DNA of 64,000 bases from Spartobacteria bacterium LR76 (GTDB taxonomy: Bacteria; Verrucomicrobiota; Verrucomicrobiia; Chthoniobacterales; Terrimicrobiaceae). Shown piece after piece: positions 1 through 64,000 of the stretch. Both the position numbers and the translations under genes were made by a program. Within the stretch, counting starts at the first letter, position 1. The number at the start of each line of letters is the position of its first letter. A model generated the notes under the pieces. That model had not been told where the DNA came from and made no database searches. It saw nothing but the letters and a program-made list of their open reading frames with translations. The stretch is from NCBI GenBank assembly GCA_003054655.1, contig QAYZ01000016.1, forward strand, positions 992,001 to 1,056,000, written 5' to 3'.

Positions 1-302
1 TTGTGCAGCGGGTCGGTGGTGGCGGCCCAGCCGTCGTAGCTGATCTCCAGCTTCTCCCAGAGTTCGATGAACTTTGCCGTCGTCTTGGTGACGAATTCCT
101 CGGGCGAGATGCCCTCCTTGGCCGCAGCCTGCTGGACCTTTTGCCCATGCTGGTCGACGCCGGTGAGGAGATAGGAACTGTCGCCCTTGAGGCGATGGTA
201 ACGCACGAGGACATCGGCGAGGATTTTCTCGTAGGCATGGCCGATGTGCGGAGCCGCGTTGGTGTAGTCGATCGCGGTGGTGATGTAAAACGTCTTGCTC
301 AA
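1..302 (-). CDS. metG: Methionyl-tRNA synthetase, N-terminal part (cut by window edge)
   Basis: The visible 100 residues are the start of a class I methionyl-tRNA synthetase, the cytoplasmic enzyme that charges tRNA-Met. The protein begins MSKTFYITTAIDYTNAAPHI, with the class I HIGH signature at residues 19-22 and the family's LTGVDQHGQKVQ stretch about 25 residues later. The start is TTG at 302: an in-frame TAA lies nine codons upstream (327-329) and no ATG or GTG lies between. No Shine-Dalgarno-like sequence precedes it. It lies 93 bases downstream of mqnA on the same strand, so co-transcription is possible. The rest of the gene is outside the window. Confidence 0.93.
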   Translation of the reverse strand, partial: MSKTFYITTAIDYTNAAPHIGHAYEKILADVLVRYHRLKGDSSYLLTGVDQHGQKVQQAAAKEGISPEEFVTKTTAKFIELWEKLEISYDGWAATTDPLH

Positions 303-395
303 GGTATGTGCGGCTGGCTGAAACTTTTATGCAGGGAGCGAAATGTATATCCGCTCGGCCCGGAGGCGTAAAGCCAAGAGCCGGAACCTGTCACC

Positions 396-1166
396 CTAAA
401 CGAAATCCAGTTCCGCCGTGCGCGCAAGCAGCCCGTGCCGCAGCGCCAGCTCGCGGAAAAGCAGGATCGCCTCCTTTTCCTTCGCGCCCAGGTCGTAGCG
501 GATATAGCGCGTCAGGTACTCGTAGGAGCCACTGGGATCACCCGTCTTGCTGGCGATCTCCCGCCGGGCTTCGAGTCCGTCCCCCTTGACCTCCCGCAAC
601 GCCCTGGCAACTCCCGCCGAGTCCTTCAGCCCCAAGCGCAACGCCCAGGCCGCGAAGACAAACGGCAGCCCCGTATGCGAGAGCCAGAGCTCGCCCAGAT
701 CGTGATACCGCCAGCCGCCGTCATGGCGCGCGCGAAACTCCAGCGCCGGATCGCCGATGATAAGGCGCGAGGCGTTTACCGGCGGATTCGACGAAGCCAC
801 CAGCTCCCAGTCGCCGGGGTAAAATTCCGAAAGCAGCACCTGCAAAAGGGCGACCGAACTCCGCGACGACGGATCGAGGTAAATCTCCCCCGGAACGCCA
901 AACTGCCCCCGGCTCGCCACGAAAACGCTGTGCACCGGCCCGAGGCAGGCAATCGCCACGTCATCGACCACCTTCTCCACCCCGAGGTGCAGGATCTCAA
1001 AAAGCGGGATCAGCGCGACGTCGATCTTCCCGGCTTCGAAGCTGTTCGTCAGCTTCGCGGGCACCTCAAGCAAGACCTTCGCCGGGTCCAGCCCCCAGAT
1101 GAGGGGCCGGGCATTGAGATAGGAAACACTGCCGACGCGCACGCCGGCCAGAGCGGCAGGATTCAT
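396..1166 (-). CDS. mqnA: Chorismate dehydratase MqnA (futalosine menaquinone pathway)
   Basis: MqnA removes water from chorismate to give 3-enolpyruvyl-benzoate, the first step of the futalosine route to menaquinone. The 256-residue length and the N-terminal signature VGSVSYLNARPLIWGL, followed by a GKIDVALIPLFEIL segment, match this periplasmic-binding-protein-like family. The ATG shares one base with the TGA of mqnE (TGATG), so the two are translationally coupled. The pairing with mqnE, the next enzyme, supports the call. The other pathway genes (mqnB, mqnC, mqnD) are not in the window. Confidence 0.93.
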   Translation of the reverse strand: MNPAALAGVRVGSVSYLNARPLIWGLDPAKVLLEVPAKLTNSFEAGKIDVALIPLFEILHLGVEKVVDDVAIACLGPVHSVFVASRGQFGVPGEIYLDPSSRSSVALLQVLLSEFYPGDWELVASSNPPVNASRLIIGDPALEFRARHDGGWRYHDLGELWLSHTGLPFVFAAWALRLGLKDSAGVARALREVKGDGLEARREIASKTGDPSGSYEYLTRYIRYDLGAKEKEAILLFRELALRHGLLARTAELDFV

Positions 1167-2299
1167 CAGGCTGCGACGAGTTCGCCCGGCCCGGTGTTCG
1201 GAATGCGCTCGTAGAAGCTGTTTCGCTGCATGGGCACGCGCCCGGCCTCGCGGATGGCCTTTTCCAGGGCGGCGACGGTCTGCTGTTGCGGAGTCTGCGC
1301 ACCTGCCATGTGGAAAATCTTTTCCTCGATGATCGTGCCGTGCAGATCGTCGACCCCGTAACCGAGGGAGAGCTGGGCCGTTGGCAACCCGAGGCTGATC
1401 CAGTACCCCGTGATGTGCGGGATGTTATCGAGGTAAATGCGGCTGATCGCGATGTTCTTCAGTTCCTCGTACGCCGTGGCGTGCGGGATGCCCTTCAGCG
1501 CGGGCCGCGCGCCGTCGGGCTCGAAGGCAAAGGGAATGAAGCCAGTGAACCCACCCGTGTCGTCCTGAATCTCGCGCAGGCGGCGCAGGTGGTCGATGCG
1601 ATGATGAGCATTCTCGATGTGCCCGTAGAGCATGGTGCAGGTGCTGTGCTCGCCGAGCTGATGCCAGGTGCGGTGCACTTCGGCCCATTCCTCGGCGGTC
1701 TCCTTGCCCTTGCAAATCTGGTCGCGGATGCCCTGGTCGAAAATCTCCGCTCCTCCGCCCGTGATAGCCCCCAGTCCGTTCTCGCGGAGCAGGATCAGGG
1801 TATCGCGCAACGGCATCTTGAAAACCCGGTCGGCCAGGTGGCGAATCTCGACAGCGGTAAAGGCCTTGATGATGAGCGCGGAATCCAGCTCGCGCAGTTC
1901 GCGGAGCAACGTGAGATACCAGTCGCCCGTCAGCGTGGGATGCAGGCCGCCCACCATGTGAATCTCGGTGATGCCGAGCTTCAGCGCATCGCGCACGGTG
2001 CCGACGATCTCGGGGATCGCCATCTCAAAGGCGTGCTCCTCGCGTTTCTTCGCCCCGAAGGCGCAGAACTGGCACGAGAGCAGGCAGACGTTGGAGTAGT
2101 TGATGTAGCGATTGTGAATATACGTCGCCACATTGCCGTTGATTCGCTCCCGGATGATATTGGCGATCGCGCCGATGCCGTTGAGATCGCGGGAGCCGTA
2201 CAGCGTCAGCCCGTCGGCGTCGCTAATCCTCTCGCCAGCAAGGACTTTATCACAGATCGGACGCAGTTCCGGGGCGAGCAGTTTCGGATTCAGTGCCAT
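1166..2299 (-). CDS. mqnE: Aminodeoxyfutalosine synthase MqnE (radical SAM)
   Basis: MqnE is a radical SAM enzyme that joins 3-enolpyruvyl-benzoate to S-adenosylmethionine to form aminodeoxyfutalosine. The [4Fe-4S]-binding CxxxCxxC motif is CLLSCQFC at residues 72-79. It is followed by EIHMVGGLHP and GGGAEIF, and the protein ends with the family's AGRVPMQRNSFY stretch. I chose the ATG at 2299 (377 residues); an upstream ATG at 2341 would add 14 residues without family character. It overlaps mqnA by one base. MqnC is related, but the GGLHP motif and C-terminal signature favour MqnE. Confidence 0.92.
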   Translation of the reverse strand: MALNPKLLAPELRPICDKVLAGERISDADGLTLYGSRDLNGIGAIANIIRERINGNVATYIHNRYINYSNVCLLSCQFCAFGAKKREEHAFEMAIPEIVGTVRDALKLGITEIHMVGGLHPTLTGDWYLTLLRELRELDSALIIKAFTAVEIRHLADRVFKMPLRDTLILLRENGLGAITGGGAEIFDQGIRDQICKGKETAEEWAEVHRTWHQLGEHSTCTMLYGHIENAHHRIDHLRRLREIQDDTGGFTGFIPFAFEPDGARPALKGIPHATAYEELKNIAISRIYLDNIPHITGYWISLGLPTAQLSLGYGVDDLHGTIIEEKIFHMAGAQTPQQQTVAALEKAIREAGRVPMQRNSFYERIPNTGPGELVAA

Positions 2300-2401
2300 G
2301 GGTATTCCATCAATCTCACCTGCTACGTTCGTGCATGGCAAGACGGATTCAAGTCCCCGCCCGAAAATGAAATTTCAGGCGGGAGACTCTTGCAAAGATG
2401 T

Positions 2402-4714
2402 CTAGTGCTTCTTGTTCATGGCCGCGGTGAACCAGTCGACCTGGCCAAAACCGCCGCCGCCTCCCCCGCCCCGGTTGCCGGAGCGATGGCGATCCACGTC
2501 GCGGGAGTTACCTTCCTGGCGCTTCTCACCCGGCTTGCGGGCGGGAGCGGCCTCGGGCTTGCTCTTCATGGAGAGACCGACGCGCTTGCGGGCGAGATCG
2601 ACCTCCATGACGGTGACATGGACCTTCTGGCCCACCTTCACCACGTCCGCCGGATTCTTCACGAACTGGTCGGAAAGCTGGCTGATGTGCACGAGACCGT
2701 CCTGGTGCACGCCGATGTCGACGAAAGCGCCAAAGGCCGTGACGTTGGTCACGATGCCCGGGAGCTTCATGCCCGGCTGGAGCTGCTCCAGCTTCTCGAC
2801 GCCGTCGGCAAAGCTGAACGCCTCAAACTGCTGGCGCGGATCGCGGCCCGGCTTGGCCAGCTCCTGCATGATGTCGTTGAGGGTCGGCAGACCGACATCG
2901 TCCGTGACGTACTTCTTCAGGTCGATCTTGTTGCGCTTCACGCCGTCCTTGAGCAGCTCGGAAACCGTCGCGCCGATGTCGCGGGCGATGCTGTTGACGA
3001 GGTCGTAACGCTCCGGGTGCACGGCGCTCGCGTCGAGCGGGTCCTCGCCGTCGCGAATGCGCAGGAAGCCCGCCGCCTGCTCGAATGCCTTGGGTCCGAG
3101 ATTGGCGACCTTGAGGAGTTCCTTGCGGCTCTTGAACGGCCCGTTGGCATCGCGATGCTCGACGATGCTGGCGGCGGTGCGGGAGTTGAGTCCCGACACG
3201 TAGCTCAGCAGGTGCTTGCTCGCGGTGTTGAGTTCCACGCCCACGTTGTTCACGCAGGAGATGACGATGTCGTCGAGGGAACGCTTGAGCGCGTTCTGGT
3301 CGACGTCGTGCTGGTATTGACCGACGCCGATCGACTTCGGGTCGATCTTCACCAGCTCCGCCAGCGGGTCCATGAGACGGCGACCGATGGAGACCGCGCC
3401 TCGCACGGTGATGTCGTGATTCGGGAATTCCTCACGGGCAACCTCCGAGGCCGAGTAAATCGACGCGCCGGACTCGTTGACCACGACGACCGGGATGGAG
3501 GTCGGCAGCTTGATCTTGCGGATAAAAGCCTCCGTCTCGCGGGACGCCGTGCCGTTGCCGATGGCGATGGCCTCGATGTGATGCTTCTTCACGAGAGAGT
3601 GCAACACCTCGGCGGCCTCGACCTGCTCGCGGGTGCTCTTCTCGGGGTAGATGACTTCGTTTTCGAGCAGCTTGCCCTGGCGATCGAGCACGACCACCTT
3701 GCAGCCCGTGCGGAAGCCCGGGTCGATGGCGAGCATCGTCTTCTGCCCCAGCGGCGAAGCGAGCAGCAGCTCGCGCAGGTTCTCGGCGAAAACGCGGATG
3801 GCCTCCTCGTCGGCCTTCTTCTTGAAGAAAATTCGAGCCTCGGCCTCCATGGCGAACCCAAGGAGACGCTTGTAGCAATCCTGCGCGGCGAGGCGCACCT
3901 GCTCGGCGGCGGGCGATTTGCCACGCACGAAGAGGTTTTCCACGATGGTGAGCGCGTCCTCCTCCGGCGGAGTGAGGCGGGAATACAGGAAGCCCTCGGA
4001 CTCGCCACGGCGAATGGCGAGGATGCGGTGCGACGGCGCGGTGGCGGCGGGTTCGCTCCAGTCAAAGTAGTCCTTGAACTTCGCGCCCTCCTCTTCCTTG
4101 CCCAGGGCGACCTTGGATTTCAACACGCCCTTGGTGAGGTAAAGGTCGCGCAGCTTGGCGCGCACCTCGGCGTCGTCGTTAATACGCTCGGCGATGATGT
4201 CGCGGGCTCCGGCCAGCGCGGCCTCGGCGTCCGGCACTTCCTTGGCGGCGTCGACGAACGGCGCGGCTTCCGCCACCGGGTCGGTCGAGGCGTCCTGCGC
4301 CCAGAGAATGTCGGCGAGCGGCTCCAGCCCACGCTCCTTGGCGACAGTAGCCTTGGTGCGCTTCTTCGGGCGGAAGGGCAGGTAGATATCCTCCAGCGTC
4401 GCGAGGGTCTCGGCGCCATCGATCTTGGCCTTGAGCTCCTCGGTCAAAAGCTTGCGCTCCTCCAGCGAGGAGACGATGGACTCGCGGCGCTTGTCCAGCT
4501 CGACGAGCTGCTCCAGGCGGTCGCGAATCGAGGTGATCTGCACTTCGTCCAGCTCGCCCGTGCGCTCTTTGCGGTAACGCGCGATAAAGGGCACCGTGGC
4601 TCCCTCCTCCAGGAGCATCGCTGTCGCGGCGACCTGACGGGGCTGCAGCTTCAGTTCCTGGGTAACTTTTAGTACGTATTTTTCGATCATTGCGGGAGAA
4701 AAAGGGTGCGTCAT
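2402..4714 (-). CDS. tex: Tex-family S1 RNA-binding transcription accessory protein
   Basis: Tex is a conserved cytoplasmic nucleic-acid-binding protein implicated in transcription. From the ATG at 4714 the protein has 770 residues, the usual family length. In order it shows the N-terminal helical region (FIARYRKERTGELDEVQ), a YqgF/RNase H-like core (LAIDPGFRTGCKVVVLD), helix-hairpin-helix repeats (YVSGLNSRTAASIVEHR) and a C-terminal S1 domain (GIVTNVTAFGAFVDIGVHQD). It ends in an RG-rich tail with a run of glycines. The open frame extends upstream to 5032, but those residues look non-coding. ATG at 4690 is an alternative start. It is the first gene of a same-strand series with mqnE. Confidence 0.93.
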   Translation of the reverse strand: MTHPFSPAMIEKYVLKVTQELKLQPRQVAATAMLLEEGATVPFIARYRKERTGELDEVQITSIRDRLEQLVELDKRRESIVSSLEERKLLTEELKAKIDGAETLATLEDIYLPFRPKKRTKATVAKERGLEPLADILWAQDASTDPVAEAAPFVDAAKEVPDAEAALAGARDIIAERINDDAEVRAKLRDLYLTKGVLKSKVALGKEEEGAKFKDYFDWSEPAATAPSHRILAIRRGESEGFLYSRLTPPEEDALTIVENLFVRGKSPAAEQVRLAAQDCYKRLLGFAMEAEARIFFKKKADEEAIRVFAENLRELLLASPLGQKTMLAIDPGFRTGCKVVVLDRQGKLLENEVIYPEKSTREQVEAAEVLHSLVKKHHIEAIAIGNGTASRETEAFIRKIKLPTSIPVVVVNESGASIYSASEVAREEFPNHDITVRGAVSIGRRLMDPLAELVKIDPKSIGVGQYQHDVDQNALKRSLDDIVISCVNNVGVELNTASKHLLSYVSGLNSRTAASIVEHRDANGPFKSRKELLKVANLGPKAFEQAAGFLRIRDGEDPLDASAVHPERYDLVNSIARDIGATVSELLKDGVKRNKIDLKKYVTDDVGLPTLNDIMQELAKPGRDPRQQFEAFSFADGVEKLEQLQPGMKLPGIVTNVTAFGAFVDIGVHQDGLVHISQLSDQFVKNPADVVKVGQKVHVTVMEVDLARKRVGLSMKSKPEAAPARKPGEKRQEGNSRDVDRHRSGNRGGGGGGGFGQVDWFTAAMNKKH

Positions 4715-5135
4715 GTTGCGCCAATTCCACGCGGAGTCAATGAGGAGAAAATTCCATTTCTCGCTTGCCCAACCCCCGTCGGCTTCCATGGTAGGATTCA
4801 TCAACTCTGGCGAGGTTTCCCCGAACTGGAGTCCGTTTGAAAACTCTCGGATTACGTAGAATCCCGGTGCTACGAGTCCGCATTCCTTCCGATTTTTTCC
4901 GCATTTCGGAACTCTCCATGGAGAAAACGAGCTTGAGAACTGATTGCAATTATAAGTTTTTCTTATTTTCTTGTTCACCCTCCTCCCCGGAGGCATCCTC
5001 AGGCCAGTTGGCCGATTGATGAAAATCTTCAATCCCAGACGCGAGATGGGTCATGATCCGGACAGTCTTTTCCGGAAGGGGCAGTGCGTTTGCCGCGCAA
5101 GGAGCCAATCCCTGCATTCCCCGCGATAGCCTATC
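4715..5135. other. Divergent intergenic region between tex and the phosphoketolase gene
   Basis: About 420 bases separate the two outward-facing genes. The stretch is AT-richer around 4935-4975 and should hold promoters for both. I see no convincing coding sequence, tRNA or terminator. Open frames reaching into it from the tex side carry no recognisable protein character. A short palindrome, GGCCAGTTGGCC-like, occurs near 5002-5013, but I assign it no function. Confidence 0.4.
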
Positions 5136-7511
5136 ATGAAACCGTCGATTCCCCAGGTCTCCGCTCCTTCCGATGAACTGATCGAAAAGATGAACGCCTG
5201 GTGGAGGGCGGCCAACTATCTCAACATCGGGCAGATTTACCTCAAGGCGAACCCGCTCGTGAAAGAGCCGCTCACGGTCGATCATATCAAGCCCCGCCTG
5301 CTCGGCCACTGGGGCACCTCGCCGGGGCTGAATCTCGTCTACGTCCACCTCAACCGGCTGATCAAACAATACGGTCTCGATGTTGTTTACATGGCGGGAC
5401 CCGGCCACGGTGGCCCGGCTCTGGTGGCCAATGTCTACCTGGAGGGCAGCTATACGGAGTTCTTCCCCGAGATCACCCGCGACGAAGCGGGATTGCTGAA
5501 ACTCTTCCGACAGTTTTCCACGCCGGGAGGAATCCCGAGTCATGTCAGCGCAACAACGCCGGGGTCCATTCACGAAGGCGGCGAGCTGGGTTATGTCCTC
5601 GTCCATGCCTTTGGCGCGGTGATGGATAATCCCGAGCTGATCGTTGCGGCGGTGGTCGGCGACGGTGAGGCGGAGACCGGCCCGCTGGAGGGAAGCTGGA
5701 AAGGCATCCGCTTTATCAATCCCGAGCGCGACGGCGCAGTGCTCCCCATCCTGCACCTCAACGGCTACAAGATCTCCGGCCCCACCGTCTGGGGACGCGA
5801 GAGCGACGAGAATATCGCCCGCTTCCTGGAGGGGCATGGCTACGAGCCGCATTTCGTGGAGGGCGATGATCCGGCAGCGGTTCACCGGGACTTCGCCGTG
5901 TGCCTGGAGACCGCCATCCTCAAGATCCAGGCCATCCAGAAGGAAGCCCGCGAAAACGGCTTTACCACCCGCCCGGTCTGGCCGGCCATCGTCCTGCGCA
6001 CGCCCAAGGGATGGACCGGGCCGAAGGTCGTCGACGGCCTGCCGGTAGAAGGCACCTTCCGCGCTCATCAGGTGCCGCTTTCCACCGTGCGGGAAAATCC
6101 CGCCCATCTGAAGATGCTCGAGGAGTGGCTGCATAGCTACCGGCCCGAGGAGCTTTTTGACGAAAACGGAACCTTCCGCGCCGAGCTGTTTGCTCTCGCC
6201 CCGGCGGGCGATCACCGCATGGGCGCAAATCCACATGCCAATGGCGGCAAGCTCACCATCCCGCTCGACCTGCCGGATTTCTCCGATTACGCCGTGCCAG
6301 TCCCCTCGCCCGCAAAGGAACGCATCGAGTCGACGCGCGAACTCGGGAAATTCCTCCGCGATCTCTACAAGCGGAACCCGCATAACTTCCGCCTCTTCTG
6401 CCCGGACGAGACGAACTCAAACCGCCTCGGCGCGGTCTTTGAAGTCACCGATCGCTGCTTCGTCAGTCCGCTCATCAGCATCGACGACCATGTCTCGCAC
6501 ACAGGCCGTGTGATGGAAGTGCTCAGCGAGCACAACTGCCATGGCTGGCTGGAAGGCTACAACCTGACGGGACGCCACGGACTCTTTGCCACCTACGAGG
6601 CCTTTGCCATGGTGGCGGATTCCATGTCGATGCAGCACGCGAAGTGGCTGGAACACTGCCGCCACATCCCATGGCGCAAGCCGGTGCCGTCGCTGAATTA
6701 CCTGCTCACCTCGACCTGCTGGCGCAATGACCACAATGGCTTCAGCCATCAGGGCCCCGGCTTCATCGACAACCTCATCAACAAGCGCCCCGAGGTGGCG
6801 CGAGTCTATCTCCCGCCGGATGCCAACTGCCTGCTTAGCGTGGCGGATCACTGCTTCCGCAGCACGAACTACCTCAACGCCATCGTCATCGACAAGCAGC
6901 CGCAGTTGCAATACCTGACGATGGAACAGGCGCGCGCCCATTGCGCACGCGGTGCGGATATCTGGACGTGGTGCAGCAATTGCCCGCCGGATGAGGAGCC
7001 CGACATCGTGCTCGCCTGCGCGGGCGACATCGCGACGCAGGAAACCGTCGCCGCCGCGTGGCTGCTGCGCCAGCATCTGCCGAGCGTGCGCGTGCGCGTC
7101 GTCAACATCGTCGACCTCATGGCGCTCCCGCCCCGCGACAAGCATCCGCATGGGATGGATCACACGGATTTCGTCCGCCTCTTCACGGAGAAAGGGCACG
7201 TCATCTTTGCCTTCCACGGCTTCCCCGGCGTGGTGCACCAGCTCATTCATGGCCGCCCGGATCAGGACCGCTTCCACGTGCGCGGTTACATCGAGGAGGG
7301 TACGACGACCACGCCCTTTGACATGGTGGTGCTCAATAAAATGAGCCGCATCCATCTTTGCCAGGACGTGATTCGCCACGTGCCACGGCTCGCGGGCGAG
7401 GAAACGCGCCTGCTCCAGGCCACCGAGGATTTGCTCCAGAAACACCGCCGCTATGTCCGCGAGCATTTCGAGGACCTCCCAGAGATCGCGGACTGGGTCT
7501 GGACCGACTGA
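5136..7511 (+). CDS. xfp: Xylulose-5-phosphate/fructose-6-phosphate phosphoketolase
   Basis: This thiamine-diphosphate enzyme splits xylulose 5-phosphate or fructose 6-phosphate with phosphate into acetyl phosphate and an aldose phosphate, in the cytoplasm. The 791-residue length is typical. Family signatures include [19 protein letters not shown] near residue 65, [20 protein letters not shown] near residue 89, and the ThDP/Mg motif [14 protein letters not shown] near residue 177. The C-terminal part ([19 protein letters not shown]) is also standard. No acetate kinase gene is nearby. The next gene, a proton ATPase, starts six bases after the stop, so the two form an operon. Confidence 0.96.
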
Positions 7512-7517
7512 TAATTT

Positions 7518-10061
7518 ATGCCAGCGTCAAACGACACCCCCATCGTGAAAACTCCCCAGCAGGTCCTGGCCGAGCAATCGGTCGACCCGGCCAGGGGACT
7601 AACCCCGGAGGACGCCTCCGCCCGGCTTCAGAAATATGGCCCGAACGCCATCGAGGAAAAGAGCCAGAGCGCGCTGAAGCGCTTCCTCGGTTACTTCTGG
7701 GGGCCGCTGCCGTGGATGGTGGAGGCGCCTGCCGTGATGGCCGCACTCATCGGCGACTGGGTGGATTTCTCGATCATCGTCTTCATGCTCGTCTTCAACG
7801 GCGTGCTGGGATTCTGGGAGGAAAGCACCGCGTCCAACGCGCTCTCGGCCCTGAAGAATTCCCTCGCCCTCACCGCCAAGGCACTGCGCAAGGCCGCCTG
7901 GGGCGACGTGCCTGCACGCGACCTCGTGCCCGGCGACATTGTGCGCGTGCGGCTGGGCGATGTGATTCCCGCCGATGGTGTTTTGCTGGAGGGCGATTAC
8001 CTCGATATCGACCAGTCCGCGCTCACCGGGGAATCGCTCTCGGTTTCCAAAAAAGGCGGCGATGTCGTGTACTCCGGCTCCATTGTGAAAAAGGGCGAGA
8101 TGACGCTCGTCGTCACCGCCACCGGCACGAACACGTTCTTTGGCCGCACGGCGAAGCTGGTCGCCTCCGCCGGGACGAAATCCCACCTCCAGGAAGCCGT
8201 CGTCGGCATCGGGAATTTCCTCATCATCCTCACCCTCGCCCTCGCAGCGGTGCTGATCGTGGATCAGCTCGCGGGGATGCGCGGGCATTTCTCGAAGAAC
8301 GGCCTCTTCGGCCTCGCGGAATACGTCCTCGTCCTGCTCGTGGCAGCGGTGCCGTTCACCACGCCCGCCGTACTTTCCGTCACGATGGCCCTCGGCGCGA
8401 AGATGCTCGCCATCAAAAAGGCCATCGTCTCCCGGCTGGAATCCATCGAGGAACTCGCGGGCATCGACATCCTTTGCTCCGACAAAACCGGCACGCTCAC
8501 GCAGAACAAGCTCACGCTCGGCGATGTCCTCCCGTGGAATGGCGCAACCGCGCAGGACGTGATCCTCGCCGGGGTGCTCGCCTCCAAGCTGGAAGACAAA
8601 GACCCCATCGACCTCGCCATCGCCGCCGGGCTGAAGGATCAGTCAACCGCCAGCGCATGGACGCTGAAAACCTTCGTTCCCTTTGACCCGGTGAGCAAGC
8701 GCACGGAGGCCACGCTCACGGACGCCGCAGGCAGGACCATCCAGACCACGAAGGGCATGCCAGCAGTCATCCTCGGCCTTTGCGACCTGAGCGACGCCGA
8801 CCGGAAAAAGGCGGAGGATTCCGTCACCGCGCTGGCCACCCGGGGCATGCGCGCCCTCGCCTCCGCTCGCAAGGAGGCGGGCGGTCCGTGGACCTTCCTC
8901 GGCATCCTGCCCCTCATGGACCCACCGCGCACGGATTCCAAACAGACCATCGCGGAAGCCCGCGAACTCGGCGTGCAGGTCAAGATGGTCACCGGCGACG
9001 ATGTCGCCATCGCCCGCACGATCTCGGGCGAACTCGGCATGGGCGAGAACATCCAGCTCGCCTCCGACCTTTTCCCGGAAGGCACCTCGGTCGACAAACT
9101 GCCCGCCAATGCCGCCGCCCACATCGCGGCGGTCGACGGGTTTGCCCGCGTCTTCCCCGAGCACAAATATGGCGTGGTGAAAGCCCTTCAGGATGCCGGG
9201 CATATCGTCGGCATGACCGGCGATGGCGTAAACGACGCCCCCGCGCTGAAGCAGGCCGACGTGGGAATCGCCGTCTCGGGCGCAACCGACGCCGCCCGCG
9301 CTGCGGCCGCTCTCGTGCTGACTGCTCCGGGCTTGTCCGTCATCATCGACGGCATCAAGGAAGCCCGCCGCATCTTTGAGCGGATGATGAGCTACATGCT
9401 CTACCGCATCGCCATGACGGTCGCGATCATGTTCTTCGTCGTCACGGCGGTGGCTTGCTATGACTTCTTTCCGCTCACGGCCGTGATGATCATCGCCCTC
9501 GCCCTGCTGGACGATCTGCCGATCATGACGATCGCGTATGACAATGCCTCCGCCGCGCCGCAGCCGGTGAAATGGCACATGCCGCGCATCTTCATGATCT
9601 CCTCGATCCTCGGCATCTTCGCCGTGGTGGAGAGCTTTCTCCTGCTCTTCCTCAGCCAGGACATCTACCACCTCGACAAGCCGCACATCCAGACGATGAT
9701 GTTCCTGCAACTCGTCGCCGGAGGTCACCTGATGCTCTTTGTCACGAGGGCCACAGGGCCATTCTGGAAACCGCCCTTCCCCGACATGCGGCTCTTCGTC
9801 GCCATCGTGGGCACCCAGGTCGTCGCAGTGCTTCTCTGCGGCTTCGGCGCGGGAACCGTCGTGCCCGCCCTGCCGTGGAACATCATCGGCTGGGTCTGGG
9901 TTTACAACATCGCGTGGATGTTCCTCCTCGATTTCGTGAAGCTCATGATCTACCGAGTGCTCGACGACTGGAGGCTCCACGAGGGACGGTCGTTCTTCAC
10001 CACCATCCGCACCCACCTCAGCCCCTTCGGTTCGCTCTATGCGAAGAAGGGGCCGCGGTAA
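7518..10061 (+). CDS. P-type proton-exporting ATPase (plasma-membrane H+-ATPase type)
   Basis: A P3A-type P-ATPase that should pump protons out across the inner membrane at the cost of ATP. The 847-residue protein shows the actuator motif LTGES, the phosphorylation motif DKTGTLTQNK near residue 322, the nucleotide-domain motif MVTGDD and the hinge GMTGDGVNDAPALK. There are two N-terminal membrane hairpins and about six C-terminal membrane segments from residue 630 on. The cation-transporter N-terminal domain is present (SARLQKYGPNAIEEK). It is co-transcribed with the phosphoketolase gene. Substrate assignment rests on similarity to PMA1-like pumps and is less certain than the family. Confidence 0.9.
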   Translation: MPASNDTPIVKTPQQVLAEQSVDPARGLTPEDASARLQKYGPNAIEEKSQSALKRFLGYFWGPLPWMVEAPAVMAALIGDWVDFSIIVFMLVFNGVLGFWEESTASNALSALKNSLALTAKALRKAAWGDVPARDLVPGDIVRVRLGDVIPADGVLLEGDYLDIDQSALTGESLSVSKKGGDVVYSGSIVKKGEMTLVVTATGTNTFFGRTAKLVASAGTKSHLQEAVVGIGNFLIILTLALAAVLIVDQLAGMRGHFSKNGLFGLAEYVLVLLVAAVPFTTPAVLSVTMALGAKMLAIKKAIVSRLESIEELAGIDILCSDKTGTLTQNKLTLGDVLPWNGATAQDVILAGVLASKLEDKDPIDLAIAAGLKDQSTASAWTLKTFVPFDPVSKRTEATLTDAAGRTIQTTKGMPAVILGLCDLSDADRKKAEDSVTALATRGMRALASARKEAGGPWTFLGILPLMDPPRTDSKQTIAEARELGVQVKMVTGDDVAIARTISGELGMGENIQLASDLFPEGTSVDKLPANAAAHIAAVDGFARVFPEHKYGVVKALQDAGHIVGMTGDGVNDAPALKQADVGIAVSGATDAARAAAALVLTAPGLSVIIDGIKEARRIFERMMSYMLYRIAMTVAIMFFVVTAVACYDFFPLTAVMIIALALLDDLPIMTIAYDNASAAPQPVKWHMPRIFMISSILGIFAVVESFLLLFLSQDIYHLDKPHIQTMMFLQLVAGGHLMLFVTRATGPFWKPPFPDMRLFVAIVGTQVVAVLLCGFGAGTVVPALPWNIIGWVWVYNIAWMFLLDFVKLMIYRVLDDWRLHEGRSFFTTIRTHLSPFGSLYAKKGPR

Positions 10062-10071
10062 GTACTCTTAA

Positions 10072-10611
10072 CTAACGAAGCGGAGCCGTCGCGAGGGTCG
10101 CCACGCGGCGGTAGCCCCGGTGGGAAAGTTCCGCCGCAGCGTAGGACGCAAAGGCGGGACTCTGCCCGACGGCGGGAAGCAGGACGATCATCTCGTCACT
10201 GATCGCATCGAGCTTGGGCCGGATGTCGCGCTTCAGGTCAAACGGCGGATACGCGGGCAGCGTTCCTCCCCGGCTCCAGGAGCGGATGAGTGTCTTCTGG
10301 ATCGCGCGGGAGGCCGCCATCTGGGCCTTCATGAACGCCTCGACCTGCATGGCAGGCACGCCCTTGGCCTCCCCCTTGCTGACGAGCCCGGCGAGAAGCT
10401 CCGCCTCCCGCTTGGGATCGTAAACCGGCAGAGTATCGCGGAACTTGACCCACGCGACCTGCGAGGCGAGGTCCAGCCGGTCGCCCATCAGCTCCACCAT
10501 GCGCTTCTGCGGCAGCGTCGGTTGATAGGAGGAATGGGATGCTGGTGTGGCGCATCCCCCGACGAGCGCGAGGCAACACATGGCGAGAAAGGAACGTCTC
10601 AGCGTTTTCAT
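10072..10611 (-). CDS. Exported chorismate mutase-like lipoprotein (AroQ-gamma type)
   Basis: The 179-residue product begins with a lipoprotein signal peptide: MKTLRRSF, a hydrophobic core, then the lipobox LVGGC with Cys20. The mature part has the all-helical AroQ pattern: RMVELMGDRLDLASQVAWVK, PVYDPKREAELLAGL, and AFMKAQMAASRAIQKTL. Exported AroQ-gamma enzymes convert chorismate to prephenate outside the cytoplasm, with a largely unexplained purpose. The ATG lies two bases after the stop of the Gfo/Idh/MocA gene, so it is in that operon. A larger open frame continuing upstream is a shadow. The family call is good; activity is inferred. Confidence 0.8.
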   Translation of the reverse strand: MKTLRRSFLAMCCLALVGGCATPASHSSYQPTLPQKRMVELMGDRLDLASQVAWVKFRDTLPVYDPKREAELLAGLVSKGEAKGVPAMQVEAFMKAQMAASRAIQKTLIRSWSRGGTLPAYPPFDLKRDIRPKLDAISDEMIVLLPAVGQSPAFASYAAAELSHRGYRRVATLATAPLR

Positions 10612-10613
10612 CC

Positions 10614-11771
10614 TCAGAGCGTGGGAAACTTCACCCACTTCGCGCCGAGGCTGGAGCTCTTCACCGCCGTCTCGATGAAGGCCATGCCGTACACGCCATC
10701 GTCGATCGTCGGATAATCCACATCCTTCGGCACCTTCTTGCCCGCGACCTCCGCCCGGATGGCGCGGAAGGCCTCGGTGTAGATGTTTCCAAAGGCTTCC
10801 AGATAGCCCTCGGGATGCCCGGCGGGAATGCGCGTGAATTTCTGGAGCTTCGGCGAGAGATAGCCATTGCCCCGGCCCCAGACCTGACGCGGCTGGTCGG
10901 GGTACTTCACCACGAGCTGGTTCGGATGCTCCTGATGCCACTCCAGGGAGGCCTTGGTGCCGTAGACGCGGATGTTGAGGTTATTCTCCTCGCCGATGGC
11001 AATCTGCGAGGCGAAGAGCGTGCCCTTCGCGCCGCCCTTGTAGCGTACGAGGATGCTGCCGTCGTCATCGAGCAGGCGGCCTTTCACAAAGGTGGAAAGG
11101 TCCGCGCAAAGGCTCTCGATCTCCAGCCCCGTGATGTAGTGCGCGAGATTCTCGGCATGCGTGCCGATGTCGCCGAGCGAACCCGCCGCGCCGCTGCGCT
11201 TCGGGTCCGTGCGCCACGCGGCCTGCTTCTGCCCGTCCTTTTCGAGGAAGGAACTCAGCCACCCCTGCGGGTACTCTGCCACCACCTTGCGGATCTCGCC
11301 GAGGTAGCCGGAGCGCACGAGTTCGCGCGCCTGCTTCACCATGACGTTGCCGGTGTAGTTGTGAGTCAATACAAAGACCTTGCCACTTTTGGCCACGACC
11401 TTGCGCAGCTCCTTGGCCTGCTTGAGGTCAAAGGTCACCGGCTTGTCGCAGATCACGTTGAAGCCGCTCTCCAGGAAAAGCTTCGCGGGGCCGAAGTGCT
11501 GGTGGTTCGGCGTGACGATGACAACGAAATCGAGGCGCTCGCTGGTGGGCTTGTCCTTTTCCGCCGCCGCCATTTCCTCATAGCTGCCGTAGACCCGCGA
11601 GGGATCAAGGTTCAGATCCGCGCCGGATTCCCGCGAGCGTGCGGCGTCCGAGGAGAACGCCCCGGCCACGAGTTCCGCCTGCTGGTCCATCGCCGCCGCG
11701 ATGCGGTGAACCGCACCAATAAAGGCTCCGCGGCCACCGCCTATCATTCCGTATCGAAGTTTGCGTGCCAT
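10614..11771 (-). CDS. Gfo/Idh/MocA-family oxidoreductase
   Basis: An NAD(P)-dependent sugar or polyol dehydrogenase of 385 residues, presumably cytoplasmic. The N-terminal Rossmann fold begins at once ([17 protein letters not shown]), and the family's EKP-like motif appears as CDKPVTF near residue 110. The C-terminal alpha/beta domain carries [20 protein letters not shown], with the conserved histidine. The exact substrate cannot be read from sequence. It follows the TIM-barrel isomerase gene by eight bases, a common pairing in inositol or sugar catabolism. The ATG has a weak AGGA eight bases upstream. Confidence 0.9.
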
Positions 11772-11779
11772 AAAAAATC

Positions 11780-12817
11780 CTACTGCTCTGCTTTGTCGAA
11801 GGCTGAATCAAACGCCCGTGCGCTGGAGGGGAAGTCCAGGGCGCGGACAGCGCGAGCCGCCTCGGTCGCGCCATGGATGCGGTCCATGCGCGCATCCTCC
11901 CACTCCACGGAGAGCGGGCCGTGGTATCCTATGTCGTTGAGCGCCACGATCACATCCTCAAAGCGGATGTCGCCGCGCCCGATCGAGCGAAAATCCCAGA
12001 ACCGCCGGGCATCGCCAAAGCTCGTGTGCCCGCCGAAGACGCCGACTGATCCGTCACCGTGGCCCCACCAGACATCCTTCATATGGGCGTGATAGATGCG
12101 GTCGGAGAAGGTGCGGATGAACTTCACATAATCCACCCCCTGATAGCCCAGATGCGAGGGGTCGTAGTTAAAGCCAAAGCGCTTGTGCCCGCCGACAGCC
12201 TCAATGGCCCGTTGGGCGGAGACAATATCAAAGGCGATCTCCGTCGGATGCACCTCCAGCGCGAAGTTCACATTCAACGCGTCGTAGGCATCGAGGATCG
12301 GCGTCCAGCGGTCGGCGAAGTCTTCAAATCCCTTGTCCCAGTAGGCCTGCGTCGTCGGCGGGAAGGCATAGATGGAGTGCCAGATCGAGGAGCCGGTGAA
12401 TCCATTGACTACGGCCAGTTCACCGGCCTTCGCTCCCGGTTTGGCATCGAAAAACGCGCGGGCAGCCTTGCCCGTGGCGATCATCTCCTCCGCAGCCCGC
12501 TGGCGGACACCCTCGGGATTCCCATCGCCCCAGACCGCAGGCGGCAGGATGCTGCGATGACGGTCGTCGATGAGATCGCATACCGCCTGTCCGACGAGGT
12601 GATTCGACAGGGCAAAACAGGTCAGACCATTCTCACCGAGAAGCTTCCAGAGGGTTGGGATGTAGGCCGGATCAGCCAAGGCCTTGCGGACGTCGAAGTG
12701 GTCGCCCCAGCAGGCGAGTTCCACACCATCGTATCCCATGGACTTGACGAGTGGGAGGAGTTCGCGAACCGGGAGGTCCGCCCATTGGCCGGTAAACAAC
12801 GTGAGGGGTCGGGGCAT
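11780..12817 (-). CDS. Sugar phosphate isomerase/epimerase (xylose isomerase-like TIM barrel)
   Basis: A 345-residue protein of the AP endonuclease 2/IolE-like family. Visible signs are [22 protein letters not shown] at the N-terminus (opening strand and helix) with [14 protein letters not shown] next. Metal-site strands follow as [23 protein letters not shown] and [11 protein letters not shown], the last leading to [11 protein letters not shown]. These supply the Glu, Asp and His ligands expected of the family. The start is taken at ATG 12817, because the frame's extension to 12859 lacks family character. It heads the operon with the oxidoreductase and the chorismate-mutase lipoprotein. The substrate is unknown. 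Confidence 0.87.
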
Positions 12818-12918
12818 GGGTCCGTAATGTGTCAGCCTCGCCGCCCGGGCGCAAGCCATCGGATTCGCCCTTGTTCCGCTCCGCGATTTGCGCCAGAAAC
12901 GGGAAAGTGCGACCCTTG

Positions 12919-14688
12919 ATGGCTTTGCGAATCTCTCCCCTCGTCCTCGGCATCACGTTATCCCTGGCCGCTGCGTTCGGACTCCGAGCACAGGATCTGC
13001 GCCGCCCGCCGACTCCGGCAGATCGCCAGCAATTTGGCTCCGCCGGATGGCCCGCCGCCCGGGATCAACTTCAGGCCGCCCTGCTCGCCGCCTACGCGCC
13101 CGGCGGCTCGCAACGTCCCGGTAGCACGGGCGTGACGGCCTTCAAGAGCTGGCTCCTGCTCTGGAAATGGGCCGACTTGCTCGCGCAGCCCGAGCAACCC
13201 TTCGGCACACAAACCGCCGACTTCCAACCGGCCCCCGATGCAAAGACGAATGCAGACCTCCTCGATCCGACGGTGGTGCGTGATTGGATATCTGATGAGG
13301 CATTCGGCGCCATGTTGTTTTCCACCCTGTCGCCGGAGGACAACGCAACCCAGGTCTTGAAAAACCTTCAGGATATCGCACAAGCCAGCCCGGCGAAGTT
13401 CCGGGAGTATCCGGCGCTCGCCATCGCGCTAGCCGTGGTCTACGACGTGCCCCTGCCTCCCTACTGGCCGCACCATCAGGTGACCCAATCCCTCATCCCA
13501 ATCACCAACCAGAGCGCGGCGGAGCGCTTCGCCTATTGGTCAACCGCCAATGACGCCCACGATCTTCTGCTCGACATTCGCAAACTCGATCCCGAGCAGT
13601 TGAAATTCCTCATCGACGCACCGATCGATCCCGCGGAGTTTGCCTGGGCGCGCAAGCGGGTGCGTCTTTCCCGCAACGAGATGCCGAAGGCCTTCTCGAT
13701 GATCCGCTACGATCGCGAGCGCCTGCTCGGTCAGCAATACTCCTGGACGGAGGGGCCGTATACCCTCGAGGAGATCTATTCCAAAGGAGGCATCTGTGTC
13801 GATCAGGCCTATTTCGCCAGCATGGTTGGCAAGGCCCGGGGATTGCCCACCCTGTACTTTTCCGGCCAGGGGGTGGACGGCGGTCATGCGTGGTTCGGCT
13901 ACATGAAGATGGACGACAAGTGGGAGCTGGATTGCGGCCGCTATGAGAACCAGAACTACGCCACCGGCGAGGCACTCGACCCGCAAACCTGGACGCCGAT
14001 CAGCGACCACGAACTCCAGTTTCTCGCCAAGCGCTTTCGCGACACCCCGCTTTACGCCGCTTCGCAGGATGACATCATGTTCGCCGAGCTGTTCCTCGCT
14101 TCAGGACAGAATGACCGGGCGCTACGCGCTGCCGACAGCGCCATCTCGGTGTGCCCGGAGAATCCCGATGCCTGGAATGAAAAGACCCGGATCCTGGAAA
14201 AAACCCAGGCGTCTCTCCCGGTTCTGCGCACCCACCTGGAAGCCGCTGCCAAGCAATTCACCAGTTATCGAGACCTTCGCGTCGACTATCAAGTCGCCCT
14301 CGCCAAGGTCGCCCGAGCCCAAGGGGACTCAACGACAGCAGACACCCTTGAGCGCCTCGCCCTGAGCCAGAATAAAAAGAAGCGCTCCGACCTGAGCGTC
14401 GGCATCGCAGCCGACCGACTTTCCTCGCTGGTCGAGCAAAAGCAGTTCGACGAAGCCTTCAAGGAATACAAGAAGCAGATCAACGGTCTGGGTAAAACCG
14501 GGGGCGGCAATTTCTTCTATGATATCGTGGAGCCTTTCGCCATGGCCCTGAAAGGTGCGGGCGATGACGCGAAAGCGGAAAACGCCGTGGCTCTCGCTCG
14601 CAAGGCGCTCCGCCCCGAGCCCGGCGGAATCCTCGATGTCGACATGAAGCAGTTGGAAAATGCCATTTCCGCCAAGGCCGGAAACTGA
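12919..14688 (+). CDS. Secreted transglutaminase-like protein with TPR-like C-terminus
   Basis: The 589-residue product starts with a signal peptide ([20 protein letters not shown], cut after GLRAQ), so it is exported. A papain-like transglutaminase core lies in the middle. Candidate catalytic residues are Cys in [10 protein letters not shown] near residue 293, His in GGHAWFGYM near 323 and Asp in WELDCGRY near 337. The C-terminal third is helical with TPR-like spacing ([20 protein letters not shown]). Whether it is a protease, a crosslinker or a structural protein cannot be decided. It is divergent from the isomerase operon and convergent with mdh. ATG 12919 is chosen because it opens the signal peptide. 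Confidence 0.75.
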
Positions 14689-14712
14689 TTTTCCCGGAAC
14701 GCTCCCTGTTCC

Positions 14713-14753
14713 GAAAAAAGAAAGGACGCCGATGTCCTGCGACACCGGCGTCC
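14713..14753 (-). terminator. Rho-independent terminator of mdh
   Basis: Bases 14724-14753 form a 13-bp stem with one wobble pair (GGACGCCGATGTC against GACACCGGCGTCC) and a four-base loop. On the minus strand the stem is followed by TTTCTTTTTT, as expected for intrinsic termination 23 bases after the mdh stop. The stem could also stop the convergent plus-strand gene, but it has no T-run on that side. Confidence 0.88.
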
Positions 14754-14775
14754 CGGAGATCAGATGATCAACTGA

Positions 14776-15762
14776 TTAGGCGGGGATCAGTTCCTTCACC
14801 ATCTCGCGCTCCTGCTTGAGCTCGTTGACGGTGGCTTCGATCTTGCCCTTGCTGAAATCGCTGAGCGGCAGGCCCTGAACGATCTCGAGCTTCGAGCCGT
14901 TCGAGCGAACCGGGAACGAGGTGATGAGCCCGGCCTCGATGCCATAGCTGCCGTCGGAGCACAGAGCCACGCTGTGGAAATCGCCAGCGGCGGTCGGCTC
15001 GATGATCGAGCGGACGGTGTCGACCACGCCATGAGCGGCGGACTTGGCCGAGGAGAGACCGCGAGCCTCGATGATGGCCGCACCACGGAGCTGGACGCTC
15101 TTGATGAAGTCATTCTCAAGCCACTGGGTGTCCGTGATGACGGAGGTCACCGGCTTGCCGTTGATCTTGGCGTTTTCAAAATCCGGATAGAGCGTGCTGG
15201 AGTGGTTGCCCCAGATGGCGACGTTGGAGACAGCGGTGGAATGCACCCCGGCCTTGGTGGCGAGCTGCGACTTGGCGCGGTTCTCGTCGAGGCGAGTCAT
15301 GGCAAACCAGCGGTCGCTGGGCACGTCGCGGCCATTGTTCATGGCGATGAGACAGTTCGTGTTGCAGGGGTTGCCCACGACGACGACGCGTACGTCGGAG
15401 GCGGCGTTCTTCGCGATGGCGGAACCCTGGGAGATGAAAATCTTGCCGTTGATGCCGAGGAGATCCTTGCGCTCCATACCGGCCTTGCGCGGCACGCTGC
15501 CGACGAGGAGAGCCCAGTTGGCACCACGGAAGCCTTCGTCAAGGTCAGACGTGGCTACGATATCGGAGAGAAGCGGGAACGAGCAGTCATTGAGTTCCAT
15601 CACCACACCCTCGAGCGGCTTGAGAGCGTTGGGGATTTCGATGAGGCGAAGTTCGACAGGCTGGTCCGGACCGAAAACAGAACCGGAAGCGATACGGGGG
15701 AGGAGAGAGTATCCGATCTGACCCGCAGCGCCGGTCACAGCGACTTTAATGGGAGCTTTCAT
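14776..15762 (-). CDS. mdh: Malate dehydrogenase (NAD-dependent)
   Basis: Cytoplasmic enzyme of the citric acid cycle that interconverts malate and oxaloacetate. It has 328 residues, as usual for the two-domain type related to the cytosolic enzyme. The dinucleotide-binding loop is [19 protein letters not shown] at the N-terminus. The substrate-binding segments [16 protein letters not shown] and [12 protein letters not shown] and the catalytic histidine region [13 protein letters not shown] are all present. The gene stands alone, between its own terminator and the terminator of the HU gene. No Shine-Dalgarno-like sequence precedes the ATG. Confidence 0.97.
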
Positions 15763-15849
15763 ACATTAATAAAACTAATGCAAGATGCGCTTTTCCCAAA
15801 GGACAAAAGCAGAAATCGCGAAGAATTTCGCGTAAACCGCCGTTCCGGA

Positions 15850-15888
15850 AAATGAGAAACCCCGTTTGCCTCGCGGCAATACGGGGTT
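15850..15888 (-). terminator. Hairpin terminator of the HU gene
   Basis: Bases 15858-15888 fold into a stem of 13 pairs with one bulged base (AACCCCGTTTGCC against GGCAATACGGGGTT) and a four-base loop. On the minus strand it is followed by the moderately T-rich TCTCATTTTCC. It lies 26 bases after the stop of the HU gene and before the mdh start. Confidence 0.75.
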
Positions 15889-15914
15889 CCTCGGTGCTGG
15901 GGGAGAAAGTGGTT

Positions 15915-16184
15915 TTAGACGAGTTCCTTGAGGGCCTTGCCTGCGACGAACTTGACCGTCTTCGAGGCCTTGATCTTGATCTTCTGGCCGGTCTTCGGGT
16001 TCACACCCGTGCGGGCCTTGCGGCTGGCGACCTTGAAAGTTCCGAAGCCGATGAGCTGCACCGTCTTGGTTTTCTTGACGCCGAGCTTGATGCCGTCGAT
16101 CACCGCGTTAACCGCGCGCTCCGCATCTGCTTTGCTGGTTCCGAGAGATTTCTGGACGGCTTCGACGAGTGCAACTTTGTTCAT
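15915..16184 (-). CDS. hup: HU/IHF-family DNA-binding protein
   Basis: An 89-residue nucleoid protein that bends DNA as a dimer. It begins MNKVALVEAVQKSLGTSK and carries the family signature of glycine-rich turn and beta arm, GFGTFKVASRKARTGVNPKT, followed by the basic KIKIKASKTVKFVAGKALK end. The arm has the RTGVNPKTG form with the conserved proline that intercalates DNA. A single protein gene lies between a candidate promoter at 16214-16243 and a terminator, so it is a monocistronic unit. HU and IHF subunits cannot be told apart here; HU is the more likely. Confidence 0.95.
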   Translation of the reverse strand: MNKVALVEAVQKSLGTSKADAERAVNAVIDGIKLGVKKTKTVQLIGFGTFKVASRKARTGVNPKTGQKIKIKASKTVKFVAGKALKELV

Positions 16185-16213
16185 TGAAGGAGAAAAGATT
16201 GAGACTGTCGGGG

Positions 16214-16243
16214 ACTATGACTAAGTTCCCCTGCATCTGTCAA
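16214..16243 (-). promoter_or_regulatory. Candidate sigma-70 promoter of the HU gene
   Basis: On the minus strand a perfect TTGACA (16238-16243) is followed after 18 bases by CATAGT (16214-16219), four of six matches to the -10 consensus. Transcription would start about 20 bases upstream of the ATG. This is motif reading only. Confidence 0.5.
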
Positions 16244-16337
16244 CGTTTTCAGAGGAAAAAGTGAAGGAAGCACATTTCTCCGAAAATGCAAATCGCCCGG
16301 GAGTTGCGGCCAGCAGGCGCGAGTCGTATAGAGCAGC

Positions 16338-16892
16338 ATGACCTTCGAGGAACAAATCGCCCTCTATCTCGGGCGGGAACCACGCGTCGCAAAATCCGCC
16401 TATATCGCCCCCGGCGCCTTTGTGGCGGGCGATGTCACCCTCGGTGAGGAATCCAGCATCTGGCCGGGATGTTCCCTGCGCGGCGACATCGCTCCCATCG
16501 TGATCGGCGCTCACTCCAATGTGCAAGACGGCTCCGTCGTCCACGTCGCGGATGACAAGCCCGCCCTCATCGGCGAATGGGTCACCATCGGCCACCAGGC
16601 CATCGTGCACGCCTGCGAGATCGAGGACGAGGTGCTCATCGGCATGGGCGCGGTGGTTCTGGATGGCGCCAAGATCGGCGCGCGCAGCATCGTCGGAGCG
16701 GGCGCTGTCGTCACAGGCCGCATGGTTGTTCCTCCCGGCTCGCTCGTGCTCGGCTCCCCGGCGGTAATCAAGCGCCAGCTCTCCGCGGAAGAGCAGTCCA
16801 AAGTGCGCGTCTGGGCGGAGCGTTACGTCACCGTCTCCCGCGCCTACCTCTCCGGCATGGCCAAGGTTGCCCGCCCCTCCACCTGCTGCTAG
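16338..16892 (+). CDS. Gamma-carbonic anhydrase family protein
   Basis: A 184-residue left-handed beta-helix protein of the YrdA/PaaY/CaiE group. Hexapeptide repeats run from residue 20 to 140 (for example YIAPGAFVAGDVTLGEESSI). The three histidines expected to bind zinc or iron are in GAHSNVQDGSVVHV and IGHQAIVHACEI. The family includes carbonic anhydrases and acyl-CoA thioesterase-like proteins, so activity is uncertain although the metal site looks complete. It ends with two cysteines (TCC). The following gene starts ten bases later, suggesting an operon. Confidence 0.88.
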   Translation: MTFEEQIALYLGREPRVAKSAYIAPGAFVAGDVTLGEESSIWPGCSLRGDIAPIVIGAHSNVQDGSVVHVADDKPALIGEWVTIGHQAIVHACEIEDEVLIGMGAVVLDGAKIGARSIVGAGAVVTGRMVVPPGSLVLGSPAVIKRQLSAEEQSKVRVWAERYVTVSRAYLSGMAKVARPSTCC

Positions 16893-16901
16893 GCTGCATT
16901 C

Positions 16902-17378
16902 ATGAGCAAGCCCGTGGAACAGATAGTTGTTCGTGCGATCATTCCGACGAGTGCTGGCGTCGCTGTCTTCGTCGGTAATATCGAGAAAGTCTTCGTCATC
17001 TATGTCGACCCCAGCGTCGGCAGCGCGATCAACATGTTCCTCAACGGCACCGCCAAGGAGCGCCCCCTCACCCACGATCTCATGGCGCTCATCCTCGCCT
17101 CGCTGGGCGCGAAGGTGGACCGCGTCGTCATCAATGATCTCAAGAGCGGCACCTACTTCGGGCGGCTCATTCTCACGGCGGAAAACGAACTCCAGCAGCG
17201 CAAGATCATCGAACTCGACGCCCGCCCCAGCGATTGTATTGCCCTCGCCTGCCAGCAAAAAGCTCCCATTTATGTGAGCAAGGAAGTCTGGGACGAGGTC
17301 GAGGACATGTCCGACGTCCTGATCTCCATGCAGCAGCAACAGCAGGAGCAATCCGGCGAGGAAGACGAGGAAGGCTAA
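16902..17378 (+). CDS. Bifunctional nuclease (BFN/DUF151) domain protein
   Basis: A 158-residue protein of the BFN-domain family, known for members with RNase and DNase activity. The domain spans residues 8 to about 130, with family stretches AINMFLNGTAKERPLTHDLM, RVVINDLKSGTYFGRL and ELDARPSDCIALA. The C-terminus is a Gln- and Glu-rich tail (QQQQQEQSGEEDEE), probably disordered. It follows the gamma-carbonic anhydrase gene by nine bases. Nuclease activity for this member is inference. Confidence 0.88.
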   Translation: MSKPVEQIVVRAIIPTSAGVAVFVGNIEKVFVIYVDPSVGSAINMFLNGTAKERPLTHDLMALILASLGAKVDRVVINDLKSGTYFGRLILTAENELQQRKIIELDARPSDCIALACQQKAPIYVSKEVWDEVEDMSDVLISMQQQQQEQSGEEDEEG

Positions 17379-17457
17379 AGCCGATCAAGAAATCAGCAGC
17401 CCGCCCCGGACACACCGGCCGGATGCAAAAAGCGCGCATGGAATTCCGCCCGTGTCC

Positions 17458-17488
17458 CAATATCAACATCAAATGGCTGACCCCATTT
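17458..17488 (+). repeat. RAYT-associated repeat, copy 1
   Basis: Contains the core AAATGGCTGACCCC preceded by a TATCAACATC arm. It is the most diverged of four related copies in 17.4-20.0 kb, and it forms an inverted pair with copy 2 around the 17524 gene. Confidence 0.7.
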
Positions 17489-17523
17489 CACGGTGCTGCA
17501 TCATCTCCATATAGTACAAGTTC

Positions 17524-18135
17524 ATGTCCATGAAACGAGTCGTGTTTGTTTTTTGGGTGATGTTTGTGGTCTGCATCGATGTTGATGCTTTTGATGCTGG
17601 TGACATCTGGTCTCGCTCCCCTGATGGGGGATTTGTTATTTTGAGAAATAACGAAGATCCTGTGTTTTGGGATTTGAAATCGAATTCTTCGGTTGGCTCT
17701 ATCTTGAGAAAATCCGAGAAAGGGGAAATCTCCAATCTACAGGTTGTAGCGTCGTGGTCTCCCGATGGAAGGAAGGTGGCTGTATTATTATATTATGGCA
17801 CTCGCTTGAGTGATCTTCGTATTTTTCAGAAAAACAAAGATGGGCGGTTTCGGGAGCTGAAAATATCGCTGCCTAATCAGGTTGAATATAAGGCTGGTGA
17901 AGGAGCTCCTGGTTTTGATGAGAATGCGGTGGGGCCATGGACTGATAATCGGACGGTTGCCCTTCTTTTGGGGAACTGTAAGGAATTTGAATCAGGTTCT
18001 CAGCATTTTTTTGTTGCGTTTACATTCACCGTAGATGGTGGCGCAGGAGTGGTTGAGGTCAAAAAACGAATGGGGCCGCTCGATGATCGTGCGTCTAGCG
18101 AATTTCTAAACGCATGGGGCAATATCTATTGGTAG
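17524..18135 (+). CDS. Putative exported protein of unknown function, AT-rich
   Basis: I do not recognise this 203-residue protein. It begins with a likely signal peptide (MKRVVFVFWVMFVVCIDVDA; ATG at 17524 or 17530). Two segments, WSRSPDGGFVILRN and ASWSPDGRKVAVLLYYG, look like single blades of a WD40/TolB-type beta-propeller, but there are too few for a full propeller. The gene is visibly richer in A and T than its neighbours, which suggests recent acquisition. Inverted copies of the RAYT repeat lie about 35 bases on either side of it, so it may have moved with, or been captured by, that element. Confidence 0.65.
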   Translation: MSMKRVVFVFWVMFVVCIDVDAFDAGDIWSRSPDGGFVILRNNEDPVFWDLKSNSSVGSILRKSEKGEISNLQVVASWSPDGRKVAVLLYYGTRLSDLRIFQKNKDGRFRELKISLPNQVEYKAGEGAPGFDENAVGPWTDNRTVALLLGNCKEFESGSQHFFVAFTFTVDGGAGVVEVKKRMGPLDDRASSEFLNAWGNIYW

Positions 18136-18166
18136 ATATGGTGGATTTATCGAGAAAATGAGAAAA

Positions 18167-18194
18167 TGGGTCAGCCATTTAATATTGATATTTC
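18167..18194 (-). repeat. RAYT-associated repeat, copy 2
   Basis: Reads GGGTCAGCCATTT then AATATTGATATT on the plus strand, the inverse of copies 1 and 3. It lies 42 bases after the transposase stop, so with copy 3 it bounds the transposase gene. Confidence 0.8.
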
Positions 18195-18235
18195 AAGGAT
18201 CTGTTTCCGCGCTTTCACCATCCTCCGATCCTCCC

Positions 18236-19219
18236 TCATTTTTGTCTCGCCTCCTTTGCCAGTCGGCAGACCCCGGCTCTCGTTCCCATTCTCAATTCCT
18301 CGCTGATCCAATCCAGCCTCACCGTTGTTTCGTCCTGAATCATTGCCGCCAGCAGACCCTTTCTCCAGTCTCCCTTCGCTTGTGCGCGCAATTCCTCCTT
18401 CGACACCTGGAACACCTTCAGCCCGGCTTCGATCAGCCTCGCCGCTCTTCTGGCTCCATGGTCGTTGAGTTGCTCGCCGTGGTAGCCATTCGCCTTTTTG
18501 ATCTTCCGGCCTCCCTTCTCCAGCAAACTCAGCAGCTTTTCCCGAAATTCCTGCGATCCGAATAACCACCCTCTTCTCAGCGAGGAATACACTGCCAGCT
18601 CCGGCTTATCCTTTCCTTCCGAGAAAGTCGCCCCTGCTTTCCCCGGTTCGCTCCAGTCCACCCGTTTCTCCAAGACCTCCAGGAACTCCCTCCTCCCTGA
18701 CGCCGTATCGGCACACCCGCACACCTCCAGGCCCGTCGCTGTCTCCAGCCATTCCGGTCGTTTCGCCGGGCTCGCGAGATAACCCCGTAGACTGCTCCAG
18801 GCGTAACTCTCCAATCCCTCCTCTTCCTGGACCAGCCCCGCTCTTACCGGATTGAGATGCACGTAATCCAGCAACGCCCAAAAGCAATTCCCCGGCTCCA
18901 CGGCGATCGCCTTGTACCGCCCGCCAAAGACGTGGCCCCAAAGCCGATGTCTCACATTCACCCTGCGCGTGTACGCGTTTTGCAGCCATCCCATCCCCTC
19001 CGACAGGTTCGCCTTCGGCGTCTCAACCAGCAAATGGTAGTGATTGCTCATCAACGCATACGCGTGAATCCGCATCCCCGTCTTTTTCGCCGCTTCTCCC
19101 AGCGTCCGGATGAACGTCTTTCGATCCTCATCATCCCTCACAATTGCCTCCCTGCGATCTCCCCTCGCCATCACATGGTACATCGCCCCCTCGTACTCCA
19201 CCCGCACTTGCCTCGCCAT
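18236..19219 (-). CDS. REP-associated tyrosine transposase (RAYT, Y1/HUH family)
   Basis: A 327-residue single-strand DNA transposase of the Y1 family. The N-terminus (MARQVRVEYEGAMYHVMARG) is typical. The metal-binding HUH motif is H60-Y61-H62 in ALMSNHYHLLVE, and the conserved DYVHLNPVRAGLV follows near residue 127. The C-terminal 200 residues form an extension seen in larger RAYT proteins, ending RLAKEARQK. Inverted repeat copies lie 28 bases upstream and 42 bases downstream. The frame is intact, so the element could be active. RAYTs act on nearby palindromic repeats of the REP type; the repeats seen here are the likely partners. Confidence 0.9.
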   Translation of the reverse strand: MARQVRVEYEGAMYHVMARGDRREAIVRDDEDRKTFIRTLGEAAKKTGMRIHAYALMSNHYHLLVETPKANLSEGMGWLQNAYTRRVNVRHRLWGHVFGGRYKAIAVEPGNCFWALLDYVHLNPVRAGLVQEEEGLESYAWSSLRGYLASPAKRPEWLETATGLEVCGCADTASGRREFLEVLEKRVDWSEPGKAGATFSEGKDKPELAVYSSLRRGWLFGSQEFREKLLSLLEKGGRKIKKANGYHGEQLNDHGARRAARLIEAGLKVFQVSKEELRAQAKGDWRKGLLAAMIQDETTVRLDWISEELRMGTRAGVCRLAKEARQK

Positions 19220-19246
19220 GCATTCTTTCTTCCTACCGCCTTAAGG

Positions 19247-19277
19247 AAATATCAATATTAAATGACTGACCCCGTTT
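19247..19277 (+). repeat. RAYT-associated repeat, copy 3
   Basis: Contains AATATCAATATTAAATG followed by ACTGACCCCGTTTT, one base different from the core of the other copies. It lies just upstream of the transposase start and forms an inverted pair with copy 4. It also supplies the stop codon of the small minus-strand gene at 19258. Confidence 0.8.
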
Positions 19278-19554
19278 TATTTCTATCGCGCGCTGGCGTT
19301 GGGTTTGTTCGGTTTTTCGTCTGTCGGTAGCATATGAGCAGGTCTTTCCGTGAGGTAGCTTCTTTCTTTAGATGCTCGCGCCAAGAAGCTTGGCTCCCTT
19401 CATGCCCCCAATAGTTGGCATCCGCCTTCTTATGGTTGGGCCGCGCGTTCACTTCACTCTCTGCGGCAACAGTGCGGGGGCGAAAATCGCTGCCCCCCGT
19501 TGCCGGGCTGTTCAGAAAAAACAGCATCAGCAGCGCGAAAAACAGACTCATCAT
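19258..19554 (-). CDS. Small putative exported protein, end truncated by a repeat
   Basis: A 98-residue frame with an N-terminal hydrophobic stretch (MMSLFFALLMLFFLNSPATG) that looks like a signal peptide, followed by a hydrophilic, basic tail. No family is recognised. The last residues and the stop codon are encoded by repeat copy 3, which suggests that insertion of the RAYT unit cut the original 3' end. It starts four bases after the stop of the 19559 gene, so the two look like a pair. Confidence 0.45.
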   Translation of the reverse strand: MMSLFFALLMLFFLNSPATGGSDFRPRTVAAESEVNARPNHKKADANYWGHEGSQASWREHLKKEATSRKDLLICYRQTKNRTNPTPARDRNKTGSVI

Positions 19555-19558
19555 GAAA

Positions 19559-19828
19559 TTAGTCCAATGTAGCCCTCCACTTTTTCGTCAGTTCGTAAAC
19601 TCTATCCCATAGTTCTTCTTCTTTGGACGTAAAGTTTGCATACTGAATCAGCGATCCTGACCATTGAAGCTGATCCAAGAGATCCAATAATTTTCCCTTA
19701 TTTCCGCCGCATTCAGAGTCAACACTCGATTCTGCCGTGAAAAAAAAGTCAGCCGTTTTTCCTTTTCCATTTCTCAGCAGTTCGTCTGCGAGATTGTGAA
19801 TTGCCTCAATAAGTTGCTGTTTCATCAT
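19559..19828 (-). CDS. Small acidic protein of unknown function
   Basis: An 89-residue soluble, probably helical protein beginning MMKQQLIEAIHNLADELL and ending TKKWRATLD. I do not recognise the family. It is AT-richer than the surrounding genes. The close spacing to the exported 98-residue protein and the position next to a transposase would fit an immunity or antitoxin-like role, but nothing in the sequence proves this. Confidence 0.5.
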   Translation of the reverse strand: MMKQQLIEAIHNLADELLRNGKGKTADFFFTAESSVDSECGGNKGKLLDLLDQLQWSGSLIQYANFTSKEEELWDRVYELTKKWRATLD

Positions 19829-19954
19829 CGGAATGCCTTGTCAGTTCGAATGACCCACGAGCGCGGCACGTTTTGAATTACGCCTTGATATGCTCCTCCA
19901 GGATAACCGGCCCCTTGAGCAGCGGCGGTTCCCTCACTTACCCAAGCGGAAAAA

Positions 19955-19984
19955 CGGGGTCAGCCATTTAATATTGATATTTCA
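19955..19984 (-). repeat. RAYT-associated repeat, copy 4
   Basis: Reads GGGGTCAGCCATTT then AATATTGATATTTC on the plus strand. It is followed directly by the transposase remnant, at the same distance as copy 2 is from the intact transposase. Confidence 0.8.
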
Positions 19985-20035
19985 AGAACCTGTTTCCGCG
20001 CTTTCGCCATCTTCCGATCTTCCCTCATTTTTGTC

Positions 20036-20095
20036 TCGCCTCCTTCGCCAGGCGGCAGATTCCGGCTCTCGTTTCCATTCTCAATTCCTCGCTAA
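20036..20095 (-). pseudogene. C-terminal stub of a second RAYT transposase
   Basis: In frame on the minus strand this encodes SEELRMETRAGICRLAKEAR-QK and a TGA, nearly identical to the last 22 residues of the transposase at 18236 (two substitutions). DNA similarity to 18167-18303 covers about 19953-20095 and stops abruptly at the stop codon of the vWA gene. The rest of this second copy has been deleted. Confidence 0.85.
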
Positions 20096-22590
20096 TTTCC
20101 TCGCCAGCGCGTTAGCCCCGCGTCCGTGAGAAAGGCGATGGCGAGCAACAGCAGGAGCCAGTTGCCCAAGGGAGCATAACCCGCCGCCGGAGGACAGGTC
20201 CATGCCTGGCGCAGGTCGCTGATCACCCTTCCGCCGCTGGACGTGCTGAGGGCTCGCAATTCCTCCAGCCTGTCAGGTGAGGCATCCCATTCCGGATCGA
20301 CGGACGGCGCGACGGGACCGAACCCCCAGCGAGCCTCGCCCGCGCGCACCACGCCCCGCAGGGGCTTCCCGGGCGGAAGGGACACTTTTGCTTCGAGCCG
20401 CCGTGGCTCCACGCGCTCCCAGGAGACGACGCGCGGTTCTCGTGAGGAATCATCGGAAACGATGAGCACGGGCGGGGTATTTGCCAGGCGCTCTGTCCAG
20501 GTGTCGTCGGTGAGAAGCTCCACCATCACCTCATTGCCCACGGTTTTCACCCGCAGGCTCGTTCCCTGCGGAGCAGGCGGCGGCAGGAGCCAGCGGCCAA
20601 GGGTTTGCACAAAGTCGGGAGCGGATGACCACGCGCGGAAATCCTGGGAGTAATCGCCCGCCATGGGAAACGTCACCGCCGCCACCCGCCCGATGCCGCG
20701 CTGCCAGAAGGCCACGAGCGGAGCCCGGTATTCATCGCCCGAGAGCAGCGCCGCCGACGCGCCGGGGCGCAGGTAGCTGAGATTGTATCCATCGACCTGC
20801 GGCAGCCAGTCCATGCGCCGGGGCGAGATCTCCGACCACCCGCCCGCGCTCACAGTGGCCACGGGCTCCTTGAGAAAGGCGGATCGGGCAATAGCCACGG
20901 TTTCCTGGGCGAACAGGCCGGGGAGTTGTGCGGGGTCGGCATTAAAGAAGATGCGCCCTTTGCCCAAAGCCGCGACATCGATGAGGAAATTCGCATCGGA
21001 ATCCGACCGCTCGCCGAGCCCGATCACGCTCACCGTCACACCCTGCGCCGCCATTTCACCGATGAGCTTTTGATAATCCCCGGGCTCCTCGGCATCGGCC
21101 GCGTCGGCAAAAAGGATGACGTGCCGCTGCCCGGCGGTGGAGGTTTTCAGGGCCTCCCACGCCGCCTTCAGGCCCGTGTAGACATAGATGCCGCCACCCG
21201 CGCTGCGAATGCTCCGCACGGCGTCGGTCATCTTCGCCTTGTCGCGCCCGATGGCGGAAAAGGGCACCACCTCGTGCGCCTCGCTGTCGACGGCATAGAC
21301 CGCCACGGCATCCATCGAGCCGAGCAGTTCAATGGCGCGAGCCGCTCCTTCATCCGCCAGATCCATCTTGGTGGCACCTCCTCCGGCGGAAACGGCCATG
21401 CTTCCCGACCGGTCGAGCACGATGGCCATCGCCACAGCGAGCTTGCGGTGTTCCTCCCGCAATTCCATGGAGACCGGGAGCAGCGGATCGATCTGGGATT
21501 CGAAATAGCCTCCCGCGCCGAAACTCTGGGGACCACCCGACATGAGCAGGCCCCCGCCCTGCTCTTTGACAAAGAAGGGCAGCCCATCGAGAAATGCCGC
21601 CGGGAGACGGCTGGCGGGCATGTTGTTCAGGATCACCAGCCGCGAACCCGAAAGATCCCCCGCATGCAGGCGGGACGGATCAGTCACGACATCGACGGGC
21701 ACTCCGCCACGCCTTAATGCCCCCTCCACCGGATCATCCGGATAAGGCGTCACCAGCAGTGCGCCTGGACTCGAGACGGTTTCCACCCAGGCGGACCCGG
21801 TATTGTTGGCGACCCGGGAATCCTGGCGGGGCATCAGCCGCACGTCGTACCGATGGGCGCCGGAGCCCTCTGCACGGAAGGCGACCCGGCCATGGCCGCG
21901 ACCGCGCCGAATGGCGACCTCGCCTGCTCCGATCCGCGATCCGTCGCGGAGCAATTCAAAGGGTATGCTCTGATCCTCCGAGGAGAAGGCATCGAACTCC
22001 AGGAGGACGCCCTGCCCCGGCTGCACCTGGGGCGGAACCGAGACCCTGGTCATACCGGAGTCCCCTGCGCCGCCCGGATTTTCCAGGCGGAGATCGAGGG
22101 GCGTCTTCGCTTCGGCCAGCAGGCCGCCAGCTCCCACGAGCGACTCCGTCGAGGCCCCGTCTGTGACCACGAGCATCCGGGTTGCCCGGGCCGGATCGCG
22201 CAAGCCCAGGGCATACTCCAGCGCCAGGCGCATGCGCGTCTCGCCGCGAGGTGATTCAAAAGGCCGCCCGGCCGCACGCTCCAGCGGCGCGGCAGCAAAA
22301 TCCACGATACGCAGCCTGTCCTCCGCCCCGCGATTGGCCTCCAGCAGCCGCTCGATTTCCTCGCGATGCGGTTCCACCCATTCCGCCGCCGAGGCCGAGC
22401 GATCCATCAGCACAATGAGGTCCATGCCGGGCGGCGTGAGATTCCACTCGGGCCGAGCCAGATACAGGACGAGAAGCACCAGACCCGCCACGCGGAGCGG
22501 ACGCCGGAGATCCGCACGGGGCAGCATCCACGCCAGCAAGGCCACGCAAGGCAGCAGAAGCAGCCAATACGGAGCAGCCAGTCGAATCAT
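20092..22590 (-). CDS. Membrane protein with two vWA-like regions and a GATase1-like domain
   Basis: An 832-residue inner-membrane protein, last gene of the FIST/ABC operon. Two membrane segments open it (residues 8-50). A first vWA-like region begins LIVLMDRSASAAEWV, with a DxSxS metal site. A glutamine-amidotransferase-like segment follows (VILNNMPASRLP to LLMSGGPQSFGAGGYF). A second vWA domain has the MIDAS motif AIVLDRSGSMAVS near residue 395. A C-terminal membrane helix (LGNWLLLLLAIAFLTDAG) ends it. Such proteins often bind metal or protein partners in the periplasm. Its TAG stop lies exactly where the transposase remnant begins, so the native end may have been altered. Confidence 0.85.
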   Translation of the reverse strand: MIRLAAPYWLLLLPCVALLAWMLPRADLRRPLRVAGLVLLVLYLARPEWNLTPPGMDLIVLMDRSASAAEWVEPHREEIERLLEANRGAEDRLRIVDFAAAPLERAAGRPFESPRGETRMRLALEYALGLRDPARATRMLVVTDGASTESLVGAGGLLAEAKTPLDLRLENPGGAGDSGMTRVSVPPQVQPGQGVLLEFDAFSSEDQSIPFELLRDGSRIGAGEVAIRRGRGHGRVAFRAEGSGAHRYDVRLMPRQDSRVANNTGSAWVETVSSPGALLVTPYPDDPVEGALRRGGVPVDVVTDPSRLHAGDLSGSRLVILNNMPASRLPAAFLDGLPFFVKEQGGGLLMSGGPQSFGAGGYFESQIDPLLPVSMELREEHRKLAVAMAIVLDRSGSMAVSAGGGATKMDLADEGAARAIELLGSMDAVAVYAVDSEAHEVVPFSAIGRDKAKMTDAVRSIRSAGGGIYVYTGLKAAWEALKTSTAGQRHVILFADAADAEEPGDYQKLIGEMAAQGVTVSVIGLGERSDSDANFLIDVAALGKGRIFFNADPAQLPGLFAQETVAIARSAFLKEPVATVSAGGWSEISPRRMDWLPQVDGYNLSYLRPGASAALLSGDEYRAPLVAFWQRGIGRVAAVTFPMAGDYSQDFRAWSSAPDFVQTLGRWLLPPPAPQGTSLRVKTVGNEVMVELLTDDTWTERLANTPPVLIVSDDSSREPRVVSWERVEPRRLEAKVSLPPGKPLRGVVRAGEARWGFGPVAPSVDPEWDASPDRLEELRALSTSSGGRVISDLRQAWTCPPAAGYAPLGNWLLLLLAIAFLTDAGLTRWRGN

Positions 22591-22595
22591 GCCCG

Positions 22596-23915
22596 CTACT
22601 CGTACCGGAGCGCGCTGATCGGGTCGAGCCGCGAGGCTCGCAGCGCCGGATAGATGCCCGAGAGGACGCCGGCGATGATCGCAAAAACCACGCTGATGAC
22701 GATCGAGTCGAGCGAGACAAACGGCACGTTCTCGCTGGGTGCGATCACGATCAGGAGCTTGATCAGGCCAAAACCGGCCGCGACTCCGATAATGCCGCCG
22801 ATGAAAGCGACCGAAACGCTCTCGACCAGGATTTGCAGAAAGATATCCCCGCCCCTCGCCCCGACCGCGAGGCGAATGCCGATCTCACGCACACGCTCCG
22901 TGATGCTGGCCAGCATGATGTTGGTGATGCCGATGCCGCCTACGACCAGACTGATCGCAGCGATCAACCCGCCGCTCAGCCGGGTGGCGGAGATGCTCGC
23001 CTCCATGCCCTGAAACCACTCCTCGCGCGTCTGAAGGTCGAAGTCATCGACTCCCCGGTGGGTGATGTTGAGCGCATTGCGCACCTTGCTCAGGGTCTCG
23101 CGAAAGCGATCCAGATCCCCGACCCGAAACGACAGATTGTCCAGCCGGATGGAGTCGAGCGAATCCTCGGGAAGCTGCCCCGACTTGTATTCAAAGAACA
23201 TCGTACTGAGCGGAATGATAACCGACTCGTTCTTGCGGCGAAAGGGGTCCCAGCGGTTTTGCGATTTGGATGACGTCGGTTGCTGGCGCGCCTTCACGAT
23301 CTCCCGAATGCGTTTGTCCTGCTCCCTTTCGTAAACCTTGAGGACCCCGACGACTTTGAAAGGCGTCTGGTTAATCGTCAGGATCCGGCCTACGGCATCC
23401 TCCGCCGGCAGGTTCGGCCAGAAGCGCTTCAGGATGGAGTCTCCAATCACGACAGAATGGGCCGCGCGGTCGACGTCGAGCTGGGTCAGAAACCGTCCCG
23501 CCTCGATCTCGTGCCGGTTGACGCCGAAGTAATCCGGCCAGGCTCCCGCGACCTGCATGCGCTGGGAAATCGGGCCGGAGGACAGCAGCGCGCCGATATT
23601 GATCTCGGGCGAAATCTCGGTGACCACCGGCGTCGAGGCCCGAATGGCACGGGCATCCTGAACCGTGCGGCCCGGGGAGAGATTGGCAAACTCGATCATC
23701 TCCGCGGAGATCTCCTTGCCGATCACGGTCACGAGTTCCAGCCCGCCGACCTGCTGCATGAAGGCCTTGGTTCCCCGCTCGATGCCGTTGGTCAACGACA
23801 TCGTGGCGATGAGGCTGCTCACGCCCAGCACGATGCCCAGCATGGAGAGAAAACTGCGGAACTTGTGAGCTGCGATTTCCCTCAGCCCCGTCTCGAGAGT
23901 GATCCAAAGGTTCAT
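22596..23915 (-). CDS. MacB/FtsX-type ABC transporter permease
   Basis: A 439-residue permease with the MacB topology: an N-terminal membrane helix (FRSFLSMLGIVLGVSSLIATM), a large periplasmic domain of about 230 residues, and three C-terminal helices starting at GGLIAAISLVVGGIGITNIM. The signature REIGIRLAVGARGGDI is present. Its ATG overlaps the stop of the ATPase gene by four bases, and the vWA gene starts five bases after its stop. With the adaptor and ATPase it should form a tripartite pump; the substrate is unknown, and no outer-membrane TolC-like gene is seen. Confidence 0.92.
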   Translation of the reverse strand: MNLWITLETGLREIAAHKFRSFLSMLGIVLGVSSLIATMSLTNGIERGTKAFMQQVGGLELVTVIGKEISAEMIEFANLSPGRTVQDARAIRASTPVVTEISPEINIGALLSSGPISQRMQVAGAWPDYFGVNRHEIEAGRFLTQLDVDRAAHSVVIGDSILKRFWPNLPAEDAVGRILTINQTPFKVVGVLKVYEREQDKRIREIVKARQQPTSSKSQNRWDPFRRKNESVIIPLSTMFFEYKSGQLPEDSLDSIRLDNLSFRVGDLDRFRETLSKVRNALNITHRGVDDFDLQTREEWFQGMEASISATRLSGGLIAAISLVVGGIGITNIMLASITERVREIGIRLAVGARGGDIFLQILVESVSVAFIGGIIGVAAGFGLIKLLIVIAPSENVPFVSLDSIVISVVFAIIAGVLSGIYPALRASRLDPISALRYE

Positions 23916-24592
23916 GGATTGTACTCCCGGCGCACCTTCCCATCGCGAATCTCGATGACGCGCTTTGTCACGGCCGCGACGTCGGGATCGTGCGTCACCA
24001 GCACCACCGTGCGCCCCGCAGCATGCAGGTCGCGAAACATCTGGAGCACCATCTCTCCGGTTGCCGAGTCGAGATTTCCCGTCGGCTCATCTCCGAAAAT
24101 AATCCGGGGGCGATTCACCAAAGCACGGGCTATGGCCACGCGCTGGCACTGCCCGCCGCTGAGCTGAGTCGGCCGGTTGCCCAGGCGTGCCCCCAGCCCG
24201 ACAGATTCCGCCACCTCGATGGCTCTCTTTCGGCGTTCCGCCGCAGGGATGCCGGAATACAAAAGCGGCAGCTCGATATTGCGCACGACGTCGATCTTGG
24301 GGAGCAGGTTGAAGGATTGAAAAACGAACCCGATCTCCTTGTTGCGTACCTGGGCAAGCGTATCCGCACGAGCACTGGTCAGGTCGCGACCGAAGAGCTG
24401 CATGCGACCGGAGGACGGCGTATCCAGGCAGCCGAGCAAATGCATAAGCGTCGACTTGCCGCTGCCGCTCGGGCCGATGATGGCTATGAACTCCCCCTCG
24501 TCGATGCGAAGGTTGATCCCATCCAGCGCCCGGATCTCCTGATCACCGATCCGGTACGACTTGACGACATTTTCCAGGAGGACCAGCGCCAC
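23912..24592 (-). CDS. ABC transporter ATP-binding protein (MacB/LolD type)
   Basis: A 226-residue nucleotide-binding subunit. Walker A is GPSGSGKST near residue 40, the signature is LSGGQCQRVAIARAL (Cys where Gln is usual), and Walker B is IIFGDEPTGNLDS. It has the MacB/LolD-type EIGFVFQSFNLLP Q-loop. The start is GTG at 24592, with AGGGA seven bases upstream. It overlaps the permease gene by four bases and follows the adaptor gene by eight. Confidence 0.93.
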   Translation of the reverse strand: MALVLLENVVKSYRIGDQEIRALDGINLRIDEGEFIAIIGPSGSGKSTLMHLLGCLDTPSSGRMQLFGRDLTSARADTLAQVRNKEIGFVFQSFNLLPKIDVVRNIELPLLYSGIPAAERRKRAIEVAESVGLGARLGNRPTQLSGGQCQRVAIARALVNRPRIIFGDEPTGNLDSATGEMVLQMFRDLHAAGRTVVLVTHDPDVAAVTKRVIEIRDGKVRREYNP

Positions 24593-24600
24593 GATCGTCC

Positions 24601-25698
24601 CTAGGATTTCGCTGGCAGCTTGGAGGGTTCCTCGATCAGGATTTCCTCCCCTTCCTTGAGTCCCGACTTCACCTCGGCAAAGGAGAAATCTGTCAGCCCG
24701 ATCGTCACCTTGCGGCGTTCCGTCGTCGCTCCCCGGCGCACATAGACGATATTGTCACGACGATCACGGAAGACTGCTGTCACCGGCACGGACACCGCAT
24801 TGGCGACCTTCCCGATGGGAACAACCATGCTCACCGACATTCCGGGCTTCAGACGCCCGACACCCTGATCGATCTCGGCCTCGACCTTGAAGCCTTTGAC
24901 ATTGTTTTTCACCGTGGCGAGAGGCGCGATGGACTCAATGCGAGCCGTAAGCGATCCAGTCATGCCATCGACCACGGCGATATCGACCTTCTGCCCGACG
25001 CCGAGGTTCGGCGCGTCGGCCTGATTCACATGCGAATCGATCATCAGCCGGGAAAGGCTGGCAAATTTCATCATGGTCGTACCGGAGTTCACGCTGGCGG
25101 CAGCGGTGACGACCTGTCCCTCGTTGACGGAGTCGGGAATGTCCAGCACCGTGCCATCGAACGGAGCGGTAATGACGGTCTTTCGCAGCTTGTCGTCCAC
25201 CGTCTGGAGGCGGCGTTGGGCTTTTTCCAGATTGTTTTCCGCAATGGCGAAATCGGATTCGAGGTTTGAAAACACCTCTTTGCTGATCAGCTTTTGCTGG
25301 TAGAGGGCCTTGGCGCGCTCATAGTTGCCACGGGTTTTATCGACCGTCAGCCTGGCTCCCTCGATCTCGGTGAGCGCTCCGGCGCGCTCCGTCTGGAGAT
25401 CACGATCGTCGATGGTGGCGAGCATATCGCCCCTCGCCACGGTGTCGCCGATGGCGACATGGATCTTCTTGATCTTGCCACCCACCTCGGGCTTCACGTC
25501 GATCTGGAGCGAGGGAGTCACCTCGCCAGTAAGGAGAAGCGAAGACTCTATGTCCCGACGCTCCGCCGTGACGATCGTCTCGCCGTTGGCAGCCTCCTGC
25601 GAGTCCGTCGACGATTTTCCGGAATACCAATGGAACCCGGCATAACCGAGTCCGATCACGACGACCGCGATGAGTATGAATCTGGTGGGAAGCTTCAT
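24601..25698 (-). CDS. MacA/HlyD-family periplasmic adaptor
   Basis: A 365-residue membrane-fusion protein with an N-terminal membrane anchor (FILIAVVVIGLGYAGFHWYS). A lipoyl half-motif follows (VKPEVGGKIKKIHVAIGDTV). A coiled-coil hairpin spans about residues 100-165. The second lipoyl half (VITAPFDGTVLDI), a beta-barrel and a membrane-proximal domain complete it. The combination with an ABC ATPase and a MacB-type permease marks it as MacA-like rather than an RND adaptor. Its ATG overlaps the FIST gene stop by four bases, and a GAGGAG lies about eleven bases upstream. Confidence 0.92.
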   Translation of the reverse strand: MKLPTRFILIAVVVIGLGYAGFHWYSGKSSTDSQEAANGETIVTAERRDIESSLLLTGEVTPSLQIDVKPEVGGKIKKIHVAIGDTVARGDMLATIDDRDLQTERAGALTEIEGARLTVDKTRGNYERAKALYQQKLISKEVFSNLESDFAIAENNLEKAQRRLQTVDDKLRKTVITAPFDGTVLDIPDSVNEGQVVTAAASVNSGTTMMKFASLSRLMIDSHVNQADAPNLGVGQKVDIAVVDGMTGSLTARIESIAPLATVKNNVKGFKVEAEIDQGVGRLKPGMSVSMVVPIGKVANAVSVPVTAVFRDRRDNIVYVRRGATTERRKVTIGLTDFSFAEVKSGLKEGEEILIEEPSKLPAKS

Positions 25699-26858
25699 GT
25701 ATCACTTCGCTCCTCAAAGAAAAGAGCACACGAGGCAGTATAGGAATGAATGTGGTTCTTGTCGACCACGGGGCCGATTTCGCCACTGCAAAGGAAGCCC
25801 GCGCTCGGATGATCCCCCAGGATTTCCTCCAGTAAACCGGCGTCGTGGCTCGCGCTTCCAAACAACCCGGAGCCGCGTCCAGCACAGGCAAAAAGCAATG
25901 ACGCCGAGGGCTTTACACCTTCCAGCACCGCATGCCGCAGGACGGAACGCCACTCATTGTCAGCCGAGTCCTTGTCTCGCAGTTGGTACTGCAAAGTTTG
26001 TCCTATACGCGGGATGCCTCCGATGACAACGGCTCCGGAATTGGGGTCCGCTCCGAGAATATTGCGGATCAAAAAGTCGCCCGGTTTGAAATCCTCGACG
26101 TATTCGGTCCCTGCGAGTCCGGCAAAGAGATTGCCCTTGGCCGAGGCCTTTTCCCCGTCGGTCAGCCCTTCAAAAGCCGACTCGAGAGCCTCATAGGCCG
26201 GATGCGAACCAAGCGCGTATACGATGTTGTTTTCCGCCTTGGTCACGGTCAGCGGCTCACCGATCGGACGGCACCCCTGGCTGACCAGGGGCAGCACGCG
26301 CATCCCCTTCACTCCGAGCACGAGGGCATCCACGATCTTGTCATTCCAGAAAACCGCGGTGGTTTCCTCCTCTCCGGAGGCCAGTCCTCCGATGCATGGA
26401 ATGTTTGGGAATGCCTTGTTCCATTCCCCGAGCCAGGTCTCAACGTCGAAGAGAAAAGGGTTGGCCAGCGATATCCAGGCCGAAGGCTCCGTCGCTCCCG
26501 CGAGTCTCTTCCACGTCGATGTGCCGGCAGATCCCTCCAGGATCGCTTCTTTTAGCGTGATGACCTCAAAGGATGCCTCTGGCGCGTCGACAGCGAGAAG
26601 GCTGAATCCCGATCCCGTCTCCTCCTCCACCCCGTTCGAGGTCAGGCCGACTCCGGTGCAGCCCACCACATCGACGACGTGGCCATCCACGCGTACGATC
26701 TCGGCAAACTCGGAAAGATGCGGCACATAGTCCGGCGTCACAAAGGCAAACGCGATGGAGGCATTTCCCCCCGTGGTAGTCCGCAGCTCAGCAGCCGCAC
26801 TCACGACCTCCGCCGCGTCGAACCCCCCTTGCCTATGAACACTGGCGCATTTCTTCAT
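25695..26858 (-). CDS. FIST-domain signal protein (FIST_N + FIST_C)
   Basis: A 387-residue protein with a FIST N domain (residues 20-200; DVVGCTGVGLTSNGVEEETG) and a FIST C domain (210-370; YEALESAFEGL and LFACAGRGSGLFGSASHDAG). FIST domains are predicted small-ligand sensors, possibly for amino acids, and are often fused to signalling modules; this one is free-standing. There is no signal peptide, so it is probably cytoplasmic. Start ATG 26858 is chosen over an upstream frame start at 26918. It is the first gene of the operon and overlaps the adaptor gene by four bases. Confidence 0.87.
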   Translation of the reverse strand: MKKCASVHRQGGFDAAEVVSAAAELRTTTGGNASIAFAFVTPDYVPHLSEFAEIVRVDGHVVDVVGCTGVGLTSNGVEEETGSGFSLLAVDAPEASFEVITLKEAILEGSAGTSTWKRLAGATEPSAWISLANPFLFDVETWLGEWNKAFPNIPCIGGLASGEEETTAVFWNDKIVDALVLGVKGMRVLPLVSQGCRPIGEPLTVTKAENNIVYALGSHPAYEALESAFEGLTDGEKASAKGNLFAGLAGTEYVEDFKPGDFLIRNILGADPNSGAVVIGGIPRIGQTLQYQLRDKDSADNEWRSVLRHAVLEGVKPSASLLFACAGRGSGLFGSASHDAGLLEEILGDHPSAGFLCSGEIGPVVDKNHIHSYTASCALFFEERSDT

Positions 26859-26890
26859 CGCAGATGATTTTCCTGCGATCCGCAGTATTG

Positions 26891-26909
26891 TCAACGCCCG
26901 CGGCGTTGA
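26891..26909. promoter_or_regulatory. Inverted repeat upstream of the FIST operon
   Basis: TCAACGCC and GGCGTTGA form perfect 8-base arms around a three-base spacer, 33 bases upstream of the FIST gene start. On the minus strand the lower end overlaps a TTGACA. A regulator site is plausible. A terminator for the beta-mannosidase gene is less so, since no T-run follows on the minus strand. Confidence 0.35.
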
Positions 26910-26991
26910 TTTTCGCAACGTGTAAGTGATTTAGGCCGAACGAGTCGCCGGGAAGCGGTCATCCCGCGTCCCGGCGTCCATCGCCCATCCC

Positions 26992-29463
26992 CTACTCGAA
27001 GCTGTCGACAAGCGAGAAGACTTCCAACTGGTCCTTCACCGCCGCGAGGTTGGAAGGCTCGCTCAACGTCACAGTGATCGTCCGTTCCTCCCCGGCATAC
27101 AGATCGATGAAGTTGTCATCGGCGCGGAACTCCAAGGCCGGGAAATTCACCTGCACGGCATGGTGAAAGGTCCTGGAGGCCAGCGATATCGCATACTGGG
27201 TCTTTGACAGCGCCTTCACCTTGGAGCGGATCGGTGCGCGCTTGAGGTTGAGATACCTCTGGGCCGTGAAGAAGGCCGTCCGACGGGCCTCCGCGCCATC
27301 CTCGGTCACCAGCTCCGCCTTCAGATAGATTTCCGACGCACCGTATTTCGCAAGTTCCTTGCGGGCGTCCACCGTTTCTTGAAGGACCGACTGGCCATAC
27401 GCGAGCACGACCTTGCGGGACCCGGACCGCAGCACCTTGCCTGCCAGCGTTTCGATGCTCCAGGCGAGCGTGGCTTTTTGCCGTGGCGTCTGGCCATCGT
27501 AAACGGTGTGAATCTCCACCCCGCGGACCGTGCTGAGGAAGGAGTTGTTTTTGCCGATGGACTCCTCGCCGAGCACCTTGAGACTCAGGAGAGCCGGGGC
27601 AAAGAAGCGGCAGGCCTCGTATTGCAAGGCCTTCCAGCGTCCCTTGTACTCCAGACTGCTCCATGAAGCGACCGGCCAGCAGTCATTCAACTGCCAGTAT
27701 AGGGCGCCCATCGTGCGGGGCATGGAGCGGCGGAAGTGCTCGATGCCTACCTTCATGCAATAGGCCTGGTTCAGTTGGGACAGGTAAGACAGGGATCGAA
27801 AATCCCTCGGGAACCGATAGAGGCGGGACACGTAGTCCATGATGATGAGGTTGCCCGCGCCATTCTTCTGGTGATTTTCCATCACCGGGCCGAAGACGTT
27901 CAAGTCGTCCTCGTTGCAATACGTCTTGGCCACCTCCAGCGAACTGTACGACTGCATCCCAAACTCCGAGCAGAACCGGAAGTTCTTCTCCTCGTACATG
28001 CTCACCGGCTTGCGCATGTGCCAGACATCCCAGAAGTGACAGTCTCCTCCGCGCTCGTTGTTGTGGCCAGCCTCGTATCCATCGGGGTTGTGCGGGGAAC
28101 ATGGCCAATAGGTCGTGGCACCGTCGAATTGCGCAACGGCTTCCGGAAGGATGCCGTAGAAGACCGATTCGTACGCCTTCTTCCTCGCCTTGGTGGAGAC
28201 GATCTTGTCCGGCATCTGCTCGATCTCATTGTTGCCGCACCAGAGGGCGAGGCAGGCGCGATGAGCCAGCCTCTGGACCTGATACTCCGCCTCGGTCTTC
28301 ACACTGGCCAGAAACTTTCTGTCACCCGGATACAGCGCACAGGCAAACATGAAATCCTGCCACACCAAAAGCCCCTTTTCGTCGCAGAGATCGTAGAAGT
28401 CCTCCATCTCGTAAATCCCGCCTCCCCAGACGCGGATCATGTTCATGTGTGCATCCACGGCCGAACTCAGCAGATTATCGTACTCCTCCCGGGTCACCCG
28501 GGCGACGAAGCTATCGGCGGGAATCCAGTTGGCCCCTTTGGCAAAAATCGTGCGTCCGTTGACAACAAACTGAAATGATTCGCCGAACTCGTCGGGATGA
28601 CGATCGAGGACGATGGTGCGCAACCCGATCTTGCGGTTCCACGTGTCGAGCACCCGGCCCGACTTATCAAGCCAGCGAAGCTCTATCGTGTAGAGCGGCT
28701 GCTCGCCGTGCCCATTGGGCCACCAAAGCGCAGGATTCGCGATGACGACCTCGGCCCCTTGAAACTCCGCCACGACCTTCCCGTCCAGTGTGATGGTCCC
28801 TTCCAATTTTCCAGCCGCCGTGCGCTCCATGCGCGGAGTGAACCCGAGCTTCACCCTGCCCCGCGAATGCTCCTGGCTCACGCCCACGGAGCGGAAGCGA
28901 TTCCCGCTCCATCCCTCCAGGTAGACAGGTTTCCACAAGCCGGAGGAAACAAAGCGCGGACCCCAATCCCAGCCAAACGCGCAGGCCTCCTTGCGGAGGT
29001 GCGAACTGCCGCCCACCGCATCGTTCCATTCGATCAATTCCTCCCCCGTGAGACGATCTCGTATTTCCTTCATCGGGCTGCGAAACTTGATCTCAAGGAC
29101 GTTCTCCCCCTCCGCCTTCAGCAGCCTGGTCACGTCAAACCGATAGCCGATGAACATGTTGTCGACCCGCGCGAGCTCCTTCCCGTTGAAGCGGATTATC
29201 GCGACCGTATCGATGCCCTCAAAGACCAGATCCACCCGATCTTCCGCGAGGACCGCCGGATCGATCTCGAATGTCCTGCGATAGATGAAATCCAGCTCCT
29301 CAAGATGCTGGAGCGCCACTTCATTGCGGCCCCAGTACGGATCTGGGATCAAGCCGTGGCTCAGGAGATCGGTGTGCGCACACCCCGGCACCTGCGCCGA
29401 CAGCCAGCGGCGGGATTGCGGATCGAGGAATTTCCAATCGGAGAGGAGAGATTGTTGAAGCAT
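26992..29463 (-). CDS. Beta-mannosidase, glycoside hydrolase family 2
   Basis: An 823-residue GH2 enzyme that should release mannose from beta-mannosides, including mannan fragments. Domains in order are the sugar-binding jelly roll (residues 1-170), the immunoglobulin-like domain, the TIM barrel and two C-terminal beta domains. In the barrel, VWGGGIYEMEDFYDLCDEKG is typical, the acid/base is Glu in LWCGNNEIEQ and the nucleophile Glu in FCSEFGMQS. No signal peptide is seen, so it probably acts inside the cell on imported oligosaccharides. The divergent AraC regulator 81 bases away is the likely controller. Confidence 0.93.
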   Translation of the reverse strand: MLQQSLLSDWKFLDPQSRRWLSAQVPGCAHTDLLSHGLIPDPYWGRNEVALQHLEELDFIYRRTFEIDPAVLAEDRVDLVFEGIDTVAIIRFNGKELARVDNMFIGYRFDVTRLLKAEGENVLEIKFRSPMKEIRDRLTGEELIEWNDAVGGSSHLRKEACAFGWDWGPRFVSSGLWKPVYLEGWSGNRFRSVGVSQEHSRGRVKLGFTPRMERTAAGKLEGTITLDGKVVAEFQGAEVVIANPALWWPNGHGEQPLYTIELRWLDKSGRVLDTWNRKIGLRTIVLDRHPDEFGESFQFVVNGRTIFAKGANWIPADSFVARVTREEYDNLLSSAVDAHMNMIRVWGGGIYEMEDFYDLCDEKGLLVWQDFMFACALYPGDRKFLASVKTEAEYQVQRLAHRACLALWCGNNEIEQMPDKIVSTKARKKAYESVFYGILPEAVAQFDGATTYWPCSPHNPDGYEAGHNNERGGDCHFWDVWHMRKPVSMYEEKNFRFCSEFGMQSYSSLEVAKTYCNEDDLNVFGPVMENHQKNGAGNLIIMDYVSRLYRFPRDFRSLSYLSQLNQAYCMKVGIEHFRRSMPRTMGALYWQLNDCWPVASWSSLEYKGRWKALQYEACRFFAPALLSLKVLGEESIGKNNSFLSTVRGVEIHTVYDGQTPRQKATLAWSIETLAGKVLRSGSRKVVLAYGQSVLQETVDARKELAKYGASEIYLKAELVTEDGAEARRTAFFTAQRYLNLKRAPIRSKVKALSKTQYAISLASRTFHHAVQVNFPALEFRADDNFIDLYAGEERTITVTLSEPSNLAAVKDQLEVFSLVDSFE

Positions 29464-29523
29464 GATAGCGAAAAACTATTCTTTCGATCCATATTCCCCA
29501 TTTACTTCCTCGCCTCCATCGAA

Positions 29524-29535
29524 TTTGATATCAAA
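29524..29535. promoter_or_regulatory. Palindrome in the GH2/araC divergent promoter region
   Basis: TTTGATATCAAA is a perfect 12-base palindrome ending nine bases before the AraC-type gene. It sits in the 81-base region shared by both genes, so it may be an operator or autoregulatory site. It could also be chance in an AT-rich stretch. Confidence 0.3.
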
Positions 29536-29544
29536 ATCCTCTGA

Positions 29545-30327
29545 ATGCTTGTGAAAAGCTCCACCCCCTACGAACTCCTTGGCGTGGCCATGTACTACCA
29601 GCCGGAAGGTTGCGAACCCGACTATGATGTCGTCCCCGCCGGCATCGAACGCGTGGAGCTCGTCATCGGCGGCCGGGGATGGTTGCGCACCCCGGACGGG
29701 TATCTCGAGGTCAAGCCCGGCCACCTGCTCTGGCACATCGTCGGCGAAGAAACGATCTCCCGCAGCGACTGGAAGAACCCCTATTTTTGTCTCTCCCTCC
29801 ACCTGCGCGTCGCCTCCGGCCACAGCCGCCCATGCCCGCGCATTTCCGTCTGGTCCGATCTGGAATCCGCCCGCGTCTTTTGCGACCAGGCCGTCCGGTG
29901 GAATGCGGATGAAACCGTGAGCCGCGATGGCCTGGTGCAATTCATCATCGGCTCCATGCTGATCCAGGCATCACAAAGCGCACGGCAGGAATCCATCAAA
30001 GTCCCGATGCGGGTGAGCCGCGCATTGCAGGCGATCGAGTATCGTCATTGCGAAAAGATCAGTGTGCCGCAAGTAGCCCGCGCCGCCGGAGTTTCCTGCT
30101 CCCATTTGCATGCCCTCTTCCGTGAATACTTCAATGCCTCACCGCACGAAATGGTCGTCAAATATCGGCTGCGCTCCGCCCGCGAACAGCTCGCCGGCAC
30201 CGACCGCTCGATCAAGGAAATCGCCCTGGGTTGCGGCTTCACCTCCGCAGCCGCCTTCTGCCACACCTTCCGCACCCAATCGGGAGAAACTCCGCTGGCC
30301 TATCGCAACCGGCAGCTCGGCCGATAG
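29545..30327 (+). CDS. AraC-family transcriptional regulator
   Basis: A 260-residue DNA-binding regulator. The N-terminal 150 residues form a cupin-like ligand domain (LVIGGRGWLRTPDGYLEVK). The C-terminal 100 residues hold the double helix-turn-helix: VPQVARAAGVSCSHLHALFR, then IKEIALGCGFTSAAAFCHTF, closing with the family end GETPLAYR. It is divergent from the beta-mannosidase gene and probably activates it in response to a mannoside. The ligand is inferred from context only. Confidence 0.92.
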   Translation: MLVKSSTPYELLGVAMYYQPEGCEPDYDVVPAGIERVELVIGGRGWLRTPDGYLEVKPGHLLWHIVGEETISRSDWKNPYFCLSLHLRVASGHSRPCPRISVWSDLESARVFCDQAVRWNADETVSRDGLVQFIIGSMLIQASQSARQESIKVPMRVSRALQAIEYRHCEKISVPQVARAAGVSCSHLHALFREYFNASPHEMVVKYRLRSAREQLAGTDRSIKEIALGCGFTSAAAFCHTFRTQSGETPLAYRNRQLGR

Positions 30328-30381
30328 CCATCGTCAGCCAGTGCCCGCGACGACTGGTTCATCCGCCCCTGATTTTTTCCG

Positions 30382-31473
30382 TCAGGAAAGCACGATCGCA
30401 TCCGCCTCGATCTCAAAAAGCAAATCGTGACGGCATACGTCTGCCTGAAAGCAAACGATCGGAATGTCTGACAACCCGCGTTCCAGGGCGATTCTCCGAA
30501 AGACCGGCAGGTGTTCGCGCTTGTGCTTGAGGTAGGCGATGGATCGCGAAACGTCCGCCCAGCCAAACCCCTGTTTCAGCAGGATCGCCTCCATCACATC
30601 CAGGCTCAACCGGATCTGCTTCTCGATATCTCCGACATGAATGGTCAACCCGCCGGGTTCGATGGATGCGGTGCCCGAAACGTAGAGCTCGCGGAAGTCC
30701 CGGTGCCTCACCTCGACCGCCCGGCTGAATGAACTGCCGTAATTCTCCGCCGAACATTGCAAAGGTGACGAATGCCGGTGCAAGGTCAGCTCGCTGCCCT
30801 TGGGCTGCACCGCCAGGAAACTGCCGGTGATCGCCGCGCCGCGTGTATTTCCTGCTCCGACACCTGTGCTGGCAGGAACGATCCGGTCAAACACCCCTCG
30901 CTCCTTATAAAAACGGGTGCGCACGTCGTTCAGCGTGTCATACCAGTCAAGCACCGCGCTGGGATACAGCCAGGTGCGAATGCAATCTGTAAACGCAAAG
31001 CCCTGCGCCTCCAGGACGCGCTCAAAAACCTCATAGAGCTGGCGGCACTGCACCCCTGGGGTCGCGGAGAGATCCTTCGGGTAGAGGTCGCCGACCTGAC
31101 AATATCTCGCCGTTTCATCCTCCCATGCCACACCACTGACCCGTCCCTCGTAACGGACCGGAGCAGCACTGGCCCCTTCGATCTCGAAAAATTGAAAGGA
31201 AATCGGAGAACCTTCATCAGGAAGCGTAGCTCCATGCTGCTGGGGCAGCAGCCGAATGGCCCCTTCCGGCAGCAATCCTCCCGCCGGGCCAAAGACATAC
31301 TGCATCGCCCGGCAACCCCGGCCCATCTCCCCCGGCAGCCGATCCTCAAAGTCTTCCGAAAGGCCGTTGCCAGTGGCGATCCGCAATCTATTGCCAGATG
31401 ACTCCAGCAAGGTCTCCTGCCAGGAAGGCCCGTGAGAACGTCGCAGCAAGGAAACGGTTTTCGGAACAGACAT
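30382..31473 (-). CDS. FkbO/Hyg5-like chorismatase or RidA-superfamily protein
   Basis: A 363-residue protein with a variable N-terminal half and a C-terminal RidA (YjgF) fold. Signatures shared with FkbO, Hyg5 and XanB2 are PASTGVG near residue 205 and LYVSGTASIEPGGLTIHVGD near 270, with FERVLEAQGF in the middle. These enzymes split chorismate to give pyruvate and a (dihydro)hydroxybenzoate. No biosynthetic gene cluster lies around it. ATG 31473 is used; the longer frame would need TTG 31515. The superfamily is clear, but the reaction is inferred. Confidence 0.68.
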   Translation of the reverse strand: MSVPKTVSLLRRSHGPSWQETLLESSGNRLRIATGNGLSEDFEDRLPGEMGRGCRAMQYVFGPAGGLLPEGAIRLLPQQHGATLPDEGSPISFQFFEIEGASAAPVRYEGRVSGVAWEDETARYCQVGDLYPKDLSATPGVQCRQLYEVFERVLEAQGFAFTDCIRTWLYPSAVLDWYDTLNDVRTRFYKERGVFDRIVPASTGVGAGNTRGAAITGSFLAVQPKGSELTLHRHSSPLQCSAENYGSSFSRAVEVRHRDFRELYVSGTASIEPGGLTIHVGDIEKQIRLSLDVMEAILLKQGFGWADVSRSIAYLKHKREHLPVFRRIALERGLSDIPIVCFQADVCRHDLLFEIEADAIVLS

Positions 31474-31595
31474 AGACAGCCCGCATAGATTCGCTCCCTG
31501 CGCTTCTCTGGTCAATGTTGTTGGCGCTTCCCCGATCCTGATTACCTATCCTCATTGCTGGGCGGAAGAGCACTTCTTGATTAGAGAAAGAGTGG

Positions 31596-31666
31596 AGCGG
31601 GTAGCGGGAATCGAACCCGCATGGCCTGCTTGGAAGGCAGGAACTTTACCATTAAGCTATACCCGC
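31596..31666 (-). tRNA. tRNA-Gly (anticodon TCC)
   Basis: On the minus strand the 71-base cloverleaf has acceptor arms GCGGGTA and TACCCGC, an anticodon stem CCTGC/GCAGG with loop CTTCCAA (anticodon TCC), and the T arm GCGGGTTCGATTCCCGC. The 3' CCA is not encoded. It lies 48 bases downstream of the DoxX gene on the same strand. Confidence 0.97.
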
Positions 31667-31714
31667 AATGGGTCAGGCAGTATCTCGATCGAGGCCGCTT
31701 TCGTCAACGGCAAT

Positions 31715-32164
31715 TTATCCAATCGTTGGCAGGAGATTGGTGCCGATTGCCCGATCGATGGACAGGTGTCCTCCACCGAGGAAGAGCAAGGCCAGCCCCG
31801 AGGCGAGGATGGTTAGCGGCAACTGGACATTCTCAAAGGTGGTGCCGCCATGGACGTAAAAAATGGCGGCACCCATCAGGATCACCACCAACAGGCCACC
31901 CAAACGGGTAAGAAGACCAAAAAACAGAAGCACCACGACGGCGAGCTCGGCAACGATGGCGGCAGAGATCAGGATAACGGGCAGGTTCACGCCCTCGGCC
32001 GAGGTCCAGGCATGGACAGTAGCCATCCACCCGTCGCCGCCGAACCAACCGAAAGCCTTCTGGCCACCTTGATACAGGAAAATCGCCACCATGGCCATCC
32101 GGAGAAAAAACGGGCCAAAACTCGGCGGAGTCCGAAAGAAAAGATACACCGGATTGGTCGACAC
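31715..32164 (-). CDS. DoxX-family membrane protein
   Basis: A four-helix inner-membrane protein of about 149 residues. The first helix runs into YQGGQKAFGWFGGDGW, the family's characteristic glycine-rich loop, and VVLLFFGLLTRLGGLLVVILMG forms helices two and three. The likely start is GTG at 32164, because no ATG gives a complete first helix; the frame continues upstream without family character. The family has varied, mostly redox- or respiration-linked roles; none can be assigned here. Confidence 0.8.
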   Translation of the reverse strand: MSTNPVYLFFRTPPSFGPFFLRMAMVAIFLYQGGQKAFGWFGGDGWMATVHAWTSAEGVNLPVILISAAIVAELAVVVLLFFGLLTRLGGLLVVILMGAAIFYVHGGTTFENVQLPLTILASGLALLFLGGGHLSIDRAIGTNLLPTIG

Positions 32165-32249
32165 GCGGGGGACGCTAACAAACCTGGGAGCAAGGAGGAA
32201 AGGAAAACTGTTTGGCTCCTGGTATGGTCGCCGTCTAGGGTGTGCGCCC

Positions 32250-32948
32250 ATGTCCGGTCGCAAACCTCTCCCACCGCCTTTCCTGGCATACACGGCTCCA
32301 TTTGTCGTGTTCCTGCTGTTTCTCGCTCTGGAGCAGGGAATTTCGTCTCTTGGTGCGGAGTCCGGCCAGTGGTGGCTGGCGACCCCGAAGTACTGGGTTT
32401 TCCCGCTGCAGACGCTGGTTTGTGGAGGGCTCCTTCTTTATTACTGGCGTCATTACCAGTTTGGACCGCTTGCGTCCGGCTGGGTCGGTATTCTTGGCGG
32501 GCTGGTGATTCTGGGCATCTGGATCGCTCCTCAGGCGGTGCTCGGGTTTCCCCCGCGAATCGCCGGAGGCTTCGACCCTTACTCGCTGGGAACAGAGGGA
32601 GCCACGCCCGCCTTGATGATTGCAGCCCGCTTCGCCCGCCTCGTCATCGTGGTGCCGCTGGTCGAGGAGATTTTCTGGCGAGGCTTCCTCATGCGCTATC
32701 TCATCAAGGAAGATTTTCAGAAAGTCCCGTTCGGCGCTTACTCTCACCTGTCGTTTTTTGGGGTCGCCGGGTTGTTTATGCTGGTGCACAGTCAGGCGGA
32801 CTGGCCTGCCGCATTTCTCTCGGGTATCATTTTCAACGCCATTGCCGTGAAGACCAAGAGCCTGTTTGCGTGTGTCATCGCACACGCCGTAGCCAATCTC
32901 GGTCTCGGGATGTACATCATGACGACGCGGCAGTGGGGATTCTGGTAG
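32250..32948 (+). CDS. CAAX protease-related membrane protein (CPBP family, PEP-CTERM-associated type)
   Basis: A 232-residue integral membrane protein with about seven helices. The CPBP glutamic-protease motifs are visible: EEIFWRGFLMR near residue 145, and later HSQADWPAAFLSGIIFN and CVIAHAVANLGLG with the conserved histidines. It resembles the CAAX prenyl protease-related proteins found with exosortase/PEP-CTERM systems. No exosortase gene is in the window. ATG 32250 is preferred to an earlier frame start at 32091, which would overlap the DoxX gene. The nadE gene starts four bases after its stop. Confidence 0.85.
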   Translation: MSGRKPLPPPFLAYTAPFVVFLLFLALEQGISSLGAESGQWWLATPKYWVFPLQTLVCGGLLLYYWRHYQFGPLASGWVGILGGLVILGIWIAPQAVLGFPPRIAGGFDPYSLGTEGATPALMIAARFARLVIVVPLVEEIFWRGFLMRYLIKEDFQKVPFGAYSHLSFFGVAGLFMLVHSQADWPAAFLSGIIFNAIAVKTKSLFACVIAHAVANLGLGMYIMTTRQWGFW

Positions 32949-32952
32949 AAAC

Positions 32953-34584
32953 ATGAAGATCGGCTTTGCCCAACTCAATACGACCGTCGGCGACTTCGCC
33001 GGGAATTGTGAACGCATCCTCTCGGCTTACACGAAGCTGGCCTCGGAGGGTGCCGAGATCGTCCTCACGCCGGAACTCTCCATCACCGGATATCCGCCGC
33101 AGGATTTGCTCTTCAAATCGCAGTTCGTACCCCGCAATCTGGAAGCCCTTGCGGCACTCCAAAAGGCGGTGACTCGGGCCGCGCTGGTGGTCGGGTTTGT
33201 CGATGTCAACACCTCCAGCCATGGCAGGCCTTTTCGCAACGCCGCCGCGGTGCTCCAGCCCGGCAGGGAGCCATCCATCGTCCACAAGACATTGCTGCCG
33301 ACCTACGACGTGTTTGACGAGGCGCGCTACTTCGAACCAGCGGCCCACCATGCTCCGGTGGAGATCGGCGGCACGAAATTTGGCGTCACGATCTGCGAGG
33401 ATATCTGGACCGGGGAATACCTCCCCCGCCCGCTCTACACGAATGATCCCGTGCGGGAACTCGCCTCCGCCGGAGTGGCGGCGATCCTGAATCTCAGCGC
33501 CTCGCCCTTCGCCCTCGGCAAACCCCGCAAGCGGACCGCGATGATCGAGGAACTCGCCCGTAAATACAGTGTCCCCTTTTACTACTGCAACGCGGTCGGC
33601 GGGAATGATCAGCTCGTCTTCGATGGAAACTCGCTGGCCGTCTCCGCGAGCGGAAAGACCTTCTGGCGCGGAGCGTCCTTCACCGAAGAACTCAGCGTGA
33701 TCGACGAAAGCGACCTTCAGGAAGGGCTAAAGCCGGCTCGCGCCGACATGTCGGATCTTTACGATGCCCTCGTCCTCGGTTTGCGGGACTACATGGGGAA
33801 ATGCGGGTTCAAATCCTGCGTTCTGGGCCTGAGCGGAGGCATCGACTCGGCACTCACCGCCGTCCTCGCTGCCGAGGCGGTGGGCCGCAGCAACGTCCTG
33901 GGTGTCGCCATGCCGACCCGGTACTCCTCCCAGCACAGCGTGGACGATGCCGAGATCCTCGCCCGCAACCTCGGCATCCGCTATCTGAAAATCCCGATTC
34001 AGGAGAGCTTCCAGGCTTTCCTCGGGCAGATGAAGCCGGTCTTTGAGGGGCTGAAGGAAGACACGACGGAGGAAAACATGCAGGCCCGCCTGCGCGGTCT
34101 CACCCTCATGTCGCTCTCAAACAAATTTGGCAGCCTGCTCCTCACCACGGGCAACAAAAGCGAGCTGGCCGTCGGGTATTGCACCCTTTACGGAGACATG
34201 TGCGGCGGGCTGGCGGTGATCTCCGACGTGCCCAAGACCGTCGTGTACCAGCTCTCCGAGTATATCAATCGCAACGGCGACATCATTCCCCGCAATACCA
34301 TCGTCAAGCCGCCCAGCGCGGAGCTGCGCCCCGACCAGAAGGACCAGGATACCCTGCCGCCCTACGACCTGCTCGATACGATCCTCTCCCTCTATGTGGA
34401 GGAAAATCTCTCCGGGGCGGACATCATCGAAAAGGGATTCGATGCCGAAACGGTCCGCTGGATCGTTCGCCGGGTGGATCTCAATGAGTACAAGCGCGAA
34501 CAGGCTGCCCCGGGGCTGAAGGTCACGGGCCGCGCTTTTGGGATGGGTCGACGCATGCCGATTGCCCAGAAGTTTGTGGCTTGA
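32953..34584 (+). CDS. nadE: Glutamine-dependent NAD+ synthetase
   Basis: A 543-residue cytoplasmic enzyme that amidates nicotinate adenine dinucleotide to NAD+. The N-terminal nitrilase-like glutaminase domain shows the Glu-Lys-Cys triad in LTPELSITGYPPQDLL, HKTLLPTYDVFDEARYF and FGVTICEDIW. The C-terminal ammonia-using synthetase has the PP-loop LGLSGGIDSALTAVLAAEA near residue 293 and the closing segment GMGRRMPIAQKF. The length and domain order are standard. It is probably co-transcribed with the CAAX protease gene. Confidence 0.97.
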   Translation: MKIGFAQLNTTVGDFAGNCERILSAYTKLASEGAEIVLTPELSITGYPPQDLLFKSQFVPRNLEALAALQKAVTRAALVVGFVDVNTSSHGRPFRNAAAVLQPGREPSIVHKTLLPTYDVFDEARYFEPAAHHAPVEIGGTKFGVTICEDIWTGEYLPRPLYTNDPVRELASAGVAAILNLSASPFALGKPRKRTAMIEELARKYSVPFYYCNAVGGNDQLVFDGNSLAVSASGKTFWRGASFTEELSVIDESDLQEGLKPARADMSDLYDALVLGLRDYMGKCGFKSCVLGLSGGIDSALTAVLAAEAVGRSNVLGVAMPTRYSSQHSVDDAEILARNLGIRYLKIPIQESFQAFLGQMKPVFEGLKEDTTEENMQARLRGLTLMSLSNKFGSLLLTTGNKSELAVGYCTLYGDMCGGLAVISDVPKTVVYQLSEYINRNGDIIPRNTIVKPPSAELRPDQKDQDTLPPYDLLDTILSLYVEENLSGADIIEKGFDAETVRWIVRRVDLNEYKREQAAPGLKVTGRAFGMGRRMPIAQKFVA

Positions 34585-34675
34585 ATGAGGAAACTCCCCG
34601 GTTCTCCGCTCGGGGAAACAACTGCCCGCTAGGCTTTATCGCTGGTCTATGATATTGGTCAGGCTTGCCTTCCAA

Positions 34676-35938
34676 ATGAAAAAATCCGGCCTTGTATGGC
34701 TCATCGCAGCATCTGCTGCATTTGCAACTTCCGGAGCTCCAGCGACAGAACGCGGAAACTCCGACCTCCTTTTCCAGGGAAAATCCATCGACCAGATGGT
34801 CGTCGAGTACATGCGGGAAAAGAAAATCCCCGGTCTTTCGGTGGCGATCGTCCAAGCTCCCTACATCACACGCATCACCGGCTACGGGTATTCCGACACC
34901 GGACGCAAACTCCTGGGTGCCTCGCGAACGCTGTTTCAGATCGGCCAGATGGCCGAAGCCTACACCGCGGTAGCCGTGCTCCAGCTTGTCGAGGACGGCA
35001 AGGTCAAGCTGGACGACCCCATCGAGCAACACGTCCCGCTCACCCCGGCACCATGGCATGGCGTGACCGTGCGACAACTGCTCCAGCACCAATCAGGGCT
35101 GCCTGACTACACGAAAGCCACCCCAAAGAATCCCGGTGATCCACCGGCCCAGTTGTTCCAGGCAGTGGCCGAGCAGGGGCCGGTTTTCCCTCCGGGTTCC
35201 CAGTACGCTCAGAGCGCCACGGATTACCTCCTCCTCCAGCTTCTCGTCGAGACGGCCAGCGGGCAGAGTTACGAGAGCTTCGTCCGCGCCCGGCAGTTTG
35301 ACCGCCTGGGACTCAAGGAAACCTTCTTCGCCGGAGAAATCCCCCAGTTGCCTCGCGACCTGCCTGAGGGCGGCGAGAAACCGAGGAAGTTCCTCCAGGA
35401 AGCAGTCTTCATCAATCCGATGGAACCCGCTACCGGCTACCGGGATGACGAGTTGAAGCCCGTCGCGCTCTCCGACGCCCTCTTCCGCGCTGCCATCTAC
35501 GCCTCAGCATCCGATATCAGCATATGGGACATCGCCCTGGCTGGTGATTTGTTGTTGAAGAATGCCGATCTCAAGAAGCTCATATTTACCCCGGCAGGCA
35601 TCAAGACAGATATCCCAACCTCGGGACCCTGGCGGTTCCCGGGCCGTCCAGGACTCATGATTGCCTCGGGCAGCACGGACGGGTTTTCCTCCATTCTCTG
35701 CCGCTTTACCGATCCCAAAGACCTCCTTTGCGTGACCATCCTCGCCAACCGCGAAGGCGTCGATCTGGAGCACCTTGCCCTGCAAATCGCAGGCGCGTAC
35801 GATCCGGCCCTCGGACCCAAGTCCAAACCCACTCCAGCGGCAACTCCCACGCCCGCCGCCTCTCCGACATCGGCCCCAACGAAATCGACGGCGACGCCTG
35901 CTCCCAAGCCCTCCTCGACCCCGAGTCCAACCCCCTGA
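34676..35938 (+). CDS. Exported beta-lactamase-fold protein lacking catalytic residues
   Basis: A 420-residue exported protein with a signal peptide (KKSGLVWLIAASAAFATSGA) and a class C beta-lactamase/penicillin-binding fold (PGLSVAIVQ, LLQHQSGLPDY). The active site is missing. Where SxxK is expected there is QMAE (residues 91-94, in FQIGQMAEAYTA), and YSN aligns with QSA in PPGSQYAQSATDY. The third motif is degenerate (GSTDGF). The last 45 residues are a Pro/Thr/Ser/Ala-rich tail with PTPAA-type repeats, probably an extended linker. It is more likely a binding protein than an enzyme. ATG 34676 is chosen because it opens the signal peptide. Confidence 0.8.
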   Translation: MKKSGLVWLIAASAAFATSGAPATERGNSDLLFQGKSIDQMVVEYMREKKIPGLSVAIVQAPYITRITGYGYSDTGRKLLGASRTLFQIGQMAEAYTAVAVLQLVEDGKVKLDDPIEQHVPLTPAPWHGVTVRQLLQHQSGLPDYTKATPKNPGDPPAQLFQAVAEQGPVFPPGSQYAQSATDYLLLQLLVETASGQSYESFVRARQFDRLGLKETFFAGEIPQLPRDLPEGGEKPRKFLQEAVFINPMEPATGYRDDELKPVALSDALFRAAIYASASDISIWDIALAGDLLLKNADLKKLIFTPAGIKTDIPTSGPWRFPGRPGLMIASGSTDGFSSILCRFTDPKDLLCVTILANREGVDLEHLALQIAGAYDPALGPKSKPTPAATPTPAASPTSAPTKSTATPAPKPSSTPSPTP

Positions 35939-36005
35939 GGGAAAAGCCCGGGTTGACCTCACGCCGCCGGTGCGTTAATTCGCACGACAACCGCACTCCG
36001 CCCTC

Positions 36006-36776
36006 ATGCCTCGAACGCCTCCGCCCTGCCTCGCGATCCTAGGCTGCCTCATTGTCCTGACGGGAGCACCGCTGGTCGCCCAGCAGGTCATCGTGCCTGA
36101 AGACCCCATCTCAGACGCCCCCATCGCCCTGCAGGAGATGCGTGCGGGATACCTTCGGCTTTCCAAGGCGACACCCCAGCAGTTGCAGGAGTATCTGGAT
36201 CGCGTCGACATACTGCAAAAAGCCGCGGCGGCTTACGCTCAAAGCGGCAAATCCGGCCAGGCATCCCTCTATTACGCCCAAGCCCTCGAAGGCCTCTCCA
36301 AGCTCTCGACATCGCGACCGCAATGGAAGGCCGAGGAAATGCAGCAGCAAAAAAGCTCCATTCAAGCAGCCATCGCAGCGCTGCCGTCGGCCACGCCCTC
36401 GAGTGCGGATGAAACGGCCTCGATCTCCCTTCTCTCCGATCAGGTCAGCGATGGCAAACTCACGCTCTCATGGAATCTGCACGCCGTAAATCTTTCCGCC
36501 GATGAAGCCGCCAGGCATCTCGAGGTCTCGGTAAGCTACGACTCTCTGCCCGCCAAACAACGCAAGGCCCGCCTGCTGGGCAACCAGGTAATGCCTGATC
36601 CCTCCGGCGAGAGCGGACGTTTCATCGCCCGGCAGGAGTTCGCCTGTCCCGCCGGAGCGACCAAGGCGTCCATCCGCGTCGATTTCTTCGACCAGGGACT
36701 CTTCACGGAATCACGCGCCCTCGTGCGCGGCACCGAGGAAGCCGCAAACCGGCAGACACCGAAATCCACAGAGTAG
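36006..36776 (+). CDS. Exported protein of unknown function
   Basis: A 256-residue product with a signal peptide (CLAILGCLIVLTGAPLVAQQ). A helical region follows (residues 40-120), whose YAQSGKSGQASLYYAQALEG resembles a TPR-like hairpin. The C-terminal part is predicted beta-rich (LTLSWNLHAVNLSADEAARH). I do not recognise the family. It follows the beta-lactamase-fold gene after 67 bases on the same strand, and the two may be transcribed together. Confidence 0.7.
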   Translation: MPRTPPPCLAILGCLIVLTGAPLVAQQVIVPEDPISDAPIALQEMRAGYLRLSKATPQQLQEYLDRVDILQKAAAAYAQSGKSGQASLYYAQALEGLSKLSTSRPQWKAEEMQQQKSSIQAAIAALPSATPSSADETASISLLSDQVSDGKLTLSWNLHAVNLSADEAARHLEVSVSYDSLPAKQRKARLLGNQVMPDPSGESGRFIARQEFACPAGATKASIRVDFFDQGLFTESRALVRGTEEAANRQTPKSTE

Positions 36777-36786
36777 AGGGCTGTCA

Positions 36787-36951
36787 GTGACGCAGTGCCC
36801 GGAATCGAGCGTCCATTACGACGGGCAAGGAGTAATCGCAGTCCCTGCAGCCATAGTACTACGGCCCGAGCGCAGCGCCTTTCCCTGGCGGCTCGTGCCA
36901 CCGCTGGGAGGCAACACCTTCACTGAAGTTGCCAAAAACGGCGGCGCATAG
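36787..36951 (+). CDS. Possible small protein of 54 residues (GTG start)
   Basis: A GTG-initiated frame with GAGGG about seven bases upstream encodes MTQCPESSVHYDGQGVIAVP, then a basic and proline-rich middle, and ends VAKNGGA. Its stop lies inside the hairpin that probably terminates the opposite osmC gene. The composition looks coding-like, but length and context make this a weak call. No family is recognised. Confidence 0.25.
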   Translation: MTQCPESSVHYDGQGVIAVPAAIVLRPERSAFPWRLVPPLGGNTFTEVAKNGGA

Positions 36952-36968
36952 CGAGATGCACCGCCGCC
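36934..36968 (-). terminator. Terminator of the osmC gene
   Basis: GGCGGC/GCCGCC and GCAT/ATGC arms (36940-36949 and 36956-36968, three-base bulge) form a hairpin, followed on the minus strand by TTTTT (36934-36938). It lies 75 bases after the osmC stop. Confidence 0.65.
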
Positions 36969-37042
36969 TAAAATCATCTACGCCGAGGGAAACAGCGGCG
37001 ACCAGCGTCGCCGCCACGTTCGATGAACGCAGGAACGAATGC

Positions 37043-37471
37043 TCAGGAGATCAGCTTCGCGTCGAGTGTGATCGTCGCGTTGAGGAGCTTCGAAATCGGG
37101 CAGTTTGCCTTGGCAAACGCCGCCAGTTCGTCAAATTTTTCCGCATCGATACCCGGCACTTCAGCCTCAAGGGACAGATGCACCTTGGTCACGGCCCAGG
37201 CGCTCTTGACCTGCTCGAGGACGACCTCGGCGGTGGTATTGAGTGCCTTAGGGGTGAAACCCGCATTGCCGAGGAACAGGCTCAGCGCCATCGTAAAACA
37301 TCCGGCGTGCGCCGCTGCGATCAACTCCTCGGGATTGGTTCCTGAGCCATTTTCAAAACGAGCCTTGAAGGAGTAAGGCGTATTGTCGAGCACCTTGCTC
37401 TTCGTTGTGATGGTTCCCTTGCCATCGTTGAGATTACCTTCCCAGTGTGCAGCAGCGGTATTTGTGATCAT
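37043..37471 (-). CDS. osmC: OsmC-family peroxiredoxin
   Basis: A 142-residue thiol peroxidase of the OsmC/Ohr family, which reduces organic hydroperoxides in the cytoplasm. Both catalytic cysteines are visible: [12 protein letters not shown] near residue 62 and [12 protein letters not shown] near 126. The conserved Glu sits in [14 protein letters not shown] 37471 is the family start; an upstream frame start at 37624 adds unrelated sequence. The OsmC subtype is favoured over Ohr by the [19 protein letters not shown]-terminal region. Confidence 0.93.
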
Positions 37472-37599
37472 CGTGGTTCGAATAGTTTTGGAAGCAACCA
37501 AGGAGGCCGGTTGCGAGTCCCCTACATTGCCGCCAGACCGCCTGCCGATCAAGCCCAACCGATTTTTCGCCGGGAGTGTAAATTTTTCGCAAAAAAGAA

Positions 37600-37629
37600 T
37601 TGGAAAATCCGCGGAAGCAGACATATTTA
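37600..37629 (+). promoter_or_regulatory. Candidate promoter of tRNA-Asp
   Basis: TTGGAA at 37600-37605 and TATTTA at 37624-37629 are spaced 18 bases apart, ending 15 bases before the tRNA. Each hexamer is only a partial match to the consensus. Confidence 0.3.
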
Positions 37630-37644
37630 CCGTCCCTCGCGCAA

Positions 37645-37721
37645 GGAGTCTTAGCTCAATCGGTTAGAGCGCTGCCCTGTCACGGCAGAGGTTGCGGGTT
37701 CGAGCCCCGTAGACTCCGCCA
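37645..37721 (+). tRNA. tRNA-Asp (anticodon GTC), with encoded CCA
   Basis: The 77-base gene has acceptor arms GGAGTCT and AGACTCC, the D arm with AGCTCAATCGGTTAGAGC, an anticodon stem CTGCC/GGCAG with loop CTGTCAC (anticodon GTC), and the T arm GCGGGTTCGAGCCCCGT. G-CCA closes the 3' end. A perfect nine-base-pair hairpin (CCGCCACTC/GAGTGGCGG, 37716-37737) begins inside the CCA end and may act in 3' processing or termination. Confidence 0.97.
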
Positions 37722-37761
37722 CTCATTCGAGTGGCGGAAATGGATCACCCCCAAAGTGATA

Positions 37762-38007
37762 GGCTCTCCGCCAAAAAATGGGGACGAGGTCAATTGTTGA
37801 TGTTTTGTTAGCCGCATTGGGCGATGACGCGCAAGCGGTAGTTGTGGAAGTTTTTGAAGCCGTAGGCTCGTCTTTGGATGAGTTTCATCGACTCCAGGAG
37901 GAAGCTTGCGATTGCTGCAGTGATTCCCTGGATCAAAAGCAAACCAGCCGTCCCGGGCTTGAAATTTGAAATTGAGTTCGATTCCTGGGTGGGAGTAGAA
38001 GCAAATC
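37762..38007 (-). mobile_element. Remnant of an ISL3-like insertion sequence
   Basis: On the minus strand bases 37808-37932 encode IQGITAAIASFLLESM and then KLIQRRAYGFKNFHNYRLRV, ending IAQCG and TAA. This is the C-terminal signature of DDE transposases of the ISL3 group. Upstream the frame is broken and the protein fades out, so only the last 45-60 residues remain. The GGCTCTCCGCC at 37762-37772 could be the terminal inverted repeat. The fragment lies between tRNA-Asp and the phosphatase gene and does not appear to disrupt either. Confidence 0.6.
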
Positions 38008-38634
38008 ATGCGCTTGATGGTTTGTTCTCGTGAGAGTGTAGAGAACTTCCATGGCCATCCGGTTTCTCATTTCGTAAGCCTGATTGATCCTGGGGAAAAA
38101 GATCCTTCGATCCCACCACCATCGGTGGAAAAGGACTTGTCACTCGCATTTAGCGATCTGGACGATATCGAGGTCTCTCTGCCTCGTTTCAAACGCTACA
38201 AGCCGCCGGAGAGGGAGCACATCGAGGAGTTGGTGGGTTTTGGGCGGGAGATGAGCGATCTCTCGGAGTGGGGGTTGCTCCTAAACTGCGAGGCCGGGAT
38301 CAGCCGCTCGCCGGCAGCAGCCATTATCATTCTCACTGCAGCCGGTTATCGTCCGCAAACCGCGTTTGGACTCGTGCGCCGGGTGCAACCGGAGATGCTG
38401 CCCAATCGCCGGATGCTCCGCCTCTCGGATGAGGTCCTCGACACTGGCGGCACGCTTTACCGCATGGCGGAAAACCATCGTCAAAAAGCCTTCCTGCGCG
38501 CGGGATACGAAGACCCCACGCTGGTGCGACAACGCGAGGCTCTACTGGAAGCCCAGCAGTCCTGGTGGAAACGCTGGATACGCGGCATGGCTCGCAGGCT
38601 GCGTCCGGAGCAGCGCAAGGTGCCTGGCAGGTAG
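38008..38634 (+). CDS. Dual-specificity/tyrosine phosphatase-like protein
   Basis: A 208-residue protein with the cysteine-phosphatase loop CEAGISRSPAAA (CX5RS) near residue 93. The preceding general-acid region has LAFSDLDDIE. The N-terminus (MRLMVCSRESVENF) looks complete despite the insertion-sequence remnant just upstream. The last 50 residues are basic and Arg-rich. Cytoplasmic phosphatase activity on protein or another phosphoester is likely; the substrate is unknown. Confidence 0.8.
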   Translation: MRLMVCSRESVENFHGHPVSHFVSLIDPGEKDPSIPPPSVEKDLSLAFSDLDDIEVSLPRFKRYKPPEREHIEELVGFGREMSDLSEWGLLLNCEAGISRSPAAAIIILTAAGYRPQTAFGLVRRVQPEMLPNRRMLRLSDEVLDTGGTLYRMAENHRQKAFLRAGYEDPTLVRQREALLEAQQSWWKRWIRGMARRLRPEQRKVPGR

Positions 38635-38654
38635 CTCCCGATCAGGAGTCTCTC

Positions 38655-39563
38655 TCACAGGCCGGGAGAGGATCTGTCCTTTTCCCCCGCATCGCTGGCG
38701 GCAGGTTCGATATGGACCACGGTGTCAATGACACGCTGCACCTCGTTCTGAACGCGGCTTTTTACGAGATGGCCGATGTGATGCCCCTCCCTGACCGTCA
38801 GGTCGCCATCGATCCAGACATGAAGCTCGATGAACATGCCGATACCGCTCTTGCGAATGCGGCATTTCTCGATTTTGCGCACTCCCTCGACCTGTGCCGC
38901 GATGGCTCGCATTTCATTGATCAGGTCTTCCGACACATTTCCGTCCAGCACGTCGTGAAGAGCGTTTTTCGAAATAATCAAGCCGTTCACGACGATGATG
39001 ACACACGCCAGCAAGGCTGCGTAATCATCAGCGGATTCCCAGCCCGGACCACCAATCAAAGCAACAGCGATGCCAATGGCGGCAGCTCCAGAGGTGATCG
39101 CATCGGAGAGGTGATGCCAGGCATCCCCCTCAAGCGCCCGGCTGTCCACCTGCTTGTTGACCTTCTCGATGACCTTGGCGAGGGTCCATTTGGCAACCAC
39201 CACGCCAAAAAGCACAGGGAGGGTAAACCACGCAGGCGCATGGTGCGGGGTAAGTATCTCCAGCACGGAATGCCATCCAATCACCACGGCAGCAATCAAA
39301 AGAGCGGCACCCGAGAACAGCCCGGCCAGGGACTCGATCTTGCCATGGCCATAGGGATGATCCTCATCAGCGGGACGCAGCGATAGCTGGAAACCAGCCC
39401 AGGTGATGATCGAGGAGAGAATGTCTCCGGCAGATTCAATGCCATCGGCAATCATGGCGTACGAATTGCCAATGATGCCGACGGATATTTTTACCGCCAT
39501 CAGGACGATGTTGACGCAAAGAGTCAGCATGCCGAGAGCGAGAGTCTTGCCTGTATCGATCAT
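38655..39563 (-). CDS. Cation diffusion facilitator transporter
   Basis: A 302-residue inner-membrane exporter of divalent cations (Zn, Fe, Mn or similar). Six membrane helices fill residues 8-200. Metal-site residues appear in YAMIADGIESAGD and DEDHPYGHGKIESL (helix II/III), and in DAWHHLSDAITSG (helix V). The C-terminal cytoplasmic dimer domain has VEGVRKIEKCRIRKSG and the closing HIEPAASDAGE. ATG 39563 is used; the frame start upstream is a TTG. The metal cannot be read from the sequence. Confidence 0.92.
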   Translation of the reverse strand: MIDTGKTLALGMLTLCVNIVLMAVKISVGIIGNSYAMIADGIESAGDILSSIITWAGFQLSLRPADEDHPYGHGKIESLAGLFSGAALLIAAVVIGWHSVLEILTPHHAPAWFTLPVLFGVVVAKWTLAKVIEKVNKQVDSRALEGDAWHHLSDAITSGAAAIGIAVALIGGPGWESADDYAALLACVIIVVNGLIISKNALHDVLDGNVSEDLINEMRAIAAQVEGVRKIEKCRIRKSGIGMFIELHVWIDGDLTVREGHHIGHLVKSRVQNEVQRVIDTVVHIEPAASDAGEKDRSSPGL

Positions 39564-39649
39564 AGCTGGAATGGCTCGCAAAGGAGCCGCGCCCCATTAC
39601 CGATTTTCCTTCATTCTGTCAACGAAGGCCGTCGACGGCGTGTGCGAGG

Positions 39650-40033
39650 CTAGCCGCGCAGCACGCTCTCGACTTTCAATTTCATGGCTCCTCCCGGCAT
39701 CATCCATTCAAAGACATCGCCGCAGCGAAATCCCAGCATGGCGGTGCCGAGCGGAGCCAGGATTGAAATGCGGCCCTCGCTCACATCGGCCTCCTGCGGC
39801 AAGACGAGGGTGTAATCGAGCACATCGCCCGACCCAAGCTCCACGATGCGCGCCCGACGGCGCAGAGTAATGACATCGGGCGCCATCTCCGCCTCCGGCA
39901 AGATCTCTGCCCGGAGCAATTCGCTGAGCAAAGCCCCCTGCCGCGTTTTCTCGTCCTCCGTGACGCCCGGATTTCGGGCGAGGAGTTCCATCAAGGTGTT
40001 GTAGTCGTTTTGAGTGACCTGGATCGTGTTCAT
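39650..40033 (-). CDS. Rnk/GreA-GreB C-terminal family protein (nucleoside diphosphate kinase regulator type)
   Basis: A 127-residue protein beginning MNTIQVTQNDYNTLMELLAR, a short coiled-coil, followed by the FKBP-like GreA/GreB C-terminal domain (VLDYTLVLPQEADVSEGRIS, ILAPLGTAMLGFRCGDVFEW). It has the Rnk layout, lacking the long GreA coiled coil. Rnk-type proteins bind RNA polymerase. Its ATG overlaps the stop of the metallophosphoesterase gene by four bases, so the two are translated together. Confidence 0.87.
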   Translation of the reverse strand: MNTIQVTQNDYNTLMELLARNPGVTEDEKTRQGALLSELLRAEILPEAEMAPDVITLRRRARIVELGSGDVLDYTLVLPQEADVSEGRISILAPLGTAMLGFRCGDVFEWMMPGGAMKLKVESVLRG

Positions 40034-40734
40034 GGGTGTTGTGGTGTTGTTGAAAAATGTGGCCGGGAAAACGCGTCGAGCCGGATGCAATCGTGGCCGC
40101 GCGGATGCCGCCAGACGGCCTCCCTCTTCGCGGCGTTGAGCAGGATATGGCACGGGAAGTCTCCATCAGGATCGTACCCGGCATTGAAAACGACCGTACC
40201 GCCGCTCTGGCTCCACCAGCACCCATCAGACTCCCACGGGGCGCTACGCATGTGGCCGGTGAGAAGAAAATCCGGCTGACAGGAAAGCGCGGCGGAACTC
40301 TCCTGCAAGACCGCGCCTGGTCCCGCGCCGACCGCGTTTCCCGCCGGAGGCTCGTGCCCGACGACCAGCCACGCGCTTCCCGTCTCCCTCCTCCAGCAGT
40401 CCGGCTGTTCAAGCCAGCGCTTGTTTTGACTCCTCCACGGCAGCGAGGTGATCGCGACTTCGCCATGGCAGCGCGTGCCGGATTGAGATTTCAGCCAATG
40501 CCATCGCGGTCCAAGGAGGTCCTGATCCCCCTCGCACGCGTAAAACCCCGTTCTTTGACGGCCGATCCGCCACGCCGCAAACTCGGCGGCATCGCGTTGA
40601 GCGTCGATATCGCCGAGCCATGGGTCCACGAGGTCACCGGCGACACAAATCGCGTCGACACGCGGCGCGCAACGGACCAGCCATTCGTACCAATGTTGTT
40701 TTCCCAGCAGATCGCTGGTCAGGAGCAAAGTCAT
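40030..40734 (-). CDS. Degenerate calcineurin-like metallophosphoesterase
   Basis: A 234-residue protein with the metallophosphoesterase fold order but altered metal motifs. The first motif DxH is SDLLG, the second GDLVD is intact, GNHD is replaced by EGDQD, and GHxH is GHMR in LLTGHMRSAP. Only some metal ligands remain, so activity is doubtful. The start is ATG 40734; a TTG two codons earlier is possible. It overlaps the Rnk-type gene by four bases. A regulatory or nucleotide-binding role is conceivable but unproven. Confidence 0.7.
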   Translation of the reverse strand: MTLLLTSDLLGKQHWYEWLVRCAPRVDAICVAGDLVDPWLGDIDAQRDAAEFAAWRIGRQRTGFYACEGDQDLLGPRWHWLKSQSGTRCHGEVAITSLPWRSQNKRWLEQPDCWRRETGSAWLVVGHEPPAGNAVGAGPGAVLQESSAALSCQPDFLLTGHMRSAPWESDGCWWSQSGGTVVFNAGYDPDGDFPCHILLNAAKREAVWRHPRGHDCIRLDAFSRPHFSTTPQHP

Positions 40735-40740
40735 TTTCAA

Positions 40741-41074
40741 TACCGTTGAGATGAAATGGAAGCGCGCACATGCGCGTGCGCAGGCAATACGGCTCGCGAA
40801 AAGGAACCGTTCAGGACGGGAAATCTGCGGGCTGATCCTGGTGCCTAAACCTCAATAAATGAAGCTGGCCGGATGCCCGCCTACGGCATGAAGACGAGGC
40901 AGAGAAAACCTCGCGAACCATTGGAATGGCTCATCGCCGCACCCAGGCGCATTTCTCCCTCGAACGAGAAAAGCGGAGAGAGAAGGTTTGCGCTCATGGT
41001 GATGCTCCAAAGGATCGTCTCTCTTTGAGAAAAATCAACCCCCATCATGTCCATCTCTTGGTACGCTGGAAAGA
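40741..41074. other. Intergenic region with no recognised gene
   Basis: About 330 bases between two minus-strand genes. A short inverted repeat (GCGCGCACATGCGCGTGCGC) lies at about 40763-40782. A 65-residue minus-strand frame at 40881-41078 has no recognisable features, and I do not call it. The stretch probably holds the promoter of the metallophosphoesterase/Rnk pair. Confidence 0.35.
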
Positions 41075-41932
41075 TCAAGGCGTCTGCCTGGCGGGAGCAT
41101 TCTCCTGCACCCGCTGGATGAATCCGGGAATAAGCAGGCTGGATCCATTAACGACCGTGCCGTGATCGAGTCCGCCCATTTCGTAAAACTCGACAAAGGG
41201 ATGCCCGAGATTGCGGAGACTCACGGCGAGGAGATCGTTTTCCTGCACTCGATTCTTATATTCGATCCTCCGGTCGCCAAGGATCAGGCAAATCGGGGGC
41301 AGGTCTTTGGACGCATAATAAAGCGGAGCATACTCGTCGATGATCGGGCGAAATTCCGGCTGGGTATCTCCCCTCACCTTTTTCACGAGGAAATGCGTCG
41401 AGACCTGTCCGCTCACCGGGATGATACCCGCCAGTTGCTTGTTGGAGATTCCCTCGGCGGCGAGCCAGCGAGGGTCCATGCCGACCATGGCAGCGAGATA
41501 ACCTCCCGCAGAGTGCCCGGCAATGAAGACTTTCTTCGGATCACCTCCCTTGGAAGCGATGTTTTTCAAGACCCAGGCCGTGGCTGCGGCGGCGTCTCGC
41601 AGGATTTCATCTGGTGTGGCCTTGGGAGAAAGCCGATAACCCACTGCAGCAGTCGCAAACCCCTTTCCCTGGAGGAGCGAGGGAACCTCCCGCACGCCGC
41701 CGGTGAGCCCTCCGCCATGCAGCCAGATCACCGTGGCAAAGCCCGGGCGGTCGACCGGGTAATCAAGGTCCAGGACGCAGGTTTCCTCTAGATAGGCATC
41801 CCCATTTTCCATGACCGCAGGCGCGTAATACGGCAGGGCGGATTCCTTTCGATACTCGGGGCGCGTCGTTTCCGCACGGGCATGGCCGCCCAGGACAAGC
41901 AGGGCCAGGGAGAAGCAAAGGAGGGTTCTCAT
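41075..41932 (-). CDS. Exported alpha/beta hydrolase (esterase, HSL/BD-FAE-like)
   Basis: A 285-residue exported hydrolase with a signal peptide (RTLLCFSLALLVLGGHARAE). The oxyanion motif is WLHGGGLTGG near residue 71, the nucleophile elbow GHSAGGYLAAM near 140, and the acid and histidine follow in GDRRIEYKNR and GGLDHGTVVNG. Such enzymes act on carboxyl esters, for example acetylated or feruloylated sugars. The substrate is not readable. It is divergent from the small membrane protein at 42053. Confidence 0.9.
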   Translation of the reverse strand: MRTLLCFSLALLVLGGHARAETTRPEYRKESALPYYAPAVMENGDAYLEETCVLDLDYPVDRPGFATVIWLHGGGLTGGVREVPSLLQGKGFATAAVGYRLSPKATPDEILRDAAAATAWVLKNIASKGGDPKKVFIAGHSAGGYLAAMVGMDPRWLAAEGISNKQLAGIIPVSGQVSTHFLVKKVRGDTQPEFRPIIDEYAPLYYASKDLPPICLILGDRRIEYKNRVQENDLLAVSLRNLGHPFVEFYEMGGLDHGTVVNGSSLLIPGFIQRVQENAPARQTP

Positions 41933-42052
41933 GGAGACTCCATGCTACCAGAATCGAATCCCTCACCCAGCCCAAACTCCGACCGCCCGGCATCCCGCAA
42001 CCCCGCGAATTCAATGTTGCGCAGACAGGAACAACCCCAGTATTACCTGCCT

Positions 42053-42451
42053 ATGGCAAAGATCACCAAAATCGCAGCAGCAGTCGCCGGACTCATCCTC
42101 GGAGGATTGTTCATCATGGCAGCCGTGGTTGTCCTGCTTAACCTCGTAAAGGATGGCCCCACTCCGGCAGAGGGCACTCCCGCCGCAGCCTTCATGGCGG
42201 CTTTTATTCCGACGGGGTACATGACGTTCGTGAAAATCTTCGAACTCCTCGGTGGACTGCTTGTCATCGTTCCAAAGACTCGCAACTTTGGCTTGCTCAT
42301 CCTCGGCCCGATCCTGGTGAACATCCTCGCCTACCACGTCTTTATCGAAAAGGGAGCGGGGCTCTTTGACCCAATGCTGCTTCTTATCGTGGTGTGCGCG
42401 GCCTTCCTTCTGTGGGTTGAGCGCAAGGCCTTCCTTTCGCTCCTGAAGTAG
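42053..42451 (+). CDS. DoxX-like four-helix membrane protein
   Basis: A 132-residue inner-membrane protein with four predicted helices: IAAAVAGLILGGLFIMAAVV, FVKIFELLGGLLVIVP, FGLLILGPILVNILAYHVF and DPMLLLIVVCAAFLLWV. The pattern and the FELLGG turn match DoxX-like proteins. A start at ATG 42014 would add 13 hydrophilic residues. The function is unknown. It is convergent with the cyclase gene, whose stop lies five bases away. Confidence 0.75.
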   Translation: MAKITKIAAAVAGLILGGLFIMAAVVVLLNLVKDGPTPAEGTPAAAFMAAFIPTGYMTFVKIFELLGGLLVIVPKTRNFGLLILGPILVNILAYHVFIEKGAGLFDPMLLLIVVCAAFLLWVERKAFLSLLK

Positions 42452-42455
42452 CAGG

Positions 42456-43778
42456 CTATACCAGTTGATAGAGGTGTACCGGCTTGGGCTGGCCCTTGAG
42501 CTCGACCAAGCCGAGATCGATCGCGCCAGCCACATCCGATCCGCACTGCTCGGCCACTGCGTCGGAAACCAGGAGCTGGGCGCGGAACTGCTTCGTGGCC
42601 TGCTCGATGCGGGCGGCGACATTCACCGTGTCGCCGATGACGGTGTATTCCTTGCGCTGCTCGGAGCCGACGTTGCCCGTGATCGCCACACCGACGTGCA
42701 GCCCGATGCCGAGGCGGGTCGGAGGGATCTCGCCAGCAGCGACCAGGCGGTCGGTCGATGAGAGAATCTCGCGCGCACAGGCCACGGCATTGCGGGCCAG
42801 CTTGAGGTCCTCGCTCGGCGCGCCAAAAACCGCCATGAACCCATCGCCGAGGAACTTGTTCACGATGCCGCCGTGATCGTTGACGACCTGGATCATGGGT
42901 CCGAAAAGCTGATTCAGATATTCCACGATTTCACCGGGAAGCTTGGCCGCGGCGAGATTGCTGAAGTCGCGGATGTCGACAAACATCACGCACACCTGCC
43001 GCTCCTCGCCCGTCAACTCCACCGACTGGTGCAGGAGACGATCCGCCACGCTGGGTGACACATGCTGACCGAAGATGCTCACGGCCCGGTCGCGCTCGCG
43101 GGCCACCTTGAGCGACTCGCCGAGCTGCTTGCGCAGCCGGTGGCCGACATATCCGGCGGCCAGACCCGTGAGCACGATGAGAATCCCCTTCATCCCATAA
43201 TGCGGGAAGGAAACAAGCACGGCCGTACTCTCGGGCGCCTCCAGGCCGTGGACCGCGAAGAAGGCCGCAAGATTGAAACCGATGGCCGCCGTGATACCGC
43301 TGATCAGGCTCAACCGCAGGCTAAGGCTCAACGCAGACAGCGCGAGGTAAGGAAAATAGATGTTAGGCGCAGGGCCGGCCATGCCATTAAGCGGCCCGAC
43401 AAAGACGATCAGAAAGGCGAGCACCCCAGTGAAAAACAACGGTTCCACGACTGCGTTCACCACACGGACCCAGGATTCCGGCTCGCGTCCTTTGCGAATC
43501 AACTGCGTCAGCCAGGCAAAGGACGCGCATTCGTAAGCAAACATGATGGTCAGCATTCCGATGCCAAACGGCAGACTCGCCCGCACCTTTTCGCGGAGTT
43601 CCGGCTGAATCACCGCCGTTCCGAATACCGACCACAGCAGGGCGGCGATCAGAAACACGATCAGCACTGCCAGCACGCCGACGCGCTGTCTCTCGCTTTT
43701 GACCACGCCAAAAGCGAGCGAACTGTCCAGCGAGTCGTCCGTTCCGCCAGTTCGCTCAAGAGATCGGCTGAGATTCAT
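42456..43778 (-). CDS. Membrane-bound class III adenylate/guanylate cyclase
   Basis: A 440-residue protein with six predicted membrane helices in the first 230 residues (for example VGVLAVLIVFLIAALLWSVF), a linker, and a C-terminal class III cyclase domain. The metal-binding aspartates are in VCVMFVDIRDFSNLAA and FLGDGFMAVFG, and the transition-state region YTVIGDTVNVAARIEQ is intact, so cAMP synthesis is likely. The sensed signal is unknown. ATG 43778 is preferred; a GTG at 43826 would extend it. It is divergent from the TetR gene. Confidence 0.9.
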   Translation of the reverse strand: MNLSRSLERTGGTDDSLDSSLAFGVVKSERQRVGVLAVLIVFLIAALLWSVFGTAVIQPELREKVRASLPFGIGMLTIMFAYECASFAWLTQLIRKGREPESWVRVVNAVVEPLFFTGVLAFLIVFVGPLNGMAGPAPNIYFPYLALSALSLSLRLSLISGITAAIGFNLAAFFAVHGLEAPESTAVLVSFPHYGMKGILIVLTGLAAGYVGHRLRKQLGESLKVARERDRAVSIFGQHVSPSVADRLLHQSVELTGEERQVCVMFVDIRDFSNLAAAKLPGEIVEYLNQLFGPMIQVVNDHGGIVNKFLGDGFMAVFGAPSEDLKLARNAVACAREILSSTDRLVAAGEIPPTRLGIGLHVGVAITGNVGSEQRKEYTVIGDTVNVAARIEQATKQFRAQLLVSDAVAEQCGSDVAGAIDLGLVELKGQPKPVHLYQLV

Positions 43779-43881
43779 GGCGAGATACAAGCGGCTCTCC
43801 TTCCCTCTCCGCAAGCGCAATACCACGCACGCCAGGAGATTCCTCTCCTTGCCCCTTTTCGCTGAACGGCTTATCCGATCA

Positions 43882-43914
43882 ATTTAAACAAACGTTTGAA
43901 ACAGTTGTTTAAAT
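43882..43914. promoter_or_regulatory. Candidate TetR operator upstream of the efflux operon
   Basis: Perfect 10-base arms ATTTAAACAA and TTGTTTAAAT surround a 13-base centre that itself contains CAAACGTTTG. The element lies 17 bases upstream of the TetR gene, between it and the cyclase gene, and fits autorepression by the adjacent regulator. Confidence 0.6.
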
Positions 43915-43930
43915 CGGGATAGTAACCCCC

Positions 43931-44575
43931 ATGGCAACACTCCCGGCAGCACCCGCCCCCGCTCGCGACCGCCTCATCCAGGCAGCGGGGGAGGTTTTTG
44001 GAGATCAGGGATTCGACGGGGCCACGGTGCGGGAGATCACGCGGCGTGCGAAGGTGAATCTCGCTGCGATCAATTACTACTTCCGCGACAAGGAGGAGCT
44101 CTACCTTGAGACTCTCAATCACGCGATGCGCACGATTTTCGTCCGCACCCAGCCTGAGGATCTGGGAACAACTCCCGCGGAGCAGCTCCTCGCCTATATC
44201 TCCGGCCTCCTCCAGCGCATTCTCAATCCCGCCCGGCCCGGCTGGCACGGCAAGCTGCTGGCCCGTGAGCTCACCTCGCCGTCGCGGCTCCTCAATGTCC
44301 TCGTGGAAACCTTCGTCCGGCCGCATCGCGACACCTTGCACAAGATCATCCGGAGCGCGGCCGACGGCCAACTCTCGGAGATGCAGGTCTCCCTCGCCGG
44401 AGCCAGTGTGATCGGCCAATGCCTCTACTACCGAAACTGTCGGGCGGTCTGCGAGCGCCTGTCTCCGGAGATCCTTGAGGCTCCCGACTACCTCGACCAT
44501 GTCGCCGCACATATCGCCGACTTTTCCCTCGCCGGCATCGCCGCCCAGGCAACATCCGCACCACGCCACCAATGA
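43931..44575 (+). CDS. TetR-family regulator (CerR-type C-terminal domain)
   Basis: A 214-residue repressor. The helix-turn-helix is in FGDQGFDGATVREITRRAKV followed by NLAAINYYFRDKEELYLETL. The C-terminal ligand domain (GWHGKLLARELTSPSRLL) resembles the CerR/CecR type, found with drug-efflux genes. Its stop overlaps the HlyD gene start by four bases (ATGA), so it is the first gene of the operon it probably represses, through the inverted repeat at 43882-43914. Confidence 0.92.
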   Translation: MATLPAAPAPARDRLIQAAGEVFGDQGFDGATVREITRRAKVNLAAINYYFRDKEELYLETLNHAMRTIFVRTQPEDLGTTPAEQLLAYISGLLQRILNPARPGWHGKLLARELTSPSRLLNVLVETFVRPHRDTLHKIIRSAADGQLSEMQVSLAGASVIGQCLYYRNCRAVCERLSPEILEAPDYLDHVAAHIADFSLAGIAAQATSAPRHQ

Positions 44576-45633
44576 GCACACCCCTTCCCTCTCCCGAATC
44601 CGACCCGGAGCCGAAACCCAGGCACCGGCTTCAACGTCGGTACTTCATCGCGCTCTTGGCCGCCATAGCTGCGGCGGCTTTTGTCATGTATTTTCTCAAT
44701 CGCGGGCTGGAATCCACGGACGATGCCTTCGTCGAGGCCCATATCCTCCAGGTCAGTCCGCAGATTGCCGGTCAGGTCAGCAACGTCCATGTCGACGACA
44801 ATCAGGAGGTGAAAGCGGGCGATCTCCTCGTCGAGATCGACCCAAGAGACAACCAGGCCATCTACGATTCCGCCGCCGCCAATCTCGCCTCAGCCCAAGC
44901 CAAGTACGCACAGGCTCAAGCGCAACTGAACATATCCGAGGCCGCGCTTCAGCAGGCGAAGTTTGAGGTCGAAAACGCTCAGGCCAACGCCGACAACACG
45001 GACAAGGAGCTCAAGCGCAGCCAGGAACTCCGCACCCGCGGCGTCATTTCCCAGCAGGATCTCGACAACTCCGACACCGCCCAAAGGACAGCCAAGGCGA
45101 CGCTCGACGGACGCAACAAGCGTGTCATCGCCGCCGATGCCGAGGTGACGATGAACCAGGCCGCAGTCAAGTCCGGCCAGGCCCAGGTGGAACTCGCCAA
45201 GGCCATGCTGGAGACCGCGAGACTGCGCCTTTCCTATAATAAAATCTACGCCCCGCAGGACGGACGTGTGACCCGCAAGAGCGTCGAGCCGGGCAATTAT
45301 GTGCAAACCGGCAGCGCGCTCATGGCCGTGGTTCCCCACGACGTCTGGGTGGTGGCCAACTACAAGGAGACGCAGCTCAATCACATGCGCAACGGTCAGC
45401 CGGTCGACATCAGGATCGATGCCTATCCGTCGCTTCATCTCACGGGACGGGTGGAAAGCATCCAGAAAGGCACGGGCGCGCGCTTCAGCCTCCTGCCGTC
45501 CGAGAACGCCACGGGCAACTACGTCAAGGTCGTGCAGCGTGTGCCGGTGAAAATCGTTTTCGACAAGCTGCCGACCGATACCCCGATCCTCGCTCCGGGC
45601 ATGTCGGTCATTCCCGTAGTCAATACGCGCTGA
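44572..45633 (+). CDS. EmrA-like HlyD-family adaptor
   Basis: A 353-residue membrane-fusion protein with one N-terminal helix (RYFIALLAAIAAAAFVMYFL), two lipoyl half-motifs (VSPQIAGQVSNVHVDDNQEV and YAPQDGRVTRKSVEPGNY) and a long coiled-coil hairpin rich in Ala and Gln between them (residues 90-200). With the following MFS pump it would form an EmrAB-type tripartite exporter. No outer-membrane component is present here. Confidence 0.93.
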   Translation: MSTPLPSPESDPEPKPRHRLQRRYFIALLAAIAAAAFVMYFLNRGLESTDDAFVEAHILQVSPQIAGQVSNVHVDDNQEVKAGDLLVEIDPRDNQAIYDSAAANLASAQAKYAQAQAQLNISEAALQQAKFEVENAQANADNTDKELKRSQELRTRGVISQQDLDNSDTAQRTAKATLDGRNKRVIAADAEVTMNQAAVKSGQAQVELAKAMLETARLRLSYNKIYAPQDGRVTRKSVEPGNYVQTGSALMAVVPHDVWVVANYKETQLNHMRNGQPVDIRIDAYPSLHLTGRVESIQKGTGARFSLLPSENATGNYVKVVQRVPVKIVFDKLPTDTPILAPGMSVIPVVNTR

Positions 45634-45637
45634 CCGC

Positions 45638-47203
45638 TTGAATACCCCGTCGGGAGACAAGGTGAACCCCTGGGTGGTGACGGTCGTCATCTCCCTGGCC
45701 ACGTTCATGGAAGTGCTGGATACCAGCATCGCCAATGTATCGCTCAGCCACATCGCAGGCGGACTCGCGGCGGGACTCGACGAGAGCACATGGGTACTGA
45801 CCACCTATCTCGTCGCCAATGCCGTGATGATGCCCATCAGCGGATGGCTCAGCACCATTTTCGGCACGAAGCGGTTTTACATGACCTGCGTGGCGGTCTT
45901 CACCGCGAGTTCGCTGCTCTGCGGCATGGCACCCACGCTGAACTGGCTGATCGCCTTCCGCCTGATTCAGGGCATCGGAGGCGCTGGCATGGCTCCGGTC
46001 GTGCAGGCGATGCTGGCCGACATCTTTCCACCCGAGAAACGAGGGATGGCGTTTTCCGTCTACGGGCTATCCGTCGTCTTTGCCCCGGCCATCGGCCCCA
46101 CGCTCGGCGGATGGATCACGGACAACTACAGTTGGCACTGGATCTTTCTCATCAACGTCCCCGTCGGCATCATCTCGCTCATGCTCACGGCAGTGCTGGT
46201 GAGCGAACCCGAAGCGGCCAAGGTGGAACGAGCCCGGGTATTCCGCAACGGCCTGCGGGTTGACTGGATCGGTTTCTTTCTCGCCGTCGTCGGCATCGGG
46301 TGCCTCGAGTTGTTTGTCGATCGTGGCGAGCGCAGCGACTGGTTTTCCTCCCCTGCGATTCTCACCGCAGCCGTCATCTCGGGCGTCAGTCTTCTGACCC
46401 TGGTTTTTTGGGAGATCCGGCAAAAGGAGCCGATCGTCGACATTCCATTATTGAAGCTCCCTTCGTTCCTTGCCTCGTTCATCACGATGTTTTTCATGGG
46501 CTTCATTCTCTTTGGCACGACCGCCCTGCTTCCGCAGTTCCTGGAGCAACTCCTCGGCTACACCGCCCAGCAGGCAGGGCTGGCCCTCACGGCGGGCGGA
46601 GTTTTCCTCATGTTCATGATGCCGCTGGTGGGCGGAGTGCTCATCCCCAGGTTCCCGGCGAAGTATCTGGTCGCTGTGGGACTGGTCATTCTGGCGGCGT
46701 CGCTGTTCAATATGACCCGGTTCAACCTGGGCATCAGCTTCGACATGGCCGTCCAGGCGCGTATTTTCCAGGTGGCGGGCATCGCCCTGATCTTTGCCCC
46801 CATCACACAGGCGGCTTACAACGGACTGCCCCCCGGGAAAAACAACAACGCCTCGGCTCTGATCAACCTTGCCCGCAACCTCGGCGGCAGTATTGGCATC
46901 GCCGTTTGCAGTACGATCATCGCCAGGCGGGGCCAGTTTCACCAGAGTCGTATCGTGGAGCATGTCTCGGCCTTTGACACGGAAACGCAAAATGCGCTGG
47001 CCCATTTGAAGGCCCTCCTTCCGCATGATCCGTCATCCCTGCAGCCGCTCCGCTACATCTATGGCGAGGTTCAGCGACAGGCGGGCATGCTTTCGTACAT
47101 CGACGCCTTCTGGCTCATGGGCATCCTGACGCTGCTCGTCCTGCCTCTCGCCTTTCTCCTCCGCCAGAGCCATGGCCGCAGCGATGCCCCGGTCGGGCAT
47201 TGA
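45638..47203 (+). CDS. EmrB/QacA-type MFS drug exporter (DHA2)
   Basis: A 521-residue transporter with about 14 membrane helices. Family motifs are VLDTSIANVSLSHIAGGL in helix 1, RLIQGIGGAGMAPVVQAML in the region of motif A/B, and APAIGPTLGGWITDNYSWHW (motif C) in helix 5. It uses the proton gradient to expel drugs or related compounds. The start is probably TTG at 45638, four bases after the adaptor stop; a GTG at 45662 is the alternative. It is the third gene of the TetR operon. Confidence 0.93.
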   Translation: MNTPSGDKVNPWVVTVVISLATFMEVLDTSIANVSLSHIAGGLAAGLDESTWVLTTYLVANAVMMPISGWLSTIFGTKRFYMTCVAVFTASSLLCGMAPTLNWLIAFRLIQGIGGAGMAPVVQAMLADIFPPEKRGMAFSVYGLSVVFAPAIGPTLGGWITDNYSWHWIFLINVPVGIISLMLTAVLVSEPEAAKVERARVFRNGLRVDWIGFFLAVVGIGCLELFVDRGERSDWFSSPAILTAAVISGVSLLTLVFWEIRQKEPIVDIPLLKLPSFLASFITMFFMGFILFGTTALLPQFLEQLLGYTAQQAGLALTAGGVFLMFMMPLVGGVLIPRFPAKYLVAVGLVILAASLFNMTRFNLGISFDMAVQARIFQVAGIALIFAPITQAAYNGLPPGKNNNASALINLARNLGGSIGIAVCSTIIARRGQFHQSRIVEHVSAFDTETQNALAHLKALLPHDPSSLQPLRYIYGEVQRQAGMLSYIDAFWLMGILTLLVLPLAFLLRQSHGRSDAPVGH

Positions 47204-47257
47204 TTTCGGGGGAAAACGAGTGACATTGCCCGCGATTTCTGCGACTGGCATGGCCCA

Positions 47258-49897
47258 ATGCCTGAAGCGGAATCTGAACGCATTCTAGCTCGCGACCAGG
47301 GCCGGGAGAGCTGGGACCTCTGGGGACCCTATCTCCCCGAGCGCCAATGGGGTACGGTTCGCGAGGATTACTCGGCCAATGGCGATGCCTGGACGTACTT
47401 CCCCCACGACCATGCCCGCTCCCGCGCCTACCGATGGGGCGAGGATGGGTTGCTCGGCATTTGCGACAGCGACTGCCGGCTGTGTTTCTCGGTGGCCTTC
47501 TGGAACGGGAAAGATCCCATCCTGAAGGAACGCCCCTTCGGCCTCTCCAATCCCGAGGGCAACCACGGCGAGGACATCAAGGACTACTTTTACCACCTCG
47601 ACAACACGCCGACGCACAGCTTCATGCGCGGCCTGTACAAGTACCCGCAGGCGGAGTTTCCCTACCATCAGCTCCGCGAGGCCAACGCCGGGCGCTCAAA
47701 GCTGGAGCCTGAGTACGAGCTAGTCGATACGGGAATCTTCAACGAAGGCCGGTATTTCGACATCGTGATCGAGTATGCGAAGTTTTCGCCTACGGACATC
47801 GCGGTCCGCATTATTGCGACCAACCGTGGCCCGGAGGCTGCCCCGCTCACGATCCTTCCCACCTTGTGGTTCCGCAACACCTGGTCCTGGGGCGAGGAAG
47901 GCGTCGCCACTCCGGAGATGCATCTCACTCCGGATGGCTCGATCCGCGCGACGCCATGGGGGCTGCCGGTACATCAGCTCTATGGCGACAAGCCGGATGA
48001 AGTCCTCTTCACCGAGAACGAGACAAACAACCAGCGGCTCTTCAACGCACCCAACGCGACTCAGTACGTAAAAGACGCGTTTCACGAATATATCGTGAAT
48101 GGAAAGACGGATGCGGTGAACCCCGCCAACAGCGGGACGAAGAGCGCCATGGTCTTCCGCCGTACAGTGGAACCCGGGCAAAGCACGGTGGTGAATCTTC
48201 GCCTGACCGAACATCCCCAGCCAGCGCCATTCAGCCCGGAATTTGACGCGCTCTTCAAGCTGCGCGAGGACGAGAGCACAGAGTTTTACAAGACACTCGC
48301 TCCCGGAGCTTCCGATGAGGATCTCCGTATCCAAAAGAGCGCGCTGGCCGGCCTGCTGTGGTGCAAGAAGTTCTACTTCTTCCCCGTGCTGCTCTGGCTG
48401 GAGGGCGACCCCACCATGCCGAAGCCTCCGGCCGAGCGATGGAAGCTGCCCAATGCTTTCTGGAAGGAAATGCATGCCCACGACGTCATCTCGATGCCGG
48501 ACTGCTGGGAGTACCCGTATTTCTGCGCCTGGGATCTGATGTTCCAGTCGGTCGCCTTTTCGCTTATCGACTCGGAGACGGCGAAGAAGCAAAACCTGCT
48601 GCTGCGCGGCGAGCGCTACACCTCGCCAAGCTCGCAGATGCCCGCCTATGAATGGGCGCTTTCCGATGCCAACCCGCCCATTGGCGGCTGGGCCTCCTGG
48701 CGCATCTACTCCATCGAGCGAGGCATGAAGGGCTCCGGCGACCGGGTGTATCTCAAGCGCGCCTTTAACAAGCTCCTCATGGGCTACTCGTGGTGGGCCA
48801 ATCGCGTCGACCAGACGGGAGACAATGTCTTCGAGGGCGGCTTCCTCGGGTTGGACAATATCGGTGTCTTTGACCGCCGCTATCCCCTGCCCGACGGCAG
48901 CCGTATCGAGCAAAGCGATGGCACCGCATGGATGGCGACATTCTCGCTCAACATGCTCAACATCGCGCTCGAACTCGCCCGCGAAGATCCCGTCTACGAG
49001 GATATCGCCGACAAGTTCCTCAATGATTTCATCTACCTCGCAGCGTCGGTAAACGCCAGGGGTACGCACGGCTTCAGCCTCTGGGACGATGAAGACGGCT
49101 TTTACTATGACGTGCTCCGCCGACCCGACGGCTCGGTGGAATACCTGCGCACGCGCTCCATCGCCGGGCTCACCCCGCTCTTTGCGGTCGAGAGCTTCGG
49201 CTCCGAAGTGGCGGATTTGTTCCCGCTCATGCGCAAGCGCATCGAGTATTTCCAGAAACACCGTCCGCATCTGCTCGACGAGCTCCACCACATCGGCAAG
49301 GAAATCGATGGTCGCCGCCTCGTCTCCCTTGTGCCGCCGGAGCGTCTGCGCCGCATCTGCGAAAGGCTTTTCGATGAAAACGAGTTTCTCTCGCCCCATG
49401 GCATCCGGGCGCTGTCGCGGTATTACCTCGACCATCCGTATACCTTTACCGAGGGTTCGGAAACCGAGACCCTGAGCTACAGCCCGGCGGACAGCCCGGT
49501 GGGAATGTTCGGAGGAAATTCCAACTGGCGCGGGCCGGTGTGGATTCCCATGAACTACCTGCTCATTGAGGCCCTGCAAAAATTCGGCTTCTACTTTGGG
49601 GACACCTTCAAGGTGGAATTCCCCACTGGCAGCGGCAACGAGATGAACCTCTGGGACATCTCGCTGGAGCTACAGAAGCGTCTCGTCTCGATTTTCCAGG
49701 AGGATGAAAATGGCAGGCGCGCCTTCAATGGCGACGTCGAACTCTTCCAGAATGACCCGCACTGGAAAGACCTGCTGATATTCAATGAATACTTCAACGG
49801 CGACACCGGAGCCGGAGTCGGAGCCAGCCATCAAACTGGCTGGACCGCGCTCATAGCCAAGATGATCCGCCAGATTCACACGTTCCAAGCCGATTAA
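47258..49897 (+). CDS. GH63-family glycosyl hydrolase (MGH1-like)
   Basis: An 879-residue cytoplasmic protein with an N-terminal beta-sandwich (residues 1-380) and an (alpha/alpha)6 barrel. Catalytic-region stretches are YFCAWDLMFQSVAFSLID, LSDANPPIGGWASWRIY, and NSNWRGPVWIPMNYLLIEAL with GETETLSYSPAD-like context before it. The family includes alpha-glucosidases and mannosylglycerate or glucosylglycerate hydrolases. The specificity here is unknown. The SDR gene follows after 19 bases, and the two probably form an operon. Confidence 0.88.
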   Translation: MPEAESERILARDQGRESWDLWGPYLPERQWGTVREDYSANGDAWTYFPHDHARSRAYRWGEDGLLGICDSDCRLCFSVAFWNGKDPILKERPFGLSNPEGNHGEDIKDYFYHLDNTPTHSFMRGLYKYPQAEFPYHQLREANAGRSKLEPEYELVDTGIFNEGRYFDIVIEYAKFSPTDIAVRIIATNRGPEAAPLTILPTLWFRNTWSWGEEGVATPEMHLTPDGSIRATPWGLPVHQLYGDKPDEVLFTENETNNQRLFNAPNATQYVKDAFHEYIVNGKTDAVNPANSGTKSAMVFRRTVEPGQSTVVNLRLTEHPQPAPFSPEFDALFKLREDESTEFYKTLAPGASDEDLRIQKSALAGLLWCKKFYFFPVLLWLEGDPTMPKPPAERWKLPNAFWKEMHAHDVISMPDCWEYPYFCAWDLMFQSVAFSLIDSETAKKQNLLLRGERYTSPSSQMPAYEWALSDANPPIGGWASWRIYSIERGMKGSGDRVYLKRAFNKLLMGYSWWANRVDQTGDNVFEGGFLGLDNIGVFDRRYPLPDGSRIEQSDGTAWMATFSLNMLNIALELAREDPVYEDIADKFLNDFIYLAASVNARGTHGFSLWDDEDGFYYDVLRRPDGSVEYLRTRSIAGLTPLFAVESFGSEVADLFPLMRKRIEYFQKHRPHLLDELHHIGKEIDGRRLVSLVPPERLRRICERLFDENEFLSPHGIRALSRYYLDHPYTFTEGSETETLSYSPADSPVGMFGGNSNWRGPVWIPMNYLLIEALQKFGFYFGDTFKVEFPTGSGNEMNLWDISLELQKRLVSIFQEDENGRRAFNGDVELFQNDPHWKDLLIFNEYFNGDTGAGVGASHQTGWTALIAKMIRQIHTFQAD

Positions 49898-49916
49898 CCC
49901 AACCCACTCCACATCT

Positions 49917-50684
49917 ATGAAACTCGAAGGAAAAGTCGCCCTCGTCACCGGCAGCGCCCAAGGCATCGGCCAGGCCATCGCAATCCGTCTCGCCAAGGAA
50001 GGCGCAGACATCATCATCGACGACCGCCTCGGCAACACCGGAGCGCAGGAAACCTGCAAGGAGATCGAGGCCCTCGGCCGTCGCTCCGTCGTCGTCGGAG
50101 GCGACCTCGCCAATCTGGCCGACAACCGCCGCCTCATCACCGAGGGCGTGTCGAACCTCGGCAAGATCGACATCCTCGTCAACAACGCCGGAGTCGAGAA
50201 GGGCGCGGACTTCTGGAATGTCACCGAGGCCGATTACGACTTCGTGATCAATATCAACCTGAAGGGCACGTATTTCCTCACCCAGGATTTCGTAAACCAC
50301 CTCCGCGATACGAAGCGCGGCGGCAAGATCATCAACATCAGCTCGGTGCATGAGGAGCTTCCCTTCCCGCACTTCTCGACCTATTGCGCGAGCAAGGGGG
50401 CGCTGAAGATGCTTTGCCGCGATCTTTCGATCGAGCTGGCCCCTCTCGGTATCACGATCAACAACATCGCTCCCGGCGCGATCGAGACTCCGATCAATAC
50501 CAAGCTCCTCAACAGCCCAGACCTCATGAAGGCCCTGCTGAGCAACATCCCGCTGAATCGCCTCGGCAAACCCGGTGACGTCGCGGGCGTGGCCGCGTTC
50601 CTCGCCTCGGAGGATGCGGATTACATCACCGGCACGACGATCGTCGTCGATGGCGGCCTGCTCTGGGACTACTCCGAGCAGTAA
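49917..50684 (+). CDS. Short-chain dehydrogenase (glucose 1-dehydrogenase-like)
   Basis: A 255-residue classical SDR. The cofactor motif is VTGSAQGIGQAIAIRLAKEG, NNAG is at ILVNNAGVEKG, and the catalytic residues are Ser in INISSVHEELPF and Tyr/Lys in YCASKGALKML. The C-terminal end DADYITGTTIVVDGGLLWDY is typical of the glucose 1-dehydrogenase subgroup. The nearby GH63 gene suggests that it oxidises a sugar released by that enzyme, but this is inference. Confidence 0.92.
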   Translation: MKLEGKVALVTGSAQGIGQAIAIRLAKEGADIIIDDRLGNTGAQETCKEIEALGRRSVVVGGDLANLADNRRLITEGVSNLGKIDILVNNAGVEKGADFWNVTEADYDFVININLKGTYFLTQDFVNHLRDTKRGGKIINISSVHEELPFPHFSTYCASKGALKMLCRDLSIELAPLGITINNIAPGAIETPINTKLLNSPDLMKALLSNIPLNRLGKPGDVAGVAAFLASEDADYITGTTIVVDGGLLWDYSEQ

Positions 50685-50691
50685 GGAAAAC

Positions 50692-53004
50692 CTAGTGCGA
50701 GGCGGCGGCCCGGAAGTCCGGCCCCGCCTCCTCCGCCTGCGCCTGGGCTCTGCGCGCGGTGATTTTCACAAAGAGCCACATTCCTCCCACATAGGCAAAC
50801 GTCGCAAAGGGGATCAGGATGCCCTCCCAGGTGGGATAAAGGCCCAGCCATACGCCCATCCACGAAGGCAGTTCCAAGCCAGGAATCGGATGCACCGGCA
50901 GCCAGCCCACCGTCTGGAAAAGGCGGGTGGTCGAACCCAGGAAGGTGAACAGCACGAAGATCACCAGCACGCCCGTAACGACGAGCATCTTGCGGTAAGG
51001 CAGCTTGGCGCCGATGGCGAAGACCGCCACGCCAAGTGTTCCAATCAGCAGGAAGCCGATGAGCAAACCCAGAGACACGGCTTTCATTCCGGCCTCCAGA
51101 ATGAGCGACTGCATGAAGAGCGTCGTCTCAAAACCTTCGCGGAAGATCGTCATGAAGCCAACCCCCATGAGGGCGAGATTTTCCCAGCGGGTGGCGCGTT
51201 TGCGTTGAGCGGCCTTGCTCAGGTCGCGCAGGCGGGCGTTCCATCCCGTCCAGTAATATTTGTGGAACACCCAGTTGGTCACCATGAGCAGAATGATCAC
51301 GGCAATGACCGAAATCACGGCCTCCAGTGTCTCCCCGTAGCGGGAAAGCCCCTGGAGCAATGTCTTGGATGCGGCAAACAGTCCGGCGCTCGCGCCCAGG
51401 GCCAGCCATGCCCCCAGGCCGATCCGACGGCGGATTCCCGCATTCTCCGGCCCGCGCAGCCCTGCGAGCAAGGCGGCCAGGATCACGACCGCCTCCAGAC
51501 CCTCACGGGATACGATCAGCACCGTGCTGATCGTCGCCGCCATCGGCGAGAGGCCCACCTTGACCAGAGCGGCGCATTCATCGAGAGCATCCAGAGCGTG
51601 CTCGTACGCTCCGCTCAGCGTCTCCCCCTTGGCCCGGCTGTCGAGGGCGGCCTTGATGCCAGGCTGGCCGGGAGTGCCGTCGAGAAATGTCTTTTCCGCC
51701 TTGATGGCGAGCTGCGGATCACGAGGCAGGGCGCGCGATTCGATCTCCAGGTCAAAACTCGCGTAGGCGTCGACTCGCAGTTGCTCGGCCTTGCGCCACT
51801 GGCCATCCATCGCGGCCGCCAGGGACTGGCCGAGAAGGGAGCGAATCTCCAATACCGTCTCCGTGACCACATCGGCTCCCGTACCGGCCTTCTTCAGGGC
51901 AAGGCCAAACTCCTTTTGCAGCAGCGAAGAGATCTCCTTTACGTCCCCCTCGATCTCGGAAAGCGCCACCTTGCGATTGATGCCCGACTCCAGCTTTTCA
52001 AAGCCGGCGAGCAGAGCGCTTCCGTATTGACTCAGCGCCTCCGCCTTGGTCTGGCGCCAGACCGGCATGAGTTCATTGACGATCTGCCCCGCCTGAATAG
52101 TGAAAGTCTTGGCCTCGCGATACTCGATCGGGATGACGATCTCTCCATCCCTCACCCCCGACTGATATTCCATCGGGATCAGGCGCAAGAGCTTCAGGAC
52201 GATGCGTTCGCGGCGCTGAACGTCCTCCGCAGAGAGAAGATTCGGATAACCAGCCTCCAGCGCGAGCCGCCATTCGGATACCAGCTTGGGCAGCTCTGTG
52301 TTTCCTGTGGTGGCGGCATCGACCAACTGCGCGGCAGTCACCCCGGACGAGTTCGCCGGCGGCCTGGCCCCGACGAGAGCGAGGATTGAGGACGGTATTA
52401 AAGAAAGCTGCTCGATCTCCGCCGAGCGGGAGGCGATCAACTGCGGTGTCGCCCGTCCGTCGAGGACCAGGCGATACAGGGCATCGCTCTTCTCCCGGGC
52501 GCGGGTGATCTGCCAGAGGACGTACTCCTTGGCCAGAAGCTGCGCCACCTGCTCGCGATGGATACCCTCGCCGCCGAGCCGCTGCAGGGCAAGAGCGCCT
52601 TCCACCGCGCTGACATACTTCGGCAGCTTGATGATGGCACGCCACTCGCGGGCCTTCTCAACGTCCCCCTCCGAAAGCACGGCCAGCATCTGAAGCGCCG
52701 CCACGTGCTGGAGGCGCGCCTGCAAGTTGCCCAGCGATTGCGCGGCTTCAGCCTGGGAAAAATCCTCCGGCTGGTTCCACATCTCCCTGGCGGCGGGATC
52801 AGTCAGGTCGGGCAAAAATGCCGCTCTGGCCGCCTGGATGCGGGCCTCGTCCTCGCTCGACCAGCGATTCCCATGCAGGTCGAGCAGGCTCTCGTCGATC
52901 ACCCCTTGCAGGGAGCTGACATCATCAATGACATCCGCGCGGGATGACAGGACGGTCAGTCCCAAGACGCCCGCCAGGAGGACGGCTTTTGCGAGGGTAG
53001 GCAT
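50692..53004 (-). CDS. FTR1-family iron permease with long exported N-terminal domain
   Basis: A 770-residue protein. A signal peptide (AKAVLLAGVLGLTVLSSRAD) is followed by about 460 residues of helical periplasmic domain, then a seven-helix FTR1 permease. The two iron-binding REGxE motifs are SREGLEAVVI near residue 501 and FREGFETTLF near 638. FTR1 permeases import ferric iron, or ferrous iron with an oxidase partner. The large N-terminal domain is longer than in EfeU. The gene follows the EfeO-like gene by 15 bases on the same strand. Confidence 0.9.
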   Translation of the reverse strand: MPTLAKAVLLAGVLGLTVLSSRADVIDDVSSLQGVIDESLLDLHGNRWSSEDEARIQAARAAFLPDLTDPAAREMWNQPEDFSQAEAAQSLGNLQARLQHVAALQMLAVLSEGDVEKAREWRAIIKLPKYVSAVEGALALQRLGGEGIHREQVAQLLAKEYVLWQITRAREKSDALYRLVLDGRATPQLIASRSAEIEQLSLIPSSILALVGARPPANSSGVTAAQLVDAATTGNTELPKLVSEWRLALEAGYPNLLSAEDVQRRERIVLKLLRLIPMEYQSGVRDGEIVIPIEYREAKTFTIQAGQIVNELMPVWRQTKAEALSQYGSALLAGFEKLESGINRKVALSEIEGDVKEISSLLQKEFGLALKKAGTGADVVTETVLEIRSLLGQSLAAAMDGQWRKAEQLRVDAYASFDLEIESRALPRDPQLAIKAEKTFLDGTPGQPGIKAALDSRAKGETLSGAYEHALDALDECAALVKVGLSPMAATISTVLIVSREGLEAVVILAALLAGLRGPENAGIRRRIGLGAWLALGASAGLFAASKTLLQGLSRYGETLEAVISVIAVIILLMVTNWVFHKYYWTGWNARLRDLSKAAQRKRATRWENLALMGVGFMTIFREGFETTLFMQSLILEAGMKAVSLGLLIGFLLIGTLGVAVFAIGAKLPYRKMLVVTGVLVIFVLFTFLGSTTRLFQTVGWLPVHPIPGLELPSWMGVWLGLYPTWEGILIPFATFAYVGGMWLFVKITARRAQAQAEEAGPDFRAAASH

Positions 53005-53019
53005 GTCTGGACCTGCGTT

Positions 53020-54036
53020 TTAGCTCTGCACCTTGACGCCGGAAACTGCGGCGCTCTGCTCGATCTGAGGCACGAGCTTGTCCGTCTTTTCCTTCGCCTG
53101 GGTGGCGAGTTCGTCGATTTCAGCAGCGGAAATCTCGCCCTGCTTCTCGCGCTTTTCGATGAGGTCGAGGAAGTGCTGGATTTCGTCAAAACCGGAGACC
53201 ACCGACTTGGCGAGCGCCTTGTCCTTGGCGGCGACACCGGATTTCACGGCATCGTACATGACTTCGCAACTGCTCATGATGCCGCGCATGTCGGAGATAC
53301 GGCTCACCGCCTGAAACCGGCCCGACTTCTCCGCCGAGTAGCGGGATTCCTTCCAATCTTCAAAGTAATCGGAGAGCGTCGGCGTCATCACGACCATCGC
53401 GCCGAAACAATCATTCACCGAGGCATTCCAGGCCTTGGCGTCGGCCACGAGTTCGCCGATTTTCTTGTTCACGTCCTTGGCTGCGGCCACGAGTACCTCG
53501 GGCTTCGGCATGGTCTTGTTGTCTCCCACCGGGACCACCCAGCGCTTTTCTCCCCCCCACAGGGTCGGCTCGATGATGTAGGTAAAAAGAGCCCCTTGCT
53601 TGTCGATCTTCTTGCCATTGCCGAGATCGAGCACGACGGGCGCGACACCATCCGGACCTTCCGAGGCCGGCACACCGGCATCGAGATAGATATCGTAATC
53701 AGCCATCGACTCCACGCCTGCCACGATGCCCTCGACAGTCTCGTACCCAAAGCTGTCCATCGCCTTGTAGTCCTCCTGCATCTTTCCAACCAGGGCGTCC
53801 ATTTTCTTGGAGTCCGCCTTGTAGGCCGCCTCAACAGAATTGCCATTGGCCGCCACGATCGCCGCGTAAGCCTCGCTGTTTTTCACAAAGTCCTCCGAGG
53901 CTTTCTGCACGCGCTCCAAGCGATCGAGGAGATATTTTTTCACGCTGGCAGCCGTGGCCGGGGTCTCCTGGGCCTGAACGAAGCCGCAGATAGCCAAAGT
54001 CAGCACTCCAACTCTTAGGAAAGACGAAAACTTCAT
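53020..54036 (-). CDS. Exported EfeO/imelysin-like periplasmic protein
   Basis: A 338-residue exported protein with a signal peptide (MKFSSFLRVGVLTLAICGFV, cut after QAQ). The mature part is nearly all helical, resembling the four-helix-bundle EfeO/imelysin (Algp7) group. The usual HxxE metal motif is not obvious; ESMADYDIYLDAGVP occupies the corresponding area. Position directly upstream of the FTR1 gene suggests that it delivers iron or senses it in the periplasm. No EfeB peroxidase is nearby. The upstream frame to 54177 is not coding. Confidence 0.62.
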   Translation of the reverse strand: MKFSSFLRVGVLTLAICGFVQAQETPATAASVKKYLLDRLERVQKASEDFVKNSEAYAAIVAANGNSVEAAYKADSKKMDALVGKMQEDYKAMDSFGYETVEGIVAGVESMADYDIYLDAGVPASEGPDGVAPVVLDLGNGKKIDKQGALFTYIIEPTLWGGEKRWVVPVGDNKTMPKPEVLVAAAKDVNKKIGELVADAKAWNASVNDCFGAMVVMTPTLSDYFEDWKESRYSAEKSGRFQAVSRISDMRGIMSSCEVMYDAVKSGVAAKDKALAKSVVSGFDEIQHFLDLIEKREKQGEISAAEIDELATQAKEKTDKLVPQIEQSAAVSGVKVQS

Positions 54037-54162
54037 ATTGAGATTGAGTCGCACTCTTAACCACTCCCGAACGCTTTGCGAGGGAAAAATTTGGCGATGA
54101 ATTGCGACAAAAAGACGGGGATTTGCTCTTGAGATCACGTTTCTCGCGGAGAAACTGACCAC

Positions 54163-55299
54163 GTGAGACATTTCCACCTGTCCCTCATTCTCTCTCTTGC
54201 CATGATCTCAGCCGCCCAGAGCCAAACGGAACCCTTTTACATCGGCACCTACGGGAAAGCCTCCGAAAACCAGGGAATCTGGCGCTCCACGCTGGATTCC
54301 AAAACTGGAAAACTGAGCAAACCCGTGCTCGCCGCTGCGGCAGATAATGCCGGGTTCGTCGCCATCACCCCGGATAACGAGTACCTCTATGCCGCAGTGG
54401 AAAGCGGCGACGCCTCAATGGCGGCGGCCTACAAGGTTGAGGAGGACGGAAAGCTCTCCCTGATCAACCAGCAACCCTCCGGAGGAAACGGGACCTGCCA
54501 TGTCTGGCTCGCGCCGGGTTACGTGTTTGTCGCCAACTACGGCGGAGGAAGCGCCGCGTGCTTCGTCACGAATCCCGACGGAGCCCTCGGCGAGCGCACT
54601 TCGCTCGTCTCCTTTACCGGGTCCGGCCCGAACCCCAAGCGCCAGCAGCGCCCGTTCGGACATTCCGTAGTCACTGATCCGGAGCTGAAGTTTGCCTATG
54701 TCTGCGATCTCGGGTCGGACAACGTCTGGAGCTACCATTTTGACCGCTCCACCGGCACCCTCACCCCCACCGATCCGCCGAGCGGTCGTCCCCAGGCGGG
54801 GGCGGGTCCGCGGCACTCCGTCATGTCGGCGGATGGAAAATACCTCTACGTGAATGGCGAACTGGATCTCACCTTGAACGTCTTTTCCCGCGATCCCGCC
54901 AAAGGAACCCTCACTCTCATCCAGACCGAGCCCCTCCTGCCCGTCGGCACCAACACGGAGGGTTTCACCAGCTCAGGGATTCAGATTCACCCCACCGGCA
55001 AGTGGATCTATGTCTCCAATCGCGTCCATGACTCGATCTCGGTCTTCGCCGTCGGGAACGATGGGAAAGTCACCTTCGTGGAAAATGTCCCCGCCCTCGT
55101 GCAGGTCCCCCGGGCCTTCGGCATCGATCCGATGGGCAAATGGCTGATCACCGCCGGGCAGAAGGACGGCAAACTCGCCGTCCTAAAGATCGATCCGGCG
55201 ACCGGACGCCTCACCGCAACCGATCATCGGGCAGACGTGCTCAATCCCTCCTGCATCACCTTCGTCAATCCGACTCCCAAAAATGGCAGCGCACACTGA
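54163..55299 (+). CDS. Exported lactonase-family beta-propeller protein
   Basis: A 378-residue protein of the 6-phosphogluconolactonase/YbhE type, with a signal peptide (FHLSLILSLAMISAAQSQ), so it is exported unlike the cytoplasmic enzyme. Seven propeller blades are suggested by repeated strands such as FVAITPDNEYLYAAVESGD and IQIHPTGKWIYVSNRVHDS. The central GPRHSVMSADGKYLYVNGEL stretch is typical. The start is GTG 54163. Its last 17 bases overlap the yjbQ gene. The substrate lactone is unknown. Confidence 0.87.
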   Translation: MRHFHLSLILSLAMISAAQSQTEPFYIGTYGKASENQGIWRSTLDSKTGKLSKPVLAAAADNAGFVAITPDNEYLYAAVESGDASMAAAYKVEEDGKLSLINQQPSGGNGTCHVWLAPGYVFVANYGGGSAACFVTNPDGALGERTSLVSFTGSGPNPKRQQRPFGHSVVTDPELKFAYVCDLGSDNVWSYHFDRSTGTLTPTDPPSGRPQAGAGPRHSVMSADGKYLYVNGELDLTLNVFSRDPAKGTLTLIQTEPLLPVGTNTEGFTSSGIQIHPTGKWIYVSNRVHDSISVFAVGNDGKVTFVENVPALVQVPRAFGIDPMGKWLITAGQKDGKLAVLKIDPATGRLTATDHRADVLNPSCITFVNPTPKNGSAH

Positions 55300-55702
55300 C
55301 ACCTTCGAAGTCGCCACGCGCGGCAAGGGCACCTACGAGATCACCGACGAGGTCGAGCGCATCGTCCGCGCCAGCGGCATCCGCACGGGTACGGTGACGG
55401 TTTTCATCCAGCATACCAGCGCGAGCCTCATCATCTTTGAAAACGCCGATCCCTCGGCCCAGACAGACCTGAAGACCTTCTTCGAGCGACTGGTTCCAGA
55501 GGATTCCAAGGGATTTGTCCATACCCTGGAGGGGCCGGACGATATGACATCGCACATCCGCATGGTGCTGACGCGCTCGAGCGAGGTGATCCCCCTCGCC
55601 CAGGGCCGCATGCAACTCGGCACCTGGCAGGGCATCTTTGTCTTCGAGCACCGGCGGGCGTCCCACCGGCGTCGGCTCGTCGTCAGCGTGGTCGGCGAGT
55701 GA
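55283..55702 (+). CDS. yjbQ: YjbQ/UPF0047-family protein
   Basis: A 139-residue cytoplasmic protein of the UPF0047 family, some members of which have weak thiamine-phosphate synthase activity. The conserved histidines lie in VFIQHTSASLIIFENAD and DDMTSHIRMVL. The closing GRMQLGTWQGIFVFEHR is the family's signature end. The gene overlaps the lactonase gene by 17 bases in another frame, so it is probably translationally coupled. Confidence 0.93.
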   Translation: MAAHTDTFEVATRGKGTYEITDEVERIVRASGIRTGTVTVFIQHTSASLIIFENADPSAQTDLKTFFERLVPEDSKGFVHTLEGPDDMTSHIRMVLTRSSEVIPLAQGRMQLGTWQGIFVFEHRRASHRRRLVVSVVGE

Positions 55703-56041
55703 TCAGCGCGGCTTGATCACCAGCGTCAGCCACCCGGCCAGGAAAAGCAGTCCACCGATCGGCGTGATCGCTCCCAGCCATTTGATGTTGGTCACCGCGA
55801 GAATGTAGAGCGAACCGGAGAAAATCAGAATGCCCGCCGCCCAGAACCAGACCACCATCGGCTGACGTTCCGCCGCCCAGAGCGAGGCCACGGCATGGAG
55901 CAGGTGATACAGCACCGCCGTCTGCCAAATGGCCAGTGTGTCATTGGCGGTCAGGGTGGCCTTGAGCCCGTGCGCTCCAAAGGCCCCGAGGGCAACTCCG
56001 AGAAATCCCAGTACGGCGGCGACTTGTATGGCGAGAGACAT
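55703..56041 (-). CDS. DUF423-family membrane protein
   Basis: A 112-residue inner-membrane protein with four helices. The family opening GFLGVALGAFGAHGLK near residue 12, the middle YHLLHAVASLWAA and the closing ITPIGGLLFLAGWL are all present. The function is unknown. ATG 56041 is chosen; the frame extends 12 codons upstream into the COG0523 gene. Its stop directly adjoins the stop of yjbQ. Confidence 0.9.
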   Translation of the reverse strand: MSLAIQVAAVLGFLGVALGAFGAHGLKATLTANDTLAIWQTAVLYHLLHAVASLWAAERQPMVVWFWAAGILIFSGSLYILAVTNIKWLGAITPIGGLLFLAGWLTLVIKPR

Positions 56042-56073
56042 GGCAGGAAACTCTGGCGTGTTCTCGCCCAAAA

Positions 56074-57042
56074 TCAACTCTCGGAAAACCGGGCGATTCC
56101 GTCGCGCAGTCGATCCTCCGGAATCTCGGGGCCGATAAAGAGCGCCAGCGGGACGCGGACGGTCGGCTCCTTCCCCACGGAGAAAAACTGCGGTTCCTCG
56201 AAGCGATCCACCTTCTGAAAGACAAAAAACTCCTCCGGCTCCTCCACGAAGCGAACGAGGCCCTTGGCGCGAATCACCTCGTCGGGCAGGCCGCGCAGGA
56301 ACGCAGAGAAATCCGACTTTTTCACCAGCTCAGGCAGGGCGAGTTCGATCGAGGAAAAGTGACTGTCCTCATGGTGGTGATGCGAGTGCCCTTCGTGTTC
56401 ACAATGATCGTGATCGCACCCGCAGCCCGCCTTTTCCACCAGCCTCGCGCTGACGATGCTGGCCCGGGCGACGACCCTGGCCAGTTCCGCCGCCACCGTG
56501 GCAACGTCGGAAATCTGCCCGCGCACCTTGTGCTCGTGCAGCGATTCCTTCACCTCCTCGACCCGCTTCGCATCGACGACGTCCTGACGCGAGATAATGA
56601 CATGCGCGGCCGTGCGGGCCTGTTCGCGTTCCAGGGCGTTGTGCCAGAAGCGCTTTTGCCAGCGTTTTCCGTCGATGAGGGAAATCTGGATCGGCAGGGT
56701 AAATTTCCCCAGTCCCGGCTCCAGCGAAAGCATCTCGATCAACTGCTCGGCATCGGTCGTTCCGTTGGTTTCCACCACGGCGATGGAGTCCGGCGTATGT
56801 TGAAAAGCCTCCAGCGAGCACACAAGTTCCTCCCGCGACCCGCAGCAGACGCAACTTCCACTGATGGCGCGAATTTCCTCGGTAAAAGCTCGCAGTTGCT
56901 CCGCGTCGACCCCGGCATTCTGGTAATCGTTGATGATGACCTTGGGTGCGACACCCTGGGATTTCAGCTCTGGAAGGAGCGATTTCAAAAACGTGGTTTT
57001 GCCCGAACCGAGAAACCCGACGATCACGACGAGAGGCGTCAT
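56074..57042 (-). CDS. COG0523 (CobW-type) GTPase, metallochaperone A
   Basis: A 322-residue P-loop GTPase of the G3E family. The N-terminal domain has Walker A GFLGSGKTT, the metal-binding CxCC as GSCVCCGSREEL near residue 63, and the guanine motif region ISRQDVVDAKR. A His-rich insert (CGCDHDHCEHEGHSHHHHED) near residue 210 precedes the C-terminal domain. The family moves Zn, Co or Ni to client proteins. It is divergent from a second COG0523 gene, with 79 bases between them. It is shorter and more distant from the ZNG1 type than its partner. Confidence 0.88.
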   Translation of the reverse strand: MTPLVVIVGFLGSGKTTFLKSLLPELKSQGVAPKVIINDYQNAGVDAEQLRAFTEEIRAISGSCVCCGSREELVCSLEAFQHTPDSIAVVETNGTTDAEQLIEMLSLEPGLGKFTLPIQISLIDGKRWQKRFWHNALEREQARTAAHVIISRQDVVDAKRVEEVKESLHEHKVRGQISDVATVAAELARVVARASIVSARLVEKAGCGCDHDHCEHEGHSHHHHEDSHFSSIELALPELVKKSDFSAFLRGLPDEVIRAKGLVRFVEEPEEFFVFQKVDRFEEPQFFSVGKEPTVRVPLALFIGPEIPEDRLRDGIARFSES

Positions 57043-57072
57043 GCGGGGAACATGGCAGAAAACTTCGTTTCA

Positions 57073-57091
57073 GCAAACGGTTTGCAATTGC
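57073..57091. promoter_or_regulatory. Palindromic site between the two COG0523 genes
   Basis: GCAAAC and GTTTGC form perfect arms around a single G (57073-57085), overlapping the palindrome GCAATTGC (57084-57091). It lies in the only promoter region shared by both GTPase genes, so a metal-responsive operator is a natural guess. It does not match a Zur box I can name with certainty. Confidence 0.4.
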
Positions 57092-57121
57092 CAGAAAAGC
57101 CTCCTTGGTTTCGTGTAGGGC

Positions 57122-58210
57122 ATGGCCACAGAAGACACACGCGTACCGGTGACGATCCTGACGGGATTCCTCGGCGCGGGCAAAACCACTCTCCTCAACC
57201 GCATCCTCACCGAAGAGCACGGGCTGCGCATCGCCGTGATTGAAAACGAGTTCGGCGAGATCGGCATCGACCACGAACTGGTCATCAATACCGACGAGGA
57301 ACTCTTTGAAATGAACAACGGCTGCATCTGCTGCACCGTGCGCGGAGACCTCATCCGCATCCTTGGCAACCTGATGAAGCGCCGGGACAAGTTTGACCAC
57401 ATCCTCATCGAGACCACCGGCCTCGCCGACCCCGGCCCGGTCGTGCAGACCTTCTTTGCCGACGAGGAAATGCAGGACAAGCTGAAGGTCAACGCCGTCG
57501 TCACCCTGGTGGACGCGAAGCACATCCTCCTTCACATCGACGACAGCGAGGAGGCCAAAGAGCAGATCGCTTTTGCCGACGTGATCATTCTCAACAAGAG
57601 CGACCTCGTCACCCCCGCCGAACTCGACTCGCTCGAGCGCCGCATCCGGGGCATGAACGCGCTTGCGAAGATTCACCGCACGACCAACGCCCAGCTCCCG
57701 ATTGCCAATGTGCTCGATGTCGGCGGATTCAACCTCGACCGCGCAATGGAACTCGATCCTCATTTCCTTGAGGAGGAAGACGACGAGCACGACCATTCCC
57801 ACTGCGACCACGAGCACGGCCATTGCGAGCATGACCATGACCACTCGGATTGCGATCACGAGCATGGGGATTGCAAGCACGAGGAGCATCATCATCACCA
57901 CCACCATCATCATGACGAAACGGTCACCAGCGTCGCCCTTGAGCATGTAGGTGACTGCGACGGCGAAAAACTGAACGCTTGGCTGAGCGAACTCCTCCGT
58001 ACCAAGGGACAGGATATCTTTCGGACCAAGGGCATCGTCGCGGTGCGCAACAATCCGAAGCGCATCGTGTTCCAGGGCGTTCACATGATCATGAACGCGG
58101 CGGACGGCGGCCCCTGGGGCGAGCGCCAGCGCAAGAGCGTGCTAGTGTTCATCGGTCGCCACCTCGACCGCGCGGAGCTGACCAAGGCCTTCCAGGCCTG
58201 CACCCTGTAA
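57122..58210 (+). CDS. COG0523 (CobW-type) GTPase, metallochaperone B
   Basis: A 362-residue G3E GTPase of the well-known COG0523 type. Walker A is GFLGAGKTTLLNRIL, the metal-binding motif is GCICCTVRGDL near residue 77, and ILNKSDLV gives guanine specificity. Residues 220-262 form a very His-rich loop with alternating HDHSHCDHEHG-type repeats and a run of nine histidines, expected to bind zinc. The CobW C-terminal domain follows. The WD40 gene starts six bases downstream. Zinc is the likely metal, from the family and the His loop. Confidence 0.93.
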   Translation: MATEDTRVPVTILTGFLGAGKTTLLNRILTEEHGLRIAVIENEFGEIGIDHELVINTDEELFEMNNGCICCTVRGDLIRILGNLMKRRDKFDHILIETTGLADPGPVVQTFFADEEMQDKLKVNAVVTLVDAKHILLHIDDSEEAKEQIAFADVIILNKSDLVTPAELDSLERRIRGMNALAKIHRTTNAQLPIANVLDVGGFNLDRAMELDPHFLEEEDDEHDHSHCDHEHGHCEHDHDHSDCDHEHGDCKHEEHHHHHHHHHDETVTSVALEHVGDCDGEKLNAWLSELLRTKGQDIFRTKGIVAVRNNPKRIVFQGVHMIMNAADGGPWGERQRKSVLVFIGRHLDRAELTKAFQACTL

Positions 58211-58216
58211 CTCTCC

Positions 58217-59203
58217 ATGGGCCTGAAAAAATATGCCGCCGTGCAGGCGGATGACTGCATCCTGAACGTCCAGTGGGCTGGCGACCACCTGTGTGTCACG
58301 CCCGTCACCGGGGCGATCCTGGTGGTCGACAAGGAAGGCGAGATCACCAGCGCCCTGCCCGACCATGGCCTCGGAAACGGAGCTTCCTCCGCGACGCCCG
58401 ATCTCGTGGCGACCTGCGGCTTTGACGGTAGAGTGCGCTTTCACTCCCTGCCTGCCTGTGAACAGGTGGCCGAAGTCAAACTCGGTCGCAGCGTGATCGA
58501 ACGCGTCGTCTGGAGTCCGGACGGCCAGCACCTCGCAGTGGGCTTCGGCAAGAATCTCCTGATCCTCGACCGCAAGGGCGAAACCGTCGCCACCTTCGGC
58601 GAGCACCAGACCTCCGTGACCGATGCGGCGTGGAATCCCAAAAACGCCCGCGAAGTCGCCTCCGTCAGCGGCGGCGGGGCGCGCATGTGGCGACTCGGCG
58701 CGACCGAGCCGTTTGCCAAGTTTGACTGGGGCGGTGCCAGCCTTTCCGTGGCCTGGAGCCCGGATGGCCGCTGGCTCGTGACCGGCGACCAGACCGCAAG
58801 CGTTCACCTCTACGACTTCAATCGCGACTATCCCCTGCACATCCAGGGCTACGAGACGAAGGTCAAAGCCATGGCGTTCTCGCCCGATGGCAAGAAGCTC
58901 GCCACCGGAGGCAGCCCGATGGTCACGGTCTGGGATTGCACGCCAAAGAACGGCCCGGAGGGATCAACCCCCGGCCAGTTGCAGTTTCACCAGGGAGACG
59001 TGGAGGCCATCGCCTGGTCGCCCGACGGCAAATACCTCGCCACCGGCGACATCCTCGGTCGCCTCGTCCTTTCCGCCAATGACAAGCCCGTCTCAGCCTT
59101 CCAGGGCGAGAACAACATCACCTCGCTCGCGTGGAATCCCGATGGCACCCTCCTCGCCGTAGGCGATGGCGACGGGCTGGTCGTGGTGTTTCAGGCCGTC
59201 TAG
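58217..59203 (+). CDS. WD40-repeat protein in the COG0523 operon
   Basis: A 328-residue protein of six to seven WD40-like blades covering its whole length, with repeated cores such as VWSPDGQHLAVGFGKNLLIL, VAWSPDGRWLVTGDQTASVH and IAWSPDGKYLATGDILGRLV. There is no signal peptide, so it is cytoplasmic. It lies six bases after the COG0523 gene. A beta-propeller paired with a GTPase suggests a client or adaptor of the metal-delivery GTPase; this is inference. Confidence 0.88.
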   Translation: MGLKKYAAVQADDCILNVQWAGDHLCVTPVTGAILVVDKEGEITSALPDHGLGNGASSATPDLVATCGFDGRVRFHSLPACEQVAEVKLGRSVIERVVWSPDGQHLAVGFGKNLLILDRKGETVATFGEHQTSVTDAAWNPKNAREVASVSGGGARMWRLGATEPFAKFDWGGASLSVAWSPDGRWLVTGDQTASVHLYDFNRDYPLHIQGYETKVKAMAFSPDGKKLATGGSPMVTVWDCTPKNGPEGSTPGQLQFHQGDVEAIAWSPDGKYLATGDILGRLVLSANDKPVSAFQGENNITSLAWNPDGTLLAVGDGDGLVVVFQAV

Positions 59204-59223
59204 GCTGTCACCAGTCTCCGCTC

Positions 59224-60561
59224 ATGATCTCCCGCCCCCTCCAGATTCTGCAAAGCGCGTTGGGGAAATCGTTGATTGAAGTAATTCCCCGCAAGGCACC
59301 AAACCTCGATCTCCCGGTATGGTGCCTGCTGGCTTCCCTGCTCCTGATCCTGTTCCTTGCCCCCTTCCTGGTGAGAACGACCATCTTCTCCGGGGATGAA
59401 CCACATTACCTGATGGTGGCGAACAGCATTATCCTGGATCACGATCTGGATCTGAAAGACGACTACGCGGCGGTCGCTGGCGGGTCGGAGCGCGCCGGGG
59501 CGCACTTCGTCAGTCACAATCTGGATCACCATACCGTGGTCGTTCAGACGATTGACCGTAAGCCCAGGATCATTGGTTTTGGGTTTTCTTCCAACGCCTC
59601 TGAACTGAGAAAACAGCCGGATACCGTGGAAAAGTCCATCCGTGCGATCGGATGGCCCATTGTCATCGCGGCATTTTCCGCACCCTGGCCTTCGCAAACC
59701 GAGATCGTGGCCAAGATGCTCGCCCACCTTCTCGTCCTCGGCACGGCACTGCTCGTCGCGTTGACCGCCAGAGCCCTCGGCTGCAGCACCACCAGTTCCG
59801 CCATCGGCGCGATAGCCATCGCCTTCGGCTCCCAATACTGGATTTACGCCAACACGGCTTTCGCTGAGCCGCTCCTGGGATTTTGCATCGCCCTGTCTCT
59901 CTACTCTCTCCAGGTCCGGAAACACGCCCTCTTGTTCGGCCTCGCCCTGGTGATAGGCATTTGGGCAAAGTTTCAATTCATCCCTCCAGCTTGCATTCTG
60001 CTTGTTCTGGCCTTCTTTCGGTTCTCTCGTCCAAGGTTTGCCCTGGCGGCATCCATCCTGTTTATCGGAGCCGCGGGGGTGCTGATCTTCAATTCCTGCC
60101 AGTACGGCCAGTTGCAGCCCCCGATGAAGTGGGAAACCGGCTCCCCGCTTGCAGCCATGCTGCACTATTTTGTGGACAGTGAGACCTCTGTCTTCGCCAA
60201 GAATTACTGGCTGGTTATCGTAGCGATAGGACTTGCGGTATCATTCCTTCCCGGCGTCCCGCGCCCACATGCCTCCTGGTGGGTGATCCTGCTGGCGCTT
60301 TCCCTTCCCTCAATCTTCTGGGCCTACTTCGATGGCGGATTCTGTTATCCGGGACGGCTCTTCATGTCTCCGTTCATCCCGGCAGCGATTTTCCTGGCCA
60401 CCCTGGCGGAAACACAAATCCGGTCCGTGCGTTATTTGATCATCGGCATCCTCATCGCTTCGATTCTCCAGAATTTCTTTGGAGCAATGGCGAATCCCGC
60501 TGATACTTGGCTGCTTGATTATCGCAGGGGTTCGGAGCCAGCTCCAGCTACCTCATCGTAG
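59224..60561 (+). CDS. Membrane glycosyltransferase-like protein (GT-C type)
   Basis: A 445-residue polytopic membrane protein with about ten helices. The first periplasmic loop starts with GDEPHYLMVANSIILDHDLD, the acidic motif typical of GT-C lipid-linked sugar transferases (DE near residue 56). A later loop reads YFDGGFCYPGRLFMSPFIPA. This layout is shared by PMT/ArnT-like enzymes and related uncharacterised proteins. The start ATG lies 20 bases after the WD40 gene stop. The donor and acceptor are unknown, and the assignment rests on topology and the DE motif. Confidence 0.65.
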   Translation: MISRPLQILQSALGKSLIEVIPRKAPNLDLPVWCLLASLLLILFLAPFLVRTTIFSGDEPHYLMVANSIILDHDLDLKDDYAAVAGGSERAGAHFVSHNLDHHTVVVQTIDRKPRIIGFGFSSNASELRKQPDTVEKSIRAIGWPIVIAAFSAPWPSQTEIVAKMLAHLLVLGTALLVALTARALGCSTTSSAIGAIAIAFGSQYWIYANTAFAEPLLGFCIALSLYSLQVRKHALLFGLALVIGIWAKFQFIPPACILLVLAFFRFSRPRFALAASILFIGAAGVLIFNSCQYGQLQPPMKWETGSPLAAMLHYFVDSETSVFAKNYWLVIVAIGLAVSFLPGVPRPHASWWVILLALSLPSIFWAYFDGGFCYPGRLFMSPFIPAAIFLATLAETQIRSVRYLIIGILIASILQNFFGAMANPADTWLLDYRRGSEPAPATSS

Positions 60562-60574
60562 AGAAACACGGCTC

Positions 60575-60608
60575 GAAGCAAAAAAGGCGGCTACAAATGT
60601 AGCCGCCT
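60575..60608 (-). terminator. Rho-independent terminator of fabG
   Basis: AGGCGGCTACA and TGTAGCCGCCT (60585-60608) form a perfect 11-base-pair stem. On the minus strand it is followed by a T-run (TTTTTGCTTCG), 32 bases after the fabG stop. Confidence 0.9.
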
Positions 60609-60640
60609 CAAGCGAAAAACAATTTCCTGAAGGAAATCGC

Positions 60641-61384
60641 CTACATGCTCATGCCGCCGTCGACGGCGAGCACCTGACCGGTGATGTATCCGGCCTCTGG
60701 GCTGGCGAGGAAGGCGACTGCCGAGGCGATGTCGTCCGTCGCACCCATGCGGGCCTGCGGGATCTGGGCGAGAGCGCCCTTGCGGATTTCCTCGTTGAGC
60801 ACCGCAGTCATGTCGGTCTCGATGAAGCCAGGGGCGACGACGTTCGCCGTGATGCCGCGGCTGGCGAGCTCGCGGGCGAGCGTCTTGGTGAGGCCGACAA
60901 GACCGGCCTTGCTGGCGGCGTAGTTGGCCTGCCCGGCGAGGCCGAGGAGTCCGCTGACGGAGCTGATGTTGATGATGCGGCCCGAGCGCTGCTTGACCAT
61001 GGCGCGGAGGACGGAGCGGGTGAAGTTGAAAGCGCCCTTGAGGTTCGTGTTGAGCACAACATCCCAGTCGTCCGAGCTCATGCGCATGGCGAGCGTATCG
61101 CGAGTGATGCCCGCGTTGTTCACGAGGATGTCGCAGCGGCCAAAGTCGGCCAGAATCTGCTCGCCGACCTTCTGCACGGCGTCGAAGTCGGCCACGTCCA
61201 CGGCGTATGGCTTGGCTGCGTCCGGCGTGGCGGCATTGATGGCCTCGGCGGTCTTGACGGAATTGGCCTCGGTCCGGCTGACGATGGCCACGCGGGCTCC
61301 CTCGGCGGCGAGGCGTTTGGCGATGGCTTCACCGATGCCGCGTCCGGCGCCGGTCACAATGGCGACTTGGTTTTGAAATCTCAT
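60641..61384 (-). CDS. fabG: 3-oxoacyl-[acyl-carrier-protein] reductase
   Basis: A 247-residue SDR of the FabG type, which reduces 3-oxoacyl-ACP with NADPH in fatty-acid elongation. The cofactor motif is VTGAGRGIGEAIAKRLAAEG. NNAGITRDTLAMRM is the FabG signature, the active site is SSVSGLLGLAGQANYAASKA, and IETDMTAVL and SPEAGYITGQVLAVDGGMSM close it. It stands alone; acpP and the other fab genes are not adjacent. It ends at its own terminator. Confidence 0.94.
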   Translation of the reverse strand: MRFQNQVAIVTGAGRGIGEAIAKRLAAEGARVAIVSRTEANSVKTAEAINAATPDAAKPYAVDVADFDAVQKVGEQILADFGRCDILVNNAGITRDTLAMRMSSDDWDVVLNTNLKGAFNFTRSVLRAMVKQRSGRIINISSVSGLLGLAGQANYAASKAGLVGLTKTLARELASRGITANVVAPGFIETDMTAVLNEEIRKGALAQIPQARMGATDDIASAVAFLASPEAGYITGQVLAVDGGMSM

Positions 61385-61458
61385 GGCTACGAATTAAAGG
61401 GAAGCGGTCACTTCAACACACCGAGGCAGGGCGAAAAGCAAAAAATGACGCCCTCCCT

Positions 61459-61489
61459 TGCATTGACGCGCCGCCGGAATCGCATAATC
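61459..61489 (+). promoter_or_regulatory. Candidate promoter of thiC
   Basis: CATAAT (61484-61489) is a five-of-six -10 match about ten bases upstream of the riboswitch. TTGCAT (61459-61464) is a possible -35 at 19 bases; TTGACG closer in gives too short a spacing. Confidence 0.45.
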
Positions 61490-61498
61490 TCTCATAAA

Positions 61499-63558
<2,060 letters not shown>

Positions 63559-63591
63559 CGCTGTTAGGCAAGCAGAATTAGGAATTGCAAC

Positions 63592-63625
63592 GAATCTGTT
63601 ACGCAACTCATAGCGTAACGGATTC
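63592..63625 (+). terminator. Probable terminator hairpin after thiC
   Basis: GAATCTGTTACGC and GCGTAACGGATTC pair over 13 bases with one G-U and an eight-base loop, 34 bases after the thiC stop. The following TCTTAAC is only weakly T-rich, so termination may be inefficient or factor-dependent. Confidence 0.55.
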
Positions 63626-63670
63626 TTAACAATCCGGGGGTAGGCAATTCCCGGCCTGCCGCGTATCTCA

Positions 63671-63696
63671 GCGCGCTTTCATCGATGAAAGCGCGC
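63671..63696. repeat. Perfect 26-base palindrome across a start codon
   Basis: GCGCGCTTTCATC and its exact complement meet at the centre, with the ATG of the next gene (63685-63687) inside the right arm. As RNA it would fold into a hairpin hiding the start codon; as DNA it could be an operator. Confidence 0.9.
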
Positions 63697-64000
63697 CTTC
63701 TCCTTCCGACTCTCGCCGCCCTCTCCGCGGCAATCTCCGCCACCGAGGCGGCAACGTTCAACATCAGCACGGCCTCGACCTCGGCCCAGACGCTTTCGAG
63801 CGGGCAGACAGGCACCGTCACATCGACCGGCTCGCTCACGGTCAGCGGATCGACCGTTGCCGTTACGATCTCCGGCAACTCCACCCTCACCAATAGCGGC
63901 CAGATCAAGCAGACCGGGTCCGGACGGGCGATCAGAGACAATACAGGCGGTCTCACGCTTACGGTCACGAACAACACAGGCGCTCTGATGCAAACAGCGA
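63685..64000 (+). CDS. Autotransporter-like exported protein, N-terminal part (runs off the window)
   Basis: The open 105-residue start has a signal peptide (MKARLLLPTLAALSAAISAT, cut near EAA). It is followed by Ser/Thr/Asn/Gly-rich beta sequence (SLTVSGSTVAVTISGNSTLT, GGLTLTVTNNTGAL), which resembles the passenger of autotransporter or beta-helix proteins. The end and any beta-barrel or PEP-CTERM signal lie beyond the window. The gene is 126 bases after thiC, with a hairpin between, so it is probably separate. Its start codon lies inside a perfect palindrome. Confidence 0.7.
   Translation, partial: MKARLLLPTLAALSAAISATEAATFNISTASTSAQTLSSGQTGTVTSTGSLTVSGSTVAVTISGNSTLTNSGQIKQTGSGRAIRDNTGGLTLTVTNNTGALMQTA

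Follow-up and report, generated by a model that had tools for sequence, protein, structure and literature searches.

The window, the whole 64,000-nt stretch of DNA that was analysed, lies on contig C11 of a genome whose 16 contigs total 4.75 Mb. It contains an island of four repeats of ~32 bp in alternating orientation (- + - + on the + strand when each is read from GGGGTCAG), located between a gene with a bifunctional nuclease domain (16902-17378) and a gene with a von Willebrand A domain. The alternation, claimed in a preliminary description of this DNA, was confirmed by a core search and by pairing, and the repeat starts given there fell at or just beside the repeats. The core AAATGGCTGACCCC was exact in copies 1 (17471-17484, +) and 4 (19956-19969, -) and carried one mismatch in copies 2 (18167-18180, -) and 3 (19260-19273, +). 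When at most one mismatch was allowed, it was found at seven places in the 4.75-Mb genome, these four included, and a reversed control pattern was found at one. Paired with each other, the four copies reached 30-33 nt at 87-97% complementarity. The tag GGGGTCAG was present in copies 1, 3, and 4, and copy 2 read GGGTCAG, one G short of GGGG. Predicted hairpins were weak or absent (z from -3.2 to +1.2 for the four copies) and not stable for all of them.

The repeats are the terminal inverted repeats (TIRs) of a transposase unit. TIR 1 (17459-17489, -) is of the upstream-end type, with GGGGTCAG reading leftwards, and is solitary, with no recognised transposase sequence alongside. An AT-rich ORF encoding a 203-aa protein (17524-18135, +) separates it from TIR 2 (18163-18194, +), which sequence and pairing identified as the downstream end of the unit and whose outer edge is abutted by an 8-bp tandem duplication (GAGAAAAT x2, 18152-18167). 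The intact Y1/HuH transposase gene described earlier indeed lies between TIRs 2 and 3 (18236-19219, -); its product is of the TIRYT type, with 327 aa and NHYH and YVHLNP motifs, as assigned from Pfam, motifs, and a structural model. TIR 3 (19246-19278, -), delimited by pairing, is the upstream end of the unit and places GGGGTCAG ~54 bp before the ATG. Beyond it are a 98-aa ORF (19258-19554, -), the last codons of which lie inside TIR 3, an 89-aa ORF (19559-19828, -), and TIR 4 (19951-19983, +), of the downstream-end type by pairing and core. Upstream of the 89-aa ORF, a stretch of 41 codons is open up to a stop (19829-19948, -); it had no family match and, judging from its sequence, looks like what might be the tail of a larger truncated protein.

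Directly beside TIR 4, ~115 bp remain from the 3' end of another transposase gene of this type (19984-20096, -), comprising its last ~24 codons and 3' flank. They belong to a 148-bp direct repeat (18160-18307 and 19949-20096, 91% identical), and the remnant lies at the same distance from its repeat as the corresponding part of the intact gene, as had been proposed. Its end at 20096 falls within the last codons of the downstream von Willebrand A domain gene, the similarity of which to the sister versions restarts, by eye, right at 20096. Copies 2 and 3 are the only two arranged as a proper unit, their tags lying outermost and their inner repeat halves pointing toward the gene; these ends, which the preliminary description had already taken for unit ends, are 91% complementary. 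Because copy 2 lacks one G of the tag, the unit may be crippled. The island as a whole thus combines a single intact unit with ends from at least one further copy, within AT-rich, foreign-looking accessory DNA that only this lineage has among the genomes compared.

The transposase and its class

The transposase matched Pfam Y1_Tnp (E 1.9e-12) and reached 66.5 bits with the NCBIfam REP-associated transposase model NF047646, under the curated cut-off of 80. Relatives were encoded in 58 of the 97 genomes searched (own genome counted). Other matches in its own genome were fragments, except for the intact, more distant L002 (46% identity). HLNP followed the tyrosine in 26 of 26 aligned proteins, and NH[YF]H was present in 25. 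The AlphaFold model (pLDDT 86) best matched the RAYT-REP complex 4er8 (E 1.3e-6), followed by the ISDra2 and IS608 transposases; a profile of the 26 relatives matched no chain among PDB sequences. The C-terminal part was helical in the model and had no Pfam match, helix-turn-helix families included.

Two related groups were ruled out. RAYTs with REPs or REPINs (Nunvar 2010, PMC2817692; Bertels and Rainey 2011, PMC3116915) have a related fold (4er8) and, like the element, place inverted repeats on both sides of the gene; alternating clusters of repeats, nested insertions, and tandem reiteration that takes in the flanks are further shared traits. A REP-type RAYT was nevertheless rejected: the unit has GGGGTCAG ends with no GT[AG]G tag, its hairpins are weak or absent, its copies are few per genome, and the NF047646 score is under the cut-off. 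IS200/IS605 elements share the Y1/HuH core fold but were ruled out by motif and ends, as they have a Y---Q motif where the window has YVHLNP (Y---NP) and subterminal hairpins where the window has inverted ends. They also differ in protein length (core-only, ~150 aa in subclass 1.1, against 327 aa here with a long C-terminal extension), and no tnpB was noticed in the island. The related enzymes are known to recognise hairpins as a step of their mechanism.

The element is of the TIRtron/TIRYT type, probably of subclass 2.1. Di Nocera, De Gregorio, and Rocco (2013, PMC3733652) described long TIRs with the consensus GGGGWSAS, in place of REPs, around Y1 transposases, partly at similar distances, and TIRs that also occur singly or in clusters; GGGGTCAG fits this consensus. 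The portions of that text considered here include neither the present TIR sequence nor TIR-framed AT-rich genes or duplications at host/TIR junctions. According to the corresponding part of Quentin et al. (2018, PMC6006769), 20 of the 26 TIRYTs of the 2013 study belong to TnpA-Y1 subclass 2.1, with which the window's transposase shares NH[YF]H and Y[IV]HLNP motifs, a long C-terminal extension, TIRs, and the absence of REPs. It is longer than the subclass median (327 versus 238 aa), and its C-terminal part, helical in the model, had no Pfam match to the helix-turn-helix-like domain that the subclass carries there. The suggestion that the repeat is a less-described recognition sequence stood in that it is not of the REP type, but such repeats were already published in 2013 (PMC3733652). 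Literature searches, judged largely by titles, returned no published description of GGGGTCAG ends with a transposase. The locus is a further example of a known, barely studied kind; judging from the few mentions in the literature, TIRtrons have received little attention since their naming. The element is mostly ordinary and does not overturn existing knowledge.

Related units, remnants, and sister genomes

We compared the ends of 37 full-length related units, a count that omits partial or broken genes (L013, L014, L033, L035, L036, L180) and any unit that had entered it before with a different locus id. An inverted upstream/downstream pair scoring at least 17 was found in 32 of them, compared with two in the direct-orientation control, and GGGTC[A/G] was present in the upstream end of 34. 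The inner ~20 nt of the TIR varied between subfamilies, often with TTGAC. Upstream pairs mostly started 51-68 bp before the ATG and downstream pairs mostly lay 22-127 bp past the last matched codon, with outliers in both cases. L012 and L024 each had just a single clear end. The same layout was seen in looser relatives of other phyla, such as Pelotomaculum (L089) and Mariprofundus (L088).

Clear GGGGTCAG ends were missing from L002 (1414-2484, G000:C16), L027 (G001), and L029 (G002), which constitute a second TIRYT subfamily of this genus. L002 and L027 had just 1071 bp in common (the gene, ~51 bp upstream, and ~87 bp downstream) and differed in their flanks; L002 and L029 had flanks in common. 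From these alignments, the unit apparently occupies different places. In L170 (7897-10870, G081:C5), two TIRtron units of different subfamilies were 0.87 kb apart, and an end of one subfamily lay just outside the gene of the other.

With up to three mismatches, the 25-nt TIR was found at six places in its own genome: four in the island, one on another transposase 3' remnant (C16:59555), and a solitary one (C16:37021). The link between repeat and transposase, which genome-wide occurrence of unlinked repeats could have refuted, thus largely held. This TIR subfamily was detected in 14 of the 213 genomes of the order, with no control matches, and had no matches in viral contigs. Examples of internally deleted miniatures are L100, L110, and L116, as well as one of 205 bp in G008. 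The 5' remnant of another TIRYT in G001 contained a TIR that belongs to the window's subfamily. Breaks recurred near codon 45 in 5' remnants, but we claim no hot spot, since a number of the fragments concerned are at contig ends.

In the two closest sister genomes, which are of the same genus (G001, G002), and in one other of the family (G006), the bifunctional nuclease domain gene adjoins the von Willebrand gene. The gap between the matches to the two flanking genes was 24 bp in G001, 170 bp in G002, and 97 bp in G006, versus ~2.7 kb here. The border proposed earlier (18167-19277) was too narrow, since these genomes lack the whole of 17379-20091. This lineage thus has the transposase and the two AT-rich segments in addition, and among the genomes compared the simplest reading is that it gained the block.

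Framed genes, junction duplications, and origin of the island

The repeats do bracket AT-rich genes, as noted before: the G+C content of the two bracketed segments was 0.441 and 0.492, versus a window mean of 0.61. The ORFs of both segments matched no recognised family in Pfam, NCBIfam, and defence-model searches. The 203-aa protein has an N-terminus that by eye resembles a signal peptide, matches of at most 33% identity in two other genomes of the order and three others of the phylum sample, and a predicted fold of unusable quality (pLDDT 35). For the 89-aa protein, searches of 213 genomes of the order and 387 of the phylum yielded nothing but the protein itself, and neither protein had a match on plasmids. 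Core-to-core spacing was 696 bp both between copies 1 and 2 and between copies 3 and 4 (segments 17484-18168 and 19273-19957). The segments were rejected as diverged copies of one another: ungapped identity was ~25% in either orientation, local alignment scores were within the shuffled range, and the best six-frame protein score was 42. The equal spacing of unrelated segments, spotted after the fact and with no mechanism found, may be chance.

The bracketing behind the earlier proposal that the element may carry or capture cargo is real, but the genes lie outside the unit 18163-19278, between units, with the GGGTC sides facing them. They are most likely passive neighbours, and cargo carriage by this transposase would be possible only via a composite of several units. 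Such a composite, in which adjacent TIRtron units or solitary ends move the gene between them in the style of a compound transposon and the island is a worn-down unit-cargo-unit-cargo-unit array, appears unlikely to us. A further TIR lay near the full-length unit in nine of 20 long regions around transposases, in the same direction in three (L181, L185, L186) and facing inward, with GGGTC sides toward the intervening gene, in six (L167, L170, L172, L174, L175, L184); this arrangement occurs twice in the window. It also occurs twice in the sister G002, where an island of the same - + - + order has a 126-bp middle unit without a transposase gene and outer pairs that enclose a 301-aa gene and a TIR-domain gene with a SpbK-like model match. 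Inward-facing ends, however, arise trivially from two neighbouring units, and the spot of the G002 island varies in content among the compared genomes, so that its border is unreadable. G+C was at or below the 5th percentile of the respective locus in six of 10 inward-facing segments (two in the window and two in G002 included, the 84-bp segment of L172 left out), against three of 13 outer flanks of clusters and two of 17 flanks of lone units, which suggests accessory DNA. In the genomes searched, where relatives of the cargo are too rare to be informative, no cargo gene was found with its ends at a second place. Defence genes showed no clear enrichment between TIRs (model matches for four of 19 inter-TIR ORFs versus one of 10 control ORFs), and three of those four were in same-direction, not inward-facing, segments. 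In G001, two same-direction TIRs surround a HigB-type pair matching PD-Lambda-2 models.

We regard it as very unlikely that the island is a relic cluster, with a dead or domesticated transposase and leftover ends that recombination has spread within a horizontally acquired block. The missing G in copy 2, the fragmentary state of the other matches to this transposase in the genome apart from L002, and the presence of just six TIRs of this type there would fit such decay. The ORF is nonetheless intact with its HuH and Tyr motifs, the unit ends have kept their complementarity, and many relatives have an intact transposase of this type. With considerable confidence, we interpret 18163-19278 as a TIRtron, a predicted self-contained mobile unit with one Y1/HuH transposase gene between inverted GGGGTCAG-tagged ends. 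The basis for this reading is the unit itself, its conserved ends, the solitary or truncated ends, the internally deleted miniatures, and the block missing in sister genomes. Counting against it are the relatives with no clear tagged end or just one, the shortened tag of copy 2, the hairpins that are not stably predicted for all TIRs, and the lack of a PDB match by sequence. If the enzyme works as those of IS200/IS605 elements and RAYTs do, its YVHLNP tyrosine would nick single-stranded DNA at the tagged ends, and the unit, or sometimes just an end, would move as single strands.

The TIR edges of related units carried duplications of 8-24 bp at the host/TIR junction. Tandem repeats with a period of 8-30 spanned the edge in 15 of 60 ends, compared with two of 326 segments drawn at random from these loci. 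By eye, one or two of the 15 (e.g., L183) seemed questionable, and the units include some that are related to each other. A second same-direction GGGTC[A/G] was found within 45 bp outside the TIR in 15 of 64 ends and inside it in none of 64, an asymmetry that is expected because the duplications span the edge. The repeated unit usually combined adjoining host DNA with the beginning of the TIR, and its inner break varied in position; examples are 23 bp in L169 and L008 and 14 bp in L176. The 8-bp duplication at the downstream end of the window's unit contains no TIR bases. REPs or REPINs that are reiterated in tandem together with DNA from their flanks have been reported (PMC3733652, PMC3116915), and the parts of these two papers considered here do not describe a duplication confined to the TIR edge, which is possibly a new feature.

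These microduplications suggest that the ends are nicked and refilled repeatedly, and both enzyme-driven nicking and plain replication slippage are possible origins. We tentatively propose, as a doubtful idea, that they are a scar of TIRYT activity, left by a nick at or inside the tag, refilling, and religation without excision, and that the same activity would scatter solitary TIRs, framing accessory genes that might later be mobile as blocks. The edge duplications could reveal how the transposase cuts DNA, and such a scar allows a direct test of where transposases of a little-tested class cleave. The locus also offers a clear unit, sisters without the block, and an end tag that is conserved while the inner part varies.

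Two further loci had features of their own. In L003 (~1638-1880, G000:C16:186868 region) and L108, a sequence with the ends GAATGGC[A/G][C/T]TAAG...AAGG was found at or inside TIRs (CCATTCGGGTCAG), looking as if an unrelated insertion sequence might target them. In L004 (1501-1620, G000:C11:964200), a transposase 3' remnant was accompanied by a foldback of ~18 bp (ATGGGAACGCGAGCCGG / CCGGCTCGCGTTCCCAT).
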